Source of the DNA: Acidimicrobiia bacterium
GTDB lineage: Bacteria > Actinomycetota > Acidimicrobiia > Acidimicrobiales > Poriferisodalaceae
NCBI GenBank assembly: GCA_022826045.1
Contig: JAJDVQ010000100.1
Span: 1 to 64,000, forward strand
Length of the DNA stretch: 64,000 nt
Direction of reading: 5' to 3'
Of the stretch, positions 1 through 64,000 are shown one piece after another (the stretch's first letter is position 1; each line of letters starts with the position of its first letter). The notes beneath the pieces were generated by a model that had not been told where the DNA came from, ran no database searches, and saw only the letters and a program-made list of their open reading frames with translations. A program made the translations under genes and the position numbers.

Positions 1-558
1 CGCTCAGCGTCGCTCAGCTCGACCCGTACCGCCGGCCGTCCCATTCTCGCGCCCATCGCCGCCCCCCTTGGCATCGTCGGCGCAACAACACAGTACCGAC
101 CAGACCAACAAACACAGCGAACTTCACAGACGAGACACTAGCAATCACACGTTTGCTCGGTGGAGTGCATGGGCACGCACCCGACGAATCTCGAACAGCG
201 ATGGCCGGAGTCTTGGAACTCAGCACAAGCGTTTGCACGAAGTCGAATCCGAATTGCAGAGACTGTCCGCTCTCTGCGCATTGCGCGTGGGCGAATGAGC
301 GGGCGCGGCTACGCGAACGCCGATGATGCGCGAGTTGATCGATCGACCAGACCCGTGCCTAGGGTTCCGTGATTCGCAGCGACGGCGGCGGCGATCATCC
401 CTGCTTCGACCGACGACCAAGTGCGCTTCATCCTGACCCTGCTGACCGGTGGTCGACTAACGATGATCAGCCATCGATGGCATCCGGCCGAAATGTCGTC
501 GGTCACCTGACAGGGACCCCCTTCGCACAGGTATCCGGGTGACCGTGGCCCGCGTCCC
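1..558. other. No supportable gene
   Basis: Several short reading frames run in from the left edge or lie inside this stretch on both strands, but none has a recognisable domain, a convincing ribosome binding site or family-like composition. I see no RNA gene, repeat or mobile-element end. It may hold decayed sequence next to the HicAB pair. Confidence 0.5.
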
Positions 559-798
559 CTATGCAGACTGAGGATGCGACACAGCTCCCGACCCCGGGGC
601 GATCGGGTCGATCTGTAGTTCCTTGCACCCTTCGAGGTACATGTCGATCGAGCACCGGAACTCTTGCTCGAGGCTGGCGGCATCGGCTGCTTCGGCATTG
701 GCAATGGGGTAGGAGCCGCTGTTGATCACGCGCGCGTGCAACACGTCTGCCTCGTCGTCATAGGACACTTCGCCGATGTAACCCTTGTATTCGAGCAT
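559..798 (-). CDS. hicB: HicB-like antitoxin, short form
   Basis: Predicted antitoxin of a type II HicAB pair, 79 residues. The N-terminal half has the HicB-type partial RNase H fold pattern (LEYKGYIGEVSYDDEADVLH, then EFRCSIDMYLEGCKE). HicB proteins usually continue into a ribbon-helix-helix or HTH DNA-binding domain; this one stops just after the conserved DPIAPGSG region, so that domain is missing. ATG at 798 shares one base with the hicA stop (TGATG); a TTG three bases further upstream is possible. The order, toxin first, is usual for hicAB. It may still neutralise HicA by protein contact but have lost autoregulation. Confidence 0.75.
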   Translation of the reverse strand: MLEYKGYIGEVSYDDEADVLHARVINSGSYPIANAEAADAASLEQEFRCSIDMYLEGCKELQIDPIAPGSGAVSHPQSA

Positions 799-1049
799 CA
801 ATCAGCCTCGATGCACTCGATGAACCTGACGATGTCGCGGATCGTGTGCCGTGTCACTTCTGGCCTCGGGTGCGGCCGATGCACGACCATCGAGCGCGGA
901 CCCTTCGCCAACTGTACTCGTGAGCCGGCTCGCTCAGCGATGTCCACGCCCATCGCTGACAGCAACGAAACCACTTCGGCCCAGCGGATGTCTGTCGGCG
1001 TGGGCACACCTCGCATGCGCTGAAGCGTCCGCAGGTGTCGCCGCCGCAT
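798..1049 (-). CDS. hicA: HicA-like mRNA interferase toxin
   Basis: Predicted small toxin of the HicA fold, an mRNA interferase, 83 residues. It belongs to the subgroup with an N-terminal RRHLRTLQ lead-in, then IRWAEVVSLLSAMG, a GSRV element and the HRPHP motif near residues 57-61, followed by an IRDIVRFIE helix. The start at 1049 is preferred because the RxHxxTL lead-in is conserved in this subgroup. It is translationally coupled to the downstream antitoxin. The O-methyltransferase gene diverges from it. Confidence 0.78.
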   Translation of the reverse strand: MRRRHLRTLQRMRGVPTPTDIRWAEVVSLLSAMGVDIAERAGSRVQLAKGPRSMVVHRPHPRPEVTRHTIRDIVRFIECIEAD

Positions 1050-1161
1050 CGAGCCAGTGTGATGCCCCGGCGCCCGAGGACAAGAAGGGTTTTCTCGGCG
1101 ATGTCAGTGATGAGAGCTGCGTCACTCTCGTTGGTCGTGCGACGGCCATAACCTCGCTCGG

Positions 1162-1827
1162 GTGTCTCGGGACTCGACGTTCGTGGAGGAGCGCGCTGCG
1201 CTCTATGCGGCGGCACATTCGTTGCAGCCCACCGAGTTGCAGCGCGAACTGATTACGGAGACGGCATCGCTCGGGCGGGTGGCCGGCATGCAGATCGGCC
1301 CGCTGCAGGGCGCTTTCATGACGGTGCTGGCGACGGCGCTTCGCCCCCGACTGGCCGTCGAGGTGGGCACCTTCACCGGGTACTCAGCCTTGTGCGTCGC
1401 CAATGCCCTGGAACCGGGGGCGCTGCTCATCTGCTGCGACGTGTCCGAGGAATGGACATCGATTGCCCGCCGGTACTGGGAGCGCGCCGGCGTGGCTGAT
1501 CGCATCGACCTGCGCATCGGACCGGCACTCGACACGCTGCGTGCGCTGCCGCCGGAACCGCCGATCGACTTGGCGTTCATCGATGCCGACAAGTCCAGCT
1601 ACCCCGCCTACTACGACGAGATCGTCGGCCGGCTCTCGCCGGGAGGCGTGATCTTGGTCGACAACGTGCTGCGGGGCGGCACGGTTGCGGACGCCGCCAG
1701 CGACGACGAGGCCACCGAGGCGATGCGCGCGTTCAACAAGCACGTTGCCGCTGATGAGCGCACGCGCACCGTGCTGCTGCCGATCGGCGACGGCCTGACG
1801 ATGATCAGCCGCCGCCTGGGTGGGTAG
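1162..1827 (+). CDS. SAM-dependent O-methyltransferase (Methyltransf_3 family)
   Basis: Cytosolic class I methyltransferase of the caffeoyl-CoA/catechol O-methyltransferase family, 221 residues, a normal length. The SAM-binding motif AVEVGTFTGYSALCVANAL is near residues 72-90. The metal/catalytic element AFIDADKSSYPAYYDEI lies near 140-156 and DNVLRGG near 167-173; D in FIDADK and D-N in VDNV are the usual divalent-metal ligands. It starts with GTG at 1162. The substrate is unknown; such enzymes methylate vicinal hydroxyls of phenolics or polyketide-like compounds. It stands alone between two toxin-antitoxin pairs, so context does not help. Confidence 0.9.
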   Translation: MSRDSTFVEERAALYAAAHSLQPTELQRELITETASLGRVAGMQIGPLQGAFMTVLATALRPRLAVEVGTFTGYSALCVANALEPGALLICCDVSEEWTSIARRYWERAGVADRIDLRIGPALDTLRALPPEPPIDLAFIDADKSSYPAYYDEIVGRLSPGGVILVDNVLRGGTVADAASDDEATEAMRAFNKHVAADERTRTVLLPIGDGLTMISRRLGG

Positions 1828-1864
1828 GAGACTTCTGGGTTCAGCGATGTGATGACTGCATGAC

Positions 1865-1882
1865 TGCTAGCATGATGTCATG
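1865..1882 (+). promoter_or_regulatory. VapBC promoter with overlapping palindrome
   Basis: TAGCAT at 1868-1873 fits the actinobacterial -10 consensus TANNNT and lies 6 nt before the vapB ATG, so the mRNA is probably leaderless. The perfect palindrome TGCTAGCA (1865-1872) overlaps the -10, and ATGACTGC occurs twice in tandem just upstream (1852-1867). This is a plausible operator for autoregulation by the RHH antitoxin; binding is inferred. Confidence 0.45.
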
Positions 1883-2176
1883 CGGCAAATCACATGGCGA
1901 GCAGATGAGCAGCTCGTGGCTCGGGTGAAGATGAGCGCTCGGGCGCAGTGCCTTTCGATGAACGAGTACATCACGCGGATCGCACAAGCGGCCACAGATC
2001 CATCGCTCTCGTCGAATGCCATTGACGAGATCCGAGCGCGCCTGCGGCTCGCCGGACTGCTCTCTGGCTTCGATGCCCCCGACGCGCAGCGGCCCGACGA
2101 GGATGCCGTTGCCGCCGCACGCCGACGAGCGGGTCAGGGGACACCGCTGTCCGAACTGGTGCGCACCAACCGGTGA
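1880..2176 (+). CDS. vapB: VapB-like RHH antitoxin
   Basis: Predicted antitoxin, 98 residues. An N-terminal ribbon-helix-helix pattern (QITWRADEQLVARVKMSARA, then MNEYITRIAQ) should bind DNA. The C-terminal arginine-rich tail would occupy the toxin active site. Its stop overlaps the start of the PIN-domain gene by 4 nt (GTGA), the usual coupling of vapBC operons. A promoter with an overlapping palindrome lies directly upstream. The family call is confident; target specificity is unknown. Confidence 0.8.
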   Translation: MRQITWRADEQLVARVKMSARAQCLSMNEYITRIAQAATDPSLSSNAIDEIRARLRLAGLLSGFDAPDAQRPDEDAVAAARRRAGQGTPLSELVRTNR

Positions 2177-2604
2177 CAGCGTTCCTGGACTCGTCCGCTC
2201 TCGTCAAGCGCTACGCCGACGAGTCGGGCAGCGACTTGGTGCGGCTCGTCTCGCCACCAGTGATTGCCAGCGATCTGGCCGCTGTCGAGGTGCCTGCCGC
2301 GTTGTGGCGCAAACATCGCGTCGGTCAGATCTCTGCACCTGATGCTCAGATTCTGTGTCGGCGATTCCTGGCCGACGTCGACGCAACCTCGTCACATAGC
2401 GACGCCGTGCTCATTGAGGTGGGAACGGACATCCTTCGCGCTGCAATCGACCTCGTAGCCCGTCACCCTCTGCGCGCCTATGACGCTGTGCAGCTTGCTT
2501 CTGCGCTGGCTGCATCTCGCCTCCTCGGCAACTGTCCATTTGGCTGCTTCGACTCCCAGCTCAACGACGCTGCGGCGGCCGAGGGTCTCACGCTCCTGTG
2601 GTGA
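2173..2604 (+). CDS. vapC: VapC-like PIN-domain toxin
   Basis: PIN-domain ribonuclease toxin, 143 residues. Acidic metal-binding residues are visible in FLDSSALVKRY (D6), in AAVEVPAALW (E near 37) and in LRAYDAVQLASA (D near 101), with a further CFDSQL near the C-terminus. It starts with GTG overlapping the vapB stop. PIN toxins of this class cleave tRNA or rRNA; which RNA cannot be told here. The set of acidic residues looks complete, so the toxin is probably active. Confidence 0.85.
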   Translation: MTAFLDSSALVKRYADESGSDLVRLVSPPVIASDLAAVEVPAALWRKHRVGQISAPDAQILCRRFLADVDATSSHSDAVLIEVGTDILRAAIDLVARHPLRAYDAVQLASALAASRLLGNCPFGCFDSQLNDAAAAEGLTLLW

Positions 2605-2713
2605 GCGCACACCGATTCACCGTCGCACAGAGGCACGGCGCTGAGCTGCCTATCGGCGACAGCTTCACGTCGATCAGCCCCAAGCTGCAGCCCTCCGCAA
2701 TAGCATCGCCGCC

Positions 2714-3511
2714 GTGGCTGACCCGGGCGCCTGGCCGATCGACACGCACATCCTTCACCGGCGCGACGCCGATCGGAGCTACCGGATCTGGGTGGCGCTT
2801 CCGATGGGCTACCGGGCCGACGCCTCCCAGCCGTACCCGCTCGTCGTCTGCTGCGACGCGCCGTGGACATTCGGCACAGCGGTGGACACCACCAGGATCC
2901 TGTCCATGTCGCGGGAGACGCCCCGGTGCGTAGTCGCCGGCATAGCGCACGACACGGCCGACATGCGCGAGATGCTCGACCTGCGCGCGATCGACTACAC
3001 GGTGACACCAGCGGAAGCCCCGCCGATGACCGGCATCCGGGTACCGGCCGCCGAGACCGGCCAAGCCGAGCCGTTCCGCCAGTGGCTCGCCAGCGACGTG
3101 ATGCCGCTGCTGTACGACCGGTACCACGTCGGCGAGCCGACCTACGTCGGCCATTCGTTCACAGCGCTGTTCGGCCTGCACGTGCTGTTCAACGCACCCG
3201 ACATGTTCGCCCGCTACCTGCTGGCCAGCCCGTCAGTGTGGTGGGACCGAGAAGAACAGGGCGACGGGGTCATGTTCCGGCTCGAAGCCGAGCACGCCGA
3301 AGCGGGCGGCGATCCCAAGGTGAAGGTCTTCATGTCGATGGGCGAGAACGAGACCGACGAGTACTCGCCCCAGGCCAAATTCTGGGATCAGTTCTCTGCC
3401 CGCGGCTACCGCAACATCGCCTCGACCTGGCATGTCTTCGGGGGCGAGAACCACAACACCGTGGTCGGCCCGGCCGTCAGCCGAGGGCTCCGGGTGCTCT
3501 ACGCCGACTGA
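2714..3511 (+). CDS. Alpha/beta-hydrolase esterase (enterochelin esterase/IroE-like fold)
   Basis: Predicted serine hydrolase of the putative-esterase family, 265 residues, no signal peptide. The nucleophile elbow is GHSFTALFG near residues 144-152 (Ser146), and the catalytic histidine is probably in GGENHNTVV near 249. The N-terminal YRIWVALPMGYR and YPLVVCCDAP segments are typical beta-strands of the family. It starts at GTG 2714. It is 60 bp upstream of the ABC importer genes but lacks an obvious functional link. The substrate could be a siderophore, an acyl-thioester or a simple ester; the sequence does not decide. Confidence 0.78.
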   Translation: MADPGAWPIDTHILHRRDADRSYRIWVALPMGYRADASQPYPLVVCCDAPWTFGTAVDTTRILSMSRETPRCVVAGIAHDTADMREMLDLRAIDYTVTPAEAPPMTGIRVPAAETGQAEPFRQWLASDVMPLLYDRYHVGEPTYVGHSFTALFGLHVLFNAPDMFARYLLASPSVWWDREEQGDGVMFRLEAEHAEAGGDPKVKVFMSMGENETDEYSPQAKFWDQFSARGYRNIASTWHVFGGENHNTVVGPAVSRGLRVLYAD

Positions 3512-3571
3512 CCCCCTGCGCACGCTCTATGTTCGCGTCATCGCGAGCGGGAACGCAGAAGGCGACGGGGG

Positions 3572-4720
3572 ATGGCGCGCACAGCAACAGAAGCCGATGA
3601 CACAGACGCGTCTGGCGACATAGCCGTCAGCCGGCTGGCGCGCCTGGTGCGCCCCTTCGTGGGCGTCGCCGTGCCCGCGTTCGCCGCGGTCGCTGCACTG
3701 CTGGTGGGCGCCGTCATGCTGCTCGCCTTCGGCGCAAACCCCCTGGTGGCCTACGGCGAGCTGGTCACGGGCGCATTCGGCAGTGCCGACAACCTCGCGG
3801 ACACCGCGGTGCGGGCGATGCCGCTGGCTCTCGTCGGTGTCGGCATCTGCATCGCATTCCGCACCGATGTGATCAACATCGGCGGCGAAGGTCAGATCAT
3901 CCTGGGCGCGATCGCCGCCACGGTCACTTCGATGGCTTTCGACGACGTGCCGCGGGTGTTGCTGGTGCCCATGGTGATCGTGGCGGGGGCGATCGGCGGC
4001 GGCTTCTGGGGTGCGATCCCCGGGGCGCTCAAGGCCTATGCGGGCGTCAACGAGATCCTGTCCACGATCATGATGAACCTCGTTGCGTTCCACTTCCTGA
4101 GCTTCCTGCTCCAGGATCTCCTGATCGAGCCGGGCGCCATCAAGATCCAGCAGACACGCCGGCTCAGCCCCAACGCCGACTTGCCGCTGCTCCCCGGAGG
4201 AACCCGGCTGCACATCGGCGTGCTCATAGCGATCCTGGTCGCAGTGTTGGGCTACCTTCTGCTGTTCCGCAGCGCGCTCGGCATGCGATTGCGGGCCGTC
4301 GGCCACAACCCCGACGCATCTCAGTACGCCGGCATGGCCGTCCGCAAGAGCGTCACCCAGGCGCTGGCGTTCAGCGGGGCCTGCTGCGGCATCGCCGGAG
4401 CAGTGCTGGTGTTCGGCAGCGAGTCGCATCGGCTGATCGGTGAAGGCGGCGCGGCGGCGTTCACGCAGAACGCCGGCTTCAACGGCATCGTGGCGGCACT
4501 GTTCGGTGCGCTCCATCCGATCTTCACGGTGCCTGCGTCGTTCCTGTTCGGGGGCATGCTCACCGGCGGCAGCGACATGCAGCGGGCAGTCCAAGTGCCT
4601 GCAGCATTGGTGGTAGCGCTGAACGGCGTCGTGGTGGTGTTCGTGGTGGGGAGTCTGCGACTGCGCGACCGGCTCAGGACGTGGGCGGGCGAGGTCTCGA
4701 GCTACGGAGGCCGGGCGTGA
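3572..4720 (+). CDS. ABC transporter permease, BMP/nucleoside type (subunit 1)
   Basis: Inner-membrane permease of the BPD_transp_2 family, 382 residues with about nine hydrophobic segments. The signature FRTDVINIGGEGQIILGA (near residues 93-110) is typical of permeases that work with BMP-family binding proteins in purine nucleoside or sugar uptake. The N-terminus is about 20 residues longer than the first helix and cytoplasmic. Its stop overlaps the next permease by 4 nt (GTGA). A TATGTT element at 3528-3533 could be the -10 of this operon. Confidence 0.9.
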   Translation: MARTATEADDTDASGDIAVSRLARLVRPFVGVAVPAFAAVAALLVGAVMLLAFGANPLVAYGELVTGAFGSADNLADTAVRAMPLALVGVGICIAFRTDVINIGGEGQIILGAIAATVTSMAFDDVPRVLLVPMVIVAGAIGGGFWGAIPGALKAYAGVNEILSTIMMNLVAFHFLSFLLQDLLIEPGAIKIQQTRRLSPNADLPLLPGGTRLHIGVLIAILVAVLGYLLLFRSALGMRLRAVGHNPDASQYAGMAVRKSVTQALAFSGACCGIAGAVLVFGSESHRLIGEGGAAAFTQNAGFNGIVAALFGALHPIFTVPASFLFGGMLTGGSDMQRAVQVPAALVVALNGVVVVFVVGSLRLRDRLRTWAGEVSSYGGRA

Positions 4721-5649
4721 GCGATTTCTTCACCGTCAGCGTGCTCGTCGCCACCTTGGCATCCGGCATCCGGCTGGCGACGCCGTTCCTGCTGTCGGCA
4801 CTGGGCGAGACCATCGGTCAACGAGCCGGCGTGCTGAATCTGGGCGTCGAAGGCGTGATGCTCATCGGCGCGTATGCCGCCTACATCACGGCGCTGCGGA
4901 CCGGCAGTGTCGTCGCCGGTGTGATTGCGGCCATGGCCGCCGGGGCGGCGATGGGCGTCGTGTACGCCTTCATCACGGTGGTCATGCATGCCACCCAGGG
5001 CATCAGCGGCATCGGCATCTTCCTGTTCGGTCTCGGCTTCACCGATCTGCTCTTCCGTCAGCAGGTGGGCACGCCTGTGCCGATCGACGGACTCCGCGGC
5101 CTCGACATGGGCGGGCTCTCGGACCTGCCGGTCGTGGGCGAGTTGTTCTTCCAGCACAGCGTGCTCACCTACGTGGCATTCGCCCTCGTGCCAGTGGTGT
5201 GGTTCGCCATGAACCGCACGACCTTCGGGCTCAACGTGCGAGCCGTGGGCGAGACGCCCGAGGCCGCCGACACGCTTGGCGTGCGAGTCAACGTGGTGCG
5301 CACGCAGGCGATCATCATCGGCAATGTCATGGCGGGCCTCGCAGGCGGCACCTTGGCTCTCGATGTCGGCATCTTCCAGCAGAACCTCACCTCGGGGCAG
5401 GGGTTCATCGCCGTGGCGCTCGTGTACTTCGGGGCGTGGCGCTCGAGCGGTGTCATGGCGGGGGCACTGTTGTTCGGCGTCGTGTCGTCCACCGTGCTAC
5501 AGCTCAAGACGCTCGGCATCATCGTCGGCGCCAATTCGACCATCGCTGCGATGGCGCCCGCGATCCTGACCATCGTGGTGCTCGTGCTCGTCAGCCGCCG
5601 CATCGGGGCGCCGTCTGCTCTGACGGTTCCATTCGAACGAGACAACTGA
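4717..5649 (+). CDS. ABC transporter permease, BMP/nucleoside type (subunit 2)
   Basis: Second membrane subunit, 310 residues, with the conserved TIGQRAGVLNLGVEGVMLIG region near residues 29-48 and multiple hydrophobic helices. The reading frame is open 36 bases further upstream, but GTG at 4717 is chosen because GGAGG at 4706-4710 lies 6 nt before it and it overlaps the stop of subunit 1. The two permeases presumably form a heterodimeric channel. Confidence 0.9.
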   Translation: MSDFFTVSVLVATLASGIRLATPFLLSALGETIGQRAGVLNLGVEGVMLIGAYAAYITALRTGSVVAGVIAAMAAGAAMGVVYAFITVVMHATQGISGIGIFLFGLGFTDLLFRQQVGTPVPIDGLRGLDMGGLSDLPVVGELFFQHSVLTYVAFALVPVVWFAMNRTTFGLNVRAVGETPEAADTLGVRVNVVRTQAIIIGNVMAGLAGGTLALDVGIFQQNLTSGQGFIAVALVYFGAWRSSGVMAGALLFGVVSSTVLQLKTLGIIVGANSTIAAMAPAILTIVVLVLVSRRIGAPSALTVPFERDN

Positions 5650-5737
5650 CGGCGGCCGCACCGGACGTGTCGGGTACCCGCATGCGGACCGCGCAGGGCT
5701 GCGCATTCGGGGAGCATCGCGCTCGTTCGGGGTCGCC

Positions 5738-5743
5738 TAGCAT
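5738..5743 (+). promoter_or_regulatory. Possible -10 element for the BMP lipoprotein gene
   Basis: TAGCAT in the 187-bp gap between the second permease and the lipoprotein gene fits TANNNT. A leader of about 85 nt would follow, ending in GGGAGGGG just before the ATG. No clear -35 box or known riboswitch fold was recognised. Confidence 0.3.
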
Positions 5744-5836
5744 CTCCTTCAGGCCCGGGGCTCCGCCGAGCCGCGCCGCTCTGCGGCGATCAGATCCGGC
5801 GAGAGCCCACGAGACGGCCGATCCGGGAGGGGTCAC

Positions 5837-6901
5837 ATGTTCCGACACACCACACGCAGATCGCTCGCAGCGATCGCCGCGGTCGTCCTGCTGCTCGCTG
5901 CGGGCTGCGGCGGCGACGACGAAGGAGACGCAGGCGCCGATGAGGCGCCTGAGGAGTCTCCGCAGGTCACCGAAGAGGAGGACATGCCCGTCGATGAGGA
6001 CGAGATGGCACCGCTGCGGATTGCGATAGTCGCGCCGAGCGCCAGCAACGACTTGGCCTTCACCCAGAGCATGGTGGATGCTGTGAACGCGATCGCAGCA
6101 GAGCGGGAGGTGGAGATTGCCATCACCGACGGCACCTTCATCGTGGAAGAAGCCGGTGCCGCGATCCGCGGCTATGCCGAGGACGGCTTTGATTTGGTGA
6201 TTGCTCACGGCAGCCAATACGGCGGCCCGCTGGAGGGGATCGCGCCCGACTTCCCTGACACCTCGTTCGCCTGGGGCACGGCGGTCGACACCAAAGGCTT
6301 GGACAACGTGTTCGCATACACCGTGCGATCTGACGAGGGCGGCTATGTGTCGGGCACCGTCGCAGCGCAGATCAGCGAGAGCGGGGTCGTCGGCGTGATC
6401 GGGCCGATCGAGGTCGGCGACGCCAAGCTCTACGTGGACGGCTTCGTGGCCGGTGTAGCGGCGACCGATCCGTCGGTCACTGCCAACGTCGTGTACACCG
6501 ACTCGTTCAGCGATGTGGCGCTGGCAGCCGAAGCCGCCGAGGCCCATATCTCCAACAATGCCGATGTGCTGACCGGCTCTGCACAGATGGTCGTGGGCGC
6601 GACCGGCGTGGCCGGTGAGCACGGCGGCGTGGCGTGGTTCGGCACCCAGGCCAACCAGACGGCGCTCGGCGAAGACTTCGTTGTCGCCTCGCAGGTGTAC
6701 CACTGGGAGGTGCTGCTGGCCGAGATGATCTCCAAGATCGAGAGCGGCACGCTCGGCGGCGAGGTGCTGACCGCGACGCTCGCCAACGGCGGCATCGTCA
6801 TCGAGTTCAACGACGGCTATGGCCTCGATGCCGGGATCCAATCGGCCGCTGAGGCAACCATCGCGGGCATCGCGGACGGCTCGATCTCGACCGGCCAGTA
6901 G
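5837..6901 (+). CDS. BMP-family substrate-binding lipoprotein
   Basis: Extracytoplasmic receptor of the importer, 354 residues. It has a lipoprotein signal peptide with lipobox LAAGC (lipidated Cys24), then an acidic Asp/Glu-rich linker to about residue 55 and a BMP/Med domain. Family landmarks include [20 protein letters not shown] and [15 protein letters not shown] proteins bind purine nucleosides or related ligands. RBS GGGAGGGG at 5827-5834 precedes ATG 5837. The gene order is unusual in that the permeases precede the receptor and ATPase. Confidence 0.9.
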
Positions 6902-6986
6902 CGGGCACGATCAGCTTGAACGGCCAGCACCGACCAGCCGGGCACGCCGCGCAGGTTCTGCCGGCCTGATCGGCAGGACCTCGGGG

Positions 6987-8591
6987 ATGGTCGAACCAAC
7001 CGACAACACGGCGGCCGGGGCCGCGGTACCGCGCTCAGCTGGGGCTGAGCAGCAGGGCCAGGCCTCGGCCTCGCCGATGCTGGAGATGATCGGCATCACC
7101 AAGCGATTCCCGGGCGTCGTCGCGAACGAGAGCGTCGATCTGGTCGTCCAGCCCGGCGAGGTGCACACGCTGCTGGGGGAGAACGGGGCGGGCAAGAGCA
7201 CGCTCGTGAAGATCCTCTACGGCCTGTACCGGCCCGACGAGGGCGAGATCAAGATCGGCGGGGAGCCGGTCGACATTCCCTCGCCGGCCGCCGCGATCGA
7301 CCACGGCGTCGGCATGATCCACCAGCATTTCATGCTGGTCCCGACGCTGACGGTGGCCGAGAACGTGGCGTTGGGCCTGCATGGGCGCCGGGGCCTGGCA
7401 GACATGGGTCCCGTGCGCGAGCGGTTGATGGAGGTGTCCGAGCGCCACGGGCTTGCCATCGACCCCGATGCATACATCTGGCAGCTTGCCGTCGGCGAGC
7501 GTCAGCGGGCGGAGATTCTCAAGGCGCTCTACCGCGAAGCACGGCTTCTGGTTCTCGACGAGCCGACGGCGGTGCTCACGCCTCCCGAGGTCGACGACCT
7601 GTTTGCCACGCTGCGGTCGCTGACCGACGAGGGCCGCGGGCTCATCTTCATCTCCCACAAGCTGGCCGAGGTCATGGTGATCTCCGACCAGATCACCGTG
7701 CTGCGAGACGGTCAGGTCGTGGGGCGCACCACGCCGGCGGAGACCACGCGTGAGGGTCTGGCGTCGATGATGGTGGGGCGAGAGGTGCGCCTGGGCCGTG
7801 AGGTGCCTGATCAGGATGCCGGCGACCAGCGTCTGGTCGTGGACCGCCTCCGAGTCCGCGGCGACCGAGGGAACATCTCGCTCGACGACTTTTCTGTGCA
7901 GGTGGCGAGCGGCGAGATCGTCGGCATCGCCGGCGTGTCGGGCAACGGCCAGCGCGAGCTGGCCGAAGCGATCTTCGGCCTGCGACCCATCGAGTCCGGC
8001 ACCGTGCAGGTTCGCGGCGAGACCATCGCTGCACCGTCGCCGAAACAGGTGCGCCGGCGTGGCGTGGCATTCGTGCCCGAGGAACGCATGCGTCACGGCG
8101 CCGTCGGCGAGATGAGCGTGTCGGAGAACCTGATGCTCGTCGACTACGACAAGCCGCCCTTCGTTCGCGGCGGGCTGCTTCAGTTCGGCATCATTGCCGA
8201 GCGCTGCTGGGAGCTGGTACGCCGCTTCACGGTCAAGACGCCAGCACTGAGCACCGAGACCTCGCACCTGTCGGGCGGCAACATCCAGAAGGTCGTCATC
8301 GCCAGGGAGTTCTCGGCCGACGCCGACGTACTCGTCGTGGCACAGCCGACCCGCGGCATTGACATCGGCGCAGCCGAATATGTGCACGAACGCCTGCTGG
8401 AGAAGCGAGCGGCGGGTGCTGCGATCCTGCTCATCACTGAGGATCTCGACGAGGCCATGCAGCTCTCGGACCGGGTCGTGGTGATCTTCGAGGGTCAGGC
8501 CATGTGCAACCTGCCTCGTGCGGAAGCCACCACCGACCGTGTCGGCCTGCTGATGACCGGCGTCAGCGAGGAGGCGCCCGCGCCCGCCTGA
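6987..8591 (+). CDS. ABC transporter ATP-binding protein, tandem-domain (YufO/RbsA type)
   Basis: Cytosolic ATPase of the BMP importer with two fused nucleotide-binding domains, 534 residues. The first domain has Walker [10 protein letters not shown], signature-like [12 protein letters not shown] and Walker [14 protein letters not shown]. The second has a degenerate P-loop ([10 protein letters not shown]) and a good [15 protein letters not shown] signature, normal for this subfamily. The frame is open to 6819, overlapping the lipoprotein gene; ATG 6987 is chosen because the ABC domain begins about 33 residues later. ATG 7078 is an alternative. Confidence 0.9.
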
Positions 8592-8616
8592 TCGTTGAGC
8601 GCCGGGCCTCGGGAGC

Positions 8617-8852
8617 GGGGCAGAATGGGCGCACAGGGGCAATGGGGAGGCCGTGACTTGACGGTGACCGAGACCACATCCGCGACCCGGGACCGCAGCC
8701 GCGGGCCCAAGCCGGTCAACGGCAAGGTGCCGGTGTACGACGCGGACGCGCACATCGCCGAGCCGACATCGGTCTGGGAGGAATACGCCGATCCCAAATG
8801 CCGTGATCTGATCGCGCGGTGCCGGATCATGGGCGACGGCAGCGACGCGGCG
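8617..8852 (+). repeat. Direct repeat, left copy (amidohydrolase 5' region)
   Basis: This segment matches 10945-11180 at a constant offset of 2328 bp with scattered substitutions. It includes the upstream GGGGCAGAATGGGCGCACAG and the first 65 codons of the amidohydrolase gene. The two copies flank the Calx-beta protein gene in the same orientation. Confidence 0.85.
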
Positions 8853-8876
8853 CTGATGTTCCCAGCGCTACGCTGA
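8658..8876 (+). pseudogene. Amidohydrolase fragment with internal deletion
   Basis: A broken copy of the amidohydrolase gene at 10986. It starts with TTG where the intact copy has ATG, after the same GGGGAGG ribosome binding site. The protein matches for about 65 residues (VYDADAHIAEPTSVWEEYAD and so on), then jumps from GDGSDAA directly to ALMFPAL and stops. Compared with the intact gene, 153 bp are missing between two copies of CGACGCGGC, and one further base is lost shortly after, giving the TGA. It keeps the DADAH metal motif but lacks almost all of the barrel. Confidence 0.85.
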
Positions 8877-8904
8877 TTGGGTTGAGTCGTTTGACAGATC
8901 GCCC

Positions 8905-8919
8905 AAGGAGATTCGGATG
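8905..8919 (+). promoter_or_regulatory. Strong RBS and ATG one base out of frame with the surface-protein ORF
   Basis: AAGGAG at 8905-8910, a 6-nt spacer and ATG at 8917-8919 form the best initiation site in the area. Read as written, this frame gives 39 codons and stops at TAG 9034-9036. Removing one C from the tract at 8931-8939 would join it to the 8993-10765 frame. Confidence 0.6.
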
Positions 8920-8930
8920 AAGTTTGCTCT

Positions 8931-8939
8931 CCCCCCCCC
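8931..8939 (+). repeat. Nine-C homopolymer tract
   Basis: Run of nine C residues between the strong start at 8917 and the signal peptide of the surface protein. Tract length decides whether the start is in frame: eight Cs put it in frame, nine do not. It could be a slippage (phase-variation) site or an error in homopolymer length. Confidence 0.6.
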
Positions 8940-8992
8940 GTTCATCGGCCCGTCGGTCTGCCCAAGGTGCTCTGTCCGGGGTGCGGCCGCAC

Positions 8993-10765
8993 ATGAGGCG
9001 TCCGTCTCGGCGATCTCATTCTCGTTCCGTCCGTAGCGCATCCTTGGTGCTGCTGGCGGGGGCGTTGTTCTCGTTCGGCCTGACGGCGGTGTTCGCGCCG
9101 TCGGTGTCTGCGTACGGTACCGAGCCTTGGGACCCATCAAATTTCTGGGCAACTACGGGGGCCAAGTACCGCGTCGGCTTTGCGACATCTGGGGCGACGG
9201 TACCCGAGACGAGGCAAGGCTCGTACACCGAGCCTGTGAGGATCCAAGGCTACCCCGGGGAGTATGGAGTCCAATTCAACTTGGAAATCGTTGATGCTGA
9301 GAGCACGGCTACGCGAGATGTGGACTACCAAGTGACCGGCCCACTGGCATGTGAAGCGACCTCTGATACTTGGAAGATGTGCCATATCCCGCTTCGGCCT
9401 CTGTATACGGCGGACTGCGAGCTCGACGAGACCGTGGTGTTCCGCCTGTCGTTGAATGTGGACTACGACGACGATCTAGACGGGAGCGTGGTCGACGACG
9501 ACGACGACGCCATTACCATCGATTCGTCTAGGTCCAAGTTCACGGTGACGATTGAGGAAACCCTCGATGACGGTGCCCGTGCCGGTTCTTCGTACGCGCA
9601 GAGGAGATGCACGGCCGACGGGGTGGATTGGAAACGAAACAACACGCCGCTCAACGGAGGCGGCAAGGACTCGACGGTCGTTCCTGAGCATGGGAACAGC
9701 GACGGGGATGCTGTGCAAGAGGGCACCTCGGACGTGACGGCGGATGATGAGGATGTCCCGTTGCCATGCGACGCAGCAGTTGCCATCGACAGGGCGCGGG
9801 CGGCGTTCAAGTGGCATATGAGTTACGGCTCGAACGCTGCGATGTTCTGGCGGATCCTGAACACGCTCGGCGCGGACGATCTGCCGGCGAAGCCGTCGGG
9901 GGTGGCCGACGAGACGATCTCGGCTCAGGAGGCGAGGGACTTCAGCAGCGGCAACGGCTGGGCCGGCTGGCCGCCCATCAACGACGCGCTGCAGCGCTGC
10001 ACCACCGCTGACAACCCCGACCCGGTCACGCCCGACCCCGACCCTGAGCCTGATCCGGTGACGCCTGACCCGGATCCGGAGGTCAGCATCGCTGCTGGCG
10101 CGGGTGTGGCTGAGGGCGGCGACGCGATCTTCACCGTGTCTGCTGTTCCTGCGCCGTCGGCGCCGCTGTCGGTGGACGTGTCGGTGTCGCAGTCCGGCGA
10201 TTTCGGTGTCGCGACGGGATCGCGCACGGTGACCGTGGGCACGTCGGGCAGCGCCACGCTCACGGTCGGCACGACCGACGACAGCACAGACGAGGCCGAC
10301 GGCTCGGTCACCGTCGCTGTCGACGCCGGCAGCGGTTACACGGTCGCCGCGACCGCTGGGTCGGCCTCTGTGGCGGTGGCAGATGACGACGATCCGCCCC
10401 CGCCGCCCCCGCCGTCGGCGGTGAACGCGACGCCGTCGTTGTCGATCAGCGACGCATCGGCGGGCGAGGGCGGCACCCTGACGTTCACCGTGACGCTCAG
10501 CCCGGCCAGCGACCGCTACGCGTGGGTGAACTACTACGCGCGGCCCGCGCACGGGGCTGCGCTGTCGGCGACCTACGCGGACTTCGCCCAAACCTACGGG
10601 ATGCTGACCTTCAGCGCCGGCGAGACGTCCAAGACGATCACGGTGGCGGCAGTCGACGACAACAGCCCTGAAGGCGACGAGACATTCATAGTCGTGCTGT
10701 ACTCAGCGGTCCAAGCAGCAATCGCCGACGGCGAAGCAACCGGCACCATCACCGACAACGACTAG
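8993..10765 (+). CDS. Secreted or surface Calx-beta domain protein
   Basis: Exported protein of about 590 residues. From ATG 8993 there is a basic n-region (MRRPSRRSHSRS), a hydrophobic core (ASLVLLAGALFSFGLTAV) and a cleavage-like SVSA-YG. An N-terminal Calx-beta-like region follows with a very acidic DDDDD loop, then a Cys-containing domain of unknown family (AAMFWRILNTLG, GWAGWPPINDALQRC). Next come a PDPDPEPDP linker and two Calx-beta repeats, with a PPPPPPP spacer between them. The frame is open to 8924; the real start may be ATG 8917 after loss of one C. Calx-beta modules bind calcium and often occur in adhesins. There is no LPXTG sorting signal. Confidence 0.75.
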   Translation: MRRPSRRSHSRSVRSASLVLLAGALFSFGLTAVFAPSVSAYGTEPWDPSNFWATTGAKYRVGFATSGATVPETRQGSYTEPVRIQGYPGEYGVQFNLEIVDAESTATRDVDYQVTGPLACEATSDTWKMCHIPLRPLYTADCELDETVVFRLSLNVDYDDDLDGSVVDDDDDAITIDSSRSKFTVTIEETLDDGARAGSSYAQRRCTADGVDWKRNNTPLNGGGKDSTVVPEHGNSDGDAVQEGTSDVTADDEDVPLPCDAAVAIDRARAAFKWHMSYGSNAAMFWRILNTLGADDLPAKPSGVADETISAQEARDFSSGNGWAGWPPINDALQRCTTADNPDPVTPDPDPEPDPVTPDPDPEVSIAAGAGVAEGGDAIFTVSAVPAPSAPLSVDVSVSQSGDFGVATGSRTVTVGTSGSATLTVGTTDDSTDEADGSVTVAVDAGSGYTVAATAGSASVAVADDDDPPPPPPPSAVNATPSLSISDASAGEGGTLTFTVTLSPASDRYAWVNYYARPAHGAALSATYADFAQTYGMLTFSAGETSKTITVAAVDDNSPEGDETFIVVLYSAVQAAIADGEATGTITDND

Positions 10766-10780
10766 CACGGCAGCCATCGC

Positions 10781-10810
10781 CATGTGGGCGCTTGACATGT
10801 GGGCGCTTGA
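10781..10810 (+). repeat. Tandem 15-bp repeat (two copies)
   Basis: CATGTGGGCGCTTGA occurs twice without a gap, just after the surface-protein gene. The junction creates TTGACA (10792-10797), but no matching -10 was found. The function is unknown. Confidence 0.6.
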
Positions 10811-10944
10811 TCAGATGAGCGGTTGCTGGCTGGTGCTGGATGAGCAGCCTCGTGAACAATTGCTGATGCAGTCGCTCACGGGGCCGCTCGGGCTACGGCT
10901 TCCTTCGCCTATCAGCTCAGCCCCGTAGCACCACTTGTGAGGGT

Positions 10945-11180
10945 GGGGCAGAATGGGCGCACAGGGGCAACGGGGAGGCCGTGACATGACGGTGACCGAG
11001 ACCACATCCGCAACCCAGGACCGCAGCCGCGGGCCCAAGCCGGTCAATGGAAAGATGCCGGTGTACGACGCTGATGCCCATATCGCCGAGCCGACGTCGG
11101 TGTGGGAGGAGTACGCCGATCCCAAGTACCGCGAACTGATCATGCAGTGCCGGATCATGGGCGACGGCAGCGACGCGGCG
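10945..11180 (+). repeat. Direct repeat, right copy (amidohydrolase 5' region)
   Basis: The counterpart of 8617-8852 at an offset of 2328 bp, covering the leader, the ribosome binding site and the first 65 codons of the intact amidohydrolase gene. Confidence 0.85.
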
Positions 11181-12152
11181 TTCGCCGAAGGCAAGAAACT
11201 GCGCAACGGCATCGCGCCGGCCTGCATCCCGCATGCCTACGGCACCGACGTCACCTGGGACGACATCGTGCCCGGCAGCTACGACCCGGCCGCCCGCCTG
11301 TCGATCATGGACGACGAGGGCCTCGACGCGGCATTGATGTTCCCGTCGCTCATGCTGATCTCGGGCGACATCAACGACCCCGATGTGGCCGTCGAGAATG
11401 CCCGTGCCTACAACCGCTGGATGACCGACTTCTGCTCGGAGGATCCGAACCGGCTGTTCGGCATGGGCGTGTGCCCGCTGCAGTCGATCGACGGGGCAGT
11501 CGAGGTGATCGAAGAGGTCGCCAACGCAGGTCTGACCGGCATCACCTTCCGACCCGAGCGGTATAACGGGCTCGAGCTGTTCTCGGCCGACATGGACCGG
11601 GTGTGGTCAGCCGCCGAGCACCACGACCTGACGGTCGGCATCCACGGCAGCTTCGGCTCGGGAATGCCGAGCTTCGCCAAGACCCGCTACGAGAACCAGT
11701 TCTACGTCCACATGGTGTGCCACCCGTTCGAGCAGATGGCCTCGGTGATGGAGATGGTGGCCTCGGGCGTGCTCGATGATCACCCGATGCTGCGGGTGGG
11801 GTTCTTCGAGTCGGGCTTGGGCTGGCTGCCGTACTGGCTCGACCGTCTCGACGAGCACAAGGAGGCCATGGGTCACCTCGTGCCCCGGCTGAAGCGCGAC
11901 CCTACGGAGATCTTCTCCGAGCAGTGCTTCGTGACCATGGAAGCCGGCGAGGGCGAGGCCTTCGAGCAGGTCGCCGCGATGGGCCTGGCGCACACCGTGG
12001 TGTGGGGATCCGACTACCCGCACTACGACTGCACCTTCCCCGGCGCGCTCGCCGAGCTCAACGAGACCTTCGAAGGCTTCGACGACGACGTGAGCGCGCT
12101 GCGCGACGAGGTCGTCTACACCAACGCCCGCCGCTTCATGGGCCTCTCGTAG
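10986..12152 (+). CDS. Amidohydrolase-2 family metal-dependent hydrolase
   Basis: TIM-barrel hydrolase or decarboxylase of the Amidohydro_2 family (ACMSD-like), 388 residues. The metal-binding element YDADAHIAEP is near residue 27, DAALMFPSLM in the middle, GIHGSFGSG carries a histidine ligand, and GSDYPHYD near the C-terminus has the conserved Asp. The start is ATG 10986, placed by GGGGAGG at 10972-10978; an upstream ATG at 10953 lacks an RBS. The substrate is unknown. Members often act on aromatic acids or hydroxy-aromatics. A truncated duplicate lies 2.3 kb upstream and a more distant relative at 37779. Confidence 0.88.
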   Translation: MTVTETTSATQDRSRGPKPVNGKMPVYDADAHIAEPTSVWEEYADPKYRELIMQCRIMGDGSDAAFAEGKKLRNGIAPACIPHAYGTDVTWDDIVPGSYDPAARLSIMDDEGLDAALMFPSLMLISGDINDPDVAVENARAYNRWMTDFCSEDPNRLFGMGVCPLQSIDGAVEVIEEVANAGLTGITFRPERYNGLELFSADMDRVWSAAEHHDLTVGIHGSFGSGMPSFAKTRYENQFYVHMVCHPFEQMASVMEMVASGVLDDHPMLRVGFFESGLGWLPYWLDRLDEHKEAMGHLVPRLKRDPTEIFSEQCFVTMEAGEGEAFEQVAAMGLAHTVVWGSDYPHYDCTFPGALAELNETFEGFDDDVSALRDEVVYTNARRFMGLS

Positions 12153-12315
12153 ACACTTGCCAAAGCAGTTCATGGGTACGTGCGACAGCGCGCGCCGATC
12201 CTCGCTACGTGTCGACAGCACCCGGTCGAACCGTGGCGGTACGACTGCGGTGGTTGGCTGATGCCTTCGACGAGGCGGTGGATCAAGAAGGTGGGACTCC
12301 CGAGTCGGGCTGAGT

Positions 12316-12738
12316 TCAGGTGACCGATTCGATGGCGAGCCGTTCGACGGGCTGGCCGGTGATCTCCGCGATGAGTTCGAAGTCCTTGTCGACGTGCAAC
12401 ACGGTGAGTCCGGCGAGTTCTGCCGACGCTGCCACGAGGAGGTCTGTGGTGGACGGGGCTCGATGGTGGCCGATCCGTGCCAGCTCATGTTGCACTTCGA
12501 GAGCTCGATGTTCCGTGGCAGGCATCACATGCTCGTCTGGCATGAGGCTGAGCGGCGGCTCGGCGAGGCGGCGACGGTGTTCTTCGGCGGTTCGTGCGGC
12601 AAATCCGAGTTCAAGCTTCGTCAAGACAGATATGCGAACGAGCCCGCGCTCTATCCGCGCCGCCCATTCACTTGGATCGCTAGCTGTCTCGAGCCGAACG
12701 ACTGCCGATGTGTCGACGAGCCACTCGGTCAGCGCCAT
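12316..12738 (-). CDS. vapC: VapC-like PIN-domain toxin
   Basis: PIN-domain nuclease, 140 residues, beginning [12 protein letters not shown] (Asp9). Other acidic ligands are probably in TKLELGF (Glu43), [12 protein letters not shown] (Asp near 98) and [12 protein letters not shown] near the C-terminus. It overlaps the end of the upstream antitoxin by 10 bp, as in other vapBC operons. The target RNA is unknown. Confidence 0.85.
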
Positions 12739-12947
12739 GCACCGGCCATGATCTCGGGATCCTTGGCGTCTGCGTAGGTTTCCGCTAGCCGACGAAACGA
12801 CTCCAGCGTCACCATCTGACCAAGTGGGCGTTCTCTCGCAAGCATCAGGCGCAGGTATTCCTCACGGGAGAGCTGGGTCCGTCGAGCATTGGCGTCCACG
12901 ACAGCCAGCACATCGTCGGGCACGTCATTGATCTGGATATCCACCAT
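12729..12947 (-). CDS. vapB: VapB-like antitoxin
   Basis: Predicted antitoxin, 72 residues, beginning [20 protein letters not shown], followed by [13 protein letters not shown], which fits a ribbon-helix-helix fold. The C-terminal part ([19 protein letters not shown]) would wrap the toxin. The frame is open to 13010, but the internal ATG at 12947 fits the family start and has a modest AGGTGAG upstream. It is coupled to the PIN gene by a 10-bp overlap. Confidence 0.75.
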
Positions 12948-13070
12948 CTGCTCACCTGCCAAGCTCCGAACCGTCGCTCGATGGACAACTGCGCCTGATG
13001 CTACTTGCATCGACGAAGGCCGGACACGAAGCGTCGGTTCGGCTGGTCCTTCGTCGACGCCGTAGGCGCC

Positions 13071-14276
13071 TCAGGGCGATTCGGTGACCAGGGTTCGGTG
13101 GTAGACGGCTCGCACGGCCAGTGCCTCGCGCAGCTCCTCGGTCATGTCCTCGGCGAACTCTGAGCGGTAGCTGGAGTCGAGCACGACCGACACGGCGAAC
13201 TGCAGGCCGGAGAACAGCCCGATGAAGGCCGCCACCAGCACGAGTTGGCGGCTGAACAGCAACTCCCCGCTCCACAGAGGGAAACGCACGACCCATGAGC
13301 CTTCCCAGGTGAGCTGACTCAGCGTGGTCCACTGCAGCAGCGTGCTTTCCCGCACGGTGAAGACGCCGAAGAGCACGTAGAAGCACGTCACGATCACCGC
13401 AACCAGCGCGATCTGGATGCTCTGGGCCACGAACAGCAGCAGGCTGACATTGAATCGAGCCCGGCGTCCCAGCGGCGGCGAGTCTGGGGGCGGGGCGTAT
13501 TCGGCAGGCACCAATTGCGCCACGGGTGTGTCCGCACAGCGAGACCGCACATCGGCCCACGACGAAAAGCGGGCCATGTCCACCGCAAGTCGCCGCACCG
13601 AGATGATGACGAAGAGCGCCCCGACGGCGACGAGCAGCAGGGCGACCATGCCGAAGAACGGCAGCGTGAAGTCGTTGGCCACCTGCCACATCTCGGCATT
13701 CAGGAAGATGAACGCCGAGAACACCAGCAGGATCGGGAGCGACTTGGCCAGCAGCGTCATCATCTGACCCACCTGACGCCAGAGTTGGCCTACCGACCAT
13801 CGCACCATCGGCAGCAGGCCCCAGCTCGTCACCACGTACGCGCCAGCGAGCAGCACTGCGTTCAATCCCACGGCGAGCGCTGCGTCGACAATGACGGCAT
13901 TCGAAGATCCCAGACCGGCGAAGACGGCGCCGAGCCCGAGATAGGCGAGCACCTCGGTGATGCCGAACCGTTCGGGGAGCTGCCACAGGCGTCGGCCGCG
14001 GATCCGGTTCACGAGCGCCATGGCGCCGGCCATCACGGTTGAACCCACCACGAAGATTCCGGCCTGGGCCCAGCCGGTCCACCGGTCTCCGAATACGAGG
14101 AAGAACTCGATGAACACCACGAACGCCAGAAACGGCGCGGCGCGGGTGAGCACGTCGGAACTTGCGGAATAGTCGTGTATCAGGTGCGGCAGGCCTCGGT
14201 GAACGAACCACCGCTCGCACCGGTGTCGCTCTGCTGCGAGGTCGTGCTCGTGGCGTGAGGTGCCGGGGCCGTCCAT
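13071..14276 (-). CDS. Integral membrane protein, unknown function
   Basis: A 401-residue protein with about eight to nine predicted transmembrane helices, for example PFLAFVVFIEFFLVFG, TVMAGAMALV, VLLAGAYVVTSWGLLP, FGMVALLLVAVGALFVIISV, IALVAVIVTCFYVLFGVF and LVLVAAFIGLFSG. A basic, histidine-rich N-terminus precedes the first helix. ATG 14276 is chosen over 14333 because it leaves a normal cytoplasmic N-tail. I do not recognise the family, and it lacks transporter signature motifs. It is downstream of no obvious partner and diverges from the dienelactone hydrolase gene. Confidence 0.75.
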   Translation of the reverse strand: MDGPGTSRHEHDLAAERHRCERWFVHRGLPHLIHDYSASSDVLTRAAPFLAFVVFIEFFLVFGDRWTGWAQAGIFVVGSTVMAGAMALVNRIRGRRLWQLPERFGITEVLAYLGLGAVFAGLGSSNAVIVDAALAVGLNAVLLAGAYVVTSWGLLPMVRWSVGQLWRQVGQMMTLLAKSLPILLVFSAFIFLNAEMWQVANDFTLPFFGMVALLLVAVGALFVIISVRRLAVDMARFSSWADVRSRCADTPVAQLVPAEYAPPPDSPPLGRRARFNVSLLLFVAQSIQIALVAVIVTCFYVLFGVFTVRESTLLQWTTLSQLTWEGSWVVRFPLWSGELLFSRQLVLVAAFIGLFSGLQFAVSVVLDSSYRSEFAEDMTEELREALAVRAVYHRTLVTESP

Positions 14277-14365
14277 GACCGAGCACCTTAGGAAACGCGG
14301 GGACGGCGGCCAAAGTGGCAGTTGCCAGACCATCGGCAGGGCCCGGCCCGCTAGACATTGGCGCC

Positions 14366-15043
14366 ATGGGACAGACGATTTCCTTGACAGCTTCTGACGG
14401 CGTGACCTTCAGCGCGTACCGGGCCGAGCCTTCGGGGCCGCTGAAGGGCGGTGTGGTGGTCGTGCAGGAGATCTTCGGGGTGAACGACCACATCCGCAGC
14501 GTGGCCGACGGCTATGCGGCCGACGGCTACCTGGCGGTGGCGCCGGCTCTGTTCGACCGTGTGCGGGGCGGCGTGGAGCTGGGCTACGACGCCGAGGGCA
14601 TCGACGTGGGCCGCAAGATCGCCTTCGACGACCTCACCGTCGACCAGGCCATAGACGACATCTCGGCTGCGGCCGATTGCGCTGCCGACGGCGGCAAGGT
14701 CGGCATCGTCGGCTACTGCTGGGGCGGGTCGATGTGCTACGTGGCCTCAGCCCGCCTGGCCGACAAGATCGCCGCCGCCTCGGGCTACTACGGCGGGCAG
14801 ATCATGCCGCACCTCGACGAGCGGCCCACCGCTCCGCTGCTGCTGCACTTCGGCACCGAGGACCACGGCATCCCGCTCGAGAACGTGCATGCCATCGACG
14901 AGCGCTGGGATCACGTCACCGTGCACATCTACGACGGCGCCGATCACGGCTTCAACTGCGACGCGCGTGCCAGCTTTCACCCCGATGCTGCAGCACTGGC
15001 CAAGCAGCGCACGCTGGATCATTTCGCTGAACACCTGAGCTGA
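14366..15043 (+). CDS. Dienelactone hydrolase family protein
   Basis: Cytosolic alpha/beta hydrolase, 225 residues. The family's Cys nucleophile is in GIVGYCWGGSMC (Cys near 117), the acid in FGTEDHGIP and the histidine in GADHGFNCD. A QEIFGVNDH element contains the conserved Glu. Known members open dienelactones in chloroaromatic breakdown, though many act on other esters. ATG 14366 follows TAGACA at 14352-14357, suggesting a leaderless or nearly leaderless mRNA. It converges with the MaoC-like gene. Confidence 0.88.
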   Translation: MGQTISLTASDGVTFSAYRAEPSGPLKGGVVVVQEIFGVNDHIRSVADGYAADGYLAVAPALFDRVRGGVELGYDAEGIDVGRKIAFDDLTVDQAIDDISAAADCAADGGKVGIVGYCWGGSMCYVASARLADKIAAASGYYGGQIMPHLDERPTAPLLLHFGTEDHGIPLENVHAIDERWDHVTVHIYDGADHGFNCDARASFHPDAAALAKQRTLDHFAEHLS

Positions 15044-15097
15044 ACCGTTCGGGGGGCCGCACCAGCCGACCTGCCCGCTTCCTGGCTCTACGACGTC

Positions 15098-15123
15098 GAG
15101 GTGCCGACGCCGCTCAGCACCTC
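15098..15123. terminator. Weak hairpin between convergent genes
   Basis: GAGGTGC (15098-15104) pairs with GCACCTC (15117-15123) around a 12-nt loop between the convergent DLH and MaoC-like genes. There is no T-run. It could serve as a terminator on either strand. Confidence 0.3.
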
Positions 15124-15125
15124 AG

Positions 15126-16019
15126 TCAGTCGCTGAGAAACACGACACCGCGGTCGATCGCAGGGCCGCCTTCGGCGTTGAGCACATCGAAGCGCACGGC
15201 CTCGGTTGCGCCGCTGCCGTCGCTGACGGGCACCACGTCCCAGACGCGGACGGCGATGGTCGAGGGCATGAGCACCATGGCACGGAAGCGGCAGACGATC
15301 CGGCGCACGCGGTGCGGATCGCCGTCGGCAACGGCGTCCACCACGGCCGAGACGCCGAGCGCAAGCGTGGCAGTGCCGTGCAGGATGATGCCCGGCAGCC
15401 CGGCCTTGCGGGCGACCGCAGCGTCGGTGTGGATCGGGTTCCAGATGCGGGCGCACTCGGTGTAGGCGTGCGCTGCCCCGTGTGCCACTGGCACCCCGAT
15501 CTCGGCGAGCGGCTCGGCGGGCAGGTCGCCGAAGTCCGGCTCGGCAGGGGCGTCGGGATCGGGCCTGTTGCCACCGGCGGTCTCGACGTTGAGGAACACC
15601 CCGCCTTGGTACGTCGTGGCAACCGGGTTCCCGTCGGCATCGGCAGTGTCGATGCGCATGGTCTGGTAGGTGCCGGGCTTGCGCTGCTCGACACCGGTGT
15701 ACGTGACGCTGGTGGCGAGATGGTCGCCGGGGCGCACCAGCCGGTGCACCGTCAGGTCATGCGTGGCATGCACTGAGCGCCGGACCTCGTCGGGTGTGAT
15801 GCCCCAGCGGTCGGAGATGTCGCGGCCTGCCACGATGACCGGCCACTCCGGGCACACGGCGAACATCGGGTGCGCCACCACGCCGTCGTCGCCCAGCGTG
15901 TCGAAATAGCAATCGTGGGTGTCGCCGAGCGACGCTGCGTAGGCCATCGTCCAGCGCTCGTCCACATCGTGTGTGATCGGCCCGATCACCTCGCCAACCA
16001 TGTCTGAAGGAACCGGCAT
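15126..16019 (-). CDS. MaoC-like double hotdog hydratase/dehydratase
   Basis: A 297-residue protein with an N-terminal FAS1-dehydratase-like hotdog (GPITHDVDERWTMAYAASLG, near residues 13-32) and a C-terminal MaoC hotdog with RIWNPIHTDAAVARKAGLPG (near 193-212). MaoC enoyl-CoA hydratases normally have D-x-N-P-x-H there; here Ile replaces the catalytic Asp while N-P-I-H remains. Many actinobacterial acyl dehydratase-like proteins share this variant. The role in acyl-CoA metabolism is inferred from the nearby acyltransferase and CoA-transferases. GAGGGGAAG precedes ATG 16019. Confidence 0.8.
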   Translation of the reverse strand: MPVPSDMVGEVIGPITHDVDERWTMAYAASLGDTHDCYFDTLGDDGVVAHPMFAVCPEWPVIVAGRDISDRWGITPDEVRRSVHATHDLTVHRLVRPGDHLATSVTYTGVEQRKPGTYQTMRIDTADADGNPVATTYQGGVFLNVETAGGNRPDPDAPAEPDFGDLPAEPLAEIGVPVAHGAAHAYTECARIWNPIHTDAAVARKAGLPGIILHGTATLALGVSAVVDAVADGDPHRVRRIVCRFRAMVLMPSTIAVRVWDVVPVSDGSGATEAVRFDVLNAEGGPAIDRGVVFLSD

Positions 16020-16072
16020 CGTGCTTCCCCTCGCTCTGGGGCGGAGAGTAGTCAGCGCTGCCCGTCGGGCGG

Positions 16073-16909
16073 ATGCCCACGGTGGCGGGCATGCCCGGCC
16101 ATCGCCGCAACTTCAGCGAGCTGGGTCGTCGCGCGACCGCCGAGAAACGCCAGAATCACCGTGTGGACATCGGCAAGCGATTGCGACACCTGACCAGGCC
16201 GGGCGGACTGCTGGCCGATGACGGTCCCGCTGGGCTGCTGGCGTGGCGAGCGGCACGGGGACTGATACGCATCTTGCTCTTTCGCATCTTCCGGCTGCGC
16301 GCCACCGGGTTCGAACGCTTGCGGGCGGAGGGCCCGTTGATCTACGCGCCGGTCCACCGCAGCCACCTCGACGGCCCGTTCATCGGCGGCCTCACCCATC
16401 ACCGGGTCCGCTACCTCGGCAAGGAGGAGCTGTTCCATCCCAAGCCGCTCGGCTGGTTCATGCGCTCGATCGGCACGTTTCCGGTGCGGCGCGGCGCGGC
16501 CGACCTGGATGCGATGCGCGCAGCGCTCGGCCTGCTGAAGGACGGCGAGGCGATGCTGGTTTTCCCTGAAGGAACACGCCAGCCCGCCGACGACATCGGC
16601 CCCGTCTTCGATGGCACGGCATGGCTGGCTGCGAAGTCGGGGGCACCGGTGTTGCCGGTGGGCATCGCGGGCACACGAGAGGCGATGCCCAGCGGCGCAA
16701 AGTTCCCGAAGCGGACACAGGTCGCGATCGTGGTGGGGGAGCCGCTCGCTCCGCCGACCGGACCCGATGGCGGCCGTGCCCGGCGACCGGACATGACGGC
16801 GTGGACGGCGACGCTGCGAGATGCCCTCGAAGGCTGCCAGCAGCGCGCGCGAGCGTTGGCGAACGAGCCCGGCCGCGCCCGTACGCCCATGCGCGACCTC
16901 GTACCGTGA
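16073..16909 (+). CDS. PlsC-like 1-acyl-glycerol-3-phosphate acyltransferase
   Basis: Membrane-associated acyltransferase, 278 residues. Motif I is HRSHLD (near residues 104-109), the catalytic H-x4-D, and motif III is FPEGTRQP (near 164-171). A VLPVGIAGTREAMP segment follows. It would transfer an acyl chain to a lysophospholipid or similar acceptor. ATG 16073 or the in-frame ATG 16091 could be the start. The stop overlaps the GTG start of the first CoA-transferase (GTGA), so the two are co-transcribed. Confidence 0.88.
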   Translation: MPTVAGMPGHRRNFSELGRRATAEKRQNHRVDIGKRLRHLTRPGGLLADDGPAGLLAWRAARGLIRILLFRIFRLRATGFERLRAEGPLIYAPVHRSHLDGPFIGGLTHHRVRYLGKEELFHPKPLGWFMRSIGTFPVRRGAADLDAMRAALGLLKDGEAMLVFPEGTRQPADDIGPVFDGTAWLAAKSGAPVLPVGIAGTREAMPSGAKFPKRTQVAIVVGEPLAPPTGPDGGRARRPDMTAWTATLRDALEGCQQRARALANEPGRARTPMRDLVP

Positions 16910-18183
16910 TCGGGCCGGATCACCGTTCGCCGGTGTGGCCCACGGCTGAACCTGCAGCGTTGGCCGGCATCCGCATCTGCGACTTCACCGGGCAGCTCGC
17001 AGGCGCCGGCGCCACCAAGATCCTGGCGGCTCTCGGCGCCGAGGTGATCCGTATCGAAGACCCGGTGCGGCAAGGGAAGTGGGACATCCTGCGAGGCACC
17101 CAGCCGTTCGTGGGCGACCACCGCGGCATCGAAGCCGGAGGCTCGTTCAACAACCACAACGCCGGCAAGCTCGGTATCACGCTCAACCTGCGCGACGACC
17201 GGGCCAAAGAACTCCTCCGCGACCTGGTGGCGGTCAGCGACGCCGTCACCGAGAACTTCGCGGCCGGCGTGCTCGAGCGGCTCGGCTTCGGCTACGAAGC
17301 GCTGAGGCGGATCAAGCCCGACATCGTCTATGTGTCGAACTGCGGCTTCGGTGCCGATGGGCCCTATGGCAGCTTCCGGTCGTGGGGACCGATCGTGCAG
17401 GCCGTCTCGGGTCTCACGTTCCAGTCGGGGCTGCCCGACTTGCCGCCCGCCGGCTGGGGCTACTCATTCATGGACCACACCGGCGCCTACTACATGGCCA
17501 CGGCGATCCTGATGGCGCTGTTCCACCGGCGGCGCACCGGTCAGGGCCAATGGGTCGACCTCGCGTGCATCGAGGCAGCAGGAACGCTCCACGGCGCCGC
17601 GTCGCTGGACTTCACTGTGAACGGCCGCCCGGCCCGGCGGAGCGGGATGCCCAACAGCAACCGATCCCAATCGCCCGCGATGGCACCCCACGGCATCTGG
17701 GCCTGCAACGGCGACGACGAGTGGGTCGCGATTGCAGTGCGCCACGACGAGGACTGGCAGCGCTTCGCCCGAGCGGTCGGCGAGCCGTGGACCGGCGACG
17801 AGCGATGGGAGCGCCTCGCCGGGCGCCTGGCGCACGAGGACGAGCTCGAGCGCCTAGTCGGCAGCTGGACGGCCGGCCGGCCCAAGCACGAGGTTGCGGG
17901 ATCGCTCGTCGCGGCGGGTGTGCCAGCTGCGCCGGTGCTGCGCCCGAGCGAACGCATCGACGGCGATCCCCGCACCCGGGACTGGGGTCTGTGGGTCACC
18001 GTTCCGCACAGCGCCGTGGGTGACACCCGGGTCGAGGGTCTGCCCGTGCGCCTGTCGGAAACCGACTGGGCGATCGGCCGCGGCGCTGCGTGCTTGGGCG
18101 AGGACAACCAGTACGTGTTCGGCGATGTGCTCGGCCGCAGCGCCGACGAGATCGCCGAGCTCGAAGCCGACGGGGTCATCTGA
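16906..18183 (+). CDS. CaiB/BaiF family CoA-transferase (catalytic type)
   Basis: Family III CoA-transferase, 425 residues, moving CoA between carboxylic acids. It has LAGIRICDFTGQLAGAGATK at the N-terminus, KILAALGAEVIRIEDP, LRDDRAKELLRDLVAVSDAV and YSFMDHTGAYYMATA, where Asp is the expected catalytic residue that carries the acyl-anhydride. The frame is open far upstream over the acyltransferase gene; GTG 16906 is chosen for its 4-nt overlap with that stop. A second, related gene follows with a 1-nt overlap, which suggests a heteromeric enzyme. Confidence 0.9.
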   Translation: MIGPDHRSPVWPTAEPAALAGIRICDFTGQLAGAGATKILAALGAEVIRIEDPVRQGKWDILRGTQPFVGDHRGIEAGGSFNNHNAGKLGITLNLRDDRAKELLRDLVAVSDAVTENFAAGVLERLGFGYEALRRIKPDIVYVSNCGFGADGPYGSFRSWGPIVQAVSGLTFQSGLPDLPPAGWGYSFMDHTGAYYMATAILMALFHRRRTGQGQWVDLACIEAAGTLHGAASLDFTVNGRPARRSGMPNSNRSQSPAMAPHGIWACNGDDEWVAIAVRHDEDWQRFARAVGEPWTGDERWERLAGRLAHEDELERLVGSWTAGRPKHEVAGSLVAAGVPAAPVLRPSERIDGDPRTRDWGLWVTVPHSAVGDTRVEGLPVRLSETDWAIGRGAACLGEDNQYVFGDVLGRSADEIAELEADGVI

Positions 18184-19466
18184 TGTCTGCGTTCGATGCC
18201 TCGTCCCCAGCAAGCCCCCGCCCCCTCGACGGTATCCGGGTCATCGAGCTGACCTCAGAACGATGCGCGCTCGCAGGCAAGCTGCTCGCCGACATGGGCG
18301 CCGATGTCATCGTGGTCGAGCCGCCCGGCGGGTCGCCGATGCGCGCCTACGAGCCGTTCGCCGGCGATGAGCACGATCGGGAACAAGCGCTGTGGTGGTG
18401 GCACTACAACACTTCCAAGCGCTCGGTCGTGCTCGATCTCGACGAGACCGGCGGCGCTGATGACTTCCGCCGCCTGGTGAGCACCGCCGACGTGGTGATT
18501 GAAGCCGAGCCGCTCGGCCGTCTCGACGCAGCGGGGCTCGACTGGCGCCAGCTCGGCGCGGCTTCGCACGCGGCGATCGGCGCAGCCCAGCCCTCGCCCG
18601 ATGCCAGCGGGCGCAACGAACGGCTCATCTGGGTGTCGATAACGCACAACGGACGAGAACGCCCCGACCCTCCCGCCACCGATCTCACCGTGCTGGCTGA
18701 AGGCGGTCCCGTGTGGTCGTGCGGCTACGACGATCACACCATTCCTCCGGTGCGGGGCGGCGGCAATCAAGGCCTGCAGATGGCCTGCCACTACGCCGTC
18801 GCCACGCTGATGGCAGCGCTGATGTGGCGGGAGGATTCAGGCCGCGGGCAGCTCATCGACGTCTCCATGCTCGCTGCCGCCAATCTGACCTGCGAGTTCG
18901 CGACCTACTTCTGGCTGAACCAGCAGGTCGATGTGCAGCGCCAGACCGGCCGCCACGCCCTTCCGCAGATCTCCGAGCCCACCCAGGTGCGCTGTGCAGA
19001 CGGGCGCTGGCTCAACACCGGGGTGCCGCCCCGGCGCGGACCCGAGTTCGCAGCCCTCTCAGGGTGGCTGGCCGAATTGGGACTGGCCGGCGAGTGCTCC
19101 TCTACCGAGCTGCTGAAGCTGGGCGAGAGCTATGAGCAGATCGACATCCTCCACCTCGACGCGGATCCGCTCAGCGCGGAAGTGTTCGGAGCCGGCCGCG
19201 ACACCATCAACTTCCTGGCCGAGCGGCTCGGCGCTCATGAGCTCTTCGTGGGCCTGCAGTCGATCGGCCTCGCTTGCGGCATCGTCTATTCGCCAGAGGA
19301 GATGCTGGCCGACGAGCACTTCGTGGCCCGGGGCTTTCCCGTCGAGATCGATCACGACGGCACGCCGGTCACCTACCCAGGCGCGCCCTACAGGTTCTCA
19401 GCCACGCCGTGGCGCGCCACACGGGCGCCACGTCTCGGCGAGCACCAGGATCTGCTCGCCGACTGA
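18183..19466 (+). CDS. CaiB/BaiF family protein lacking the catalytic Asp
   Basis: Second family III CoA-transferase-like subunit, 427 residues. It has the usual N-terminus (LDGIRVIELTSERCALAGKL, LADMGADVIVVEPPGG) and central TLMAALMWREDSGRGQLIDV. Aligned with its neighbour, the stretch VRGGGNQGLQMACHYA carries Leu or Gln where the catalytic Asp is expected. It may be a structural partner of the gene at 16906 rather than an independent enzyme. ATG 18183 overlaps the previous stop (TGATG). It converges with the LLM gene. Confidence 0.85.
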   Translation: MSAFDASSPASPRPLDGIRVIELTSERCALAGKLLADMGADVIVVEPPGGSPMRAYEPFAGDEHDREQALWWWHYNTSKRSVVLDLDETGGADDFRRLVSTADVVIEAEPLGRLDAAGLDWRQLGAASHAAIGAAQPSPDASGRNERLIWVSITHNGRERPDPPATDLTVLAEGGPVWSCGYDDHTIPPVRGGGNQGLQMACHYAVATLMAALMWREDSGRGQLIDVSMLAAANLTCEFATYFWLNQQVDVQRQTGRHALPQISEPTQVRCADGRWLNTGVPPRRGPEFAALSGWLAELGLAGECSSTELLKLGESYEQIDILHLDADPLSAEVFGAGRDTINFLAERLGAHELFVGLQSIGLACGIVYSPEEMLADEHFVARGFPVEIDHDGTPVTYPGAPYRFSATPWRATRAPRLGEHQDLLAD

Positions 19467-19491
19467 CCGCCGCTGCACTGTCGGCAGGCGG

Positions 19492-20604
19492 CTAGGCGGC
19501 TGTGGCTACTGATTCGGTGGCGGCGAGGCCCACGGGCGGGGCGTCCCACTCCTTGAGCACAGGCAGCACCTCGGTGGCGAACAGATCGCGGTTGCGGCGC
19601 GCCTCGGTCCAGGTCATGCCGGCGTAGCAGAGGTTCGGGAAGAACGCCGCCATGTCGATCTTGTCCTTGATGACCTGCAGCTTCTCGAGCACCTGATCGG
19701 GCGTGCCGTAGGGCATGAGCCGGGTGAAGTCCTCAGCAGCGCCACGGGCCCCGTGGCGGTCGATGTACTTGGAGATGCCCTCGTAGAACTCGTAGCCCTT
19801 GACACCCTCGTGCGGGCGCTTGGGCCCGAACTCGTAGTGCTTCATCACCGTGCCGTAGTAGTTGCCGATGTGCTCCATCGCCTTCTCCTCGGCACGCTCG
19901 GCGTTGGTGTCCACCCAGCAGAAGCCGCCTGACAGGGGCGGGGGCGGTGGCGCAGTGTGGTGCTTGGCCCACTCGCCGTGGTATGCGGCGAAATCTGACT
20001 CGACGATCTCCCAGGGCTTCTGGGGGATCACCAGCAGGCCGATGCCGAGCTGTGCCATGAGCGGCATGCCCTCAGGCGACACGGCGGCGGCGTAGGTGCG
20101 GCCCTTGAAGGAGTGCTCCGGCCGGGGGCGGATCTCGCGGCGGGGCTGGGTGACGAACTCGCCGTCGTGCTCCACGTAGCCCTGCTCGAGGCCCTCGATG
20201 AGCATCTTGGCGTACTCCAGGAACCGCTCCCGGCTGGAGTTCATGTCCACCCGGAAGCCCTCGTACTCGATCCGCGCCAGGCCGCGGCCGATGCCCAAGA
20301 TCAGCCGGCCGTCGGACAGGTTGTCGAGCATCGTGACCTGCTCAGCGACGCGCATCGGGTCGTGCCACGGCAGCACGATGACCGCGGTGCCGAGCTGCAG
20401 GTTTGTCTTGCCGGCGACCCAGGTCAGGAACTGCACCGGGTCGGGGCACATCGTGTAGTCGGTGAAGTGGTGCTCCACCGTCCAGATCGAGTCGAAGCCG
20501 AGATCCTCGGCTTCCTCGACCATGCGGATCTCCTGCTCCCAGACCTCGCGGTCCGAGAGTGCGTTCTCCGGATTCTGAAAAACAGCCGAGTAACCGACGT
20601 GCAT
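19492..20604 (-). CDS. LLM-class flavin/F420-dependent oxidoreductase
   Basis: Luciferase-like TIM-barrel oxidoreductase, 370 residues. Typical elements are FDSIWTVEHHFTDYTMCPDP (near residues 38-57), LPWHDPMRVAEQVTMLDNLS and GRLILGIGRG (near 102-111). Such enzymes use FMNH2 or F420H2; the cofactor cannot be decided here. ATG 20604 has AGGTAGGGGG a few bases upstream; the frame is open to 20643 without a better start. It lies next to acyl-CoA genes but on the opposite strand. Confidence 0.88.
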   Translation of the reverse strand: MHVGYSAVFQNPENALSDREVWEQEIRMVEEAEDLGFDSIWTVEHHFTDYTMCPDPVQFLTWVAGKTNLQLGTAVIVLPWHDPMRVAEQVTMLDNLSDGRLILGIGRGLARIEYEGFRVDMNSSRERFLEYAKMLIEGLEQGYVEHDGEFVTQPRREIRPRPEHSFKGRTYAAAVSPEGMPLMAQLGIGLLVIPQKPWEIVESDFAAYHGEWAKHHTAPPPPPLSGGFCWVDTNAERAEEKAMEHIGNYYGTVMKHYEFGPKRPHEGVKGYEFYEGISKYIDRHGARGAAEDFTRLMPYGTPDQVLEKLQVIKDKIDMAAFFPNLCYAGMTWTEARRNRDLFATEVLPVLKEWDAPPVGLAATESVATAA

Positions 20605-20646
20605 GACGTGCCCCCTACCTCTGGCCGCTTGTGCCGCGACCAAAAT

Positions 20647-20656
20647 CTAATGTTAG
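20647..20656. promoter_or_regulatory. Small inverted repeat in a divergent promoter region
   Basis: CTAA-TG-TTAG lies in a locally AT-rich patch of the 217-bp gap between the LLM gene (minus) and the SCO6745-like gene (plus). On the minus strand it overlaps TAACAT, which fits a -10 element. It is a possible operator for a dimeric regulator; none is encoded nearby. Confidence 0.25.
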
Positions 20657-20821
20657 GCAGATTCTCGACCTGCCGTGGCCGGGCCGAAGCCGTTGCCGCG
20701 ATGTGCGTACGTGCTGCCGCAGAGCCAGCACGGTTCACGCGCAGTGGAGCCATGCACGGTCGAGGACCCGACGGTTAGCGTCGGTCCAAATCGAAGCAGG
20801 AGAACGCAGGAGAACACGGTC

Positions 20822-21565
20822 ATGGAGACAACGGCGGTAGCGCGCAGCATGCGCGGCTCAGTGGGGATGCTGGCGATGGACTGGCTGATGGATCCGTCCA
20901 CGCTGGAGAAGGCGGCGCAACGCGGCATGGCCGAGGGCCTTGGGGCGTATGCAACCGGCCGGCTGGGAGTGCTCGGCGAGTGCCCGGTCGACAACGTGAT
21001 CGGGGCGGCGTTCTTCTGGAATCCCGACACCATGCGCTCGGCCGTCGAAGCGGGCCGCGCGGTCATGAGCCCATCGCAGGGGGCGCTGATCTGGGCCGAC
21101 ATCTGCACTGAGTACGGCGATAAGCGGCTCGCCGGGATGGAGGGCGCGGAGCGCTTGGGCGAGCTGCTCGAGCGAGTCGTCGACGCGGCAGTCCCCCAGG
21201 GTGCGCCGACCTTCGTCGGCTGGCGAGACATGCCCCGGCCCGGCGAACCCGGACCGGCTCATGCCTTCTTCATGGCCCAGATCATGCGTGAGCTGCGTTT
21301 CGGTCGGCATGCCGTTGCCGTGCAGGCGCTGGGCATGGGGCCGCTCGAAGCGATCCTGTCGGGTCCTGCCGGCGAATGGAATGCCGAGTTCTTCGGCTGG
21401 CCGAAGCCCTATCCGGACGTCAGCCACCTCGCCGACGCACGCGACGAGATCGAGTCGCTCACCGACAAGGTCCACGCGCCCGACTTCGAGTGCCTGACGC
21501 CCGACGAGCGCGCCGAAGTGCGCGAGTTGGCGAAGGCCGCTCGCTTCCACAATCCCGACGAATAG
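20822..21565 (+). CDS. SCO6745-like family protein
   Basis: A 247-residue mostly helical protein resembling the actinobacterial SCO6745 family. Matching elements include GLGAYATGRLGVLGECPVD (near residues 37-55), AAFFWNPDTMRSAVEAG and a C-terminal MRELRFGRHAVAVQALGMGP with PLEAILSGPAGEWN. Its function is unknown; it has no catalytic motif that I can identify. ATG 20822 follows GCAGGAG at about 20806-20812. The nearest neighbours are an LLM oxidoreductase (divergent) and the HicAB pair. Confidence 0.75.
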   Translation: METTAVARSMRGSVGMLAMDWLMDPSTLEKAAQRGMAEGLGAYATGRLGVLGECPVDNVIGAAFFWNPDTMRSAVEAGRAVMSPSQGALIWADICTEYGDKRLAGMEGAERLGELLERVVDAAVPQGAPTFVGWRDMPRPGEPGPAHAFFMAQIMRELRFGRHAVAVQALGMGPLEAILSGPAGEWNAEFFGWPKPYPDVSHLADARDEIESLTDKVHAPDFECLTPDERAEVRELAKAARFHNPDE

Positions 21566-21596
21566 CCGAGCCGAGCGCCTCGCCGGCTGCGTCACG

Positions 21597-22085
21597 TCAA
21601 GCGGCGGGCGCAGGTTCCGTGGCGGGTGCCCACTGTTCGAGTGGGGCGGCTTCGCTGATCATCTGCATGCCGAGGGCGGCGAGGGCTCGTTCGACTTCGG
21701 CGGGTTTGGCGGGCCGGTAGATGTCGGTGAGGCGGCTGGCGCGTGAGGGGCGCATGCCGATGCGATGCGCCAGTTCGGCCGCAGTGACGCCCTGAGCGAG
21801 CATCGCCTCGTGCAACGCGAACTGCGCCGCGACGGCCGGTGACACGGAGACCAGCACCTGTCCGGGTCCGGGTGCGCTCGGAGCCGGGAAAGGTTGATTG
21901 TCGGCGATGCAGAAGCTCAGCGCCGTCTCGAGGCAGTCCCGCAGGCGACCGTTCACCTCTACGAGAGAGTCGCCGCAGGTGTGCGCTCCGTGCACGTCGG
22001 GAAACGTTGCGTTGTAGCCCTCACGTCCGGTGTCGCGCAGGTGCTCTTCGTCGAGTTCCACAGCACAGGGATACGCAAACGACAT
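21597..22085 (-). CDS. hicB: HicB-like antitoxin with C-terminal HTH
   Basis: Antitoxin of a HicAB pair, 162 residues. The N-terminal HicB domain has YPCAVELDEEHLRD, GYNATFPDVHGAHTCGDSLV and ALSFCIADNQPFP. The C-terminal part (VTAAELAHRIGMRPSRASRL) looks like an XRE-type helix-turn-helix used for DNA binding and autoregulation. It follows the toxin gene with a 3-bp gap. Length and layout are complete, in contrast to the short HicB at 559. Confidence 0.85.
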   Translation of the reverse strand: MSFAYPCAVELDEEHLRDTGREGYNATFPDVHGAHTCGDSLVEVNGRLRDCLETALSFCIADNQPFPAPSAPGPGQVLVSVSPAVAAQFALHEAMLAQGVTAAELAHRIGMRPSRASRLTDIYRPAKPAEVERALAALGMQMISEAAPLEQWAPATEPAPAA

Positions 22086-22088
22086 GTC

Positions 22089-22295
22089 TCAGAACCCTTG
22101 TTTCTCGATTCCCAGATCTCGCAGAATGCTGCGGAGCGTCCCGGGCTTCATCTCACCTCTCGGCAGTGTGACCCTGCGATTTCCCAATCCCACCTGGGCG
22201 TGGCTGCCTTTGCCACGGTCGGGCAGGTAGCGGACCTGCAGCCCACGCTTGCGAGCGTAGCGGCGAAGTCTGCGGAGGAATTCCTGGTCGGTCAC
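22089..22295 (-). CDS. hicA: HicA-like mRNA interferase toxin
   Basis: Small toxin, about 68 residues. It contains VTDQEFLRRLRRYARKRGLQ, then GKGSHAQVGLG with the catalytic-type G-S-H, and a C-terminal TLPRGEMKPGTLRSILRDLG, all typical of HicA. The frame is open far upstream across the start of the carboxyltransferase gene on the other strand, which is coincidental. GTG 22295 fits the family start; TTG 22310 is an alternative. Neither has a strong RBS. Confidence 0.82.
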   Translation of the reverse strand: MTDQEFLRRLRRYARKRGLQVRYLPDRGKGSHAQVGLGNRRVTLPRGEMKPGTLRSILRDLGIEKQGF

Positions 22296-22491
22296 CGGTT
22301 GCCATACCAACCCAGTCGGCAATGTGCGGCAAGCGAATTTCGGTTCGCGGGAATCAGCGGTGCTGATCGGCCATGATGTTCGCCGCCGCGCCGACCGAGC
22401 GCTGCGGACAGGGGCTTGCAGATGAGATTCGGCCTGATCTCGGCGAACTTGATGGGCAACGTCGATGGCGCTGCTGCACAGGAGAGAAGCA

Positions 22492-24072
22492 ATGGCTGAA
22501 TACGGCGACGGCGACGCGATCAGCCACGAGCAGCGGGTTGCCGAGATGCAGGCCCGAGCCGAGGTGATCCGCCGGGACATGGGCGGCGCGTCGAAGATCC
22601 GCGCCATGGAGGCAGAAGGCGACCGGACGATCCGCCAGCACATCGATGCGCTCCTCGACGACGGCTCCTTCCGGGAGATCGGCACGTTCAGCCGGTCGCT
22701 CCGCCCTGAAATGCGCGACATCACGCCCGGCGACGGCAAGATCGGCGGGCACGGCAATGTGGACGGCCGGCCGGTGGCGGTGTTCGGCGACGACATCACG
22801 GTGCTGCGCGGCTCGAGCTCCATCGTGGGCACTCGCAAGGAAACCCGCCTCTACGACCGCGCGCTCACCATGGGCATTCCTGTCGTGCACTTCGGCGAGA
22901 CCGGCGGCGGCCGCATTCCCGATCTCATGGGTTCGGAGGGCATCTCCGAACCCGGTGCCATGTTCGAGATGGCCCAGCGGCGTCACCGGGTGCCGATGGC
23001 CACCATGATCTGCGGCCAGTCGTTCGGCGGCTCGTCGTTCGTGTCGGCCATGAGCGACTACGTCGTCATGGTGCGCGGCTCGTGCTTGGCAGTCACCTCG
23101 CCGAAAGTGTTCGAGATCGCCACCGGCGAAGTCATCTCATTCGAGGATGTGGGCGGCGTGGACGTGCACGCTCGCATCACCGGGCAGATCGATCTCGGCG
23201 TCGACACCGACGAGGAGGGGTACGAGGCCATCCGGCGGTGGCTGTCGTACATGCCGTCGAATGCCTGGCAGCCAGCGCCACGGGCCGAGCCGACAGGAGA
23301 CGACGGACCTGACCCCCAGCTTGCCAAGATGGTGTCGGCCCGGCGCACTCGCGGCTACGACATGCGACGTGTCGTCGCCCGCATCTGTGACCCTGGGTCC
23401 GTCTTCGAGATGCAGCCGAACTACGCCCGCAATGTGGTGTGCGCGCTCGCCCGGCTGGACGGGTACGCGGTGGGCGTCATTGCCAACAACCCGATGTTCC
23501 AGGCGGGAACCCTCGACCCGCAGGCCTGCCACAAGGTCATTCGCCTCGCGACCGTGTGCGACTCGTACAACATCCCCATGATCTTCCTGGTGGACGTGCC
23601 GGGCTTCATGGTCGGCAAGCGTGTCGAGCACGATCTGATGCTCCACTGGGGCATTCGCATGATGCATGCGCTGCAGAATGCGTCCGCGCCCACGCTCACG
23701 GTGTGCCTGCGCAAGGCATTCGGCATGGCCTGGCAGGCCATGAACGGCTCCCGGATGCCGAGCCATGGCATCTACTGCTGGCCTGGTGCGGAGGTCGGCT
23801 TCATGGATCCTGAAGTCGGCGTGAACGTGGCGTTCGGCTCGAAGCTCTCGCGCATCGCCGATCCCGACGAGCGCGAGGCCGAGCGGCTGAAGCTCGTGGC
23901 CGAGGTGGCTGAGGCGACGAACCCCTTCGAAGCAGCCGGCACGATGCGCATCGACGAGATGATCGACCCGGCCGACACCCGCAGTGTGCTCATCTCGGAC
24001 ATTCGGATGCTGGCCAATCGGCCGGTGCCGCCGCCCGAGCAGCGGCCGCTCAGCTACTGGCCGAGCTGCTGA
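22492..24072 (+). CDS. Acyl-CoA carboxylase carboxyltransferase subunit (PccB/AccD-like)
   Basis: Biotin-dependent carboxyltransferase of 526 residues with two crotonase-like halves. The N-domain has GKIGGHGNVDGRPVAV and HFGETGGGRIPDL; the C-domain has GYAVGVIANNPMFQAGTLD, FLVDVPGFMVGKRVE and a GMAWQAMNG segment. It would transfer CO2 from carboxybiotin to an acyl-CoA such as propionyl- or 3-methylcrotonyl-CoA; the substrate is not decided. ATG 22492 is preceded by GGAGAG. No biotin carboxylase gene is nearby, so the partner must be elsewhere. Confidence 0.9.
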   Translation: MAEYGDGDAISHEQRVAEMQARAEVIRRDMGGASKIRAMEAEGDRTIRQHIDALLDDGSFREIGTFSRSLRPEMRDITPGDGKIGGHGNVDGRPVAVFGDDITVLRGSSSIVGTRKETRLYDRALTMGIPVVHFGETGGGRIPDLMGSEGISEPGAMFEMAQRRHRVPMATMICGQSFGGSSFVSAMSDYVVMVRGSCLAVTSPKVFEIATGEVISFEDVGGVDVHARITGQIDLGVDTDEEGYEAIRRWLSYMPSNAWQPAPRAEPTGDDGPDPQLAKMVSARRTRGYDMRRVVARICDPGSVFEMQPNYARNVVCALARLDGYAVGVIANNPMFQAGTLDPQACHKVIRLATVCDSYNIPMIFLVDVPGFMVGKRVEHDLMLHWGIRMMHALQNASAPTLTVCLRKAFGMAWQAMNGSRMPSHGIYCWPGAEVGFMDPEVGVNVAFGSKLSRIADPDEREAERLKLVAEVAEATNPFEAAGTMRIDEMIDPADTRSVLISDIRMLANRPVPPPEQRPLSYWPSC

Positions 24073-24212
24073 GGCCCGCAGGCTGAGTAGCCCACGGACG
24101 CGCCAGCGAGCAGTAGCGTCTTGGAGCAATGCCGAGCGACCATGATGACGGTCGGGAGCTTCGGTAGTTCGTACCATTGCCGACGTCGGCAGCGACTGGG
24201 GAGATCTCTGAC

Positions 24213-24914
24213 GTGATCGATCTCGAAGGCGTCACCAAGCACTATGAAGTCGGCCCTGTGCTGGTGACGGCGCTGGCCGGCATCGACCTGCACGTCGATA
24301 CCGGCGAGTTCGTCGTCGTCCTTGGTGCATCCGGCAGCGGCAAGACCACGACGCTCAACATCATCGGCGCCTTGGACGTGCCGTCGTCTGGCAAGGTGAC
24401 CGTCGGCGGACGCGATCTCACCACGTCAAACCGCAGCGAGCTCTTTGCGCTGCGGCGCGAGACGGTCAGCTTCATCTTCCAGAGCTTCAACCTCTTCCCG
24501 GGACTGACCGCAACCGAGAACGTCGAATTCGGCATGGACGTCTCCGGCAAGAGCGGCTCGGCCGATCCCGCCGACATTCTCGACTCCGTCGGGCTCGGCC
24601 ACCGGCTCGGTCACTTCCCGCATGAGCTGTCGGGCGGTGAGCAGCAGCGCGTCGCCATCGCGCGAGCACTCGCCACCGGCAACCCGGTGCTGCTCGCTGA
24701 CGAGCCCACAGGCGAGCTGGACTTCAAGACGGGTGCCCAGATTCTCGAATTGCTCGCCGAGCAAGCCAACCAGGACCGGGCAGTGCTCGTGGTGACCCAC
24801 AACCGCGAGATCTCCCGGATGGCCGACCGCGTCGTGGAAATGAGCAGCGGGCAGATCATCAGCGACGGTCCACCCGAGGGCGGCAAGACTCCGCTGTCCG
24901 AGCTCCACTGGTAG
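24213..24914 (+). CDS. ABC transporter ATP-binding protein (MacB/LolD type)
   Basis: Cytosolic ATPase, 233 residues. Walker A is GASGSGKTTTLN (near residues 38-49), the Q-loop FIFQSFNLFPG, the signature LSGGEQQRVAIARAL and Walker [14 protein letters not shown], all typical of ATPases paired with FtsX-like permeases. GTG 24213 is chosen because GGGGAG at 24198-24203 is 9 nt upstream; the frame is open to TTG 24177. TACCAT at 24172-24177 may be its -10. The permease gene follows after 10 bp. Confidence 0.9.
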   Translation: MIDLEGVTKHYEVGPVLVTALAGIDLHVDTGEFVVVLGASGSGKTTTLNIIGALDVPSSGKVTVGGRDLTTSNRSELFALRRETVSFIFQSFNLFPGLTATENVEFGMDVSGKSGSADPADILDSVGLGHRLGHFPHELSGGEQQRVAIARALATGNPVLLADEPTGELDFKTGAQILELLAEQANQDRAVLVVTHNREISRMADRVVEMSSGQIISDGPPEGGKTPLSELHW

Positions 24915-24924
24915 GCCGGCAGCA

Positions 24925-27372
24925 ATGTGGTTGTTCCGGCTGCGGTGGTCCCTGCGGGACGCGCGCAAACGCTGGATCCAGATCGTCGCCATCGGCTTCA
25001 CGCTGGCGATCGGCATCGGGCTGTACGCGGGCCTCTCGAGCGTGACGCAATGGAGGCTCGCCTCCATCGACAAGAGCCTCGAGGCCACCGGCATGTACGA
25101 CCTGCGGGCGACGGTCGGCGAGGGCGGGGACGTGCCGGCCGGCTCGCTGGCTCGCATCGCCAGCGAGATCGACGGCATCGACCGCTACAACGAACGCCTC
25201 CTGTTCGACACCCAGGTCGAGACCGTCGTCGAGGGCGAAGAACTGCTGGTGCACGGGCGCATCGTCGGCATGGACTTGTCGGGGAGCGAGCCCGTCGTCA
25301 ACGACGTCTACCTGATCGACGATGCTGCGCGGCCGGTCTCGAACAGCGCAACACCGCAGGTGCTGGTCAATCGGGGCTTCTCGACTTTCTGGGACTTGCC
25401 GACGAGCGGCGCGCTGACTGTGGGAGGCGACGTCGGCGTGGAATATGTCGGCTCTGCCGTGTCACCCGAGTTCTTCCTCATCATCGAGGGGAACGGATCG
25501 CTCGGCAGGTCCAACCTGGCGGTGCTGTTCGCTCCGCTGGACGCCGCGCAGGACATCTCGGGCCGGTCCGGCGTGGTCAACGACCTCGTGCTGACCCTTG
25601 AGCCGGGGGCTGATGCCGCGGCGGTGACCGAGCAGCTCACCGAAGCCGCCGCGTCGCAAGGCGGTGTGCTGCTGGACGTCCTCACCCGGGAGGCGACGCC
25701 CTCGTACATCGGCTTGACCGGTTCACCAGAGATCGACCAGGGCATCTACAACGCCATCTCGCTCCTGCTCTTTGTCGGAGCTGCGTTCGCCGCGCTCAAC
25801 TTCTCGGCCCGCATGGTCGAAGCGCAGCGGCGCGAGATCGGCAACTCCATGGCGATCGGGGAGCATCCCCGGACGATCGTCATCCGGCCGCTGCTGATCG
25901 GCCTGCAGATCGGCATCATCGGCATGATCTTGGGCGTCGCCGTGGGCTACGCGATCGCCTTCCAGACGGTGACCGTCGTGCAGGAGGTTGCGTGGCTGCC
26001 GATCTTCGAGCAGCCCTTCCAGGCAGGCATCTACGCGCAGGCCATGGCGCTCGGATTCGCAGTGCCGGTGCTTGCCGTGCTCTGGCCTGTCCTGCGCGCC
26101 GTCAGGGTGCGGCCGGTCGACGCGATTCGCTCAAGTCATCTGGCATCGAGGGGCGGCAGTTTGGGGCCCATCATCAGCCGCATCCCCCTGCCGGGCCGCA
26201 GCCTTGAGCGGATGCCGTTCCGGAACCTGATGAGGGCTCCCCGCCGGACGTTCCTGACGTTGCTGACCTTCACCATGAGCTTGGCGATCATGTTCGCCAT
26301 GCTGGGGCTGGGCAGCACCTTTACGGCCACGCTCGACGACGGCAACGAAGAACTGCTCGGTGGCGAGCCTGACCGATTCACGGTGCAGTTGGATTCCTTC
26401 TACCCGGTCAACTCGCCGCAGGTCCAGGACGTGCTCACCAATCCGACGGTGCAACTCGGCGAGCCGGCGATGGTGCTCGGGGCCAATGTCACCGCTGCCA
26501 CGTCAGAAGCCGCCGACGACCCGATCCGGCTGGATCTCGCGGTCCGCTTCGTCGACTTCGGCAGCGCCGTGTGGACACCGACCGCGACGGAGGGCACGCT
26601 GTCGCCCCGGTCGCCGGGCATCGTGCTCGCCGACAAGGCCGCTCGTGACTTCGGTGTGGGGGTCGGCGACGATGTCATCGTCACGCATCCGGCGCTCGTC
26701 GACGGAGCGTTCACCTACAGCACGCGCACCCTGCCCGTCGCGGCGATCCATCCGCATCCGCTGCGGCTCAACGCCTACATGGATCTCTCACAGGCGTCCA
26801 CCTGGGGCTTCGGCGGTCTCGCCAACATCGTGACCGGCGTGCCGGCAGACGGCAGCAGCCTGAACGACGTGAAGCGAGCGCTCTTCGGCAGCGGCACGGG
26901 CGTGGCGCTGGTGCAGGGGTTGAACGAGACGTTCCAGTCCTTGGAGGATTCGCTGGAGCAGTCCAGCAGCGTGTTCGTCATCACGCGGATCTTCGTCATC
27001 TTCCTGGTGATGCTGATCGCGTTCAACACCGCCAACATCAATGTCGACGAGCGCTCCCGTGATCACGCCACGATGTTCGCCTACGGCATACCCGTGCGGC
27101 GGGTGATCGCGAACCTCTCGGTGGAGGGGCTGCTGCTGGGCGTGGTTGCCGTGGTGCTCGGCGGTCTGTTCGGCTACGCCCTGTTGCTGTGGATGGCGCT
27201 GTTCCAGATGCCGACGGCTGTGCCCGATGTCGGCATGATCGTGTCGGTGCGCTGGTGGGAGATGGTGGCGTCGTTCGTGGTGGCACTGGCCGCGATCGCG
27301 CTGGCGCCCCTGTTCCCTGGTCGCAAGCTGAAGAAGATGTTCATTCCTGGGCAGCTGCGGGTGATGGAGTAA
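24925..27372 (+). CDS. ABC transporter permease, FtsX-like
   Basis: Large membrane protein of 815 residues with two FtsX-like permease units. A first helix (WIQIVAIGFTLAIGIGLYAG) anchors the N-terminus, a long extracytoplasmic domain follows to about residue 270, then three helices, a second N-terminal-like helix near 445 (TFLTLLTFTMSLAIMFAML), another large outer domain and three final helices. With the ATPase at 24213 it forms a MacB/Lol-type exporter or lipoprotein/cell-envelope machine. The substrate is not evident. Confidence 0.9.
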   Translation: MWLFRLRWSLRDARKRWIQIVAIGFTLAIGIGLYAGLSSVTQWRLASIDKSLEATGMYDLRATVGEGGDVPAGSLARIASEIDGIDRYNERLLFDTQVETVVEGEELLVHGRIVGMDLSGSEPVVNDVYLIDDAARPVSNSATPQVLVNRGFSTFWDLPTSGALTVGGDVGVEYVGSAVSPEFFLIIEGNGSLGRSNLAVLFAPLDAAQDISGRSGVVNDLVLTLEPGADAAAVTEQLTEAAASQGGVLLDVLTREATPSYIGLTGSPEIDQGIYNAISLLLFVGAAFAALNFSARMVEAQRREIGNSMAIGEHPRTIVIRPLLIGLQIGIIGMILGVAVGYAIAFQTVTVVQEVAWLPIFEQPFQAGIYAQAMALGFAVPVLAVLWPVLRAVRVRPVDAIRSSHLASRGGSLGPIISRIPLPGRSLERMPFRNLMRAPRRTFLTLLTFTMSLAIMFAMLGLGSTFTATLDDGNEELLGGEPDRFTVQLDSFYPVNSPQVQDVLTNPTVQLGEPAMVLGANVTAATSEAADDPIRLDLAVRFVDFGSAVWTPTATEGTLSPRSPGIVLADKAARDFGVGVGDDVIVTHPALVDGAFTYSTRTLPVAAIHPHPLRLNAYMDLSQASTWGFGGLANIVTGVPADGSSLNDVKRALFGSGTGVALVQGLNETFQSLEDSLEQSSSVFVITRIFVIFLVMLIAFNTANINVDERSRDHATMFAYGIPVRRVIANLSVEGLLLGVVAVVLGGLFGYALLLWMALFQMPTAVPDVGMIVSVRWWEMVASFVVALAAIALAPLFPGRKLKKMFIPGQLRVME

Positions 27373-27373
27373 G

Positions 27374-27411
27374 GCTCCACGGCTCAGGCATCTGTGCCTT
27401 ACGCGTGGAGC
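27374..27411. terminator. Bidirectional hairpin between permease and gluQ
   Basis: GCTCCACG (27374-27381) pairs perfectly with CGTGGAGC (27404-27411), with an inner AGGCA-TCTG-TGCCT stem-loop. It lies exactly between two convergent genes and includes the gluQ stop. No strong T-run, as usual at this GC content. Confidence 0.5.
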
Positions 27412-28340
27412 GCAGGGGGTTCGTACACCCACGGCCCTCGTGGCAGCACTGCAGGGTCGAAATGCTGCGCTGTCTCGGCGAGACCGTCGAGGCTCATCAC
27501 GGGGTCGAGTTCGAGGCTGGTGAGCAGGAGGTTCACGACGTCGAGCGGCGTTTCGCCGAGAGCTTGGCGATGTTGGAGTGTCACGGCGCCGTCTCGTTTG
27601 GCGAGGCGGCGACCCTCGGGGCCCAGAACGAGTGGGACGTGGGCGTATGAGGGCGGTTCGATACCGAGCAGTCGAGCGAGGTGGGCCTGGCGGGGGGTGG
27701 ATGGCAGCAGGTCGTCGCCTCGCACGATCTCGGTGATGCCTTGTGCGGCGTCGTCTACGACTACCGCGAGGTTGTAGGCGGGGGTGCCGTCGCCTCGCTG
27801 GATCACGAAGTCGTCGACTGTGCTGGTGTAGGCGCCGAGCTGGCGGTCGACGACGGTCACCTCGGCGGGCTCGGGACCGTCGGAGCCAACGCGCAGCCTG
27901 AGTGCTGGTGGTCGGCCGCTGCTGCGACGCTGTTCTCGCTCAGCCGGTGTCAGGTGCCGGCAGGTTCCCGGGTAGGTGCCTTCGGGTGATGTTCCGTGCG
28001 GGGCCGCCGCGGCTTCGGCGATCTCACGCCGGGTGCAGAAGCACTCGTAGGTGAGGTCGCGCCGGCGGAGGTCGGCGATTGCGTCGCGGTAGAGATCCAG
28101 GCGGTTGCTCTGGCGGACTGGCTCGGCATCCCAATCGAGCCCGAGCGCAGCCATGTCGCGCAACTGCGAGTCGTAGAACTGCGGTCGCACGGCACCGTCG
28201 AGGTCTTCGAACCGCCAGAGGAACCGCCCGTCGGCAGAGCGGGCGAACAGCCATGCCAGCAGCGCTGTGCGGAGGTTGCCGAGGTGCAGGTCGCCTGTGG
28301 GGCTCGGGGCCCAGCGGCCGATTGTCGGGCGTGGGGTCAA
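27399..28340 (-). CDS. gluQ: Glutamyl-Q tRNA(Asp) synthetase
   Basis: Truncated GluRS paralogue that attaches glutamate to queuosine in tRNA(Asp), 313 residues. The HIGH-type motif is PSPTGDLHLGN (near residues 12-22), the zinc ligands are in CFC plus YPGTC (near 107-131), and the KMSKS-like loop is RRLAKRDGA (near 245-253). There is no anticodon-binding domain, as expected. The start is TTG 28340, which overlaps the stop of the nitroreductase fusion (TTGA); the frame stays open upstream by chance. Confidence 0.9.
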   Translation of the reverse strand: MTPRPTIGRWAPSPTGDLHLGNLRTALLAWLFARSADGRFLWRFEDLDGAVRPQFYDSQLRDMAALGLDWDAEPVRQSNRLDLYRDAIADLRRRDLTYECFCTRREIAEAAAAPHGTSPEGTYPGTCRHLTPAEREQRRSSGRPPALRLRVGSDGPEPAEVTVVDRQLGAYTSTVDDFVIQRGDGTPAYNLAVVVDDAAQGITEIVRGDDLLPSTPRQAHLARLLGIEPPSYAHVPLVLGPEGRRLAKRDGAVTLQHRQALGETPLDVVNLLLTSLELDPVMSLDGLAETAQHFDPAVLPRGPWVYEPPALHA

Positions 28341-29548
28341 GCGCTGCCCTCGGCGAGCGCCTTGATGCCCTCGACGCAGCGCGCCATGTTCGCCAGGTGC
28401 TCGTCCTGGCGGCGGGACAGGATGCGAGGCTCCTTGTCGGGCATCGCCGTGATCGCCACCGAGAGGCCCGATTCGCCCGGACCGATCCGCACGGTATGGC
28501 GCAGGCGGCAGCGCTGGCCGTGCAACACGTCGATCTCGTAGCGCCACCGGGCGCCGGCTACTTCTTCGGTCTCGCCGGTCGCCCAGCCGAACAGCACGTT
28601 GGGCTCGTACTCGGTGACGGTGAGATCGATATTCCACTCGCCGATGGCGGGATGCTGGTTGTGGCCGATGAACTTGGCGCCAGCGGCCGGCCCGTCGTAG
28701 CCCGGGGCCCACTCGGCGCGCACGAACTCCTCGGAGAAATCGGCCCCGGCGTTGATGTCGCTGACGATCTCCCAGACGCGTTCGGCAGGCGCGTCGATGT
28801 CGACTTCGACCGTGGCGCCGGGACCCTCGCCCAGCGAGCGGGCTGCCGACTCGTCACCGCGTGCCTCCCAGGTGCGACCCCAGCCGTCCACGTACGCGAT
28901 CTCATTGGCGCGTCGGCGTGGCACCGAGCCGAACTCGGTGCCCTTCGCATAGGCCAGCGGCAGCAGTGCGACCGGCGTGACTCCCTCAGGGATGCCGAGC
29001 ACGTCGCGCAGTTCGTCTTCCTTGTTCAGAATTGCCGTCGTCCACGCGGTGGCGAGACCGCGGGCACGGGCCGCGAGGCAGAAGCTCCATGCAGACTGCA
29101 GGACTGAGTCGAACAGGCCCGGCTTGCCGCTGTCGTCGTGCACTCCCCACACGCAGGGAATGACGATCACCGGCACGTCGGCGAGATGTTCCGCGAGATG
29201 GAACGCCGACTTCATCACCTGTTCCATCGGGTGCCCGGTTCCCGCGGTCGCGTCGCGTCCCCGCTTCATGAACGCGCCGACGACGGAGTTGTACATGTCG
29301 CCGATGGCCTGGCGCTGCTGTGGGTCACGGATCAGCAGCCATCGCCGGCTGGCCTGGTTGCCGCCGCCGGGACCCTGCTCGGCCACGTCGATGCAGTCGA
29401 GCACGACCTCGTGGGGGACGTCACGTTCGAGATCGAGGCGCAGCCGCACCGAGCGGGTGGTCGACAGCACGCCGTCGACCGACGCGAGGTCGACAGCGGC
29501 CGTGTCGTAGCGGGCGGGCACGTGGGGGTTCAGCTCTGGTGTCGGCAT
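28337..29548 (-). CDS. Nitroreductase-SRPBCC fusion protein
   Basis: A 403-residue fusion. Residues 1 to about 235 are a nitroreductase-like FMN domain (STTRSVRLRLDLERDVPHEV, GGNQASRRWLLIRDP, AWSFCLAARARGLATAWT). Residues from about 247 to 395 are an SRPBCC/START-like domain (ATVEVDIDAPAERVWEIVSD, GEWNIDLTVTEYEPN). The second part could bind a hydrophobic ligand or act as a cyclase-like domain; that is inference. It is co-transcribed with gluQ, whose TTG start overlaps its stop. It diverges from the lipoprotein gene. Confidence 0.85.
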   Translation of the reverse strand: MPTPELNPHVPARYDTAAVDLASVDGVLSTTRSVRLRLDLERDVPHEVVLDCIDVAEQGPGGGNQASRRWLLIRDPQQRQAIGDMYNSVVGAFMKRGRDATAGTGHPMEQVMKSAFHLAEHLADVPVIVIPCVWGVHDDSGKPGLFDSVLQSAWSFCLAARARGLATAWTTAILNKEDELRDVLGIPEGVTPVALLPLAYAKGTEFGSVPRRRANEIAYVDGWGRTWEARGDESAARSLGEGPGATVEVDIDAPAERVWEIVSDINAGADFSEEFVRAEWAPGYDGPAAGAKFIGHNQHPAIGEWNIDLTVTEYEPNVLFGWATGETEEVAGARWRYEIDVLHGQRCRLRHTVRIGPGESGLSVAITAMPDKEPRILSRRQDEHLANMARCVEGIKALAEGSA

Positions 29549-29574
29549 GCCGCCAGTATTGCCGCCTCACTCAA

Positions 29575-29590
29575 TAGTTTCTCCGGCGTG
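29575..29590 (+). promoter_or_regulatory. Leaderless promoter of the lipoprotein gene
   Basis: TAGTTT (29575-29580) fits TANNNT and is followed after 7 nt by GTG 29588, immediately before ATG 29591. The spacing places the transcript start at the GTG. Confidence 0.5.
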
Positions 29591-31252
29591 ATGAACACCT
29601 CGCCGGCCAGTCGGCATGACGCTCGGCCGATCAGGTCCGGCGCGGTGCTGGCGTGCGCCGCCCTCGCGCTGCTGTGCAGTGCGTGCTCGCTGCGCCTGCT
29701 GGAGCGGACGGAAACCCAGGAGCCCTCCGCGACTGCGGAGGCAGGCGATCCCGCTGCCGCCGGGACGACGGCCGGTGCGGCAGGCACCGCTGAGGCGGCC
29801 AGTACGACCGCAGCCTCCGGCGCGACCGGCACCACCGCTGCCTCCGCGACGACCGAGGCGCCCGCCCCTCCCACGACGGTCCGTGACTGTTCGCCCCGGG
29901 CGAGCGCTGGCGAGATTTCTCTCGACACTGCCGACGCGGTGACGCTCAGCTTCGACATCTCGCGCACGCTCTACGGGTGCGCCGAGGAGGTCGGGCTGGC
30001 GCTCGCGTGGAGCCCCGACGCGATCGCCTCGCTTGCGGCTCAGGAGCTTCGGGGGCCGCTGCTGCTCATCGAGTCGTGGTCCTCGGCTGACCTCGCCGGC
30101 GAGATCCGACGCTTGGCTCCGGAGCGGATCGTGACAGCGGGCCTCAGCGAGCAGATCCTCGAACGGCGGCTCACCGGTTTCGCCATCGAGCGGGTACGGG
30201 TCGATCCGCCGCCGACGCTGCCGCCCGGCGATGTGCCGTACCAGCGAGTGTGGGTTGTCGGCGACGCCGAGCACGCCGCTGTGCTGGGGGCGCTCGTGCG
30301 GCCCCTCGGCGGGGCGGCGGTGGCGGTGACGGGGGACGTGTGGGCCCTGACCCCCGCCGAACTCGACGTGCTGCGTGGCGCGGCGAGCGTCGAGGTGCAC
30401 ACCGATCTCGGATCCGATGCAGCGTGGCAGCTCGAGGTCGTCCGCAGCGGCGCCGAACTGCCTGGCGGCGGCGTGCTCATATTCGACCGTGACCGCACTC
30501 GCCGGATGGTGGCCATGTACGGCCACCCGACGACGTCCCAACTCGGGGTGCTCGGAGAGCAGGGCCCAGCCGAGGGCGTGGAGCGGCTGCGGTCCATCGC
30601 TGAGGGCTACGACGCCGACGGGGCAGACGTGGTGCTGGCCTTCGAGATCATCGCCACTGTCGCCTCAGCGCAAGCCGGCCGTGACGGCGACTACTCCAAC
30701 GAGACTGCCCTCGATGAGATCAGACCGTGGGTCGAGACGGCAGCGGCGAACGACATGTACGTGGTGCTGGACCTGCAGCCGGGCCGCACCGATTTCCTCA
30801 CCCAGGCCAAGCAGTACGAGGAGTTGTTGCGGCTTCCCCATGTCGGGTTGGCGCTCGATCCCGAGTGGCGCCTCAAGCCCGGCCAGGTCCATCTGCGCCA
30901 GATCGGCACGGTCGATGCGGCCGAGATCAACGAGGTCGTGCGCTGGCTGGCCGAGATCGTCCGCACTGAGGCCCTGCCGCAGAAGCTGTTGGTGCTGCAC
31001 CAGTTCCGCTTCTCGATGATCACCAACCGCGAACTGATCGAGACGCCGCCGGAGCTGGCGGTGCTGGTTCACATGGACGGTCAGGGTCCGATCAACACGA
31101 AGTACAGCACCTGGGAGGCGCTGACCGGTGAGCCCGACGCCGAGCGCTTCTGGTGGGGCTGGAAGAACTTCTACGACGAGGACTCGCCGACGCCCACCGC
31201 CTCCCAAGTGCTGGCGCTCACGCCGTTGCCGCTGTTCGTGTCCTACCAGTAG
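29588..31252 (+). CDS. Lipoprotein of unknown function
   Basis: A 554-residue exported lipoprotein. The signal peptide ends in LCSAC (lipidated Cys33), then a long Ala/Thr/Gly-rich linker to about residue 100. One domain (PDAIASLAAQELRGPLLLIE, PERIVTAG) vaguely resembles cell-wall-binding repeat type 2. The C-terminal half (VVLAFEIIATVASAQAGRDG, VVLDLQPGRTDFLTQAKQYE, VGLALDPEWRL, VLHQFRFSMI, FYDEDSPTPT) has the look of a TIM-barrel with acidic strand ends, but I do not recognise the family. GTG 29588 fits the leaderless promoter; the frame is open far upstream by chance. Confidence 0.75.
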   Translation: MMNTSPASRHDARPIRSGAVLACAALALLCSACSLRLLERTETQEPSATAEAGDPAAAGTTAGAAGTAEAASTTAASGATGTTAASATTEAPAPPTTVRDCSPRASAGEISLDTADAVTLSFDISRTLYGCAEEVGLALAWSPDAIASLAAQELRGPLLLIESWSSADLAGEIRRLAPERIVTAGLSEQILERRLTGFAIERVRVDPPPTLPPGDVPYQRVWVVGDAEHAAVLGALVRPLGGAAVAVTGDVWALTPAELDVLRGAASVEVHTDLGSDAAWQLEVVRSGAELPGGGVLIFDRDRTRRMVAMYGHPTTSQLGVLGEQGPAEGVERLRSIAEGYDADGADVVLAFEIIATVASAQAGRDGDYSNETALDEIRPWVETAAANDMYVVLDLQPGRTDFLTQAKQYEELLRLPHVGLALDPEWRLKPGQVHLRQIGTVDAAEINEVVRWLAEIVRTEALPQKLLVLHQFRFSMITNRELIETPPELAVLVHMDGQGPINTKYSTWEALTGEPDAERFWWGWKNFYDEDSPTPTASQVLALTPLPLFVSYQ

Positions 31253-31275
31253 CGGGGCGCCGCCGGCTCAGCATC

Positions 31276-31291
31276 TAGTCTCCGCGGCATG
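31276..31291 (+). promoter_or_regulatory. Leaderless promoter of the aminotransferase gene
   Basis: TAGTCT (31276-31281) followed by 7 nt and ATG 31289, the spacing of a leaderless actinobacterial promoter. Confidence 0.5.
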
Positions 31292-32449
31292 GCACGGCTG
31301 CCGTACCTGAGTTCGCGTCTGCAGGGTTACCAGTCGACGATCTTTGCCGAGATGTCCGCGCTGGCGGTGCGCACCGGGGCCATCAACCTGGGTCAGGGCT
31401 TCCCTGACACCGACGGGCCGACCGAGGTGCTCGAAGCGGCGGTTGCAGCGATCCGCAGCGGCACGGCCAACCAGTACCCGCCGGGCATCGGCGTAGCTGA
31501 GCTGCGCCATGCGGTGGCCCGCCACCAGAAGCGCTTCTGGGGCATGGACGTCGACCCCGACAGCGAGGTGCTCATCACGGCTGGTGCGAGCGAGGCGTTG
31601 GCGGCCGCCATCCTGGCGCTGACCGAGGTGGGCGACGACGTGCTCACGTTCGAGCCGTGGTACGACCTCTACGGTGCCGTGATCTCGATGGCGGGGGCGG
31701 TGCGCAAGGTGGTGACGCTGCGCCCGCCCGACTACGGCTTCGATCCCGACGAGCTGGCGGCGGCGGTGACGCCGCGGACCCGGCTGCTGGTGCTCAACAG
31801 CCCGCACAATCCGACCGGCAAGGTGTTCGGCCGCGCCGAGCTGGAGGCCATCGCAGAGGTGGCGGTCGAACGGGACCTCATCGTGGTCACCGACGAGGTG
31901 TACGAGCACCTGGTCTTCGACGGCGAGCACATCCCCATCGCCACGCTGCCGGGCATGGCCGACCGCACCGTCACCATCTCCAGCGGCGGCAAGACCTTCG
32001 CGGTGACCGGCTGGAAGATCGGCTGGGTGTGCGCCCGCCCGGAGCTGGTGGCGGCAGTGCGCACGGCCAAGCAATGGCTCACCTACGTCAGCGGCGGACC
32101 GTTCCAGCATGCGATCGCGGCGGGGCTCGACCTCGGCGACGAGTACTTCGCGGCTCAGGCCGACGATCTGCGAGCGAAGCGGGATCGGCTGTCGGAGGGC
32201 CTGCGCTCGACGGGCCTCGAAGTGTTCGAGCCGTCCGGCACCTACTTCATCACCGCCGACATCCGCTCGATCGGCCACGACGACGGCATCGAGTTCTGCT
32301 GGAGCCTGCCCGAACGCATCGGCGTCGCCGCCGTCCCGAACGTCGTCATGTACGACAACGTCCACGAGGGCCGCCACCTCGTCCGCTTCGCCTTCTGCAA
32401 GCAGCACGACGTCCTCGACGCCGCCATAGAGCGCCTCCGCACCCTCTAG
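31289..32449 (+). CDS. PLP-dependent aminotransferase (class I/II)
   Basis: Fold-type I aminotransferase, 386 residues, close in pattern to methionine/kynurenine aminotransferases. Visible elements are INLGQGFPDTDGP (near residues 32-44), NQYPPGIGVAELR, LLVLNSPHNPTGKVFG with the conserved N-P-T-G, TDEVYEHLVFDG with the PLP-binding Asp, and SSGGKTFAVTGWKIGW where the first Lys is the Schiff-base lysine. It would transfer amino groups between amino and keto acids; the exact substrate is not decided. Confidence 0.9.
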   Translation: MARLPYLSSRLQGYQSTIFAEMSALAVRTGAINLGQGFPDTDGPTEVLEAAVAAIRSGTANQYPPGIGVAELRHAVARHQKRFWGMDVDPDSEVLITAGASEALAAAILALTEVGDDVLTFEPWYDLYGAVISMAGAVRKVVTLRPPDYGFDPDELAAAVTPRTRLLVLNSPHNPTGKVFGRAELEAIAEVAVERDLIVVTDEVYEHLVFDGEHIPIATLPGMADRTVTISSGGKTFAVTGWKIGWVCARPELVAAVRTAKQWLTYVSGGPFQHAIAAGLDLGDEYFAAQADDLRAKRDRLSEGLRSTGLEVFEPSGTYFITADIRSIGHDDGIEFCWSLPERIGVAAVPNVVMYDNVHEGRHLVRFAFCKQHDVLDAAIERLRTL

Positions 32450-32488
32450 CCCGCGGTCCGCTGGCTGGTGGCAATCCGGCGATGCGAA

Positions 32489-33121
32489 TCAGCGGGGACG
32501 CGCCGGGAAGAGGTTGACGGCGAGGGCGGAGCCGATCATGCCTCCGCCGGTGGACAGGACGAGGTCGGCGACGGTGTCGTCGTAGGTGAGGTCAAGGCCG
32601 CCGCCTGCACCGGTCTCGGCCACGATCCACTCGGCGGCTTCCCAGCCCACGATGGCAAGTGCCCCGAGTCCTGCGCCGAGCAGCCACGCATCGCCGCGGG
32701 ACAAGCGGTTCGCAGCCCCGCCGCGGCGGTAGCGCCAGGCGTGGAATGCGCCGACGAGCAGGATCCAGTTGAGCGTGTGCAGCACGTCGTCGGTGGCGTC
32801 GAAGGTGTCGTAGACGTAGGCCAGATTGCCGAGCGTGTCGATCAGGAACGGCGCCACGATCAGCACGTCGGCAGTCGCCGGGTAGGGCCGGAACCGCCCG
32901 CGCCAGAACCACGCCAGCGGCACCACCACTGCCGACAGCATGAACAGCGGGAACCGGAACGCCATCCCCTTGCCTTCGAGATGGTCGAGCGGCACGGCAA
33001 TGGCCACCACGAAGCACAGCGCCAGCGCCGCTTTGAACGCCATCGCCACGACAACGGCGCGGCGGCGGCCGTCGAGCACTGCAACGCTCCGGAGTCGCCC
33101 TGGGTCAGTTGCTTCGGTCAT
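32489..33121 (-). CDS. Predicted integral membrane protein
   Basis: A 210-residue protein with about six hydrophobic segments (AALALCFVVAIAVPL, FMLSAVVVPLAWFW, LIVAPFLIDTLGNLAYV, LNWILLVGAFHAW, LGAGLGALAIVGWEAAEWIV, and a last one ending in ALAVNLF). The D-T-V-A-D-L-V-L pattern before the last helix resembles small YjdF/DUF2238-like membrane proteins, but the match is weak. Its ATG overlaps the stop of the short upstream ORF by 4 nt. Confidence 0.65.
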   Translation of the reverse strand: MTEATDPGRLRSVAVLDGRRRAVVVAMAFKAALALCFVVAIAVPLDHLEGKGMAFRFPLFMLSAVVVPLAWFWRGRFRPYPATADVLIVAPFLIDTLGNLAYVYDTFDATDDVLHTLNWILLVGAFHAWRYRRGGAANRLSRGDAWLLGAGLGALAIVGWEAAEWIVAETGAGGGLDLTYDDTVADLVLSTGGGMIGSALAVNLFPARPR

Positions 33122-33438
33122 GGCGCGATGGATCTGCTCTCGCTGGTGGCTGGGATACTCCGGTCACGCCCAGATCCGCCCGGTCGCGCATCAGCCCGTT
33201 CTCTGCTCGACTCTGGAGCCCGATGCAGGGGAGCGATCACGCCTTCGGCGAATTCGTTGAGCATGACCAGTTCTTGGTCTTGGGTCCACAGCGACTTCAT
33301 CAAGTGCCGGTTCTCGTAGAGGGCCCGTCGGCCTCGCTGGTCGGCATCGGACTTGTCGGACTCGGTGGAGGCGATACCCAGTCGCCTGCCGCGATAGTAC
33401 GGCACCTTCCCAAACTTCGCAAAGCTCACAGCAAGCAC
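33118..33438 (-). CDS. Hypothetical protein coupled to the membrane-protein gene
   Basis: A 106-residue ORF with no recognised domain (for example RRALYENRHLMKSLWTQDQE, VMLNEFAEGVIAPLH). Support for its being a gene is its ATGA overlap with the downstream membrane-protein start and mostly GC-ending codons after a less biased start. It may instead be a remnant, since the surroundings are rich in gene debris. Confidence 0.35.
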   Translation of the reverse strand: MLAVSFAKFGKVPYYRGRRLGIASTESDKSDADQRGRRALYENRHLMKSLWTQDQELVMLNEFAEGVIAPLHRAPESSRERADARPGGSGRDRSIPATSESRSIAP

Positions 33439-33492
33439 ATGCTACGCTCCCTGTGCTCAAACCCAATACGCGGAGGTCAATGATGCCGGAGA

Positions 33493-34137
33493 GTGCGAAC
33501 TAAGGAGACCGTCACTCTCGCTAGCGGAGATCAAGTAACTGGGTGCAAATTTGTCAACCGGAACTCTACTGGAAGGCAAGTGAGTACTTCATTCGTCGAA
33601 GTATCGTATGACCCAGCGAGGTGTAAGCGAGTGGTGGAATTTGCGGCAGTAGCTGATTCCATTCCAGCCGACAGTTGCAGTAGTGCACACATGCTGATTG
33701 CGGGGAGTAGAGCAATCATGTCTCGGTACAGGACATGCAGGCGAGAAGCGATAATGCGGCACTTCGCATTGGCAGGGCTGGCATATTGGCTTCTGGTTTC
33801 GGGCCTGTTGCTGATTCTGCACGGAGATGAACTCGACTTGGACAGTATGTTCCCTATTGTAGGGCAAAGCAGTGGAATGACAGTCTCGCACGATTCGACG
33901 CCGAGTAATCCACCGCTCGCCGTGATATTGGCTCTTGTGGTCGTCGGAATTTTCATCGGAGCCCCTGTCGTCTGGCCGATCAAGACGTTTGTTGTTGCTC
34001 TCCGCATGAGTTCAGTGGCCGTTGGAGCTTGCCTCGTGGCAACTATCACGCGTCTAGGCCTAGTGCTAACCCCTGTACTAGCTCTCCAACTGCTCGCTCT
34101 CTACCGAGGCGACGTGACGAGTTCACAGGAGAATTAG
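33493..34137 (+). CDS. Hypothetical membrane protein, low-GC, probably acquired
   Basis: A 214-residue ORF starting with GTG and lacking a convincing RBS. The first 85 residues are soluble, with several Cys. Three hydrophobic segments follow (LAGLAYWLLVSGLLLILHG, LAVILALVVVGIFIGAPVVW, VGACLVATITRLGLVLTPVL). Codons such as AGA, GTA, ATT, TTT and CTA are common, unlike every neighbour, and the local base composition is clearly more AT-rich. This suggests horizontal transfer. No domain was recognised, and the N-terminal part may be a separate decayed piece. Confidence 0.45.
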   Translation: MRTKETVTLASGDQVTGCKFVNRNSTGRQVSTSFVEVSYDPARCKRVVEFAAVADSIPADSCSSAHMLIAGSRAIMSRYRTCRREAIMRHFALAGLAYWLLVSGLLLILHGDELDLDSMFPIVGQSSGMTVSHDSTPSNPPLAVILALVVVGIFIGAPVVWPIKTFVVALRMSSVAVGACLVATITRLGLVLTPVLALQLLALYRGDVTSSQEN

Positions 34138-34160
34138 GCGAACTCCATTACTGTCGGTAG

Positions 34161-34292
34161 TGGCCAAGGGCTGCCCGTACCGATGACACGCTCATCATCC
34201 GGGGAGTCAACGTGTTTCCGAGCCAGTTCGAGGAGCTGGTGTCGGCCGATCCGAGGCTGAGCCCGGCTATAGCGGTTCAGTGTCCTCATTGA
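34161..34292 (+). pseudogene. Remnant of a PaaK-like AMP-forming acyl-CoA ligase (C-terminal piece)
   Basis: The frame at 34176-34268 encodes RTDDTLIIRGVNVFPSQFEE and LVSADPRLSP. This is the hallmark start of the C-terminal domain of phenylacetate-CoA-ligase-like enzymes (D-D-M-L-I-I-R-G-V-N-V-F-P-S-Q). No start codon or upstream ligase domain remains; a TAG closes the frame at 34158-34160. A gene of some 430 residues has been reduced to about 30 recognisable residues. Confidence 0.75.
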
Positions 34293-34521
34293 GGATGTCC
34301 AGATACTCGGTGTACGCGTAGATACGGTCGCGCGCCTTTCCGGTGAGCTCGCGTGTGATCCCGAGTTCGCCGAGGCGTCCGAGTGCGTTCGCTGCGTCGT
34401 GCAACTCGTTGATCAGTGCCATGTCGAAGTCAAGAGGCGGATCGGGCGGGAGCGGATGCGGCACGAATGCCTGCACTTCCTCATCAGGGTTAGTTGGGTT
34501 TCGAACGAAGATTCCCTTCTT
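34267..34521 (-). pseudogene. Fic-family protein remnant lacking the catalytic core
   Basis: The frame encodes AFVPHPLPPDPPLDFDMALI followed by INELHDAANALGRLGE, the N-terminal helix region of Fic (AMPylase) proteins. It then runs directly into TGKARDRIYAYTEYLDILNE and DTEPL, the extreme C-terminus of the same family. The whole Fic domain with its HPFxxGNGR loop is missing, so a deletion of roughly 250 codons is inferred. The ORF continues upstream only as a shadow of the NIPSNAP gene. It is not expected to have AMPylation activity. Confidence 0.72.
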
Positions 34522-34620
34522 TGCGGCGGGCGGCGCAGCTGTGGTGCGGGCGCTACGGTTCGGGCAGCGCACGAGCCGGGAGCGTGGTCGGCGGGGTGCG
34601 GCACGTCGAGGGAGGCAGTC

Positions 34621-34929
34621 ATGAGCTTTGTGGAGATGCGGCACTACCGGCTGAAGGTGGGTGCCCCTGAGCGCTGGGTGAAGGAGTACTTCGAGAAGGG
34701 CTACGAAGCGCAGCGCAAGTACCTGGGCGAACCGGTGGGCTACTACACCACCGAGTTCGGTGGCATCAACGAGATCTACCACCTGTGGCGGTACGACACG
34801 CTCGAGGAACGCGCCCAGAAGCGCAAGGCGCTGTTCGAGGATCCCCAGTGGCTGGAGTTCGTCAGGGAGATCGCGCCCCTGGTGGAGATGCAGGAAAACT
34901 TGATGCTGCGCGACATCTTCGAGAGCTGA
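34621..34929 (+). CDS. NIPSNAP-family protein
   Basis: A 102-residue dimeric alpha/beta-barrel (ferredoxin-like) protein. FVEMRHYRLKVGAPERWVKE and a FGGINEIYHLWRYDTLEERA segment are typical of NIPSNAP. The biochemical role of bacterial NIPSNAPs is unclear; they often accompany catabolic genes. ATG 34621 is placed by GGGAGG a few bases upstream. It ends 16 bp before the aldolase gene, so the two are probably one transcript. Confidence 0.85.
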   Translation: MSFVEMRHYRLKVGAPERWVKEYFEKGYEAQRKYLGEPVGYYTTEFGGINEIYHLWRYDTLEERAQKRKALFEDPQWLEFVREIAPLVEMQENLMLRDIFES

Positions 34930-34945
34930 GCTGGAGCGCACACCT

Positions 34946-35749
34946 ATGCCGAACACGATGATGGACACTTGGGCCGCTGGCGACGAGACGCTGGGCACGT
35001 GGCTTTCAATGGCGTCGAGCCATTCGGCGGAGATCGCCGGGCGGGCCGGCTTCGACTACGTCTGCGTCGACATGCAGCACGGCGTGGCCGACTACCAAGT
35101 CGCCGTCGAGATGATGCAGGCCATCGAGATGGGCGGCGGCACGCCGATCGTGCGGGTGCCGTGGAACGAGCCGGGCATCATCGGGCGGGTGCTCGACGCG
35201 GGGGCGCGGGGCGTTGTTGTGCCCATGGTGAACTCGGTCGCCGAGGCGCAGGCCGCCGTGTCTGCCTGCAAGTACCCGCCGCTGGGTGCCCGCAGCTTCG
35301 GTCCGGTGCTGGTGGCTGCCCGGGCTGCGGCGGGGGAGAACTACTTCGAGGTGGCGAACGACACCACGGCCTGCATTCCCATGATCGAGACCCGCCAAGC
35401 AGTCGAGGCGCTGGATGAGATCCTGGCGATCGAGGGCGTCGACGCCATCTACGTCGGGCCGGCCGACCTGTCGATCAGCTACGGCTACGGCCCCGGCTAC
35501 ACCGACGATCACGCCGACTACAAGGCAGCACTCGAGCACATCGCCGAGCGGTGCGCCGCACACGGCGTGGTGCCGGGCATCCACTCCACGGCTGGGCTGT
35601 CGGCGGACCGCCGCGGCAAAGGCTTCCGCATGCAAACCGTGGCGGGCGACGCCATGGCGCTCGGCCGCGGCATCGCCCGCGACCTGCGCACCGCCCGCGA
35701 ATCCGGCACAGCCGAAGCCGCCACCGGAGCCGACTCCAAGATCTACTGA
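34946..35749 (+). CDS. HpcH/HpaI-family aldolase
   Basis: Class II metal-dependent aldolase of the 4-hydroxy-2-oxoheptanedioate aldolase family, 267 residues. Family motifs include FDYVCVDMQHGVADY with the conserved D-x-Q-H-G, TPIVRVPWNEPG, ARGVVVPMVNSVAEA, ACIPMIETRQAVEALDEI with the metal-binding Glu, and AIYVGPADLS with the metal-binding Asp. It cleaves or condenses pyruvate or oxaloacetate with aldehydes in aromatic or sugar-acid breakdown. It is probably co-transcribed with the NIPSNAP gene. Confidence 0.9.
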   Translation: MPNTMMDTWAAGDETLGTWLSMASSHSAEIAGRAGFDYVCVDMQHGVADYQVAVEMMQAIEMGGGTPIVRVPWNEPGIIGRVLDAGARGVVVPMVNSVAEAQAAVSACKYPPLGARSFGPVLVAARAAAGENYFEVANDTTACIPMIETRQAVEALDEILAIEGVDAIYVGPADLSISYGYGPGYTDDHADYKAALEHIAERCAAHGVVPGIHSTAGLSADRRGKGFRMQTVAGDAMALGRGIARDLRTARESGTAEAATGADSKIY

Positions 35750-35851
35750 CGTGCAGAAGCATCGGCCCAGCCGTGACGAATGGTGGGTCTCAGTACGGGA
35801 TGCGCTTGACGAGCTCGATTCCGAGAATGGGTCCCTCGCTGCTATCTGGTC

Positions 35852-37573
35852 TCAGCCGTCGGATGTGTCCGGCTGGTCGACTTCGACATCTTCCGGCCCT
35901 TCGCGGTCGATGAGCGCCTTGGTTCGCCGCGCTGCAGATCCGACTGCTGAGGATGCTGCCGCGGCGGCGTCCGCTGCGAGGCGCCCGGCGGCCTGAGCTG
36001 CGTCGACCGTCCCTCGTCCAATTGCCGTTGCTTGGTCTGCTGCAAAGCGCCCGGCGGCCTGGGCCACGCCGACCGTTGCCGTGCCGGCGTCCGCCGCTTG
36101 GTCTGCTGCGAAGCGGCCGACGGCCGCTCCAGCGGCAGTGGTGCCGCTCGCGACGGCCCGCCCGGCGTCCGCAAGGAAAGATCCGACTGCATCGCCGAGG
36201 GTGCATGCTTGATCGGCGATCTGCCGTATGACGGTGGCCGCGTCTTCTTTGACGAATTTGCTGATCGCATCCAAGGTCACCTTCTCGGCGACGACATGCG
36301 CGAGCACTCCGGCGGTGATTCCGGCGAGCAGCGCAACTCCGGTCGGCCCGCCGGCGATGCCCACGAGCGTGACCGTGCCCAGGACAGATGCCGATGTGAA
36401 CAGGCCCTTGAGCATGCCCTCGGCGAGCTCATCGTACTCGTCTGCAAAGTGCGCCTTCTGAAAAGCGCGTGCCAAGGCAACGATCGCTACCGGCATCAGC
36501 AGCGGGTTGACGCTCACCACCGCTGAAATGCCCATGCCCGTGGCGAGGCGGGCGAAGGTCTCCGTGTCGGCCCGATTCCATCCGAAAATGAGCGAGACCA
36601 CTCCGATGGTGCCGCCCATCAAGTCGCCGGCGTCGTAGGTGTTCAGCTCGCGGAACCAATCCTTGGGTATGCCGAAGGTTGACTCAAGTGAGTCTGCGAC
36701 AGCATCAAAGGTCGCCTTGTCCCAATTGGCCACCGGCAGGCCCCGTGGGGTGGAGACATCGCGGAGCAGACCCTGAATTGCTCCCATCGCTTCTTCGATG
36801 AGACTGTCGTCGGGGGATGCCGCGTGAGCTGCCTTGAATGCGCCGGGGATCGTATGCCCGCCGTCGAACAGCCGGTGCCAACTGCCGCCGATACCGGTAT
36901 CGATGAATGCGGCGTCCATGGCCTTGTCGTAGATGGTGGCACTGCCCTTGACGGCCGCAGCTACCAAACCGTTGATTGATGCGGAGAGATCGCTTGCCAA
37001 GAGCGATTGCGCCGCTGACAGCACTGCTGCCGACCGTTCGATGCTCATGTCGCGGGCCCACCGTGTGCCGGCCGCAATGGCTTGGCCACTGGCAACTCCC
37101 GCTCTGGCCGTTCCGCTGCCGATTGCCCGCCCCGCCGACGCGCCGGCCGCGGCTGCTGTCTTGGCGCTCTCGCCGATGACCTGAGCCGTCGAGGCAGCGG
37201 CTACGCCAGTGGCCTCGGCTGTCTTGCGATATGCGGAAACCGTCGCGTCAGTCGCCTGTTTGGCAGTCGCACGGGCTGTCTCGGCGAGGCGTACGAGGCG
37301 GCCTGGCTCATCGCTCGCGGGATCCTCATCCTCCGACGAAGTGGGCGGCGACGCGAGCGAGTCCATGCTGTCGGACGGCTGGTCGCCCTCAGCCGACAGT
37401 TCGGAGCGACGGTGTTGCATCGCTGCAAAAAGTTCTTCGTCACTGTGGCAGCGCGCTGTAACTGCGTCATCGGGCGCCGACTCGTACAGACCTGTACTCG
37501 CATCGAGGTCAGCGAGGGTCGGCGAGTCCTGCACAGCGTCTTCGTTCACCTTTGCGGAACCGGTGATGCTCAT
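35852..37573 (-). CDS. Repeat-rich amphipathic/hydrophobic protein, unknown function
   Basis: A 573-residue protein I do not recognise. Residues 1-100 are acidic and probably disordered. Residues about 110-185 and about 490-560 are Ala/Gly/Thr-rich amphipathic repeats: AAGRFAADQATAIGRGTVDA and related units recur every 22 residues near the C-terminus. The centre holds a conserved-looking domain (WHRLFDGGHTIPGAFKAAHA, WFRELNTYDAGDLMGG) and hydrophobic stretches (GTIGVVSLIFGW, VVSVNPLLMPVAIVALA, TVTLVGIAGGPTGVALLAGI). It resembles apolipoprotein- or LEA-like proteins in style and could associate with membranes. ATG 37573 follows GAGAGG. Confidence 0.7.
   Translation of the reverse strand: MSITGSAKVNEDAVQDSPTLADLDASTGLYESAPDDAVTARCHSDEELFAAMQHRRSELSAEGDQPSDSMDSLASPPTSSEDEDPASDEPGRLVRLAETARATAKQATDATVSAYRKTAEATGVAAASTAQVIGESAKTAAAAGASAGRAIGSGTARAGVASGQAIAAGTRWARDMSIERSAAVLSAAQSLLASDLSASINGLVAAAVKGSATIYDKAMDAAFIDTGIGGSWHRLFDGGHTIPGAFKAAHAASPDDSLIEEAMGAIQGLLRDVSTPRGLPVANWDKATFDAVADSLESTFGIPKDWFRELNTYDAGDLMGGTIGVVSLIFGWNRADTETFARLATGMGISAVVSVNPLLMPVAIVALARAFQKAHFADEYDELAEGMLKGLFTSASVLGTVTLVGIAGGPTGVALLAGITAGVLAHVVAEKVTLDAISKFVKEDAATVIRQIADQACTLGDAVGSFLADAGRAVASGTTAAGAAVGRFAADQAADAGTATVGVAQAAGRFAADQATAIGRGTVDAAQAAGRLAADAAAAASSAVGSAARRTKALIDREGPEDVEVDQPDTSDG
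35975..36140 (-). repeat. 66-bp imperfect repeats inside the hydrophobic protein gene
   Basis: Two to three imperfect copies of a 66-bp unit, seen as GCTTGGTCTGCTGC(A/G)AAGCG in the plus-strand text, encode the 22-residue AAGRFAADQ-type units. The units diverge at third positions, so they are old rather than a recent expansion. Confidence 0.55.
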
Positions 37574-37778
37574 CTCGTTGCCTCTCATGACGGCACTGCC
37601 CGCGGCGTCCCGCGAAGGCGTCTTGAGATTATCTCGATCGAACAGCGCCTCGGGCGACGCGAAGGTGCGTTCGCTGCTCTTGGCGTCCGAGGCTCATGGC
37701 GCGGTGCTCCGTATGAACCGGGCGGTGCTCGGAGCCCGGACAGTACGATCCGCTGCGGGGACCGACCTGGAGGGGAAC

Positions 37779-38927
37779 GTGGACGTCGACTATCCGATCA
37801 TCTCGGCCGATTCGCACATCGCGGAGGCACGCAACACTTACGTCGACTACATCGACCCCAAGTGGCGCGACGTGGCGCCACGGGTTGAGTGGACCGAAGA
37901 GCGCGGCGATGTGTATGTCATCGACGGCATGAAGCGCACGATCGACATGGGTCTCATTGCGGCCGCAGGCCAGAAGCCCGAGGAGCTCAAGCGCAGCGCG
38001 GCGTACGAGGAACTGCCGGCCAGCAGCTACGACCCGGCCACGCGGACTGCCGACCAGGACCGTGACGGCGTGTCGGCAGAGGTGATCTACCCGTCGGTGG
38101 GCATGGTGCTGTGCAACCACTCCGATCCCGATTACAAGAAGGCGGCCATGGACGCCTACAACCGGTGGATCGCCGACTACTGCTCAGTGGACACCGACCG
38201 GCTGCTGGCAGTGGGGCAGACGGCACTCCGCTCGGTGGAAGAGGCCATCAGCGACATCGAGGCCATGGCCGAGGCGGGCATGCGCGGCGTGATGATGTCG
38301 GGCAACCCCCACACGGAGTTCGACTTTGACGACCCCCGCTGGGATCCGTTCTGGCAGTCCGCCGTCGACCTCAACTTGCCCGTGTCGTGGCACATCCTCA
38401 CCAGCCGCGGCCAAGGCCGGCCCCGCGGGCCGAAAGCGAACGCCTTCATGACCATCATCCGGGCCAACCAGGACATCATGGGCACCTTGGTGTTCGGCGG
38501 CGTGTTCGAGCGCAACCCGGGCTTGCGGGTGGTCTGCGTCGAGGCCGACGCGGGTTGGGTGCCGCATTTCATGTACCGGATGGACCACGCCTACAAGCGC
38601 CACCGGTACTGGCTGCCGCCCGGCCAGGAGCTGTCCAAGCTGCCCAGCGAGTACTTCAGCGAGCACATCTACACGACGTTCCAGGACGACTGGGTTGCGT
38701 TCAAGATGGTGAACGACGTCAACCACAAGCGGCTGCTGTGGGCCAACGATTTCCCGCACTCCGACAGCACCTGGCCGTGGAGCCAAGAACTGCTCGACGA
38801 GCACTCGGCCAATCTGACGCCGCAGCAGACCCAGGACATCCTCTGCAACAACTCGGCCGAGCTGTACGACATCGACCTGTCGAAGCTGCCCGTCGGAGGC
38901 GACCGTCTGGCGGCCAACGCAGCCTGA
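37779..38927 (+). CDS. Amidohydrolase-2 family metal-dependent hydrolase
   Basis: TIM-barrel hydrolase/decarboxylase of 382 residues. It has ISADSHIAEARNTYVDYIDP at the N-terminus with the metal-binding D-x-H, SVGMVLCNHSDPDY, LPVSWHILTSRGQG with a histidine ligand, and LLWANDFPHSDSTWPWS near the C-terminus with the catalytic Asp. The frame is open back to 37209 over the divergent gene; GTG 37779 is chosen for GGAGGGG at 37769-37775. TACGAT at 37746-37751 could be its -10. It is related to, but not a copy of, the enzyme at 10986. Confidence 0.88.
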   Translation: MDVDYPIISADSHIAEARNTYVDYIDPKWRDVAPRVEWTEERGDVYVIDGMKRTIDMGLIAAAGQKPEELKRSAAYEELPASSYDPATRTADQDRDGVSAEVIYPSVGMVLCNHSDPDYKKAAMDAYNRWIADYCSVDTDRLLAVGQTALRSVEEAISDIEAMAEAGMRGVMMSGNPHTEFDFDDPRWDPFWQSAVDLNLPVSWHILTSRGQGRPRGPKANAFMTIIRANQDIMGTLVFGGVFERNPGLRVVCVEADAGWVPHFMYRMDHAYKRHRYWLPPGQELSKLPSEYFSEHIYTTFQDDWVAFKMVNDVNHKRLLWANDFPHSDSTWPWSQELLDEHSANLTPQQTQDILCNNSAELYDIDLSKLPVGGDRLAANAA

Positions 38928-39134
38928 AGCCACAGCGGCGCGCACCGCGGCGGCGACCGTTTGGCGGCTCTGCTTCGGCCTGAGTGCAGTGCCGGTTGCG
39001 CCTCCCTCTCAGCGCTGCCGGGGTGTTCAGCTTCACGGCCGAACCTGTGCATGAGCGCATGAACCCGACAGGTACCTTGGACCGTGAGCGCCGTGTGCCC
39101 TGATCGCGGCCAAGCCAGTCAGGAGTCAGCAGCC

Positions 39135-39911
39135 ATGCAGAGCCACGAAGTCGACTACGAGGTCTTCGGAGACGACTTGCAGTTTGTCGAGGTCGAACTG
39201 GACCCCGGCGAGACCGTCATCGGCGAGGCCGGCACGATGATGTACCTCGAGAACGGCATCACGTTCGAGTCGAAGATGGGCGACGGCTCCGAGCCCGATT
39301 CCGGGCTGTGGGGCAAGCTCAAGTCGGCCGGCAAGCGAGCAATGACGGGCGAGGGCCTGTTCATCACGCACTTCACCAATACCGGTGCCCCCGGCAAGGC
39401 CAAGGCGGCATTCGCGGCGGCCTATCCCGGCAAGATCATTCCCGTCGATCTCGCAAAGATGGGCGGCGAACTGATCGCCCAGCGGGATGCCTTCCTGTGC
39501 GCGGCGTTGGGCACCAAGATCGATATTGCCTTCCAGCGGGGGATCGGCACCGGTCTGTTCGGCGGCGAGGGCTTCGTGCTCCAGCGCCTGTCGGGCGACG
39601 GAATGGCATTTCTGCACGCAGGCGGTTCGATCCGGGCCATCCAGCTGAACAACCAGACCGTTCGGCTCGACACGGGCTGCTTGGTTGCCATGCAGCCGTC
39701 GCTGCAGTATTCGATCGAACGGGCGGGCAACCTCAAGTCGATGTTCTTCGGCGGCGAGGGCCTGTTCCTGGCGACCGTGTCGGGCACCGGCTGGGTGTGG
39801 CTGCAGTCGCTGCCGTTCGAGCGGCTCTCCTCGCGTGTGCTGGCCAATGCGGTCGGCCCGCAGTCGGACGACTCCCGCGGCGTGCTGGCGGGGATGTTCG
39901 AGCGCAGCTGA
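39135..39911 (+). CDS. AIM24-like (TIGR00266-type) protein
   Basis: A 258-residue beta-rich protein of the AIM24/TIGR00266 family. Indicators are [20 protein letters not shown] near residues 17-36, [29 protein letters not shown] and [20 protein letters not shown]. The bacterial function is unknown; mitochondrial AIM24 affects membrane organisation. ATG 39135 has AGGAG at 39121-39125. TACCTT at 39073-39078 could be the -10, starting transcription near the in-frame GTG 39084. Confidence 0.88.
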
Positions 39912-39970
39912 CGACCCGGCAACCCGGCCAACAGACGTTGCCGACCCATGACGAGGGTTGGCACATCCGC

Positions 39971-40011
39971 TTGACGCGGCTCGCCGTCCCGGCCCTACAG
40001 TCATCGCCATG
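39971..40011 (+). promoter_or_regulatory. Leaderless promoter of the CxxC protein gene
   Basis: TTGACG (39971-39976) and TACAGT (39996-40001), separated by 19 bp, are followed after 7 nt by ATG 40009. Both boxes and the spacing support a leaderless transcript, which may extend into the selenoprotein gene. Confidence 0.55.
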
Positions 40012-41073
40012 CAGCTGACTTCGAGTCGCATCAGCGTCGACGATCTCGCCGAGGCCCAGGAGGCCTGCCACGCCCGCGGGTGGACCGACGGCCTGCCGGT
40101 GGTGCCGCCCACCGACGAAGCGGTTGCGGCCTGCCTGGAATGGGCGATGCTGCCGCCCGATCACCTCATCGGCATCGAACCGGTGCGGGCACGCTCCATC
40201 ACCGCGGAGAAGGCAGCCGTCAATGCCGTCATGGCGGGGTGCCTGCCGCCGCACTTCCCGGTCGTCGTGACCGCGCTCACCGCGCTGCTGCAGCCCCAAT
40301 TCGGCCTGCACGGCCCCACGGCGTCCACCGGCGGCTGCGCGCTGCTGCTGATCGTGAACGGCCCCATCCGGCACGAGCTGGCCATGGACGCCACCTTCAG
40401 CGTGCTCGGGGGCGCCGACCGGTCGCGCGCCGTCATCGCACGAGCCGTACGGCTGGTGCTGGCCAACGTGCTCGATGTCAAGCCCGGCGGCATCGATCGC
40501 TCCACGCTCGGCCACCCCGGCAAGCTCGGCTACTGCATCGCCGAGGACGAGGAGGCCACGGGCTGGATCTCGCTCGGCGATCAGCGGCTCGGCACCGCGC
40601 CCGCCGAGCGAGGGCACGTGTCATCGGTGACAGCGGTGGCCTCGATGGCGCCCCGGCAGGTCATGAACGAGTGGACGACCGACCCCACCGAGCTGTGCGA
40701 GACGCTTGCCGCGGAGATCCGGGCAAGCCAGCTCAACTACTCCATCTGGCCGGGCAACTACGTGGTGGTGCTGCCGCCGCAGCTGCGGAAGCACTTCGAC
40801 GCGGCCGGCTGGACCAAGAACGACATTGCCGCCTGCGTGTACGAGCGGGCACGGGTGCGGCGGGGCGACTGGGCGAGCGTCGGCAAGGGAGCAATCGTCA
40901 AGGACCGGGCCGAGCGCGAGCACCCCGCGTTGGAATCGCCCGAGGATCTGCTGATCGTTGCTGCAGGCGGGCCAGCGGGCGGTTTTGCAGCAGTCATCCC
41001 GCCGTGGCTCGGCACACGCAGTCACGCGGCCACGGTGGCCGTCGGCGCTTGCGTGGACTGCGAAGTGCGCTGA
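40009..41073 (+). CDS. Conserved hypothetical protein with C-terminal CxxC, next to selenoprotein
   Basis: A 354-residue cytosolic protein without a domain that I can name. Striking conserved-looking stretches are GWTDGLPVVPPTDEAVAACL, HGPTASTGGCALLLIVNGPI and AEKAAVNAVMAGCLPPHFPV. It contains ten cysteines and ends with CVDCEVR, a CxxC motif three residues from the C-terminus. The selenoprotein gene follows 260 bp downstream on the same strand. A joint thiol/selenol redox function is inference from this context. The start is fixed by the leaderless promoter. Confidence 0.75.
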   Translation: MQLTSSRISVDDLAEAQEACHARGWTDGLPVVPPTDEAVAACLEWAMLPPDHLIGIEPVRARSITAEKAAVNAVMAGCLPPHFPVVVTALTALLQPQFGLHGPTASTGGCALLLIVNGPIRHELAMDATFSVLGGADRSRAVIARAVRLVLANVLDVKPGGIDRSTLGHPGKLGYCIAEDEEATGWISLGDQRLGTAPAERGHVSSVTAVASMAPRQVMNEWTTDPTELCETLAAEIRASQLNYSIWPGNYVVVLPPQLRKHFDAAGWTKNDIAACVYERARVRRGDWASVGKGAIVKDRAEREHPALESPEDLLIVAAGGPAGGFAAVIPPWLGTRSHAATVAVGACVDCEVR

Positions 41074-41121
41074 GCCGGCAGCCGCGACCGCATGATCTGA
41101 ACGCCGCGCAAGACTCGGCGG

Positions 41122-41283
41122 ATGGAAGACAATTCGCTCGTGCGAGGCGAGGCGGCCACCAGTGGCGGCTTGCTGGCCGATCTGCCTGACGGGTACCTCG
41201 CGTCGGTCGAGGACTATTCCAACGGCGACACCCGACCGCCACGCACGAGGCACAGCCCAGCGCTCATGGCAGCATGTAGCTGA
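41122..41283 (+). CDS. Possible small ORF between the CxxC protein and the selenoprotein
   Basis: ATG to TGA, 53 codons (ADLPDGYLASVEDYSNGDTR in the middle). It has no recognised domain and no clear RBS. It fills most of the gap and lies on the same strand, so it may be a small gene, but chance cannot be excluded. Confidence 0.2.
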   Translation: MEDNSLVRGEAATSGGLLADLPDGYLASVEDYSNGDTRPPRTRHSPALMAACS

Positions 41284-41333
41284 CCGGAGCTCGCCGAGCC
41301 AAGCTGTCGATTCAGGCCTCCAAGGAGAACAGC

Positions 41334-41852
41334 GTGGAATTGCTGGACCCGACCCACGAGCAAGATCCCGCCGGGTTCGCAGCTCCGACGCGGCTGGCCA
41401 CCTTGGAGGGCGCCACCGTCGGCGTGATCTCCAACGGCAAGGAGAACACCAAGCCGTTCTTCGACCATGTCGAGCGCCTGCTGCGCGATCGCCATGGCGT
41501 GGCCAAAGTGATCCGGCGGATCAAGGCCAGCTACAGCGCGCCGGCGCAGCACGAGCTGCTGGCCGAGGCGATGGGCTGGGACGCGGTGCTGGCCGGCGTC
41601 GGCGACTGAGGCAGCTGCTCGTCGTGCAGTCTGCACGACGCCGTCGCCGCCGAACGGGTCGGCGTGCCCGCGATCAGCGTGATGACCAGCGCGTTCATCG
41701 ACGCCGCCGAGCTGATGGCCCGGGTGCAAGGCGTGCCGGACCACCCGTTCACCGTGATCGAGCACCCCATCGCCAGCGCGGATGCAGCAGGGCTCGAAGC
41801 CCGAGCCGAGACGGCAGTGGAGCAGGCCGTCAGGGTGCTGGTGGCGCATTAG
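41334..41852 (+). CDS. UGSC-family selenoprotein (in-frame TGA as selenocysteine)
   Basis: A 172-residue protein read through TGA 41607-41609 as selenocysteine 92. The residues after it are Gly-Ser-Cys-Ser-Ser-Cys, giving the U-G-S-C motif for which the family is named. The N-terminal part (LATLEGATVGVISNGKENTK, FFDHVERLLRD) and the C-terminal part (VPAISVMTSAFIDAAELMAR, FTVIEHPIAS) form one continuous alpha/beta protein; the frame stays open for 81 codons to TAG. AAGGAG at 41322-41327 lies 6 nt before the GTG start. A SECIS-like hairpin begins 10 nt after the TGA. The role is presumably redox and unproven. Standard gene callers would cut this gene in two. Confidence 0.88.
41620..41640 (+). 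promoter_or_regulatory. Bacterial SECIS-like hairpin
   Basis: CGTCGTGCA (41620-41628) pairs perfectly with TGCACGACG (41632-41640) around the loop GTC (41629-41631). The loop begins with G and lies 19 nt after the TGA. These match the known bacterial SECIS rules: a stem-loop just 3' of the UGA with a G in the first loop positions. It would recruit SelB with Sec-tRNA. Confidence 0.8.
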
Positions 41853-41940
41853 CTTCGGGCTGCGCCCGCGGACCGGCAGACCGCAACGACGGGTGCTCCG
41901 GCCGAGGCGCCGGACTTCTCGGACTCAGGAGCAGAGCACG

Positions 41941-42408
41941 ATGGTGAACCCCATTCCCGACGACTACCCGCGCATCTCGGCGTCGATGAGCGTCGATGGC
42001 GCCGCAGACGCCATCGCGTTCTATACCGAGATTCTCGGGATGACCGAGCGGATGCGCATCGATATGGGCGGCAGGATCGGCCACTCCGAGCTTGCATTGG
42101 GCGACTCGCTCATCATGATTGCCGACGAGTTCCCCGAGATGGAGTTCCACTCGCCCAAGCACTACGGAGGCTCCCCGGTGCAGATGAGCGTGTACGTGGA
42201 GGACGTCGATGCCACGTTCGCAGCGGCGCTCGCAGCCGGTGCCACCGAGGTACGGCCTGTCGTGGATCAGTTCTACGGCGACCGCTCGGGCATGATCGAG
42301 GACCCGTGGGGCCATCGCTGGAACCTCGCCACCCACATCGAGGATGTCGATCCCGAAGAGATGGCCCGCCGCTCGGAAGCCGCCATGGCCGAGATGGCCG
42401 ACAGCTGA
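41941..42408 (+). CDS. VOC-superfamily (glyoxalase/PhnB-like) protein
   Basis: A 155-residue protein of the vicinal-oxygen-chelate superfamily. SMSVDGAADAIAFYTEILGM at residues 14-33, GRIGHSELALGDSLIMIADE, VQMSVYVEDVDATFAAALAA and MIEDPWGHRWNLATHIEDVD are typical; the DPWGHRW element carries the C-terminal Glu/His-type site. Members include dioxygenases, resistance proteins and PhnB-like proteins; the substrate is unknown. The frame is open upstream, but ATG 41941 with AGGAG upstream fits the family start. Confidence 0.88.
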   Translation: MVNPIPDDYPRISASMSVDGAADAIAFYTEILGMTERMRIDMGGRIGHSELALGDSLIMIADEFPEMEFHSPKHYGGSPVQMSVYVEDVDATFAAALAAGATEVRPVVDQFYGDRSGMIEDPWGHRWNLATHIEDVDPEEMARRSEAAMAEMADS

Positions 42409-42426
42409 CAGGTTCCCGTCCGGGGC

Positions 42427-43791
42427 TTACTCCTCTGACGCGGCAGTACGCCACCCGACGACTGCCGCGGGCGCTGCGGAGACGGCGAACAGCGCCGCAG
42501 CGATGGCGAGCGCAAACGGCACCGAGACGATCTGCGCCACCGTTCCCAGCGTCAGACCGATGGACACTTCTCCCACTGCCTGGGACTGTCCGACGAACGA
42601 GACCACGGTGGCGCGTACTGACGAGTCGGCATGCCGATTCGCCATCGCTTCGGTGAGCGAATACGCCGTCTCGCCGGCCACGTCGAGGATCGCCCAGCCG
42701 ATGAGCGCCACCGCGAACCACGGGCTCAGTGCCAACGCCAGAGCGCCTGCTGCGGCCACCGTCAGGAATCGCGCCAGCAGGAAAGCGTCACTGCGGGCGC
42801 TCCGCTGGTTGGTTTGCGAGCGCTCCAGGTGATGGCGCAGCCACGTCATGATCGGGATCGCCAGTGCGGACATCACGAACCAGGTGGCGCCGAAGAACAG
42901 CACTGCCTCCCGGCCGTCGAGCTCGGTGAGGCCGAGTTCGAACAGCCGCAATACCGAGAGCCGGTCGTTGGCTTCCCACGCTCCGGCGGCAACGGCGGCC
43001 GAGAGGGTCACCGCCAGCAGCGACGGACTGCGGCGGACGAGCCGTGCGCCTCGCTTCCACAGAGTGATCGCGTCCTTCCATGCGCTCGTGCGCGCCGGGC
43101 GGGGTGCGCCGTCGGCCCGGCGGCGGGGTGACTCGAAGCCGGCCTCGGGCATCGTGACCGCCAGGTACCCCGCTGCCACGATCGACAGCAGCCCCATCAC
43201 AGCCATCGACCCCCGGACCGACCACGCACCCATCGCGGTGGCAGCCACCAGGCCGACCATGACGCCCACGGATCGGAAGACGGCATGGCGCACGATGAGC
43301 CCGTCCACTTGGCGGCTGGGATCGTCGCCGGCTGCGCCGCTGCCGCCAGCCCCGGAGTCGTCGCCAGAGGTCGAAGGCTCGACCGGCATCACCGCGGCGC
43401 TGCGATGCGAATGGGACGCGTGGTGGGCCAGCTCGTCGGTCATCCACGCCGTGGCAGCGCCGCTCTGCAGCGTCCAGCCGACGCCCCACAGCACCTGCCA
43501 GATGACGAGAACGCCGAACAGCTCTGTCACCGGGGTCAGCGCCATCGCCAAGCCCATCACGACGTACGCGGCGACCACCGAGTACTTGCGGCTGTAGAGG
43601 TCGGCGACCACGCCGGTCGGCGTCTCGGTCACGAGAATCGACAGCACCAGCGCAGTGCCCAGCACCGCAAGCCGGAACGGTGACAGCTGCAAGTCGACCA
43701 CCCACCACACCATCGCCGGCAGGCCCCACGAGAAGGCCAAGCCTTGCACGCCACCCGTCAGCAGAAAGAGCCGATCAGGCCGATGCCGCAC
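42427..43791 (-). CDS. MFS transporter
   Basis: Major facilitator superfamily permease, 454 residues with about twelve hydrophobic segments. The loop between helices 2 and 3 has GVVADLYSRKYSVVAAY, a variant of the MFS G-x-x-x-D-R-x-G-R-K motif. A long polar central loop (residues about 150-180) is Ser/Gly/Asp-rich. The frame is open to 43926; GTG 43791 is chosen because TAGGCT lies 8 nt upstream, consistent with a leaderless start. The substrate is unknown; it could be a drug or metabolite exporter. Confidence 0.85.
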   Translation of the reverse strand: MRHRPDRLFLLTGGVQGLAFSWGLPAMVWWVVDLQLSPFRLAVLGTALVLSILVTETPTGVVADLYSRKYSVVAAYVVMGLAMALTPVTELFGVLVIWQVLWGVGWTLQSGAATAWMTDELAHHASHSHRSAAVMPVEPSTSGDDSGAGGSGAAGDDPSRQVDGLIVRHAVFRSVGVMVGLVAATAMGAWSVRGSMAVMGLLSIVAAGYLAVTMPEAGFESPRRRADGAPRPARTSAWKDAITLWKRGARLVRRSPSLLAVTLSAAVAAGAWEANDRLSVLRLFELGLTELDGREAVLFFGATWFVMSALAIPIMTWLRHHLERSQTNQRSARSDAFLLARFLTVAAAGALALALSPWFAVALIGWAILDVAGETAYSLTEAMANRHADSSVRATVVSFVGQSQAVGEVSIGLTLGTVAQIVSVPFALAIAAALFAVSAAPAAVVGWRTAASEE

Positions 43792-43799
43792 AACGCCGC

Positions 43800-43805
43800 A
43801 GCCTA
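43800..43805 (-). promoter_or_regulatory. -10 element of the MFS gene
   Basis: On the minus strand TAGGCT is followed by 8 nt and GTG 43791. It fits TANNNT and supports the downstream start. Confidence 0.4.
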
Positions 43806-43838
43806 GAAACCACTTCGGGTTCCCTCGTGCCGAAGGCG

Positions 43839-44105
43839 ATGATCCCGACCGTGCTGTTCTTTGCCAGCGTCCTCCTGGCGGCATTCGTGCCGGGCCAGCG
43901 GATGCATGAACCGTGCGCCCAAACACTGGCAGAGGCCCGCCTGCTGGTGATCTCCCCTTTTGTGCTTGCAGAACTTGACTGCCTCACGGCGCGCATCGCC
44001 GGTGTCGATGCCGAATTGGCGGTGCTCGACGAGCGGCACTTCCGCGTCGTTCAGTCGCTGCGCGGCAAGCCATTCCGCATCCTCTCCGCCGACATCGATC
44101 ACTGA
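43839..44105 (+). pseudogene. PIN-domain (VapC) remnant with internal deletion
   Basis: An 88-codon frame. It carries LLVISPFVLAELDCLTARIA, the second conserved stretch of VapC toxins, running straight into AELAVLDERHFRVVQSLRGK, the C-terminal stretch. The intervening 50-60 residues with the third acidic ligand are missing, and the N-terminal D-T-S/G-P-L strand has degenerated to FFASVLLAAF. No antitoxin gene is next to it. It is probably an inactivated toxin. Confidence 0.6.
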
Positions 44106-44169
44106 CAACGACATCGCGGCCCGACTCGGCCGTCTCGTCTAGCTTGCATTCCGATTGTCGGCCTTCGGG

Positions 44170-47100
44170 ATGTGGGCTGTGCGCGAGTACGTGGTGTTCG
44201 ACCTAGAGGCCAATGCGGATCGCTCCGACCCGCCGGCCCATGAGATCATCGAGATCGGGGCTGTGCTCGTCGTCGACGGCGTCGAAGCTGGCGAGTTCGC
44301 AACGTTGGCACGGCCAACCCGGCCGTTGCGGCCCCAGACGCGGGAACTGACGGGCTTGGCTGATGAGGACTTGGCGCAAGCGCCGACCTTGGCCGAGGCC
44401 TTGCAACGCTTCGCCGCATTCGTCGGCAACCGCCCGCTCATGGCCCACAACGGGTTCGGCTACGACTTCCCGCTGATGGATGCCGCGGCGACCCAGTCAG
44501 GATTGCCTGCGATCGGCCGCCAACGCCTCGACACGCTGGAACTGGCTCATGTGGCGTTTCCGCGGGCTGGTCGGGAGATGGCCAGCAGCGTCGACAAGAG
44601 CAGAGCGCCGCTTGGCCGCAGTCTCGACGATCTGGCAGAACGGTTGCTTGGGCGCGAGGTCCGGGACACACACCGGGCACTTGGCGATGCCCGTCTGTTG
44701 GCCGATGTGCTTGTTCCGTTGCTCGGCTCGATCAATCAGGCTTCACCGTTCCGCCGTCTTCAGCGCTGGGTGCTGCACGCGGCCGGCCATCCGTGGTCGG
44801 CGCTGCTGCGCGTTGAGCCCGACCCGCCATCACTTGCCGCGACGATCCCGGTGCCCGTGCGGCGGCAACGGCCCGAACCGACAGGCAGATTCGATCCAGA
44901 TGCCGTCGCCCGCATGCTTGACGACGGCGGCGTGCTGATGTCGCAAGGGCGCTCACCACGCGCGCAGCAGGTCGAGATGGCTCGTCTGACGGCGTTAGCG
45001 CTGGCCAATGGCGAACGTCGGCTCATCGAAGCCCCGACGGGCACCGGCAAGACCTTCGCCTATCTCGCGCCCGCGATCGAATATGCCCGCGCCGGCGGTG
45101 CCACGGTCGCTCTCGCCCCGCATTCCAAGGTGCTCCAAGACCAGATAGCGCACTCGCTTGAGGAGCTGACGGAGTTGTTGGCGCCGTTCAACTGGGTGCT
45201 GCTCAAGGGCAGGAGCAGCTACATCGATGTGGCTGCGCTGGAGAGCGAGCTTCACGAGATGGGCATTCACGGCGACGATTCCGGCGCTGCGCCGCTGGCG
45301 GACGGTCACGACGAAGGTGCAGGTTCGCCCCGGGCAGTGCGCGGGCTCGCGCTCGCGGTCCTGAGCGGCTGGGTCTCCCAGACGCCGACGGGCGATTGGG
45401 ACGACCTGAACACGTGGGCGCTGAGCAGCGATTTCCGAAGCGTCATGTCAAGCCTTCGGTTTGTGCTCTCGGTGAGCGAGCGGCCGGGTCCGGCGACGAC
45501 AGATTTGGATAGGCGGTGCTTCTATCGCCGCGCTCGTGACGGGCTGCGCCATGCGGACGTGGCCGTGCTGAACCATGCATTGGTCGTGACCGACGACGAG
45601 TGGCTTGATCATGCCAAGCACTTGGTGCTCGACGAGGCGCACAACCTCGAAGACTCGGCGACCGATGCGTTGACAGACGAAATCAGTGCGAGCCAGATCG
45701 AGCAACTCTGCGACGCAATCGTTCCGAGCGGCGGCATAGGCGGAACCGCCAGTCGGCTCGCCCGCGCCGCTCGCTGGTCGGTGCGTGAGTCGCCGTTGAC
45801 GGACCTGCGCCGCTGTGTCTCCGCCGTGCGGGATCAGTTGCCGCGCTTCGGCTCGGAACTGTCGGCCTACGTGCGGGTGCGAACGGCAGCGAGTGCTGAC
45901 GATCGTTACCCCTCGTCCTACCGAATCCGGCGCGGCATCGACACTGCGCACCCCGACTACTACGCAGTGCTGCGCGAAGGGCGGTCGCTGGCCGAAGCCT
46001 TGGAAGGCATCGTCGGCGAGTTGGATGAAATCAATCTGCCCATGCAACTCCTCGGCCGGTACCGGCGCGACCGCCTCGAAGCCGAGATACGACATCTTGG
46101 GCGCTTTGCCCGAAATGCTGCCAAGACGGTCCGCCGCGTGATCCACGCCGACGCAGGCCCGTCTGGCCCGTCCAGTTCCCAGACTGCGGGGCATGACCGT
46201 GGCGGCGGTGCGATGCCCAGCGCCAGTCTCGTTGCCAGTCTCGAAGAGCAGCAGCGAATAGCCGTCGGTCAGATCGAGCATGTCGACGGGCGCTGGACAT
46301 GGCTGCTGCTGCATGTGCCCCTCTCGGTAGCGCCCCAACTACGGCAATTGTGGAATGACCTCGATGCCACCGTCGCAACGTCGGCGACACTGCAAGTGGG
46401 CGGCAGCTTCAGCCACATCATCAATTCACTGGGACTTGGTTCTGCCGAGACGACGGCGCTGCCCACGCCGTTCGAAGCGCTCAGCGAGCAGCATCTGCTG
46501 ATCTTGGCTGACTGGCTGCCATCGCCCAGAGCGCGCCTGATGGACGAGTTCACCGAGGCGGCAGGCCGAGAGACGGGAAGGCTGATGCTGCTGTCCGGCG
46601 GCCGGGCGATGGCGTTGTTCACAGCCCGTTCTCGAATGGAAGCGGCTCGCAACAAGCTCCGTGACTGCCTCGATCAGCACGGAATTCCGCTGCTCACCCA
46701 AGGCGACGCACCGGCGCCCGCGCTCGTCGCCCGGATGAGAACTGAGATGGCCACCAGCCTGCTCGCACTGCGCTCGTTCTGGGAGGGCGTCGACATCCCC
46801 GGCGAGGCGCTGAGCTTGCTTCTCTTGGAGAAGATCCCCTTCGACTCTCCCGCCGACCCGATCTCGGGCGCTCGGATGGAAGCTGTGGAGCAGCAGGGCA
46901 AGGATGGGTTCGCCGACTACGCCGTGCCACGCGCCGCACTGAGGATGGCCCAGGGAGCAGGACGGCTGATCCGTACGGCAGACGATCGCGGCGTGACCGT
47001 GATGCTCGACAACCGCCTGTGCCGAGCCACCTCATACTCCGATCAGATCCTCGGCACGCTGCCCGGCCCGCCCGCGCAGCACCGCGTACGTGATCCCGAC

Positions 47101-49473
47101 GACGCGTATGACCGCATCTGCGGGCATCTCGACGGCATCGAGCTGACCGATGAGCTGCGGAGCGCCATGGATGCAGTCCCGGTCGACGACACCCTCGCGA
47201 AGATCCGAGCGCTCGCGCTCGACGAGGATCAGGCCCGGAACGGCGACATCGTCGAGCGGCGGCTGGACCGCGTGCGTCAGATCTTCGGCTTCGAACAATG
47301 GCGGCCCGGCCAGCTCGAGACGATGCGGCGATTCATGGCAGGCGACGATGCGCTCTCGGTGCTGCCGACAGGGTCGGGCAAGTCGATCACCTACCAGATT
47401 CCGGCGCTGCTGATGCCCGGCGTGACGCTCGTGCTGTCGCCGTTGATCTCGTTGATGAACGATCAAGTCGAGAACTTGCGCCGCCGTGGCATCACCGAGG
47501 TGGCAGCCATCCACAGCGGCGTGGGGCAGAGCGAATGGCGCGACATCCTGCGGGGCGCAGCCCGGGGCGACTACCGGCTGCTGTACATCAGCCCCGAGCG
47601 GCTGTGGTCGCAGGAGTTCATCAGCCTGCTCTCCAAGGTCCACGTTGCCCGGATTGCCATCGACGAAGCGCACTGCATCTCGCAGTGGGGACACACGTTC
47701 CGGCCCGAGTACGCCCAGATTCCCGAGGCGATCGAACTGCTCGATGGGCCGCCGTCGGAACATCGCCGCAGCAACGTCCCAGGCATGACCTCGCCTGCCG
47801 CTGACCGCCCCCCGCTGCTGGCAGTGACGGCCACCGCCAACGCCCGAGTGCGCGAAGACATCGTGGCTGCACTGAACCTGCGGACTCGTGAGGCGACGGT
47901 GCTGTCGCCGGACAGGCCCGAGATCAGTTACTTCACCGAAGACTGTGCGAACCGCAGCGACCGCGATGTCCGCATCGTTCAGGTGGTGGAGGCGTTTCGC
48001 CGCCAGGCAACTGTGGTCTATGTGCCGACCCGAAGTGACGCCGAGCGTGTCAGCGGGTTGCTGCGCGTTGCTGGCCATACGGTGCGCTCCTACCACGGAG
48101 GCATGGAGACGACGGCCCGGTCGCATGTCGAGGACGCCTTCCGTCATGGCGAGATCGATGTCGTCGTGGCCACCAAGGCCTTCGGCATGGGCATCGACAA
48201 GCCTGACATCGCCCTGATCGTGCATTCGGAGATGCCCGCCACCATCGAGGAGTACGTCCAAGAGACCGGCAGGGCCGCCCGCGGTGCCGGTCAGCCCGGC
48301 ATGCCGTCAGTCGGCACAGCAGTACTGCTGAGGATGCCGAGGGACTGTTCCATTCATCGAGTCTTCGTTCGCAGTGCTGCGCCGTCAATCGGGCAGGTGC
48401 GCAGCATTTGGTCGAGGCTGGCACCGGGCGTGGGCGCATACGTCCCGGATGATCTCGTCGGCGACGCCGGCGACGAGGCCCGCGAGACCGACGCGGAATC
48501 AGTCGCGACCTCGCTCGCCGTCCACTACTTGGCGCGAGCAGGCATTCTGAAGCGCTACCCCGACACGCCGTGGGAGGGCCGTGTCACGATCATCGACGAC
48601 ACCCGCAAGCGGCTCAGCGAGCTGCGCCTGAGCGACGCGTCGGGCGATTCCGACACGCCGAATGCCGACGGGGTCGCGGGTCTGCAGAGAGACGCAGCGG
48701 TCGAACCGGAGTTCATCGCACGCGCCCAGCAGCTCATTGAACTGGCGGAGCAACATGACGGTCGTTACGACGCACCGCAGTGGTCGAAGGACCTTGCGCG
48801 ATCCGAGGTGGAGGTCGCGCAGGATCTGCTTGAGCTCCACCACCGGGACGTCATCGGTTTCACCGTCTGGAAGTACGGATGGGTGCTCGAGCGTTCGCAG
48901 CGCGAACCGGACTGGGCAGAGATCGAGCGACAATGCGAACAACGCCGCAGCGAGGTGGCCGAGAAGTCTGACCGTGCCAAGGCTTTCGCCCGCGACCGAG
49001 CCGCGTGTCGGGTGACTGCCCTTCTCGATTATCTCGATGCATCGAATTCGCTGCCCCAGGCAGCCGACGGCGGCTGCGGTCGGTGTGACGTGTGCTCTGA
49101 CCTGCCGCGGCCGTGGGCCGACAGCCATCTCACCGAGGCCGGCCTGCGTGAGGCATTGCCGGTCGCTCAAATCATCCTCGGCCTGCTGGCAGACACCGCT
49201 CATTGGAAATACTCACGCAAGAACGTCGAACGCTGTCTCGCAGGCAGCCTGTGGGGTGCCGATGCCGCCTGGGCGACTGATGCGCCTTCGCAGCTGGCGA
49301 AGCACCCGTCAGCAGGCCGACTGGCCTTCCTCGGCGAGAAAGACGTCAACGCAGCAGTTGACGTGTTGATCGATGAGGGCCTCGTCTCTGCCGTCGCGGA
49401 CGAGTTCGACGGCACTTCTTACGTTCGGCTCGAACTCACCGAATGCGGCTCTGAACGCGTCAGCGCAATCTAG
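44170..49473 (+). CDS. Exonuclease-DinG-RecQ fusion helicase
   Basis: A 1767-residue three-part enzyme. Residues 1 to about 180 are a DEDDh exonuclease (YVVFDLEANADRS, MAHNGFGYDFPLMD, HRALGDARLLADVL). Residues about 255-985 are a DinG-like helicase: Walker A EAPTGTGKT near 287 and DEAHN near 487. Only one Cys remains where DinG normally has four Fe-S ligands (NYLC has become SYID). Residues about 1035-1700 are a RecQ helicase: LPTGSGKS near 1065, DEAHC near 1165, QETGRAARG and zinc cysteines CGRCDVC near 1637, then a winged-helix-like end. ATG 44170 is chosen; TTG 44155 is possible. A role in DNA repair or defence is inferred. Confidence 0.9.
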   Translation: MWAVREYVVFDLEANADRSDPPAHEIIEIGAVLVVDGVEAGEFATLARPTRPLRPQTRELTGLADEDLAQAPTLAEALQRFAAFVGNRPLMAHNGFGYDFPLMDAAATQSGLPAIGRQRLDTLELAHVAFPRAGREMASSVDKSRAPLGRSLDDLAERLLGREVRDTHRALGDARLLADVLVPLLGSINQASPFRRLQRWVLHAAGHPWSALLRVEPDPPSLAATIPVPVRRQRPEPTGRFDPDAVARMLDDGGVLMSQGRSPRAQQVEMARLTALALANGERRLIEAPTGTGKTFAYLAPAIEYARAGGATVALAPHSKVLQDQIAHSLEELTELLAPFNWVLLKGRSSYIDVAALESELHEMGIHGDDSGAAPLADGHDEGAGSPRAVRGLALAVLSGWVSQTPTGDWDDLNTWALSSDFRSVMSSLRFVLSVSERPGPATTDLDRRCFYRRARDGLRHADVAVLNHALVVTDDEWLDHAKHLVLDEAHNLEDSATDALTDEISASQIEQLCDAIVPSGGIGGTASRLARAARWSVRESPLTDLRRCVSAVRDQLPRFGSELSAYVRVRTAASADDRYPSSYRIRRGIDTAHPDYYAVLREGRSLAEALEGIVGELDEINLPMQLLGRYRRDRLEAEIRHLGRFARNAAKTVRRVIHADAGPSGPSSSQTAGHDRGGGAMPSASLVASLEEQQRIAVGQIEHVDGRWTWLLLHVPLSVAPQLRQLWNDLDATVATSATLQVGGSFSHIINSLGLGSAETTALPTPFEALSEQHLLILADWLPSPRARLMDEFTEAAGRETGRLMLLSGGRAMALFTARSRMEAARNKLRDCLDQHGIPLLTQGDAPAPALVARMRTEMATSLLALRSFWEGVDIPGEALSLLLLEKIPFDSPADPISGARMEAVEQQGKDGFADYAVPRAALRMAQGAGRLIRTADDRGVTVMLDNRLCRATSYSDQILGTLPGPPAQHRVRDPDDAYDRICGHLDGIELTDELRSAMDAVPVDDTLAKIRALALDEDQARNGDIVERRLDRVRQIFGFEQWRPGQLETMRRFMAGDDALSVLPTGSGKSITYQIPALLMPGVTLVLSPLISLMNDQVENLRRRGITEVAAIHSGVGQSEWRDILRGAARGDYRLLYISPERLWSQEFISLLSKVHVARIAIDEAHCISQWGHTFRPEYAQIPEAIELLDGPPSEHRRSNVPGMTSPAADRPPLLAVTATANARVREDIVAALNLRTREATVLSPDRPEISYFTEDCANRSDRDVRIVQVVEAFRRQATVVYVPTRSDAERVSGLLRVAGHTVRSYHGGMETTARSHVEDAFRHGEIDVVVATKAFGMGIDKPDIALIVHSEMPATIEEYVQETGRAARGAGQPGMPSVGTAVLLRMPRDCSIHRVFVRSAAPSIGQVRSIWSRLAPGVGAYVPDDLVGDAGDEARETDAESVATSLAVHYLARAGILKRYPDTPWEGRVTIIDDTRKRLSELRLSDASGDSDTPNADGVAGLQRDAAVEPEFIARAQQLIELAEQHDGRYDAPQWSKDLARSEVEVAQDLLELHHRDVIGFTVWKYGWVLERSQREPDWAEIERQCEQRRSEVAEKSDRAKAFARDRAACRVTALLDYLDASNSLPQAADGGCGRCDVCSDLPRPWADSHLTEAGLREALPVAQIILGLLADTAHWKYSRKNVERCLAGSLWGADAAWATDAPSQLAKHPSAGRLAFLGEKDVNAAVDVLIDEGLVSAVADEFDGTSYVRLELTECGSERVSAI

Positions 49474-49554
49474 GCGTGCCCCGATCATCGCCATCAGGAC
49501 GGAGCCGATACCACGCCTTGGCTACAGTCGCGCGCCGCGATCCGCGGAGCACGC

Positions 49555-51354
49555 ATGGCATTCCTGCAGCCTGAGAATCTTGCGAGTCGCAGCGATGTGC
49601 CTGATCGGCTGCATGTCGTGGTCCGCCATCTTCGCGATCACCTGCCCGACGAGGTGACGGTCTGGCTTGAGCGCACGGGCGACGGCGAGGCGGCAGCACT
49701 GCGACGCGAGTTCGACGGGCCGCTCTCTTCGGAAGATGACAGCGACTGCTTCTTGGTGGTGCTCGACCCGGAGGCAGGCATCGCTGTCGTGCAGGCCCCG
49801 TCGCGCCGTCAGATCAAGGCATCTCGCCGCCGACGCTCACGGCTTGATGCCGGTGCGGCCCATCGACTGGCGTCGGAGCGGGTGACGCATCTCGGCGGGA
49901 GTGTTGCCGACGTGCCGGTCGAATCGTTGCCAGTGACGCATGTCCTCGCGTTGCCGCAGATCAGCCGGGAGCACACAGCCGACATTGACAGCGGGCTCCC
50001 GATGCTGTCTCGCGACGACTTCGAGCCGGACGCGTTGCGGCCCGCGCTTCAGCAGGCCATCGGCGGCCGGATCCTGCCACTTGGTCGGGCCGAGCAAGCG
50101 CGCACCCGAGCAGCGGTCAAGCCTGAGATCGTCATCATCGGCAAGACAACTGCGATGTTTCGGGAACCAGATCCGGCCAGCGAGGAGGTCATTCGCACGC
50201 TTGACCGCGAGCAAGAACGCACGGCCCGGCACTTGGGTCCCGGGTATCGGGTGATACGAGGCGTGGCCGGCAGCGGCAAGACGCTCGTGCTCACGCACCG
50301 AGCCCGACATATCGCCCGGCACTTTCCTGATTGGCGGATTCTGTTGATGTGCTTCAACAGGCCGCTGGCGTCAGCGCTGCGGACGCAGGTGGCGGAGTGC
50401 AGGAACGTCACTGTCAGCACCATCGACCAGCAGGCACACCGCGTGCTGGAACAGGCCGAACTCGTTGGGGAAGCCAAGGTCAAGCCAGACTTCGAGCAGC
50501 GTCGCCGTGATGCTGCCGCCTATGTGCGTGACCTCACCGAGGCTGAGCGTCGTGCGAGGGGACGTGCGTGGGGATACGACATGGTCCTGGTCGACGAGGC
50601 TCAAGATCTGGGAGCAGACGGATTGGACTTGGCATGGGCGCTGCTCAAGCCGGGCCGTGACCACTTGGTGATAGCACTCGACGGCGCGCAGCGGATCTAC
50701 CGGGGCAAGCGGCGCTGGAATCCGCCGGGAACAACGGCGCAGGGGCGCACCAAGGTCTTCGACGTCAACTACCGCAACACTGATGAGGTCCTTGAGGAGG
50801 CACTGCTGGCGCTCGGCGATGCCGTGCGACGAGGCAACTCGGGAGACCAGGGCGACCATCTCGACGTCTTCGTGATGCCCGGGAAAGCAGTTCGGCGAGG
50901 ACCGCTGCCAGTGAGGCTCGCGTGCGGTTCGATGCGGGCGGAGGCAGATGAGATCACGAAGCATGTCGCGAGGTTGCGAGACAGCGGCGTGCCCTCCGAG
51001 CACATCGCCGTGCTCACGGGCTGGCGGGAGCTACGCAGGGAACTGTTGAGGCGCATCCCCGACGCCATGGAAATCAGGGGTGCCCAGCGCGACAAGATTG
51101 CCGATGCCGTCGGCATCGTTCCGGTCGCAACTCTGCAGATGCTCAAAGGCCTCGAGTTTCGCCATGTCGTCATCGGCGGAGCGAACGACATCTGGGTCGA
51201 AGACGACGAGCCGGACGAGCAGGATCGCCAGCGCCGTCGACTGCTGTACGTGGCTATGACCCGAGCCAGCGAGACCCTGACCGTCACTTACTCCGGCGAG
51301 GGGATCATGGACATCATCAGCAATCTGCCCGAAGCGCCTTCGGCCCGGTCGTGA
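49555..51354 (+). CDS. Superfamily 1 (UvrD-like) helicase with degenerate nuclease-like N-terminus
   Basis: A 599-residue helicase. Residues 1 to about 110 look like a NERD-type domain (CFLVVLDPEAGIAVVQAP) but lack the E-x-K nuclease pair. Walker A is RGVAGSGKTLVLTHRA near 237-252, motif II VLVDEAQDLGADG near 342-354, and motif VI RRLLYVAMTRASETLTVTYS near 562-581. It begins 81 bp after the giant fusion helicase on the same strand. TACAGT at 49523-49528 could give it its own promoter. It may act with the fusion in repair or defence; this is inferred only from adjacency. Confidence 0.88.
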   Translation: MAFLQPENLASRSDVPDRLHVVVRHLRDHLPDEVTVWLERTGDGEAAALRREFDGPLSSEDDSDCFLVVLDPEAGIAVVQAPSRRQIKASRRRRSRLDAGAAHRLASERVTHLGGSVADVPVESLPVTHVLALPQISREHTADIDSGLPMLSRDDFEPDALRPALQQAIGGRILPLGRAEQARTRAAVKPEIVIIGKTTAMFREPDPASEEVIRTLDREQERTARHLGPGYRVIRGVAGSGKTLVLTHRARHIARHFPDWRILLMCFNRPLASALRTQVAECRNVTVSTIDQQAHRVLEQAELVGEAKVKPDFEQRRRDAAAYVRDLTEAERRARGRAWGYDMVLVDEAQDLGADGLDLAWALLKPGRDHLVIALDGAQRIYRGKRRWNPPGTTAQGRTKVFDVNYRNTDEVLEEALLALGDAVRRGNSGDQGDHLDVFVMPGKAVRRGPLPVRLACGSMRAEADEITKHVARLRDSGVPSEHIAVLTGWRELRRELLRRIPDAMEIRGAQRDKIADAVGIVPVATLQMLKGLEFRHVVIGGANDIWVEDDEPDEQDRQRRRLLYVAMTRASETLTVTYSGEGIMDIISNLPEAPSARS

Positions 51355-51388
51355 AGGTGGCGATATCGAAGTGACGGGCACGAATATG

Positions 51389-51412
51389 CGGCGGGCCGCG
51401 GCATGCCCGCCG
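51389..51412. terminator. Hairpin between convergent helicase and VapC genes
   Basis: CGGCGGGC (51389-51396) pairs perfectly with GCCCGCCG (51405-51412) around an 8-nt loop, in the 89-bp gap between convergent genes. There is no T-run. Confidence 0.45.
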
Positions 51413-51443
51413 AGAAGCCGTCCGGGGCACCGGAGCGATGTTG

Positions 51444-51848
51444 CTAGGCGATGAGGTCGATGCGAGGTGGCGGCAGGTCGGCTGGCCAGGGTGCGCGTGC
51501 GGTGCGGGCGTCGAGCGTCAACAAAGGGGCGTCGAGCATTACGGCCAGCGCAGCGAACGAGGTGTCGTAGGCCGTGAAGTTCTCGCACAGCCGCCAGATC
51601 ACCGGCAGCAGCGGCTCGTGCGGATGGGCCACGATGCCGAGCCGCGGGAATTCGTCCAGTGCACGCTGCGCTTGCTCAGCCGAGAGGTCCCCCCGTCGCA
51701 CGTAACGCTGCAGCACATGGGCAGTCTCCACTGCGAGCAACGCAGGCGCGTGGAGCGAATCGGACGACATCACACGCCGCTCGACGTCAGCCGCTTCCGG
51801 CAGACGAAGCAGCCAGGCGATGACGGCCGACGTGTCGAGAACGATCAC
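51444..51848 (-). CDS. vapC: VapC-like PIN-domain toxin
   Basis: PIN-domain nuclease, 134 residues, beginning MIVLDTSAVIAWLLRLPEA with Asp5. Further acidic residues are in PALLAVETAHVLQR (Glu near 41), TAYDTSFAALAV (Asp near 95) and LLTLDARTARA (Asp near 113). The site looks complete. It overlaps its antitoxin by 4 nt. The RNA target is unknown. Confidence 0.88.
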   Translation of the reverse strand: MIVLDTSAVIAWLLRLPEAADVERRVMSSDSLHAPALLAVETAHVLQRYVRRGDLSAEQAQRALDEFPRLGIVAHPHEPLLPVIWRLCENFTAYDTSFAALAVMLDAPLLTLDARTARAPWPADLPPPRIDLIA

Positions 51849-52072
51849 CTCGCGTCGCGAATCGCGCGCACCGCATCGGCAGGCGACTCGGTCACTGCAA
51901 TGCGATCAAGGGCCGCGATGCGCTCCATCATCTCCTGCCGTGTCGGGATATCGAGCGAACGCCGCAGCTCGCGCAAGACGTACTCCGACATCGACTGGCC
52001 TTCCAAGGCGGCGCGTGCCTTCAGCCGACGATGAAGCTCGTCCGGCATGTCGCGAATCTGCAGCGATGTCAT
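51845..52072 (-). CDS. vapB: VapB/FitA-like RHH antitoxin
   Basis: A 75-residue antitoxin. The N-terminal ribbon-helix-helix LQIRDMPDELHRRLKARAAL and GQSMSEYVLRELRRSL is typical of FitA-like antitoxins. The C-terminal tail would bind the PIN toxin. The stop overlaps the toxin start (ATGA). The start at 52072 is a normal ATG. Confidence 0.87.
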   Translation of the reverse strand: MTSLQIRDMPDELHRRLKARAALEGQSMSEYVLRELRRSLDIPTRQEMMERIAALDRIAVTESPADAVRAIRDAR

Positions 52073-52111
52073 GCAGAGATCATACTCTCATGCGTAATTC
52101 ATGAAAACTGA

Positions 52112-52492
52112 CCGGCTATCCTCCATCCTGTTCTACACCCACACCCTGATGACGCCGTTCTTCAATCCGGGCCCGATCGGCTTGGCGCCGTCGGCCAGCT
52201 CGCGTTCTGCGGATCGACGCCGGCCTACGCGGGCGCGCTCGACCACCACGGCTACGGCGACCTGCAACCACGCCTGAACACGCTGTCCAAGCAGGGCAAC
52301 TGGCGCGAGATGAGCGACCTCATCGACGACGACCTGCTGGATCTCATCGTCGTGTCGGGCACACCGTCGGCGGTGGGCGCGCAGATCGCCGAGCGCAACA
52401 CCTTCGCCGACCGCACCACGATGATGTTCTACGGCCCGCCACCCACCAACGACGCCATCGCTGAAGCCGTAGCAGCCGCCAGAGTCGCATGA
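52112..52492 (+). pseudogene. C-terminal remnant of an LLM-class oxidoreductase
   Basis: The frame, open after TGA 52109-52111, encodes QLAFCGSTPAYAGALDHHGY, LNTLSKQGNWREMSDLIDDD and a final FADRTTMMFYGPPPT. This pattern is the C-terminal third of F420-dependent LLM oxidoreductases (STPAY, H-G-x-G-D-L, LSKQG, DLIDD). The N-terminal barrel and any start codon are gone. The stop overlaps the tag start by ATGA, a leftover of an old operon arrangement. Confidence 0.7.
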
Positions 52493-53136
52493 GCCAACCA
52501 GCCGCTGCGCCCGAGGGGCTGAGGCGGCGAGCTGACGGGACGCTGGCGTGCTGGTGGGGCGAGGGCCACGACGACTACGAGGCCTACCATGACACCGAGT
52601 GGGGCATGCCGGTCACCGACGACGTGCGCCTGTACGAGAAGATGTGCCTCGAGGGCTTCCAATCGGGGCTGTCGTGGCTGACGATCCTGCGCAAGCGGGA
52701 GAACTTCCAAACCGCGTTCTGCGGGTTCGACTTTGAGGCGGTGGCCTGCTTCGGCGATGCCGATGTCGAGCGCCTCCTCGGCGACGCAGGCATCGTGCGT
52801 CACCGCGGCAAGATCGAGGCGACCATCAACAACGCCCGCGCTGCGCTCGACACCATCGAGGCACACGGCAGCCTGGCGGCATTCTTCTGGTCGTTCGAAC
52901 CGGCACAGCAGGATCGGCCGGCAACCATCGACTACCGCACGCTCGCCTCGATGCCCTCAACGCCCGAATCGACAGCGCTCAGCAAGGCACTGCGCAAGCA
53001 GGGCTGGCGTTTTGTCGGCCCCACCACCTGTTACGCCCTCATGCAGGCCTCGGGCATCGTCAACGACCACCTCGAAGGCTGCCACCGCCGACCCGTCATC
53101 GAGGCCGCACGCGCAGCGCTGATCCGGCCGACATAG
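52489..53136 (+). CDS. tag: DNA-3-methyladenine glycosylase I
   Basis: Base-excision repair enzyme removing 3-methyladenine from alkylated DNA, 215 residues. Family features are YHDTEWGMPVTDDVRLYEKM near residues 33-52, GFQSGLSWLTILRKRENFQ, FVGPTTCYALMQASGIVNDH and the C-terminal GCHRRP, with Cys and His zinc ligands expected in CWWGEG, YHDTEWG and NDHLEGCH. ATG 52489 overlaps the stop of an LLM remnant; transcription may start within that remnant. Confidence 0.93.
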   Translation: MSQPAAAPEGLRRRADGTLACWWGEGHDDYEAYHDTEWGMPVTDDVRLYEKMCLEGFQSGLSWLTILRKRENFQTAFCGFDFEAVACFGDADVERLLGDAGIVRHRGKIEATINNARAALDTIEAHGSLAAFFWSFEPAQQDRPATIDYRTLASMPSTPESTALSKALRKQGWRFVGPTTCYALMQASGIVNDHLEGCHRRPVIEAARAALIRPT

Positions 53137-53187
53137 GTCCAGCAAGAGCGGTGAGTCGGTTCCCTCCGACCACCGCCGAAAATCGTT

Positions 53188-54219
53188 TTGCGGCTCGATG
53201 TCGAAACCCTCGAGTCGCGCGGATACCTGCTTCGATTCGACGGCAGCCCCGTGGCGGTGGTGCATCCCAAGGCGGACCCGAGCGATTTCATGCGGCTCGA
53301 CGATGCCGGTCGCCCGCCTGAAGGAATGTCGGCTGCAGACTGCCGGTCACGAGGTGCCCGATACGGGCTGCTTGCGTGCAGGAACCGTTACCAACTCTTC
53401 GACTGCGATCCTGCTGCCTCGACAGCGGACTGGCTGGACCTCGATGCTCAGTTGCTCGGTGACGAGCGTCGCGCATACCTCGCATTGCTCGCTCCTCACC
53501 ACATAGCCTCACACCGCCGAGCCCAGCAGGCCGCATCCCAAGAAAACGCGAAGGCTTCTCTTCTCGAGCGGTGATTTCGAGGGCGCAGAGCTCTTGGAGG
53601 AGATCGAACTCGACGACTGGTGCTTTGCTGGGGTATTGATCGCCGTCGGCATTGATGCGGAGACCGGCCGTGGCGTCGACTACTCCTCGTTGGAGATCGC
53701 CCACATCGGTCACATTTACGAGACGTTGCTGAGCCTGCAGCTCACAGTGGCCGATCGCTCGCTGCGGTACGACCTCGGACAAGACCGCTATCTGGCCGCC
53801 GAAGGCGAACCCGAAATCACTTCAGGGTCGTTGCCCTCTTGCCCAGACTGCTCCTGAAGCACTGCGTGTACGGCGCCGATGTCATCGCCGACACGATGAG
53901 CGATGACGTTCGCAGCAAGCTTGAAGCGGCGACGCAGCTCGCAACTGAGCATCGCTTCTTGCATTGGCCGCTGGAGTTTCCGGAGGTGTATGAGGCGCTG
54001 GCCGTCGAGCGCAGCACGGCCGTGCGAAGAGACCTCGGCGAGGTCAAGCGGGCGCTCGACGATGGCTCGATCGATGGTGCCACGGCGGCCATACGCATTT
54101 CCGAGGTCGTCGACTTCCACGGGCTCATGCCAGTGGAGTTGCCGACCGCTGCTGCGCCCATCTCTGAACACGACATCGGCGTGGTGTGTTGGATGGGCGT
54201 ACTCCCGGCGGCGACGTAG
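53188..54219 (+). pseudogene. Decayed Eco57I-like restriction-methylation gene
   Basis: Three fragments in two alternating frames. The first, at 53188-53574, contains RYGLLACRNRYQLFDCDPAA, the Y-G-L-L-T-N-x-x-x-W-R-L-Y region of type IIG N-terminal domains. The second, at about 53563-53857, has SLEIAHIGHIYETLLSLQLT, the region leading to the methyltransferase. The third, from 53839, has LLKHCVYGADV, then TEHRFLHWPLEFPEVYEAL. The catalytic N-P-P-Y segment and most of a roughly 1000-residue protein are missing. The remainder to 54219 has no clear match. Confidence 0.6.
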
Positions 54220-54262
54220 CCGAAGCTCGAACGAGGTGCCGGTCTGTTCGGCAGGCTGACTG

Positions 54263-54562
54263 TCAGTCTGAGCCGGGGGCGATGACGATGTCCACCATTG
54301 ACACGTGCATGCTGCTCACTCGATCGGGCTGGCCGGCGAAGACAGCCGCTCGCTCGGGCGACGAGGCGAACTCCTCGTACGCGGCTTCGTAGTCGCTGGG
54401 GTGGCTCACGGCCCATACGAGCTGGTTGTTCTCGCGGTCGGCGTACATGAACTCGACTTTGAAGCCGAACTTCTCGCGAACGGCGATGAGGCTCGGAAAC
54501 CACTCGATCAGCGAGTCCATCTGGCCCTCGATTACGTCGTAGCGACGCAGTTGTGTCGCCAT
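54263..54562 (-). CDS. NIPSNAP-like dimeric alpha/beta-barrel protein
   Basis: A 99-residue protein with the NIPSNAP pattern: MATQLRRYDVIEGQMDSLIE, GFKVEFMYADRENNQLVWAV and DYEAAYEEFASSPERAAVFA. It is a distant relative of the protein at 34621. GAGGAG precedes ATG 54562. The function is unknown. It lies downstream of the FTHF cyclo-ligase gene on the same strand with a 63-bp gap. Confidence 0.78.
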   Translation of the reverse strand: MATQLRRYDVIEGQMDSLIEWFPSLIAVREKFGFKVEFMYADRENNQLVWAVSHPSDYEAAYEEFASSPERAAVFAGQPDRVSSMHVSMVDIVIAPGSD

Positions 54563-54625
54563 GCCGGCTCCTCTCAGGTGTGATCGGTCACCGTCATTGC
54601 TAGCGCGGTTCGACGAACGGCACCA

Positions 54626-55243
54626 CTAGGCCCCATCGGAACCGAGATCGACGACGCCGTCTTCGGTGGCGAGGTGGGTCATCGGCACATCGTGGGGTTC
54701 CGATGGAAGCTGGTCGAAGACGATGTCGCGGCAGGCGACGCCGACGCGCAGGCATTCCTCGGGCAGCCGGGCCAGCAACTCGTCGTAGTAGCCCACGCCG
54801 TGGCCCAGCCGGGTGCCGTGGCGGTCGAAGGCCACGCCGGGCACCAGCGCCAGCGAGATGTGGCGGGGCTGCAACTCGAACGCATCCGCGGTGGGCTGGG
54901 GGAAGCCATAGCGGTGCTGTTCCATGGCACCGATCGCCGGGTGCAGCGTGAGCGGGCCGTCTGGGGGCGTGCGCGTCACGGCAAAGCGCTGCCAGCCGAC
55001 GGCGTCGGCGAGCCCGTCGAGCGACAGCTCATTCGCCATTGCCCGGTAGAAGAGGATCAGGTTGGCCCCCGAGGGCACCGGCTCGCCGGCAACGGCAGTC
55101 GAGCCTTCGTCGAACGCCCCGATGAACTCCCGCAGGCCCGCTACGACGGCGACTGTTGACACTGCTGAAACCGGCTGGCGCTGTTCTCGAATCCATCCGC
55201 GCCAGGCACCCTTCGAAGACCCCGGTTCGGGCTCGCCGCTCAT
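54626..55243 (-). CDS. 5-formyltetrahydrofolate cyclo-ligase
   Basis: Converts 5-formyl-THF to 5,10-methenyl-THF with ATP, 205 residues, normal length. Diagnostic segments are LVPGVAFDRHGTRLGHGVGY with the G-x-G-x-G-Y-Y-D loop near residues 145-165, a central YGFPQP, and VACRDIVFDQLPSEPHDVPM with a C-terminal THLATEDGV. The frame is open to 55318; ATG 55243 is chosen because TAGCGT lies 7 nt upstream, a leaderless arrangement. It diverges from the hydroxylase gene. Confidence 0.92.
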   Translation of the reverse strand: MSGEPEPGSSKGAWRGWIREQRQPVSAVSTVAVVAGLREFIGAFDEGSTAVAGEPVPSGANLILFYRAMANELSLDGLADAVGWQRFAVTRTPPDGPLTLHPAIGAMEQHRYGFPQPTADAFELQPRHISLALVPGVAFDRHGTRLGHGVGYYDELLARLPEECLRVGVACRDIVFDQLPSEPHDVPMTHLATEDGVVDLGSDGA

Positions 55244-55250
55244 CTCAACG

Positions 55251-55293
55251 ACGCTAGGTGTCTGGCGCCCGCAGCCATACAATTCGCGTCGTG
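55251..55293. promoter_or_regulatory. Back-to-back leaderless promoters
   Basis: Minus strand: TAGCGT (55256-55251), 7 nt, ATG 55243 of the cyclo-ligase. Plus strand: TACAAT (55278-55283), 7 nt, GTG 55291 of the hydroxylase. The two -10 elements are 21 bp apart, so the polymerases would compete. Confidence 0.5.
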
Positions 55294-56268
55294 GGGATTG
55301 GGGAGGTGACGCTCCCACCGCTGTACGACCGGCCGCCTCGACCGCTCGCGATGGCGCGCTGGACGATCACCAACTTCCTGTGGTGGCAGGGCGGCCTGTG
55401 GATCGCCGTCGGCATCGTGGCGTGGAACTGGCTGACGCCGTCGCTCGAGAGCTTCGCGACCCCAGCGGCGTGGGCCGTCGCAGCGGTGTACCTGCGCAAC
55501 GTGGTGCTCATGATTGCCGTGGCCGGGGGCTTGCACTGGTGGCTGTTCATCCGGCGCAGCCAGGGAACCCGGCACAAGTACGACGAGCGCTGGCTCTCGG
55601 TCGGGCGCCGGCCATTCCTGTTCCGCAATCAGACCCGCGACAACGTGTTCTGGTCGCTCGCCAGCGCCTGCTCCATCGCAGCGCTGTACGAAACGCTGAT
55701 GCTGTGGCTGTATGCCAACGACCTCATCTGGACCGTTCCGGCAACGGGCAGCCTCGCCAGCTTCGGCTACACGGCGGCGCTGACGCTGCTGATCTTCCCT
55801 CTGGGCTCGGTGCACTTCTACGCCAACCACCGGCTGCTCCACACCAAGCACCTGTACCGCTGGGCTCACTCGCTGCACCATCGCAACGTCAACATCGGCC
55901 CGTGGTCGGGCGTGTCGATGCACCCGCTCGAGCACGTGCTGTACCTCTCGGTGCCGCTGGCCTTCCTGGTGATCCCGGCGAACCCGTACCTGATCACGCT
56001 GACAACCACGTATTTCCTGTTGTCACCGGCAGCATCGCACTCGGGCTTCGACCGCTTCGTCGTAGCCGGCGGGCGCACCGTGGCCGGCGGCGACCGCTTC
56101 CACACGCTCCATCACCGCTACTTCGACTGCAACTACGGAACGGCGATCGTGCCGCTCGACAAGTGGTTGGGCACGTTCCACGACGGCAGCGACGCAGCCA
56201 CCGACCGCATCGTCGAACGCCGACGCCGCAGCGAAACTCGTTCGCCGCGTCGACCGACCCGTTCCTAG
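55291..56268 (+). CDS. Fatty acid hydroxylase/sterol desaturase family protein
   Basis: Integral membrane di-iron oxygenase, about 325 residues. The histidine boxes are HFYANHRLLH (near 182-191), HSLHHRN (near 203-209) and HTLHHRYFD near 282-290, with several hydrophobic segments between. Such enzymes hydroxylate or desaturate lipids or sterol-like compounds. GTG 55291 is chosen because TACAAT is exactly 7 nt upstream; GTG 55258 is an alternative. Confidence 0.88.
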   Translation: MGIGEVTLPPLYDRPPRPLAMARWTITNFLWWQGGLWIAVGIVAWNWLTPSLESFATPAAWAVAAVYLRNVVLMIAVAGGLHWWLFIRRSQGTRHKYDERWLSVGRRPFLFRNQTRDNVFWSLASACSIAALYETLMLWLYANDLIWTVPATGSLASFGYTAALTLLIFPLGSVHFYANHRLLHTKHLYRWAHSLHHRNVNIGPWSGVSMHPLEHVLYLSVPLAFLVIPANPYLITLTTTYFLLSPAASHSGFDRFVVAGGRTVAGGDRFHTLHHRYFDCNYGTAIVPLDKWLGTFHDGSDAATDRIVERRRRSETRSPRRPTRS

Positions 56269-56276
56269 GGTGATCC

Positions 56277-56329
56277 GTGAGGTAGGTCGCTGTCGGCCAC
56301 TAGCGGGGAAGCGCAGCGACCTGCCTCAC
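56277..56329. terminator. Long hairpin between convergent genes
   Basis: A 16-bp stem (56277-56292 with 56314-56329; one G-T wobble on the plus strand) around a 21-nt loop, in the gap between the hydroxylase and SDR genes. It is the longest simple inverted repeat noticed in the window. It probably terminates transcription from both sides. Confidence 0.6.
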
Positions 56330-56400
56330 TTGTCGGACCCGAGATGCCACGATACCACGCTGCGGCACCGAGCAGTCCAGCGCATTACGTCGAAATCTCG

Positions 56401-57129
56401 CTAGGCGATGGTCTCTGGTTCGGTGGTGACGAGCAGTTCGGCGACCGATGCGGTGTTCGGCAGGCGCAGGATCGTGGCCAGGGCCTGGGCCAGGTCGTCG
56501 GCTTGGATCATGATCGACGGGTCCACGCCGAAACCCGAGGTCATGTCGGTCTGCACATAGCCGGGACACACGGCCGTGCACCGGATCCCGTCAGGAAAGG
56601 TGAGGTGTCGCACCGAGTGGTGCAGGGCCATCGCGGCGTGCTTGCTCATGGCGTAGCCGGGTGCGAACGTGCCGCGCACTCGCTTGCCCGACATCGAGAT
56701 CACGTTCACGATGCGGCCCTCGCCGCTGCGGCGCAGGTGATCGAGCGTGGCGCGCAGCAGGCGGAACGGCCCCTTTGCGTTGACCTCCCACATCTCGTCG
56801 AGCGTGTCCTCGGTCAGGTCTTCGAAGGCGTCGGGATAGGCGACGCCGGCGTTGTTCACGAGGCAGTCGATCCGACCATGCGCCGCGATCGTCTCTGCGG
56901 TCCAGCGCTCGGCAGCCTCGGGATCGGTGGCGTCGTAGCGGTGCAGACTCACTGCGCCGCCGCCGTCGGCGTCGGTCCGGTATTCGGCCGCTGAGGCTTC
57001 CAGCGAGGCCGGCTCGCGAGCACCCAGCGACAGCGCCCATCCGTCGGCATGCAGAGCAGCGGCGATGGCTTCGCCGATGCCGCGATTGGCACCGCTGATC
57101 ATCGCCACGCAACCGGTGATGTCTCGCAT
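56401..57129 (-). CDS. Short-chain dehydrogenase/reductase
   Basis: Classical SDR, 242 residues. Cofactor motif SGANRGIGEAIAAALH (near residues 12-27), NNAG (near 90-93), catalytic Ser in NVISMSGK and Y-x-x-x-K in GYAMSKHAAM (near 154-163). The N-terminal AREP after the second strand suggests NADP preference, which is inference. The ORF is open far upstream over the MFS gene; ATG 57129 with AGGAGG is clearly the start. The substrate is unknown. Confidence 0.92.
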   Translation of the reverse strand: MRDITGCVAMISGANRGIGEAIAAALHADGWALSLGAREPASLEASAAEYRTDADGGGAVSLHRYDATDPEAAERWTAETIAAHGRIDCLVNNAGVAYPDAFEDLTEDTLDEMWEVNAKGPFRLLRATLDHLRRSGEGRIVNVISMSGKRVRGTFAPGYAMSKHAAMALHHSVRHLTFPDGIRCTAVCPGYVQTDMTSGFGVDPSIMIQADDLAQALATILRLPNTASVAELLVTTEPETIA

Positions 57130-57243
57130 CTTGCAGTCCTCCTGGCGGGCCGTCGGGTCGTCCCGGCGCGCTCTGGTGACCCGCAGTAGCGTTCGCAGTT
57201 GGCCTCGCCGCGAAGCCGACGGGCCGATCCGGAGGCTAGGTCG

Positions 57244-58542
57244 ATGGTGCAGAGTTTGTCGGAGGGCAGCGACGGAGCCGCATACCTCCCGGGTTCGCCC
57301 GAGCGCGACGAGCTGGCACGCCGCACCATCGGGGTCCTGCAGCTCGGGGTGATCCCCGGCGGGCTGGCCATGACGGCGTCGTTCTCGGCGTCGACGCTGC
57401 TGGCCGACCAGATGACGGGCAGCGAGACGAAAGCCTCGCTGGCCGCGGTGTGCCTGAGCATCGGCGGCACGCTCGCCGGCATCCCGCTGGCTGCACTGAT
57501 GGTTCGCCACGGCCGCCGCGCCGGGCTCGCCACCGGCTACTTCGTCGGGGCAGTGGGCGCCACGCTGGCGCTGCTGTCCGCGTTCGTCGGTCGCTACTCG
57601 GTGCTCGTGGTTGGCATGGTGCTGATCGGCACCGGCCAGGCCGCCAACCTGGCAGCGCGCTACGCCGGCGCCGACTTGGCCACCGATGAGAATCGGGCCC
57701 GCTCGATCAGCTTGGTGCTGTGGGCCAGCACGGTCGGCTCGGTCTTGGGACCCACGGTCGCGCTCGGCCTCAAGAGCATCTTCGCTGACACCGAGGGGCT
57801 GAGCGGATTCGCGCTGCCGTACGCCCTGGCGCTGGGCCTGTTCGGCCTGGGCGCCCTCAACATCTGGCGTCGCCTGCGCCCCGATCCGCTGCATGTCGTG
57901 GCCGCCGATGCGGGCGCCTCGAGCGTCAAGCTGCCGAGCTTGGCCGAGGCTGGTCGTATTCTGGCTCATCCCGTGGCATCCATCGCGCTCATCGGGATGA
58001 TGCTGTCCCAAGCCGTCATGGTGGGGGTTATGACGGTGTCGCCGATTCACATGTCCCAGGGAGGCCAGAACCCGCTGATCATCGGCATCATGCTGTCGCT
58101 GCACATCGCCGGCATGTTCGCGTTCTCGCCGTACGTGGGCTGGCTGGTCGACCGTGTGGGCGGCCAGGTCATCATCGTCACCGGCGCGCTCGTGCTCACG
58201 GTCGGTGCTGTCATGGCCGCCAATACAGAAGCCCAGCACGCCACGGGTCTGCTGTTGGGGCTGTTCCTCATCGGCATCGGCTGGAGCTGCTGCGTGGTGG
58301 CCGCCAGCTCGCTGCTCACCGCGTCGTTCCCGGTCGAGCGCCGTGTCAGCGTGCAGGCCACCGCGGACGTGCTGATGACCGCGCTCGGCGCTGCCGCCGG
58401 CGTGAGTTCCGGCTTGGCCGTCGAGCACCGGTCCTATGCCGACCTGGCGAACTGGGGCGCATGGGTGGCCGTAGCGCTCGGCATCGCGGCAGCCGTGATG
58501 CTGGTGCGGAACTTCCGCGTCACCCGACGCTTCACCGCCTGA
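57244..58542 (+). CDS. MFS transporter
   Basis: Twelve-helix major facilitator, 432 residues. The loop-2 motif is LMVRHGRRAGLATGYFVG and the central loop carries RRLRPDPLHV; another G-W-L-V-D-R-V-G-G motif lies in the second half. It fits a proton-driven exporter; the substrate is not evident. ATG 57244 follows GGAGG. It diverges from the SDR gene with a 114-bp gap. Confidence 0.88.
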   Translation: MVQSLSEGSDGAAYLPGSPERDELARRTIGVLQLGVIPGGLAMTASFSASTLLADQMTGSETKASLAAVCLSIGGTLAGIPLAALMVRHGRRAGLATGYFVGAVGATLALLSAFVGRYSVLVVGMVLIGTGQAANLAARYAGADLATDENRARSISLVLWASTVGSVLGPTVALGLKSIFADTEGLSGFALPYALALGLFGLGALNIWRRLRPDPLHVVAADAGASSVKLPSLAEAGRILAHPVASIALIGMMLSQAVMVGVMTVSPIHMSQGGQNPLIIGIMLSLHIAGMFAFSPYVGWLVDRVGGQVIIVTGALVLTVGAVMAANTEAQHATGLLLGLFLIGIGWSCCVVAASSLLTASFPVERRVSVQATADVLMTALGAAAGVSSGLAVEHRSYADLANWGAWVAVALGIAAAVMLVRNFRVTRRFTA

Positions 58543-58626
58543 GCAGCCACACCGCTGCGCACGAGCGGCTGAGACGAGCCGCGACCGTCGGCGCGTGCTC
58601 GGTACGGACTGCCCGGTGCTGCCTGC

Positions 58627-59442
58627 TCAGAACAGCCCGTCGAGGCAGGTTGCGAGCTTGGGGCCGCACGCGTCGGGCAGCGCCGTGAGACGCGACAGGA
58701 ACGACACCGAGATGTAGTCGTGCATGACAGCACCCGTGTCGACGTCTGCGGGCATGTCGACAGCGTCGCCCCACTGCATGGCAACCCGGAAGGCATCTTC
58801 GTTGTCGGGGTGCGGTTCGAGGCGGACCGACGTGATCGAACGCGGCGGCAGCGTGCCCACCTCGGTGAACCGCCAGCCGTTCATGTCGGCGACTTCGCTA
58901 TTGGGCACATTGAGGTTGACCGCCCATGTGGCGTCGTGCTCGTCTGCGAGCAGGCCGCCGAGCACGACGCTGGCCACCTCGGCCGCCGAGTGCCACTTCT
59001 GGTCGGCGATCGCGTCCTCCCAGCCTTGACCCTCCACGCCGAAACCCTCGACGGTCTGGCTGACCGCCAAGCCGGGAATGTCGCCGTTGCGACCGGTGAG
59101 CACCGCCCCCACGGTGCCCGAGTGATAGACGGACCGGCCGACGTTTGCGCCGGGATTGATGCCCGACACAACGAGATCAACGGGCCCGAACGCGCCGAGC
59201 CGGGCGAACATCACGCACAGCGCCGGCGCTCCCGACACCGCCCAAGCATCTTCGATGCCCTCGAAGCGCACCTTGTGCACTTGGGGATCCATGAGGTGCA
59301 GCGGCCCGATCGCGGCGCCGGCGCCCGAGTACTCAGAATCCGGCGCGACCACGACCACGTCGCCGTGCGCAGTCATCGCGCTCGCAAGAACGTGCAATCC
59401 CTCGGACTCGATTCCGTCATCGTTGGTTACCAGGATGCGCAC
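58627..59442 (-). CDS. surE: 5'/3'-nucleotidase SurE
   Basis: Metal-dependent nucleotidase, 271 residues. It has RILVTNDDGIESEGLHVLAS with the metal-binding D-D at the N-terminus, VVAPDSEYSGAGAAIG with the S-G-x-x-x-x-x-T-type loop, LVVSGINPGANVGRSVYHSG and TVGA. The frame continues upstream by chance; GTG 59442 is supported by a -10 seven nt before it. It hydrolyses nucleoside monophosphates and perhaps polyphosphate in stress or stationary phase. The C-terminus is slightly longer than usual. Confidence 0.92.
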   Translation of the reverse strand: MRILVTNDDGIESEGLHVLASAMTAHGDVVVVAPDSEYSGAGAAIGPLHLMDPQVHKVRFEGIEDAWAVSGAPALCVMFARLGAFGPVDLVVSGINPGANVGRSVYHSGTVGAVLTGRNGDIPGLAVSQTVEGFGVEGQGWEDAIADQKWHSAAEVASVVLGGLLADEHDATWAVNLNVPNSEVADMNGWRFTEVGTLPPRSITSVRLEPHPDNEDAFRVAMQWGDAVDMPADVDTGAVMHDYISVSFLSRLTALPDACGPKLATCLDGLF

Positions 59443-59449
59443 CGTGTCG

Positions 59450-59455
59450 AAGGTA
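59450..59455 (-). promoter_or_regulatory. Leaderless promoter of surE
   Basis: On the minus strand TACCTT is followed by 7 nt and GTG 59442, matching the leaderless pattern seen elsewhere in the window. Confidence 0.5.
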
Positions 59456-59583
59456 CCGCCCGCAGGTGAAGCGAGGACGAACCCCACGCGAACGGGCGAC
59501 AGCGCAGCGCCGACGCCCAGTCGACACGCGCCCCACGCCCGGCGAGCTGCCTCTGGTCCTGCCCGAGTCTCGGGCGGTGTGTC

Positions 59584-60408
59584 GTGGCAAGCTGTCTCGC
59601 TGTGGAGGGGCTGGCTGATATTGGGCTGCCTGCGGCAAACCAGCCGCTGCGCGTGCTGCACACCTCCGATGTGCACATCGGTCACGTACGCGGCCCGCAC
59701 GGCCGGCACCGCGACGTCTGCCAATGCCCCATACACGCCCTCGCGCACACGGCGGTGGTCCACCGGGCCGATGTGCTTCTGATCGCAGGGGATCTGTTCG
59801 ACCACGCCCGGCTGAAGCGGTCCGATGTGGCGCACACCATGGAGCTGCTCGGCGGCGTCGACGCATCGGTGGTGATCATTCCCGGCAACCATGACGTGCA
59901 CGACGAGCGATCCCTGTGGGGCACCCATGCCGACCACGAGCATCGGCTCGAGGTCACCGGCGCCGGCGTGATCTTCCTCGACGATCCCGAGGGCGCCACG
60001 CTGCATTTCGGCGAGCACGACCTGACGCTGTGGGGCCGGGCGATGGACCTGCACCATTCCGAGTACCGGCCCCTCGCCGGCGTGCCGGCGCGCCCTGACG
60101 ACGGCTGGTTCATCGCCGCCGGTCACGGGCACTTCCAGAGGACCGCCGACGACGCGCACCGGTCGTCGCCGATCGCCGCCGAAGAGATCGAGGCCACCGC
60201 AGCGGACTACGTGGCCCTCGGCCACTGGCACGTGACGACTGATGTCTCGGTCGGCGAGGTGACTGCGTGGTACCCCGGGGCACCCATGGGCACCCCGTCG
60301 AACGGGACGGCCTGCCTGGTCACCTTCTCCCGGAACGCCGACGGCAGTCCCGGCAGTGTCACCGTTGATCATGTGCCGGTCGCGCCGCCGCCCGACGGCT
60401 GCGCCTAG
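59584..60408 (+). CDS. Metallophosphoesterase
   Basis: Calcineurin-like phosphoesterase, 274 residues. All five metal motifs are visible: HTSDVHIGH (near residues 26-34), GDLFDHARL (near 69-77), PGNHDVHDE (near 100-108), GHGHF and GHWH. They suggest a dinuclear Mn/Fe site. It resembles SbcD/YfcE-type nucleases and phosphodiesterases, but the substrate is unknown. It starts at GTG 59584 or GTG 59602. It diverges from surE and may share the theme of nucleotide turnover. Confidence 0.88.
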   Translation: MASCLAVEGLADIGLPAANQPLRVLHTSDVHIGHVRGPHGRHRDVCQCPIHALAHTAVVHRADVLLIAGDLFDHARLKRSDVAHTMELLGGVDASVVIIPGNHDVHDERSLWGTHADHEHRLEVTGAGVIFLDDPEGATLHFGEHDLTLWGRAMDLHHSEYRPLAGVPARPDDGWFIAAGHGHFQRTADDAHRSSPIAAEEIEATAADYVALGHWHVTTDVSVGEVTAWYPGAPMGTPSNGTACLVTFSRNADGSPGSVTVDHVPVAPPPDGCA

Positions 60409-60423
60409 CGGCAGCTGAGGCGT

Positions 60424-62406
60424 CTACAGGCTGGCGGCGCGGTCGATGCGTCGCTGCAGCGCCTCGCATTCGGACATGTGGTGCATCGCCTCGGACTTGG
60501 CCGCGCCGTAGTCCTCGGCGACCTGACGGGCACGTTCGGGGTCGTCGTAGGTCTCGGGCTCGCCGAGCAGTGCCTGCAGTTCTGCGACGCGGTGCTCGGC
60601 GGCTTCCCACGATCGTTCGGCCGCTGCGAGTTCGCGGCGCAGGTCCGCCGTTGCGTCGTGGGCGGCCTGCCGCTTGCTGGCCCCCGCGCGACGTCGCTCG
60701 GCGGCTGCCGCTCGCGATGTCGGCGCCTCGGCGCCAGTGCCCAGATCGCTGCCGGCGCCAGTGCTGCCGGCGACACTGCCGCCGGCGGTCCGCCTCGTGC
60801 TCAGCCCCGGGGGTCGCAGCAGGTCCTCGTCGACGCCGGAGTGCAGGGTCGCGGTGCCGTCGCGCACCACGATCAGCGAGTCGGCCACGCTGCGGATGAG
60901 ATGACGGTCGTGGGTCACCAGCAGCACCGTGCCCGGGTACACCGACAGCGCATCCTCGAGCAGGTCGCAGCTCGGCAGGTCGAGATGGTTGGTGGGCTCG
61001 TCGAGCACCAGCAGGTTGACCGGATTGGCCATCGTGATGCCCAGCGCCAGCCGTGTGCGCTCGCCCCCCGACAGATCGGCCACCTTGCGGTCAGCCGCGT
61101 CGCCCGCAAATCCGAATCCTCCGAGCATCGTGCGCACGTTGCGCCCCGGCTGGTCGCCCGCCGATGCCGTGAACTCTTCCGCCACCGTGCGGCGGGGGTC
61201 CATGACCTCGGTGAGATGCTGCTCGAAGGTGGCCATGTCGACGTTGCGACCGCGGTGAAGCTCGCCGCCGAGCACGCCGAGATTGCCCTGCAGCACCCGC
61301 AGCAGCGTCGTCTTGCCGGCGCCGTTGGGACCGACCACACCGACCTTCGAGCCGCGTTCGATGACGAGGTTCACGCCTCGGAGCACGGGCTCGTCGCCGT
61401 CGGCGTAGCCCAGCGTCGCGTCGATCAGCTCGGTGACCACCCGTGATGACCGCCGCGGCGTGCCGAAGCCGAAACGCGCCGTCAGCTCCTTGCGGCTCGG
61501 CACCTCGACCGGCGCCAGCTTCTCGAGTGCCTTGATCCGGCTCTGCACCTGCCGAGCCTTGGTGGCCTTGTAGCGGAAGCGCTCGATGAATCGCTCGGTG
61601 TGCGCCCGGCGGCGCGCCTGCTGTGCCGCCGCGGCTTCGGCAGCCGCGATCCGCTCCTCGCGGGCCGCGACGAATTCCGCGAAGCCGCCGACGTGTTCGT
61701 ATGCGCTCGTGCCGTCCATCTCGATGACCCGGTTGGCGACCGTATCGATGAAGTCGCGGTCGTGGCTGACGAACAGCAGCCCGCCCTCCCAGGCGACGAG
61801 CTGATCCTCCAGCCACGCCACCGAGTCCACGTCGAGGTGGTTGGTGGGCTCGTCGGCCAGCAGCACATCGGGCTTTGCCAGCAGGAACTGCGCGAGCGCT
61901 ACCCGCATCCGCCACCCGCCCGAGAGCTGCGCGACCGGCCGCCGCGCGTCGTCGGGACCGAAGCCCAGCCCGGCCAGCACCCGATGAGCCTCCGCCTCGA
62001 AGCCGTACCCGCCGATCTGGCGGAAACGCGCCTCCAGCTCGCCGTAGCGGGCGAGCACCACGTCGTGATCTGCCGCGTCGACGTCCGCCAGCCGCGCCTC
62101 GAGCGATCTCAGTTCCGTCGTCATCGCAGTGATGTCGCCGGCCCCCGCCAGGGTCGCGTCCAGAACCGTTCCTTCGGTGATGTCGTCGAGTTCCTGGGGC
62201 AGGTAACCGATCGTCAGCCCGCTCTGGCGGTGGACCTCGCCCTCGTCGGGCTCGTTGATGCCGGCCAGGATCTCCAGCAGCGTCGTCTTGCCGATGCCAT
62301 TGGCGCCCACCAAGGCGATGCGCCGCCCAGCCGCGAGCTGCACGTCCACGTCGGCGAACAGCCGCCGCGGCGGATACGACTTGCCCAGGGAGGATGCCCA
62401 CAGCAC
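60424..62406 (-). CDS. ABC-F family ATPase (Uup-like)
   Basis: Soluble tandem ABC ATPase acting on ribosomes, 660 residues. NBD1 has Walker [13 protein letters not shown], signature [13 protein letters not shown] and DEPTNHLD. The charged linker ([20 protein letters not shown]) is typical of the P-site tRNA interaction motif. NBD2 has [25 protein letters not shown] and a second DEPTNHLD. The C-terminal 100 residues form a coiled coil, as in Uup-type factors. It starts with GTG at 62406. Confidence 0.92.
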
Positions 62407-62499
62407 AGTCCGAGTCTGCCGCCGGACTGCGGCGTCTCACCCGCCGACGCAGATGCGTCCGCTGCCGGACCGCGTCGGCGCCGTCCGTCGGCTGAGCCG

Positions 62500-63417
62500 C
62501 TAGGCGAAGTGCGGGGCCACGTCGGCCATGAAGGCCCGCAGCGCATCGAGGCGGCCCTCGATGCCGCCGCGTGCCACCGGGTCGAGCACGAAATGGGTCA
62601 CGCCGGCCTCTGCGACCCGCCCGACGCTGTCGATCATCTCCTCGGTGCTGCCGGCCACCGACACCGCCGGCTTCATGGCCGATGCCGGATCGAGGTAGTA
62701 GCGCAGCGACAGCGTGATCTCGCTGCGGTCGCGGCCCACGGCGTCGCACGCCTCGCCCACACCGCTCCAGCCCGCAGCGACCTCGTCGACCGTCTCGAAT
62801 GCCGCATGGAAGCCGTGCCCGTGCAGCGCCACCCGTCGATACGCGGCGGCCGTGTTGCCTCCCACCCACACCGGCACGGGATTCTGCACCGGCTTGGGCT
62901 CGAAGCCGACCGAGGGAAACGAGTAGAACTCGCCGTCGAAGCTGGGGTCGTCCTCGCTGAACAGCGTGCGGAACACCTCAAGCTGCTCGTCTGAGCGCTT
63001 GCCGCGGCGATCCCACGGCATGCCCAGCACCTCGGCTTCCTCGCGCATCCATCCCACGCCCACGCCCAGGATGAGCCGGCCCTCCGACAGCACGTCGATG
63101 GTCGCAAGACGCTTCGCCGTCTCGACAGGCGGCCGGTACGGCAGGATCAGCACGCTGAACCCGAGCCGCAGATTGTCGGTGACCGCCGCGACGAACTGCA
63201 GGGTGCCGATCGGGTCGAGCCATCCCGTCTTGGGCGGCGCCGGGAACGAGCCGTCGTCGCTGTAGGGATACTGCGACACCAGCTCGGCGGGCCAGCAGAC
63301 GTGATCGGACGCCCAGCCCGAGGCAAAGCCGAGCCGGTCGACTTCGGAGGCGAACGTGATGAGCCCGTCGCGAGTACCGACGCGCCCCAGATGCGGCAGA
63401 GTGACTCCCCATTCCAT
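62500..63417 (-). CDS. LLM-class F420-dependent oxidoreductase
   Basis: TIM-barrel luciferase-like oxidoreductase, 305 residues. It begins MEWGVTLPHLGRVGTRDGLI, then FASGWASDHVCWPAEL, LRLGFSVLILPYRPP, LSEGRLILGVGVGWMREEAE and VPVWVGGNTAAAYRRVALHG, the classical F420-type pattern (TIGR03619-like). ATG 63417 has TAGCGT 8 nt upstream, consistent with a leaderless start; the frame is open to 63669 by chance. Confidence 0.9.
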   Translation of the reverse strand: MEWGVTLPHLGRVGTRDGLITFASEVDRLGFASGWASDHVCWPAELVSQYPYSDDGSFPAPPKTGWLDPIGTLQFVAAVTDNLRLGFSVLILPYRPPVETAKRLATIDVLSEGRLILGVGVGWMREEAEVLGMPWDRRGKRSDEQLEVFRTLFSEDDPSFDGEFYSFPSVGFEPKPVQNPVPVWVGGNTAAAYRRVALHGHGFHAAFETVDEVAAGWSGVGEACDAVGRDRSEITLSLRYYLDPASAMKPAVSVAGSTEEMIDSVGRVAEAGVTHFVLDPVARGGIEGRLDALRAFMADVAPHFA

Positions 63418-63475
63418 GGGGCGACACGCTATGCCGTGGCGGCAGGGGCCTGCCGAATCGGGCGAGGATGGAACC

Positions 63476-64000
63476 ATGACACCGTTCAAGAGCCGGCGTG
63501 TGCGTCTGCTCGTGCTGATCTGCTCGCTCTCGCTCGCAGCGGCTGCATGCATCCGTGTCGATGACCCCGAAGAGGTTGCAGCGACGCACGACACCGACGC
63601 CGTGGCAGCGCGGGAAACAGCCGATGACGACGAGGCAGTCGACGAGGAGCCCTTCGAATCGTCCGGCACTCCACATCAGCAGGACATCGAGGAGGTCTCC
63701 GAAGAGGAGCACATGACCGCCGAGGAGGAAGCGGAGATGGCGGAGCCTGAAGTCTCCGCCATCGAGGCTCTCTTCGAAGAAGCCGCCGACCGGCGTGCGA
63801 GGCTCGTCGAGCGAATCCGGGACCGCATAGAGTCGGGCCAGTGGGGCATCGGCGACGACAACGTCCTCCGTGGCCCCGAAGGCTTCGAGATCGACCTCAG
63901 CGAGTGCCCGGCCGATTGGTCAGACACCGGGGGAATCACCGACGCCGAGATTCGCCTCGGCCAGATCGGCCCGCAATCGGGTCGGCTCGCGTCCTATGAC
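63476..64000 (+). CDS. Periplasmic-binding lipoprotein, 5' part (branched-chain amino acid/amide type)
   Basis: The first 175 codons of a gene that runs off the right edge. It has a lipoprotein signal peptide (MTPFKSRRVRLLVLICSLSL, then AAAAC with Cys25) and a long acidic linker rich in Glu and Asp to about residue 100. A helix (RARLVERIRDRIESG) follows, and at the end TDAEIRLGQIGPQSGRLASY is the first strand and ligand loop of Peripla_BP_6-type ABC receptors. GAGG precedes ATG 63476. It diverges from the LLM gene. Confidence 0.78.
   Translation, partial: MTPFKSRRVRLLVLICSLSLAAAACIRVDDPEEVAATHDTDAVAARETADDDEAVDEEPFESSGTPHQQDIEEVSEEEHMTAEEEAEMAEPEVSAIEALFEEAADRRARLVERIRDRIESGQWGIGDDNVLRGPEGFEIDLSECPADWSDTGGITDAEIRLGQIGPQSGRLASYD

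Follow-up and report, generated by a model that had tools for sequence, protein, structure and literature searches.

A "UGSC-containing protein" was described in 2008 in the GOS survey, which, in the portions of its text available to us, assigns the protein no function, suggests a likely thioredoxin-like (Trx-like) fold and counts it with the commonest selenoproteins in that marine data set (PMC2398784). In GOS reads it is found fused to a conserved domain, the Unknown_1 of Zhang and Gladyshev (PMC2398784). Excerpts of later papers name the protein again (PMC9402790, PMC9312934, PMC5029168, PMC7539508, PMC13188914), it makes up 8.2% of the selenoprotein genes in a later marine set, and UGSC-motif selenoproteins occur in Geodermatophilaceae, a family with a tRNA-Sec of anticodon CUA (PMC5330540). 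The examined parts of this literature give no function for UGSC. Members of the family tend to be split by annotation, so that the operon is easily missed.

The locus described here lies in a stretch of 64,000 nucleotides from an Acidimicrobiia bacterium (the window). Its UGSC gene is an ordinary member of the known family, and nothing that we found separates it from UGSC. A sequence-only reading of the same DNA had overstated the novelty of the gene, since the family was already known from the 2008 GOS survey and from the models PF24696 and NF041046. What is new in this analysis is the near-constant pairing of UGSC with a second gene, together with the thioredoxin-like domain of many of these partners and a remote similarity of UGSC to GrdB and PrdB.

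The UGSC gene and its in-frame TGA

The features of the gene are as follows.
41322..41327, + strand: ribosome binding site AAGGAG, with a 6-nt spacer to the GTG (from the sequence and congeners)
41334..41852, + strand: UGSC-family selenoprotein gene, 172 amino acids with Sec at residue 92 (from the frame, Pfam and NCBIfam matches, nine orthologues and dN/dS)
41607..41609, + strand: TGA in frame, decoded as U92 (selenocysteine) and conserved in position in 4/4 UGSC genes of the genome and in 9/9 orthologues
41620..41640, + strand: bacterial SECIS-type hairpin of 9 bp with loop GTC, its conserved core 41621-41628 pairing with 41632-41639

A single frame with one in-frame TGA runs from GTG 41334 to TAG 41850-41852, and reading the TGA as U yields 172 residues that include U92-G-S-C-S-S-C. 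The sequence-only reading had joined two apparent open reading frames across this TGA, noted the resulting U-G-S-C and placed the gene in the UGSC family, and we find all of its coordinates to be correct. The Pfam model PF24696 (UGSC) spans the TGA, matching residues 2-170 (E 2e-51, 175 bits against a cut-off of 25), and the NCBIfam model NF041046, "UGSC family (seleno)protein", is also above its cut-off (132.5 bits against 125). Members of the family are expected to have Sec or Cys first in xGSC, and in the window gene that codon is TGA. The GTG start, which had been proposed from the strong ribosome binding site, is likewise borne out: AAGGAG lies at the equivalent place in four of five congeners and is replaced by AGGAGG in the fifth, and orthologue L194 has ATG at the start position.

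The TGA is retained in every one of the nine orthologues examined, which comprise five congeners and four relatives from the same family. Between the window gene and the congeners, dN/dS is 0.07–0.13 before the TGA (80 codons) and 0.06–0.15 behind it (76 codons). These similar values on both sides indicate that the part behind the TGA evolves as translated sequence in the same frame as the part before it. For the four family relatives, where synonymous sites have reached saturation, pN/pS behind the TGA is 0.13–0.21. Homologues that stop at residue 91 without a conserved continuation would have spoken against a selenoprotein; instead UGSC homologues share a conserved sequence behind the TGA, and this part is under purifying selection.

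Bacterial SECIS elements are hairpins behind the UGA whose small apical loop has a G near its beginning. The window hairpin has this form. Its stem, loop and position had been recognized from the letters alone, and our analysis upholds them, the first loop base being a G that sits 19 nt after the TGA. The hairpin is more than chance. When codons were drawn by usage with the peptide fixed (400 draws), the folding energy of the window hairpin had a p of about 0.01 (z -2.5), and 8 of 200 dinucleotide shuffles of 41607-41655 reached the observed energy (z -1.95). The same synonymous-codon test gave p at or below 0.05 in 19 of 29 Sec loci, the others being L057, L065, L071, L073, L077, L078, L079, L082, L083 and L090, and in one of four Cys loci. 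A G is the first loop base in 23 of the 29 Sec loci.

Across these 29 loci (28 of them distinct), the eight inner pairs are formed in 84.4% of cells, a value that none of 500 shuffles reached and that compares with 13–56% in slid registers. Support from covariation is weaker than that from pairing. Both-side changes in the stem amount to nine cells. The covariation score of 0.162 is higher than in 499 of 500 shuffles, yet sliding the register by +2 raises it to 0.174, several slid registers equal or exceed the true one on counts of both-side changes or pair types, and the number of pair types is reached by 116 of 500 shuffles. Because the peptide is conserved as well, the better evidence for the hairpin is the synonymous-codon test together with orthologues L196 and L198, in which two synonymous changes have turned a G-C pair of the stem into A-T. 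A gathering-level Rfam scan of the window gave no match at the hairpin or elsewhere, which says little, as Rfam is not known to include a general model of the bacterial SECIS element.

Selenocysteine machinery and distribution

The genome (G000; 3.64 Mb in 104 contigs, 90.8% complete) encodes the machinery for selenocysteine. The sequence-only reading had named selA, selB, selC and selD as the genes to look for, and a lack of selB or selC as the finding that would count against it; all four are present above cut-off. The tRNA-Sec gene on contig C18 scores 67 bits against a cut-off of 47 and has, by reading of its sequence, the anticodon TCA. The same contig carries selA (386 bits) and selB (268 bits), and selD lies on C90 (352 bits). 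Only scores above cut-off were counted because the models also match controls: those for tRNA-Sec, selB and selD match all 14 control genomes, exceeding the cut-off in 5, 2 and 2, respectively, and that for selA matches four of the 14, with one above cut-off. The selD gene (L022, G000:C90:12620-13573, - strand) has an in-frame TGA of its own beyond which a conserved frame continues, and is probably itself a selenoprotein gene.

Four UGSC genes, that of the window and three others, are found in this genome, each with the TGA at the same place. Among 296 genomes sampled across the phylum, 24 have a UGSC match and 22 have one above cut-off. We inspected 39 places in this sample and removed two from all counts (G271 and G196, which score below cut-off and are unrelated sequence). 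Kept among the remaining 37 loci are the C-terminal fragment L091, the contig-end fragment L092 and L081, which runs to a contig end. The sequence-only reading had asked whether homologues have Cys or Sec at residue 92. This first motif position is encoded by TGA in 29 of the 37; five have Cys, one has Met, and two are fragments without the site. A separate contig search found one locus, L023; its query was back-translated with Cys in place of Sec, so that only Cys forms could be found. No related loci were found in the viral contigs searched.

All 18 genomes of the phylum sample with a TGA-type UGSC gene have a tRNA-Sec match of at least 60 bits. Of the four UGSC genomes without a TGA, G294 has a match of 58.7 bits and G136 a borderline 49.9, and G102 and G150, which carry only Cys-form UGSC, have none above cut-off. 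Seven genomes without UGSC were also checked for tRNA-Sec, with matches of 69.8 bits in G183 and a borderline 48.7 in G134. Seventeen of the 18 TGA-type genomes have a selA match with E no higher than 4e-110; the exception, G036, has a TGA-type UGSC gene and a tRNA-Sec of 77.9 bits, yet is absent from the 189 genomes with a selA match, perhaps through a gap in the assembly. Since selA is common in the phylum sample (above cut-off in 181 of 296 genomes), it is by itself a weak predictor.

A TGA is a stop by default, and the region could in principle be a broken gene or two short proteins separated by an ordinary stop or a sequencing error. This reading is scarcely tenable, contradicted as it is by the TGA in 9/9 orthologues and 4/4 paralogues, by purifying selection behind it and by the presence of the Sec machinery. 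Given the family match across the TGA, that machinery, the conserved TGA and the selection behind it, we regard 41334-41852 as a genuine UGSC-family selenoprotein gene with next to no reservation. Decoding of its UGA as selenocysteine would depend on tRNA-Sec and SelB, with the hairpin just downstream as an aid.

A near-constant partner gene and its neighbourhood

A second gene accompanies UGSC in the window and in most other genomes.
40009..41073, + strand: near-constant UGSC partner, about 354 amino acids from ATG 40009 (371 from TTG 39958), in no Pfam or NCBIfam family

Comparison of the partner and 31 of its relatives with Pfam, NCBIfam and PDB profiles gave no convincing match (lowest E 0.022). 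A homologue of the partner lies within 306 bp of UGSC, measured between match ends, on the same strand in 34 of the 37 loci. Of the three exceptions, L079 lies 735 bases from a contig end, L081 runs to one, and L091 is a fragment. The partner is upstream of UGSC in most loci and downstream in others, and in L080, L082, L083 and L084 the two are encoded in one frame. The partner family has an invariant Cys of its own. A predicted structure for the partner was discarded, as its mean pLDDT was 33 with an input of the window sequence and one Cys-type locus.

In the phylum sample the partner is present in 22 of 22 UGSC genomes as against one (G183) of 274 others, and in 298 genomes of the order UGSC is present in 150, the partner in 150, both in 146 and neither in 144; the first comparison gives a Fisher p of 2e-32, although related genomes are not independent, and the two samples overlap. 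Thus 146 of the 154 order genomes with either gene have both. UGSC occurs without the partner in G311, G350, G517 and G535, and the partner without UGSC in G342, G391, G467 and G562, the matches in G391 and G562 being weak (E near 1e-3).

Several of the unpaired genes can be described further. G517 and G535 carry TGA-type UGSC genes (L200, L201) in genomes without any partner match, and both contigs have nearby a gene that reads as amino-acid-permease-like. G183 has a tRNA-Sec above cut-off and partner-like matches with no UGSC match; several of its partner-like matches lie in two long frames of 664 and 782 amino acids (L155, G183:C272). The window genome itself has a fifth partner (L154 5972-7576, G000:C34); it carries a thioredoxin-like domain (CPTC), and no UGSC gene was seen next to it. 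Each of the five congeners has one more partner match than UGSC matches.

From this pairing we conclude with high confidence that the UGSC protein and the product of 40009-41073 are the two halves of a single enzyme. The partner is very likely the same as Unknown_1. Papers by Haft on selenoprotein families and neighbourhoods may already treat the neighbours of UGSC.

A thioredoxin-like domain with an invariant CxTC is present in 15 of the 21 inspected partners with N-terminal extensions. The profile built from the N-terminal domains of these 15 matches solved thioredoxins (E 2e-6); a Pfam scan of one copy of the domain gave no match. The partner in the window does not have the domain.

Further genes surround the pair in the window.
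35009..35746, + strand: HpcH/HpaI aldolase-family gene (Pfam)
37629..38927, + strand: PF04909 amidohydrolase (Pfam), start uncertain
39144-39911, + strand: AIM24-family gene, between the amidohydrolase and the partner
41941..42408, + strand: glyoxalase/dioxygenase-fold gene (Pfam), just downstream of UGSC

The amidohydrolase is upstream in all nine orthologous stretches. In the same-family relatives it lies directly ahead of the pair, in the order amidohydrolase, partner, UGSC, and the partner stop is separated from the UGSC start by 0–2 nt as read from the sequence, compared with 260 nt between the two genes in the window. The aldolase-family gene is upstream in four of the nine stretches (L192, L196, L198, L199), a count affected by the ending of some stretches before that distance; it is possible that the aldolase acts in the same pathway as UGSC. 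The AIM24-family and glyoxalase/dioxygenase-fold genes are each found in 5/5 congeners with no match in the four same-family relatives. Further along the window, 44155-49473 (+ strand) is one frame of 1772 amino acids that combines, by Pfam, an exonuclease of RNase_T type with two helicases, one of them DinG-like (Helicase_C_2) and the other a RecQ-like DEAD helicase. This three-part fusion looks unusual.

The gene order of 19 loci was compared and selected neighbours were scanned, which is not a census. An OpuAC betaine-binding gene lies about 4.7 kb from UGSC in L056, ABC-transporter genes that read as betaine type adjoin L057 in the same genome, and a homocysteine S-methyltransferase gene adjoins L088. 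We consider a link to betaine a lead only. Other neighbours of UGSC-partner pairs include nitrile hydratase alpha, TRAP transporters, CoA-transferase III, acyl-CoA dehydrogenase and MaoC. Such mixed neighbourhoods may reflect several substrate-specific versions of one reductase. Alternatively, the two genes could form a selenoprotein unit with a chemistry other than metabolite reduction, such as that of a lyase, a transferase or a metal-handling protein using selenocysteine. The absence of a recognized family for the partner, its invariant Cys and the mixture of nitrile hydratase, CoA transferases, and betaine and TRAP transporters all accord with this; however, redox turnover is suggested by the UxxC motif and by the fusion of a Trx domain to many partners, and we think the alternative unlikely.

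Predicted fold, proposed chemistry and probable relation to GrdB and PrdB

The predicted structure of the UGSC protein alternates strands and helices in a Rossmann-like arrangement and places Sec at the N-terminal end of the helix that follows strand 3. The model has a mean pLDDT of 79 (65–69 for the other four models) from an input alignment of two sequences. The best 50 of 1496 PDB matches are weak (query TM 0.30–0.55) and mostly Rossmann, flavodoxin-like or similar, and there is no thioredoxin among these 50. Consistent with this, the UGSC profile gave no alignment with eight of the 15 partner Trx domains (E 0.2). A thioredoxin fold is therefore unsupported. The predicted structure and the profile alignment agree that the fold is probably not that of thioredoxin, which does not thereby prove a GrdB function.

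These results bear on the suggestion that the protein, while a true selenoprotein, is a thioredoxin-fold thiol oxidoreductase or antioxidant instead of a metabolic reductase. A Trx-like reading was offered by the GOS authors (PMC2398784), appears also in the accessible part of a 2026 review (PMC13188914), and would suit the UxxC motif. However, the Rossmann-like model and its PDB matches speak against it, and the UGSC profile that fails against the Trx domains does align with GrdB and PrdB. We judge this suggestion to be quite improbable.

In our phylum sample, GrdB has the arrangement strand, UGTGTRC, helix, GIPT, and a PrdB-like group has strand, UPLC-like motif, helix. Profiles were built from 24 of 30 GRDB loci; of the six left out (L137-L140, L144, L149), three consist of the N-terminal part only and in three the frame could not be placed. 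By hhalign, with E-values that refer to single comparisons, the UGSC profile, built from 34 proteins, can be aligned with the C-termini of 13 GrdB proteins (E 5e-5) and with 11 PrdB-like proteins (E 2.2e-5), Sec falling on Sec in both. The alignments cover 88 columns with probabilities of 46–76%, and full-length GrdB gives E 2.1e-4. None of 150 column-shuffled decoys reached the GrdB or PrdB scores in either case, and reversed profiles gave E 0.12 or worse. With the motif masked, UGSC still aligns with GrdB at E 1.3e-4 and with the PrdB-like proteins at 2.4e-4. Real control profiles gave E 0.41 for the partner, 0.2 for the Trx domain and 0.05 for GrdE. These decoy-controlled comparisons point to a homologous Sec domain in UGSC and GrdB/PrdB. 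The Pfam GRDB model (PF07355), which ends before the Sec motif, has no match at E 10 among the 34 UGSC members.

The short PrdB-like genes L141-L143, L145-L148 and L150-L153 extend past the end of PF07355, with U-P-L-C-like motifs when read through TGA; the GRDB model stops just before their Sec.

The similarity to GrdB is remote at the level of sequence profiles, and on this basis the UGSC protein is probably the selenocysteine domain of a GrdB/PrdB-type reductase. We found no earlier statement of this similarity in the portions of literature searched. We also considered the partner as a GrdE homologue and rejected this, as it does no better than chance (E 0.45) against the aligned sequences of 12 GrdE-like upstream genes. 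As the partner is unlike GrdE, the UGSC unit need not share the pyruvoyl chemistry of glycine reductase.

As a whole, the locus seems best explained, and we would hold this with some confidence, as a selenoprotein that forms a two-gene unit with the partner and acts as a GrdB-like, thioredoxin-driven reductase. Sec92 would attack or reduce a small substrate held together with the partner, U92 and C95 would then close to a selenenyl-sulphide, and thioredoxin, which is fused to the partner in many relatives, would reopen it; we regard these three steps, taken together, as evenly poised between right and wrong. UGSC paralogues may be substrate-specific, and the substrate at the window locus could belong to a pathway with the PF04909 amidohydrolase and perhaps the HpcH/HpaI aldolase. 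More tentatively, UGSC and its partner may constitute an unrecognized class of selenoenzyme that is thioredoxin-driven and GrdB-like, works without the pyruvoyl subunit GrdE, has multiplied in the order to give substrate-specific paralogues with neighbours such as betaine-type transporters, nitrile hydratase and amidohydrolase, and acts reductively on nitrogen-containing or CoA-linked small molecules. The near-constant partner, the link to thioredoxin and the remote tie to glycine and proline reductases make UGSC a testable enzyme.

The window locus resembles the described UGSC family (PF24696, NF041046) in its full-length match, its U-G-S-C and its SECIS-type hairpin, and pairing or fusion with a domain of no known function is common to both; to this the window locus adds the PF04909 amidohydrolase. 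Compared with GrdB and PrdB, the Sec subunits of glycine, betaine, sarcosine and D-proline reductases, UGSC differs in having neither the GrdB N-terminal domain nor a Pfam GRDB match, and in a partner unrelated to GrdE. However, the remote profile homology begins at the strand that precedes Sec and reaches the C-terminus, UGTGTRC of GrdB corresponds to UGSCSSC of the UGSC protein with Sec aligned to Sec, and thioredoxin is the likely source of electrons in both.
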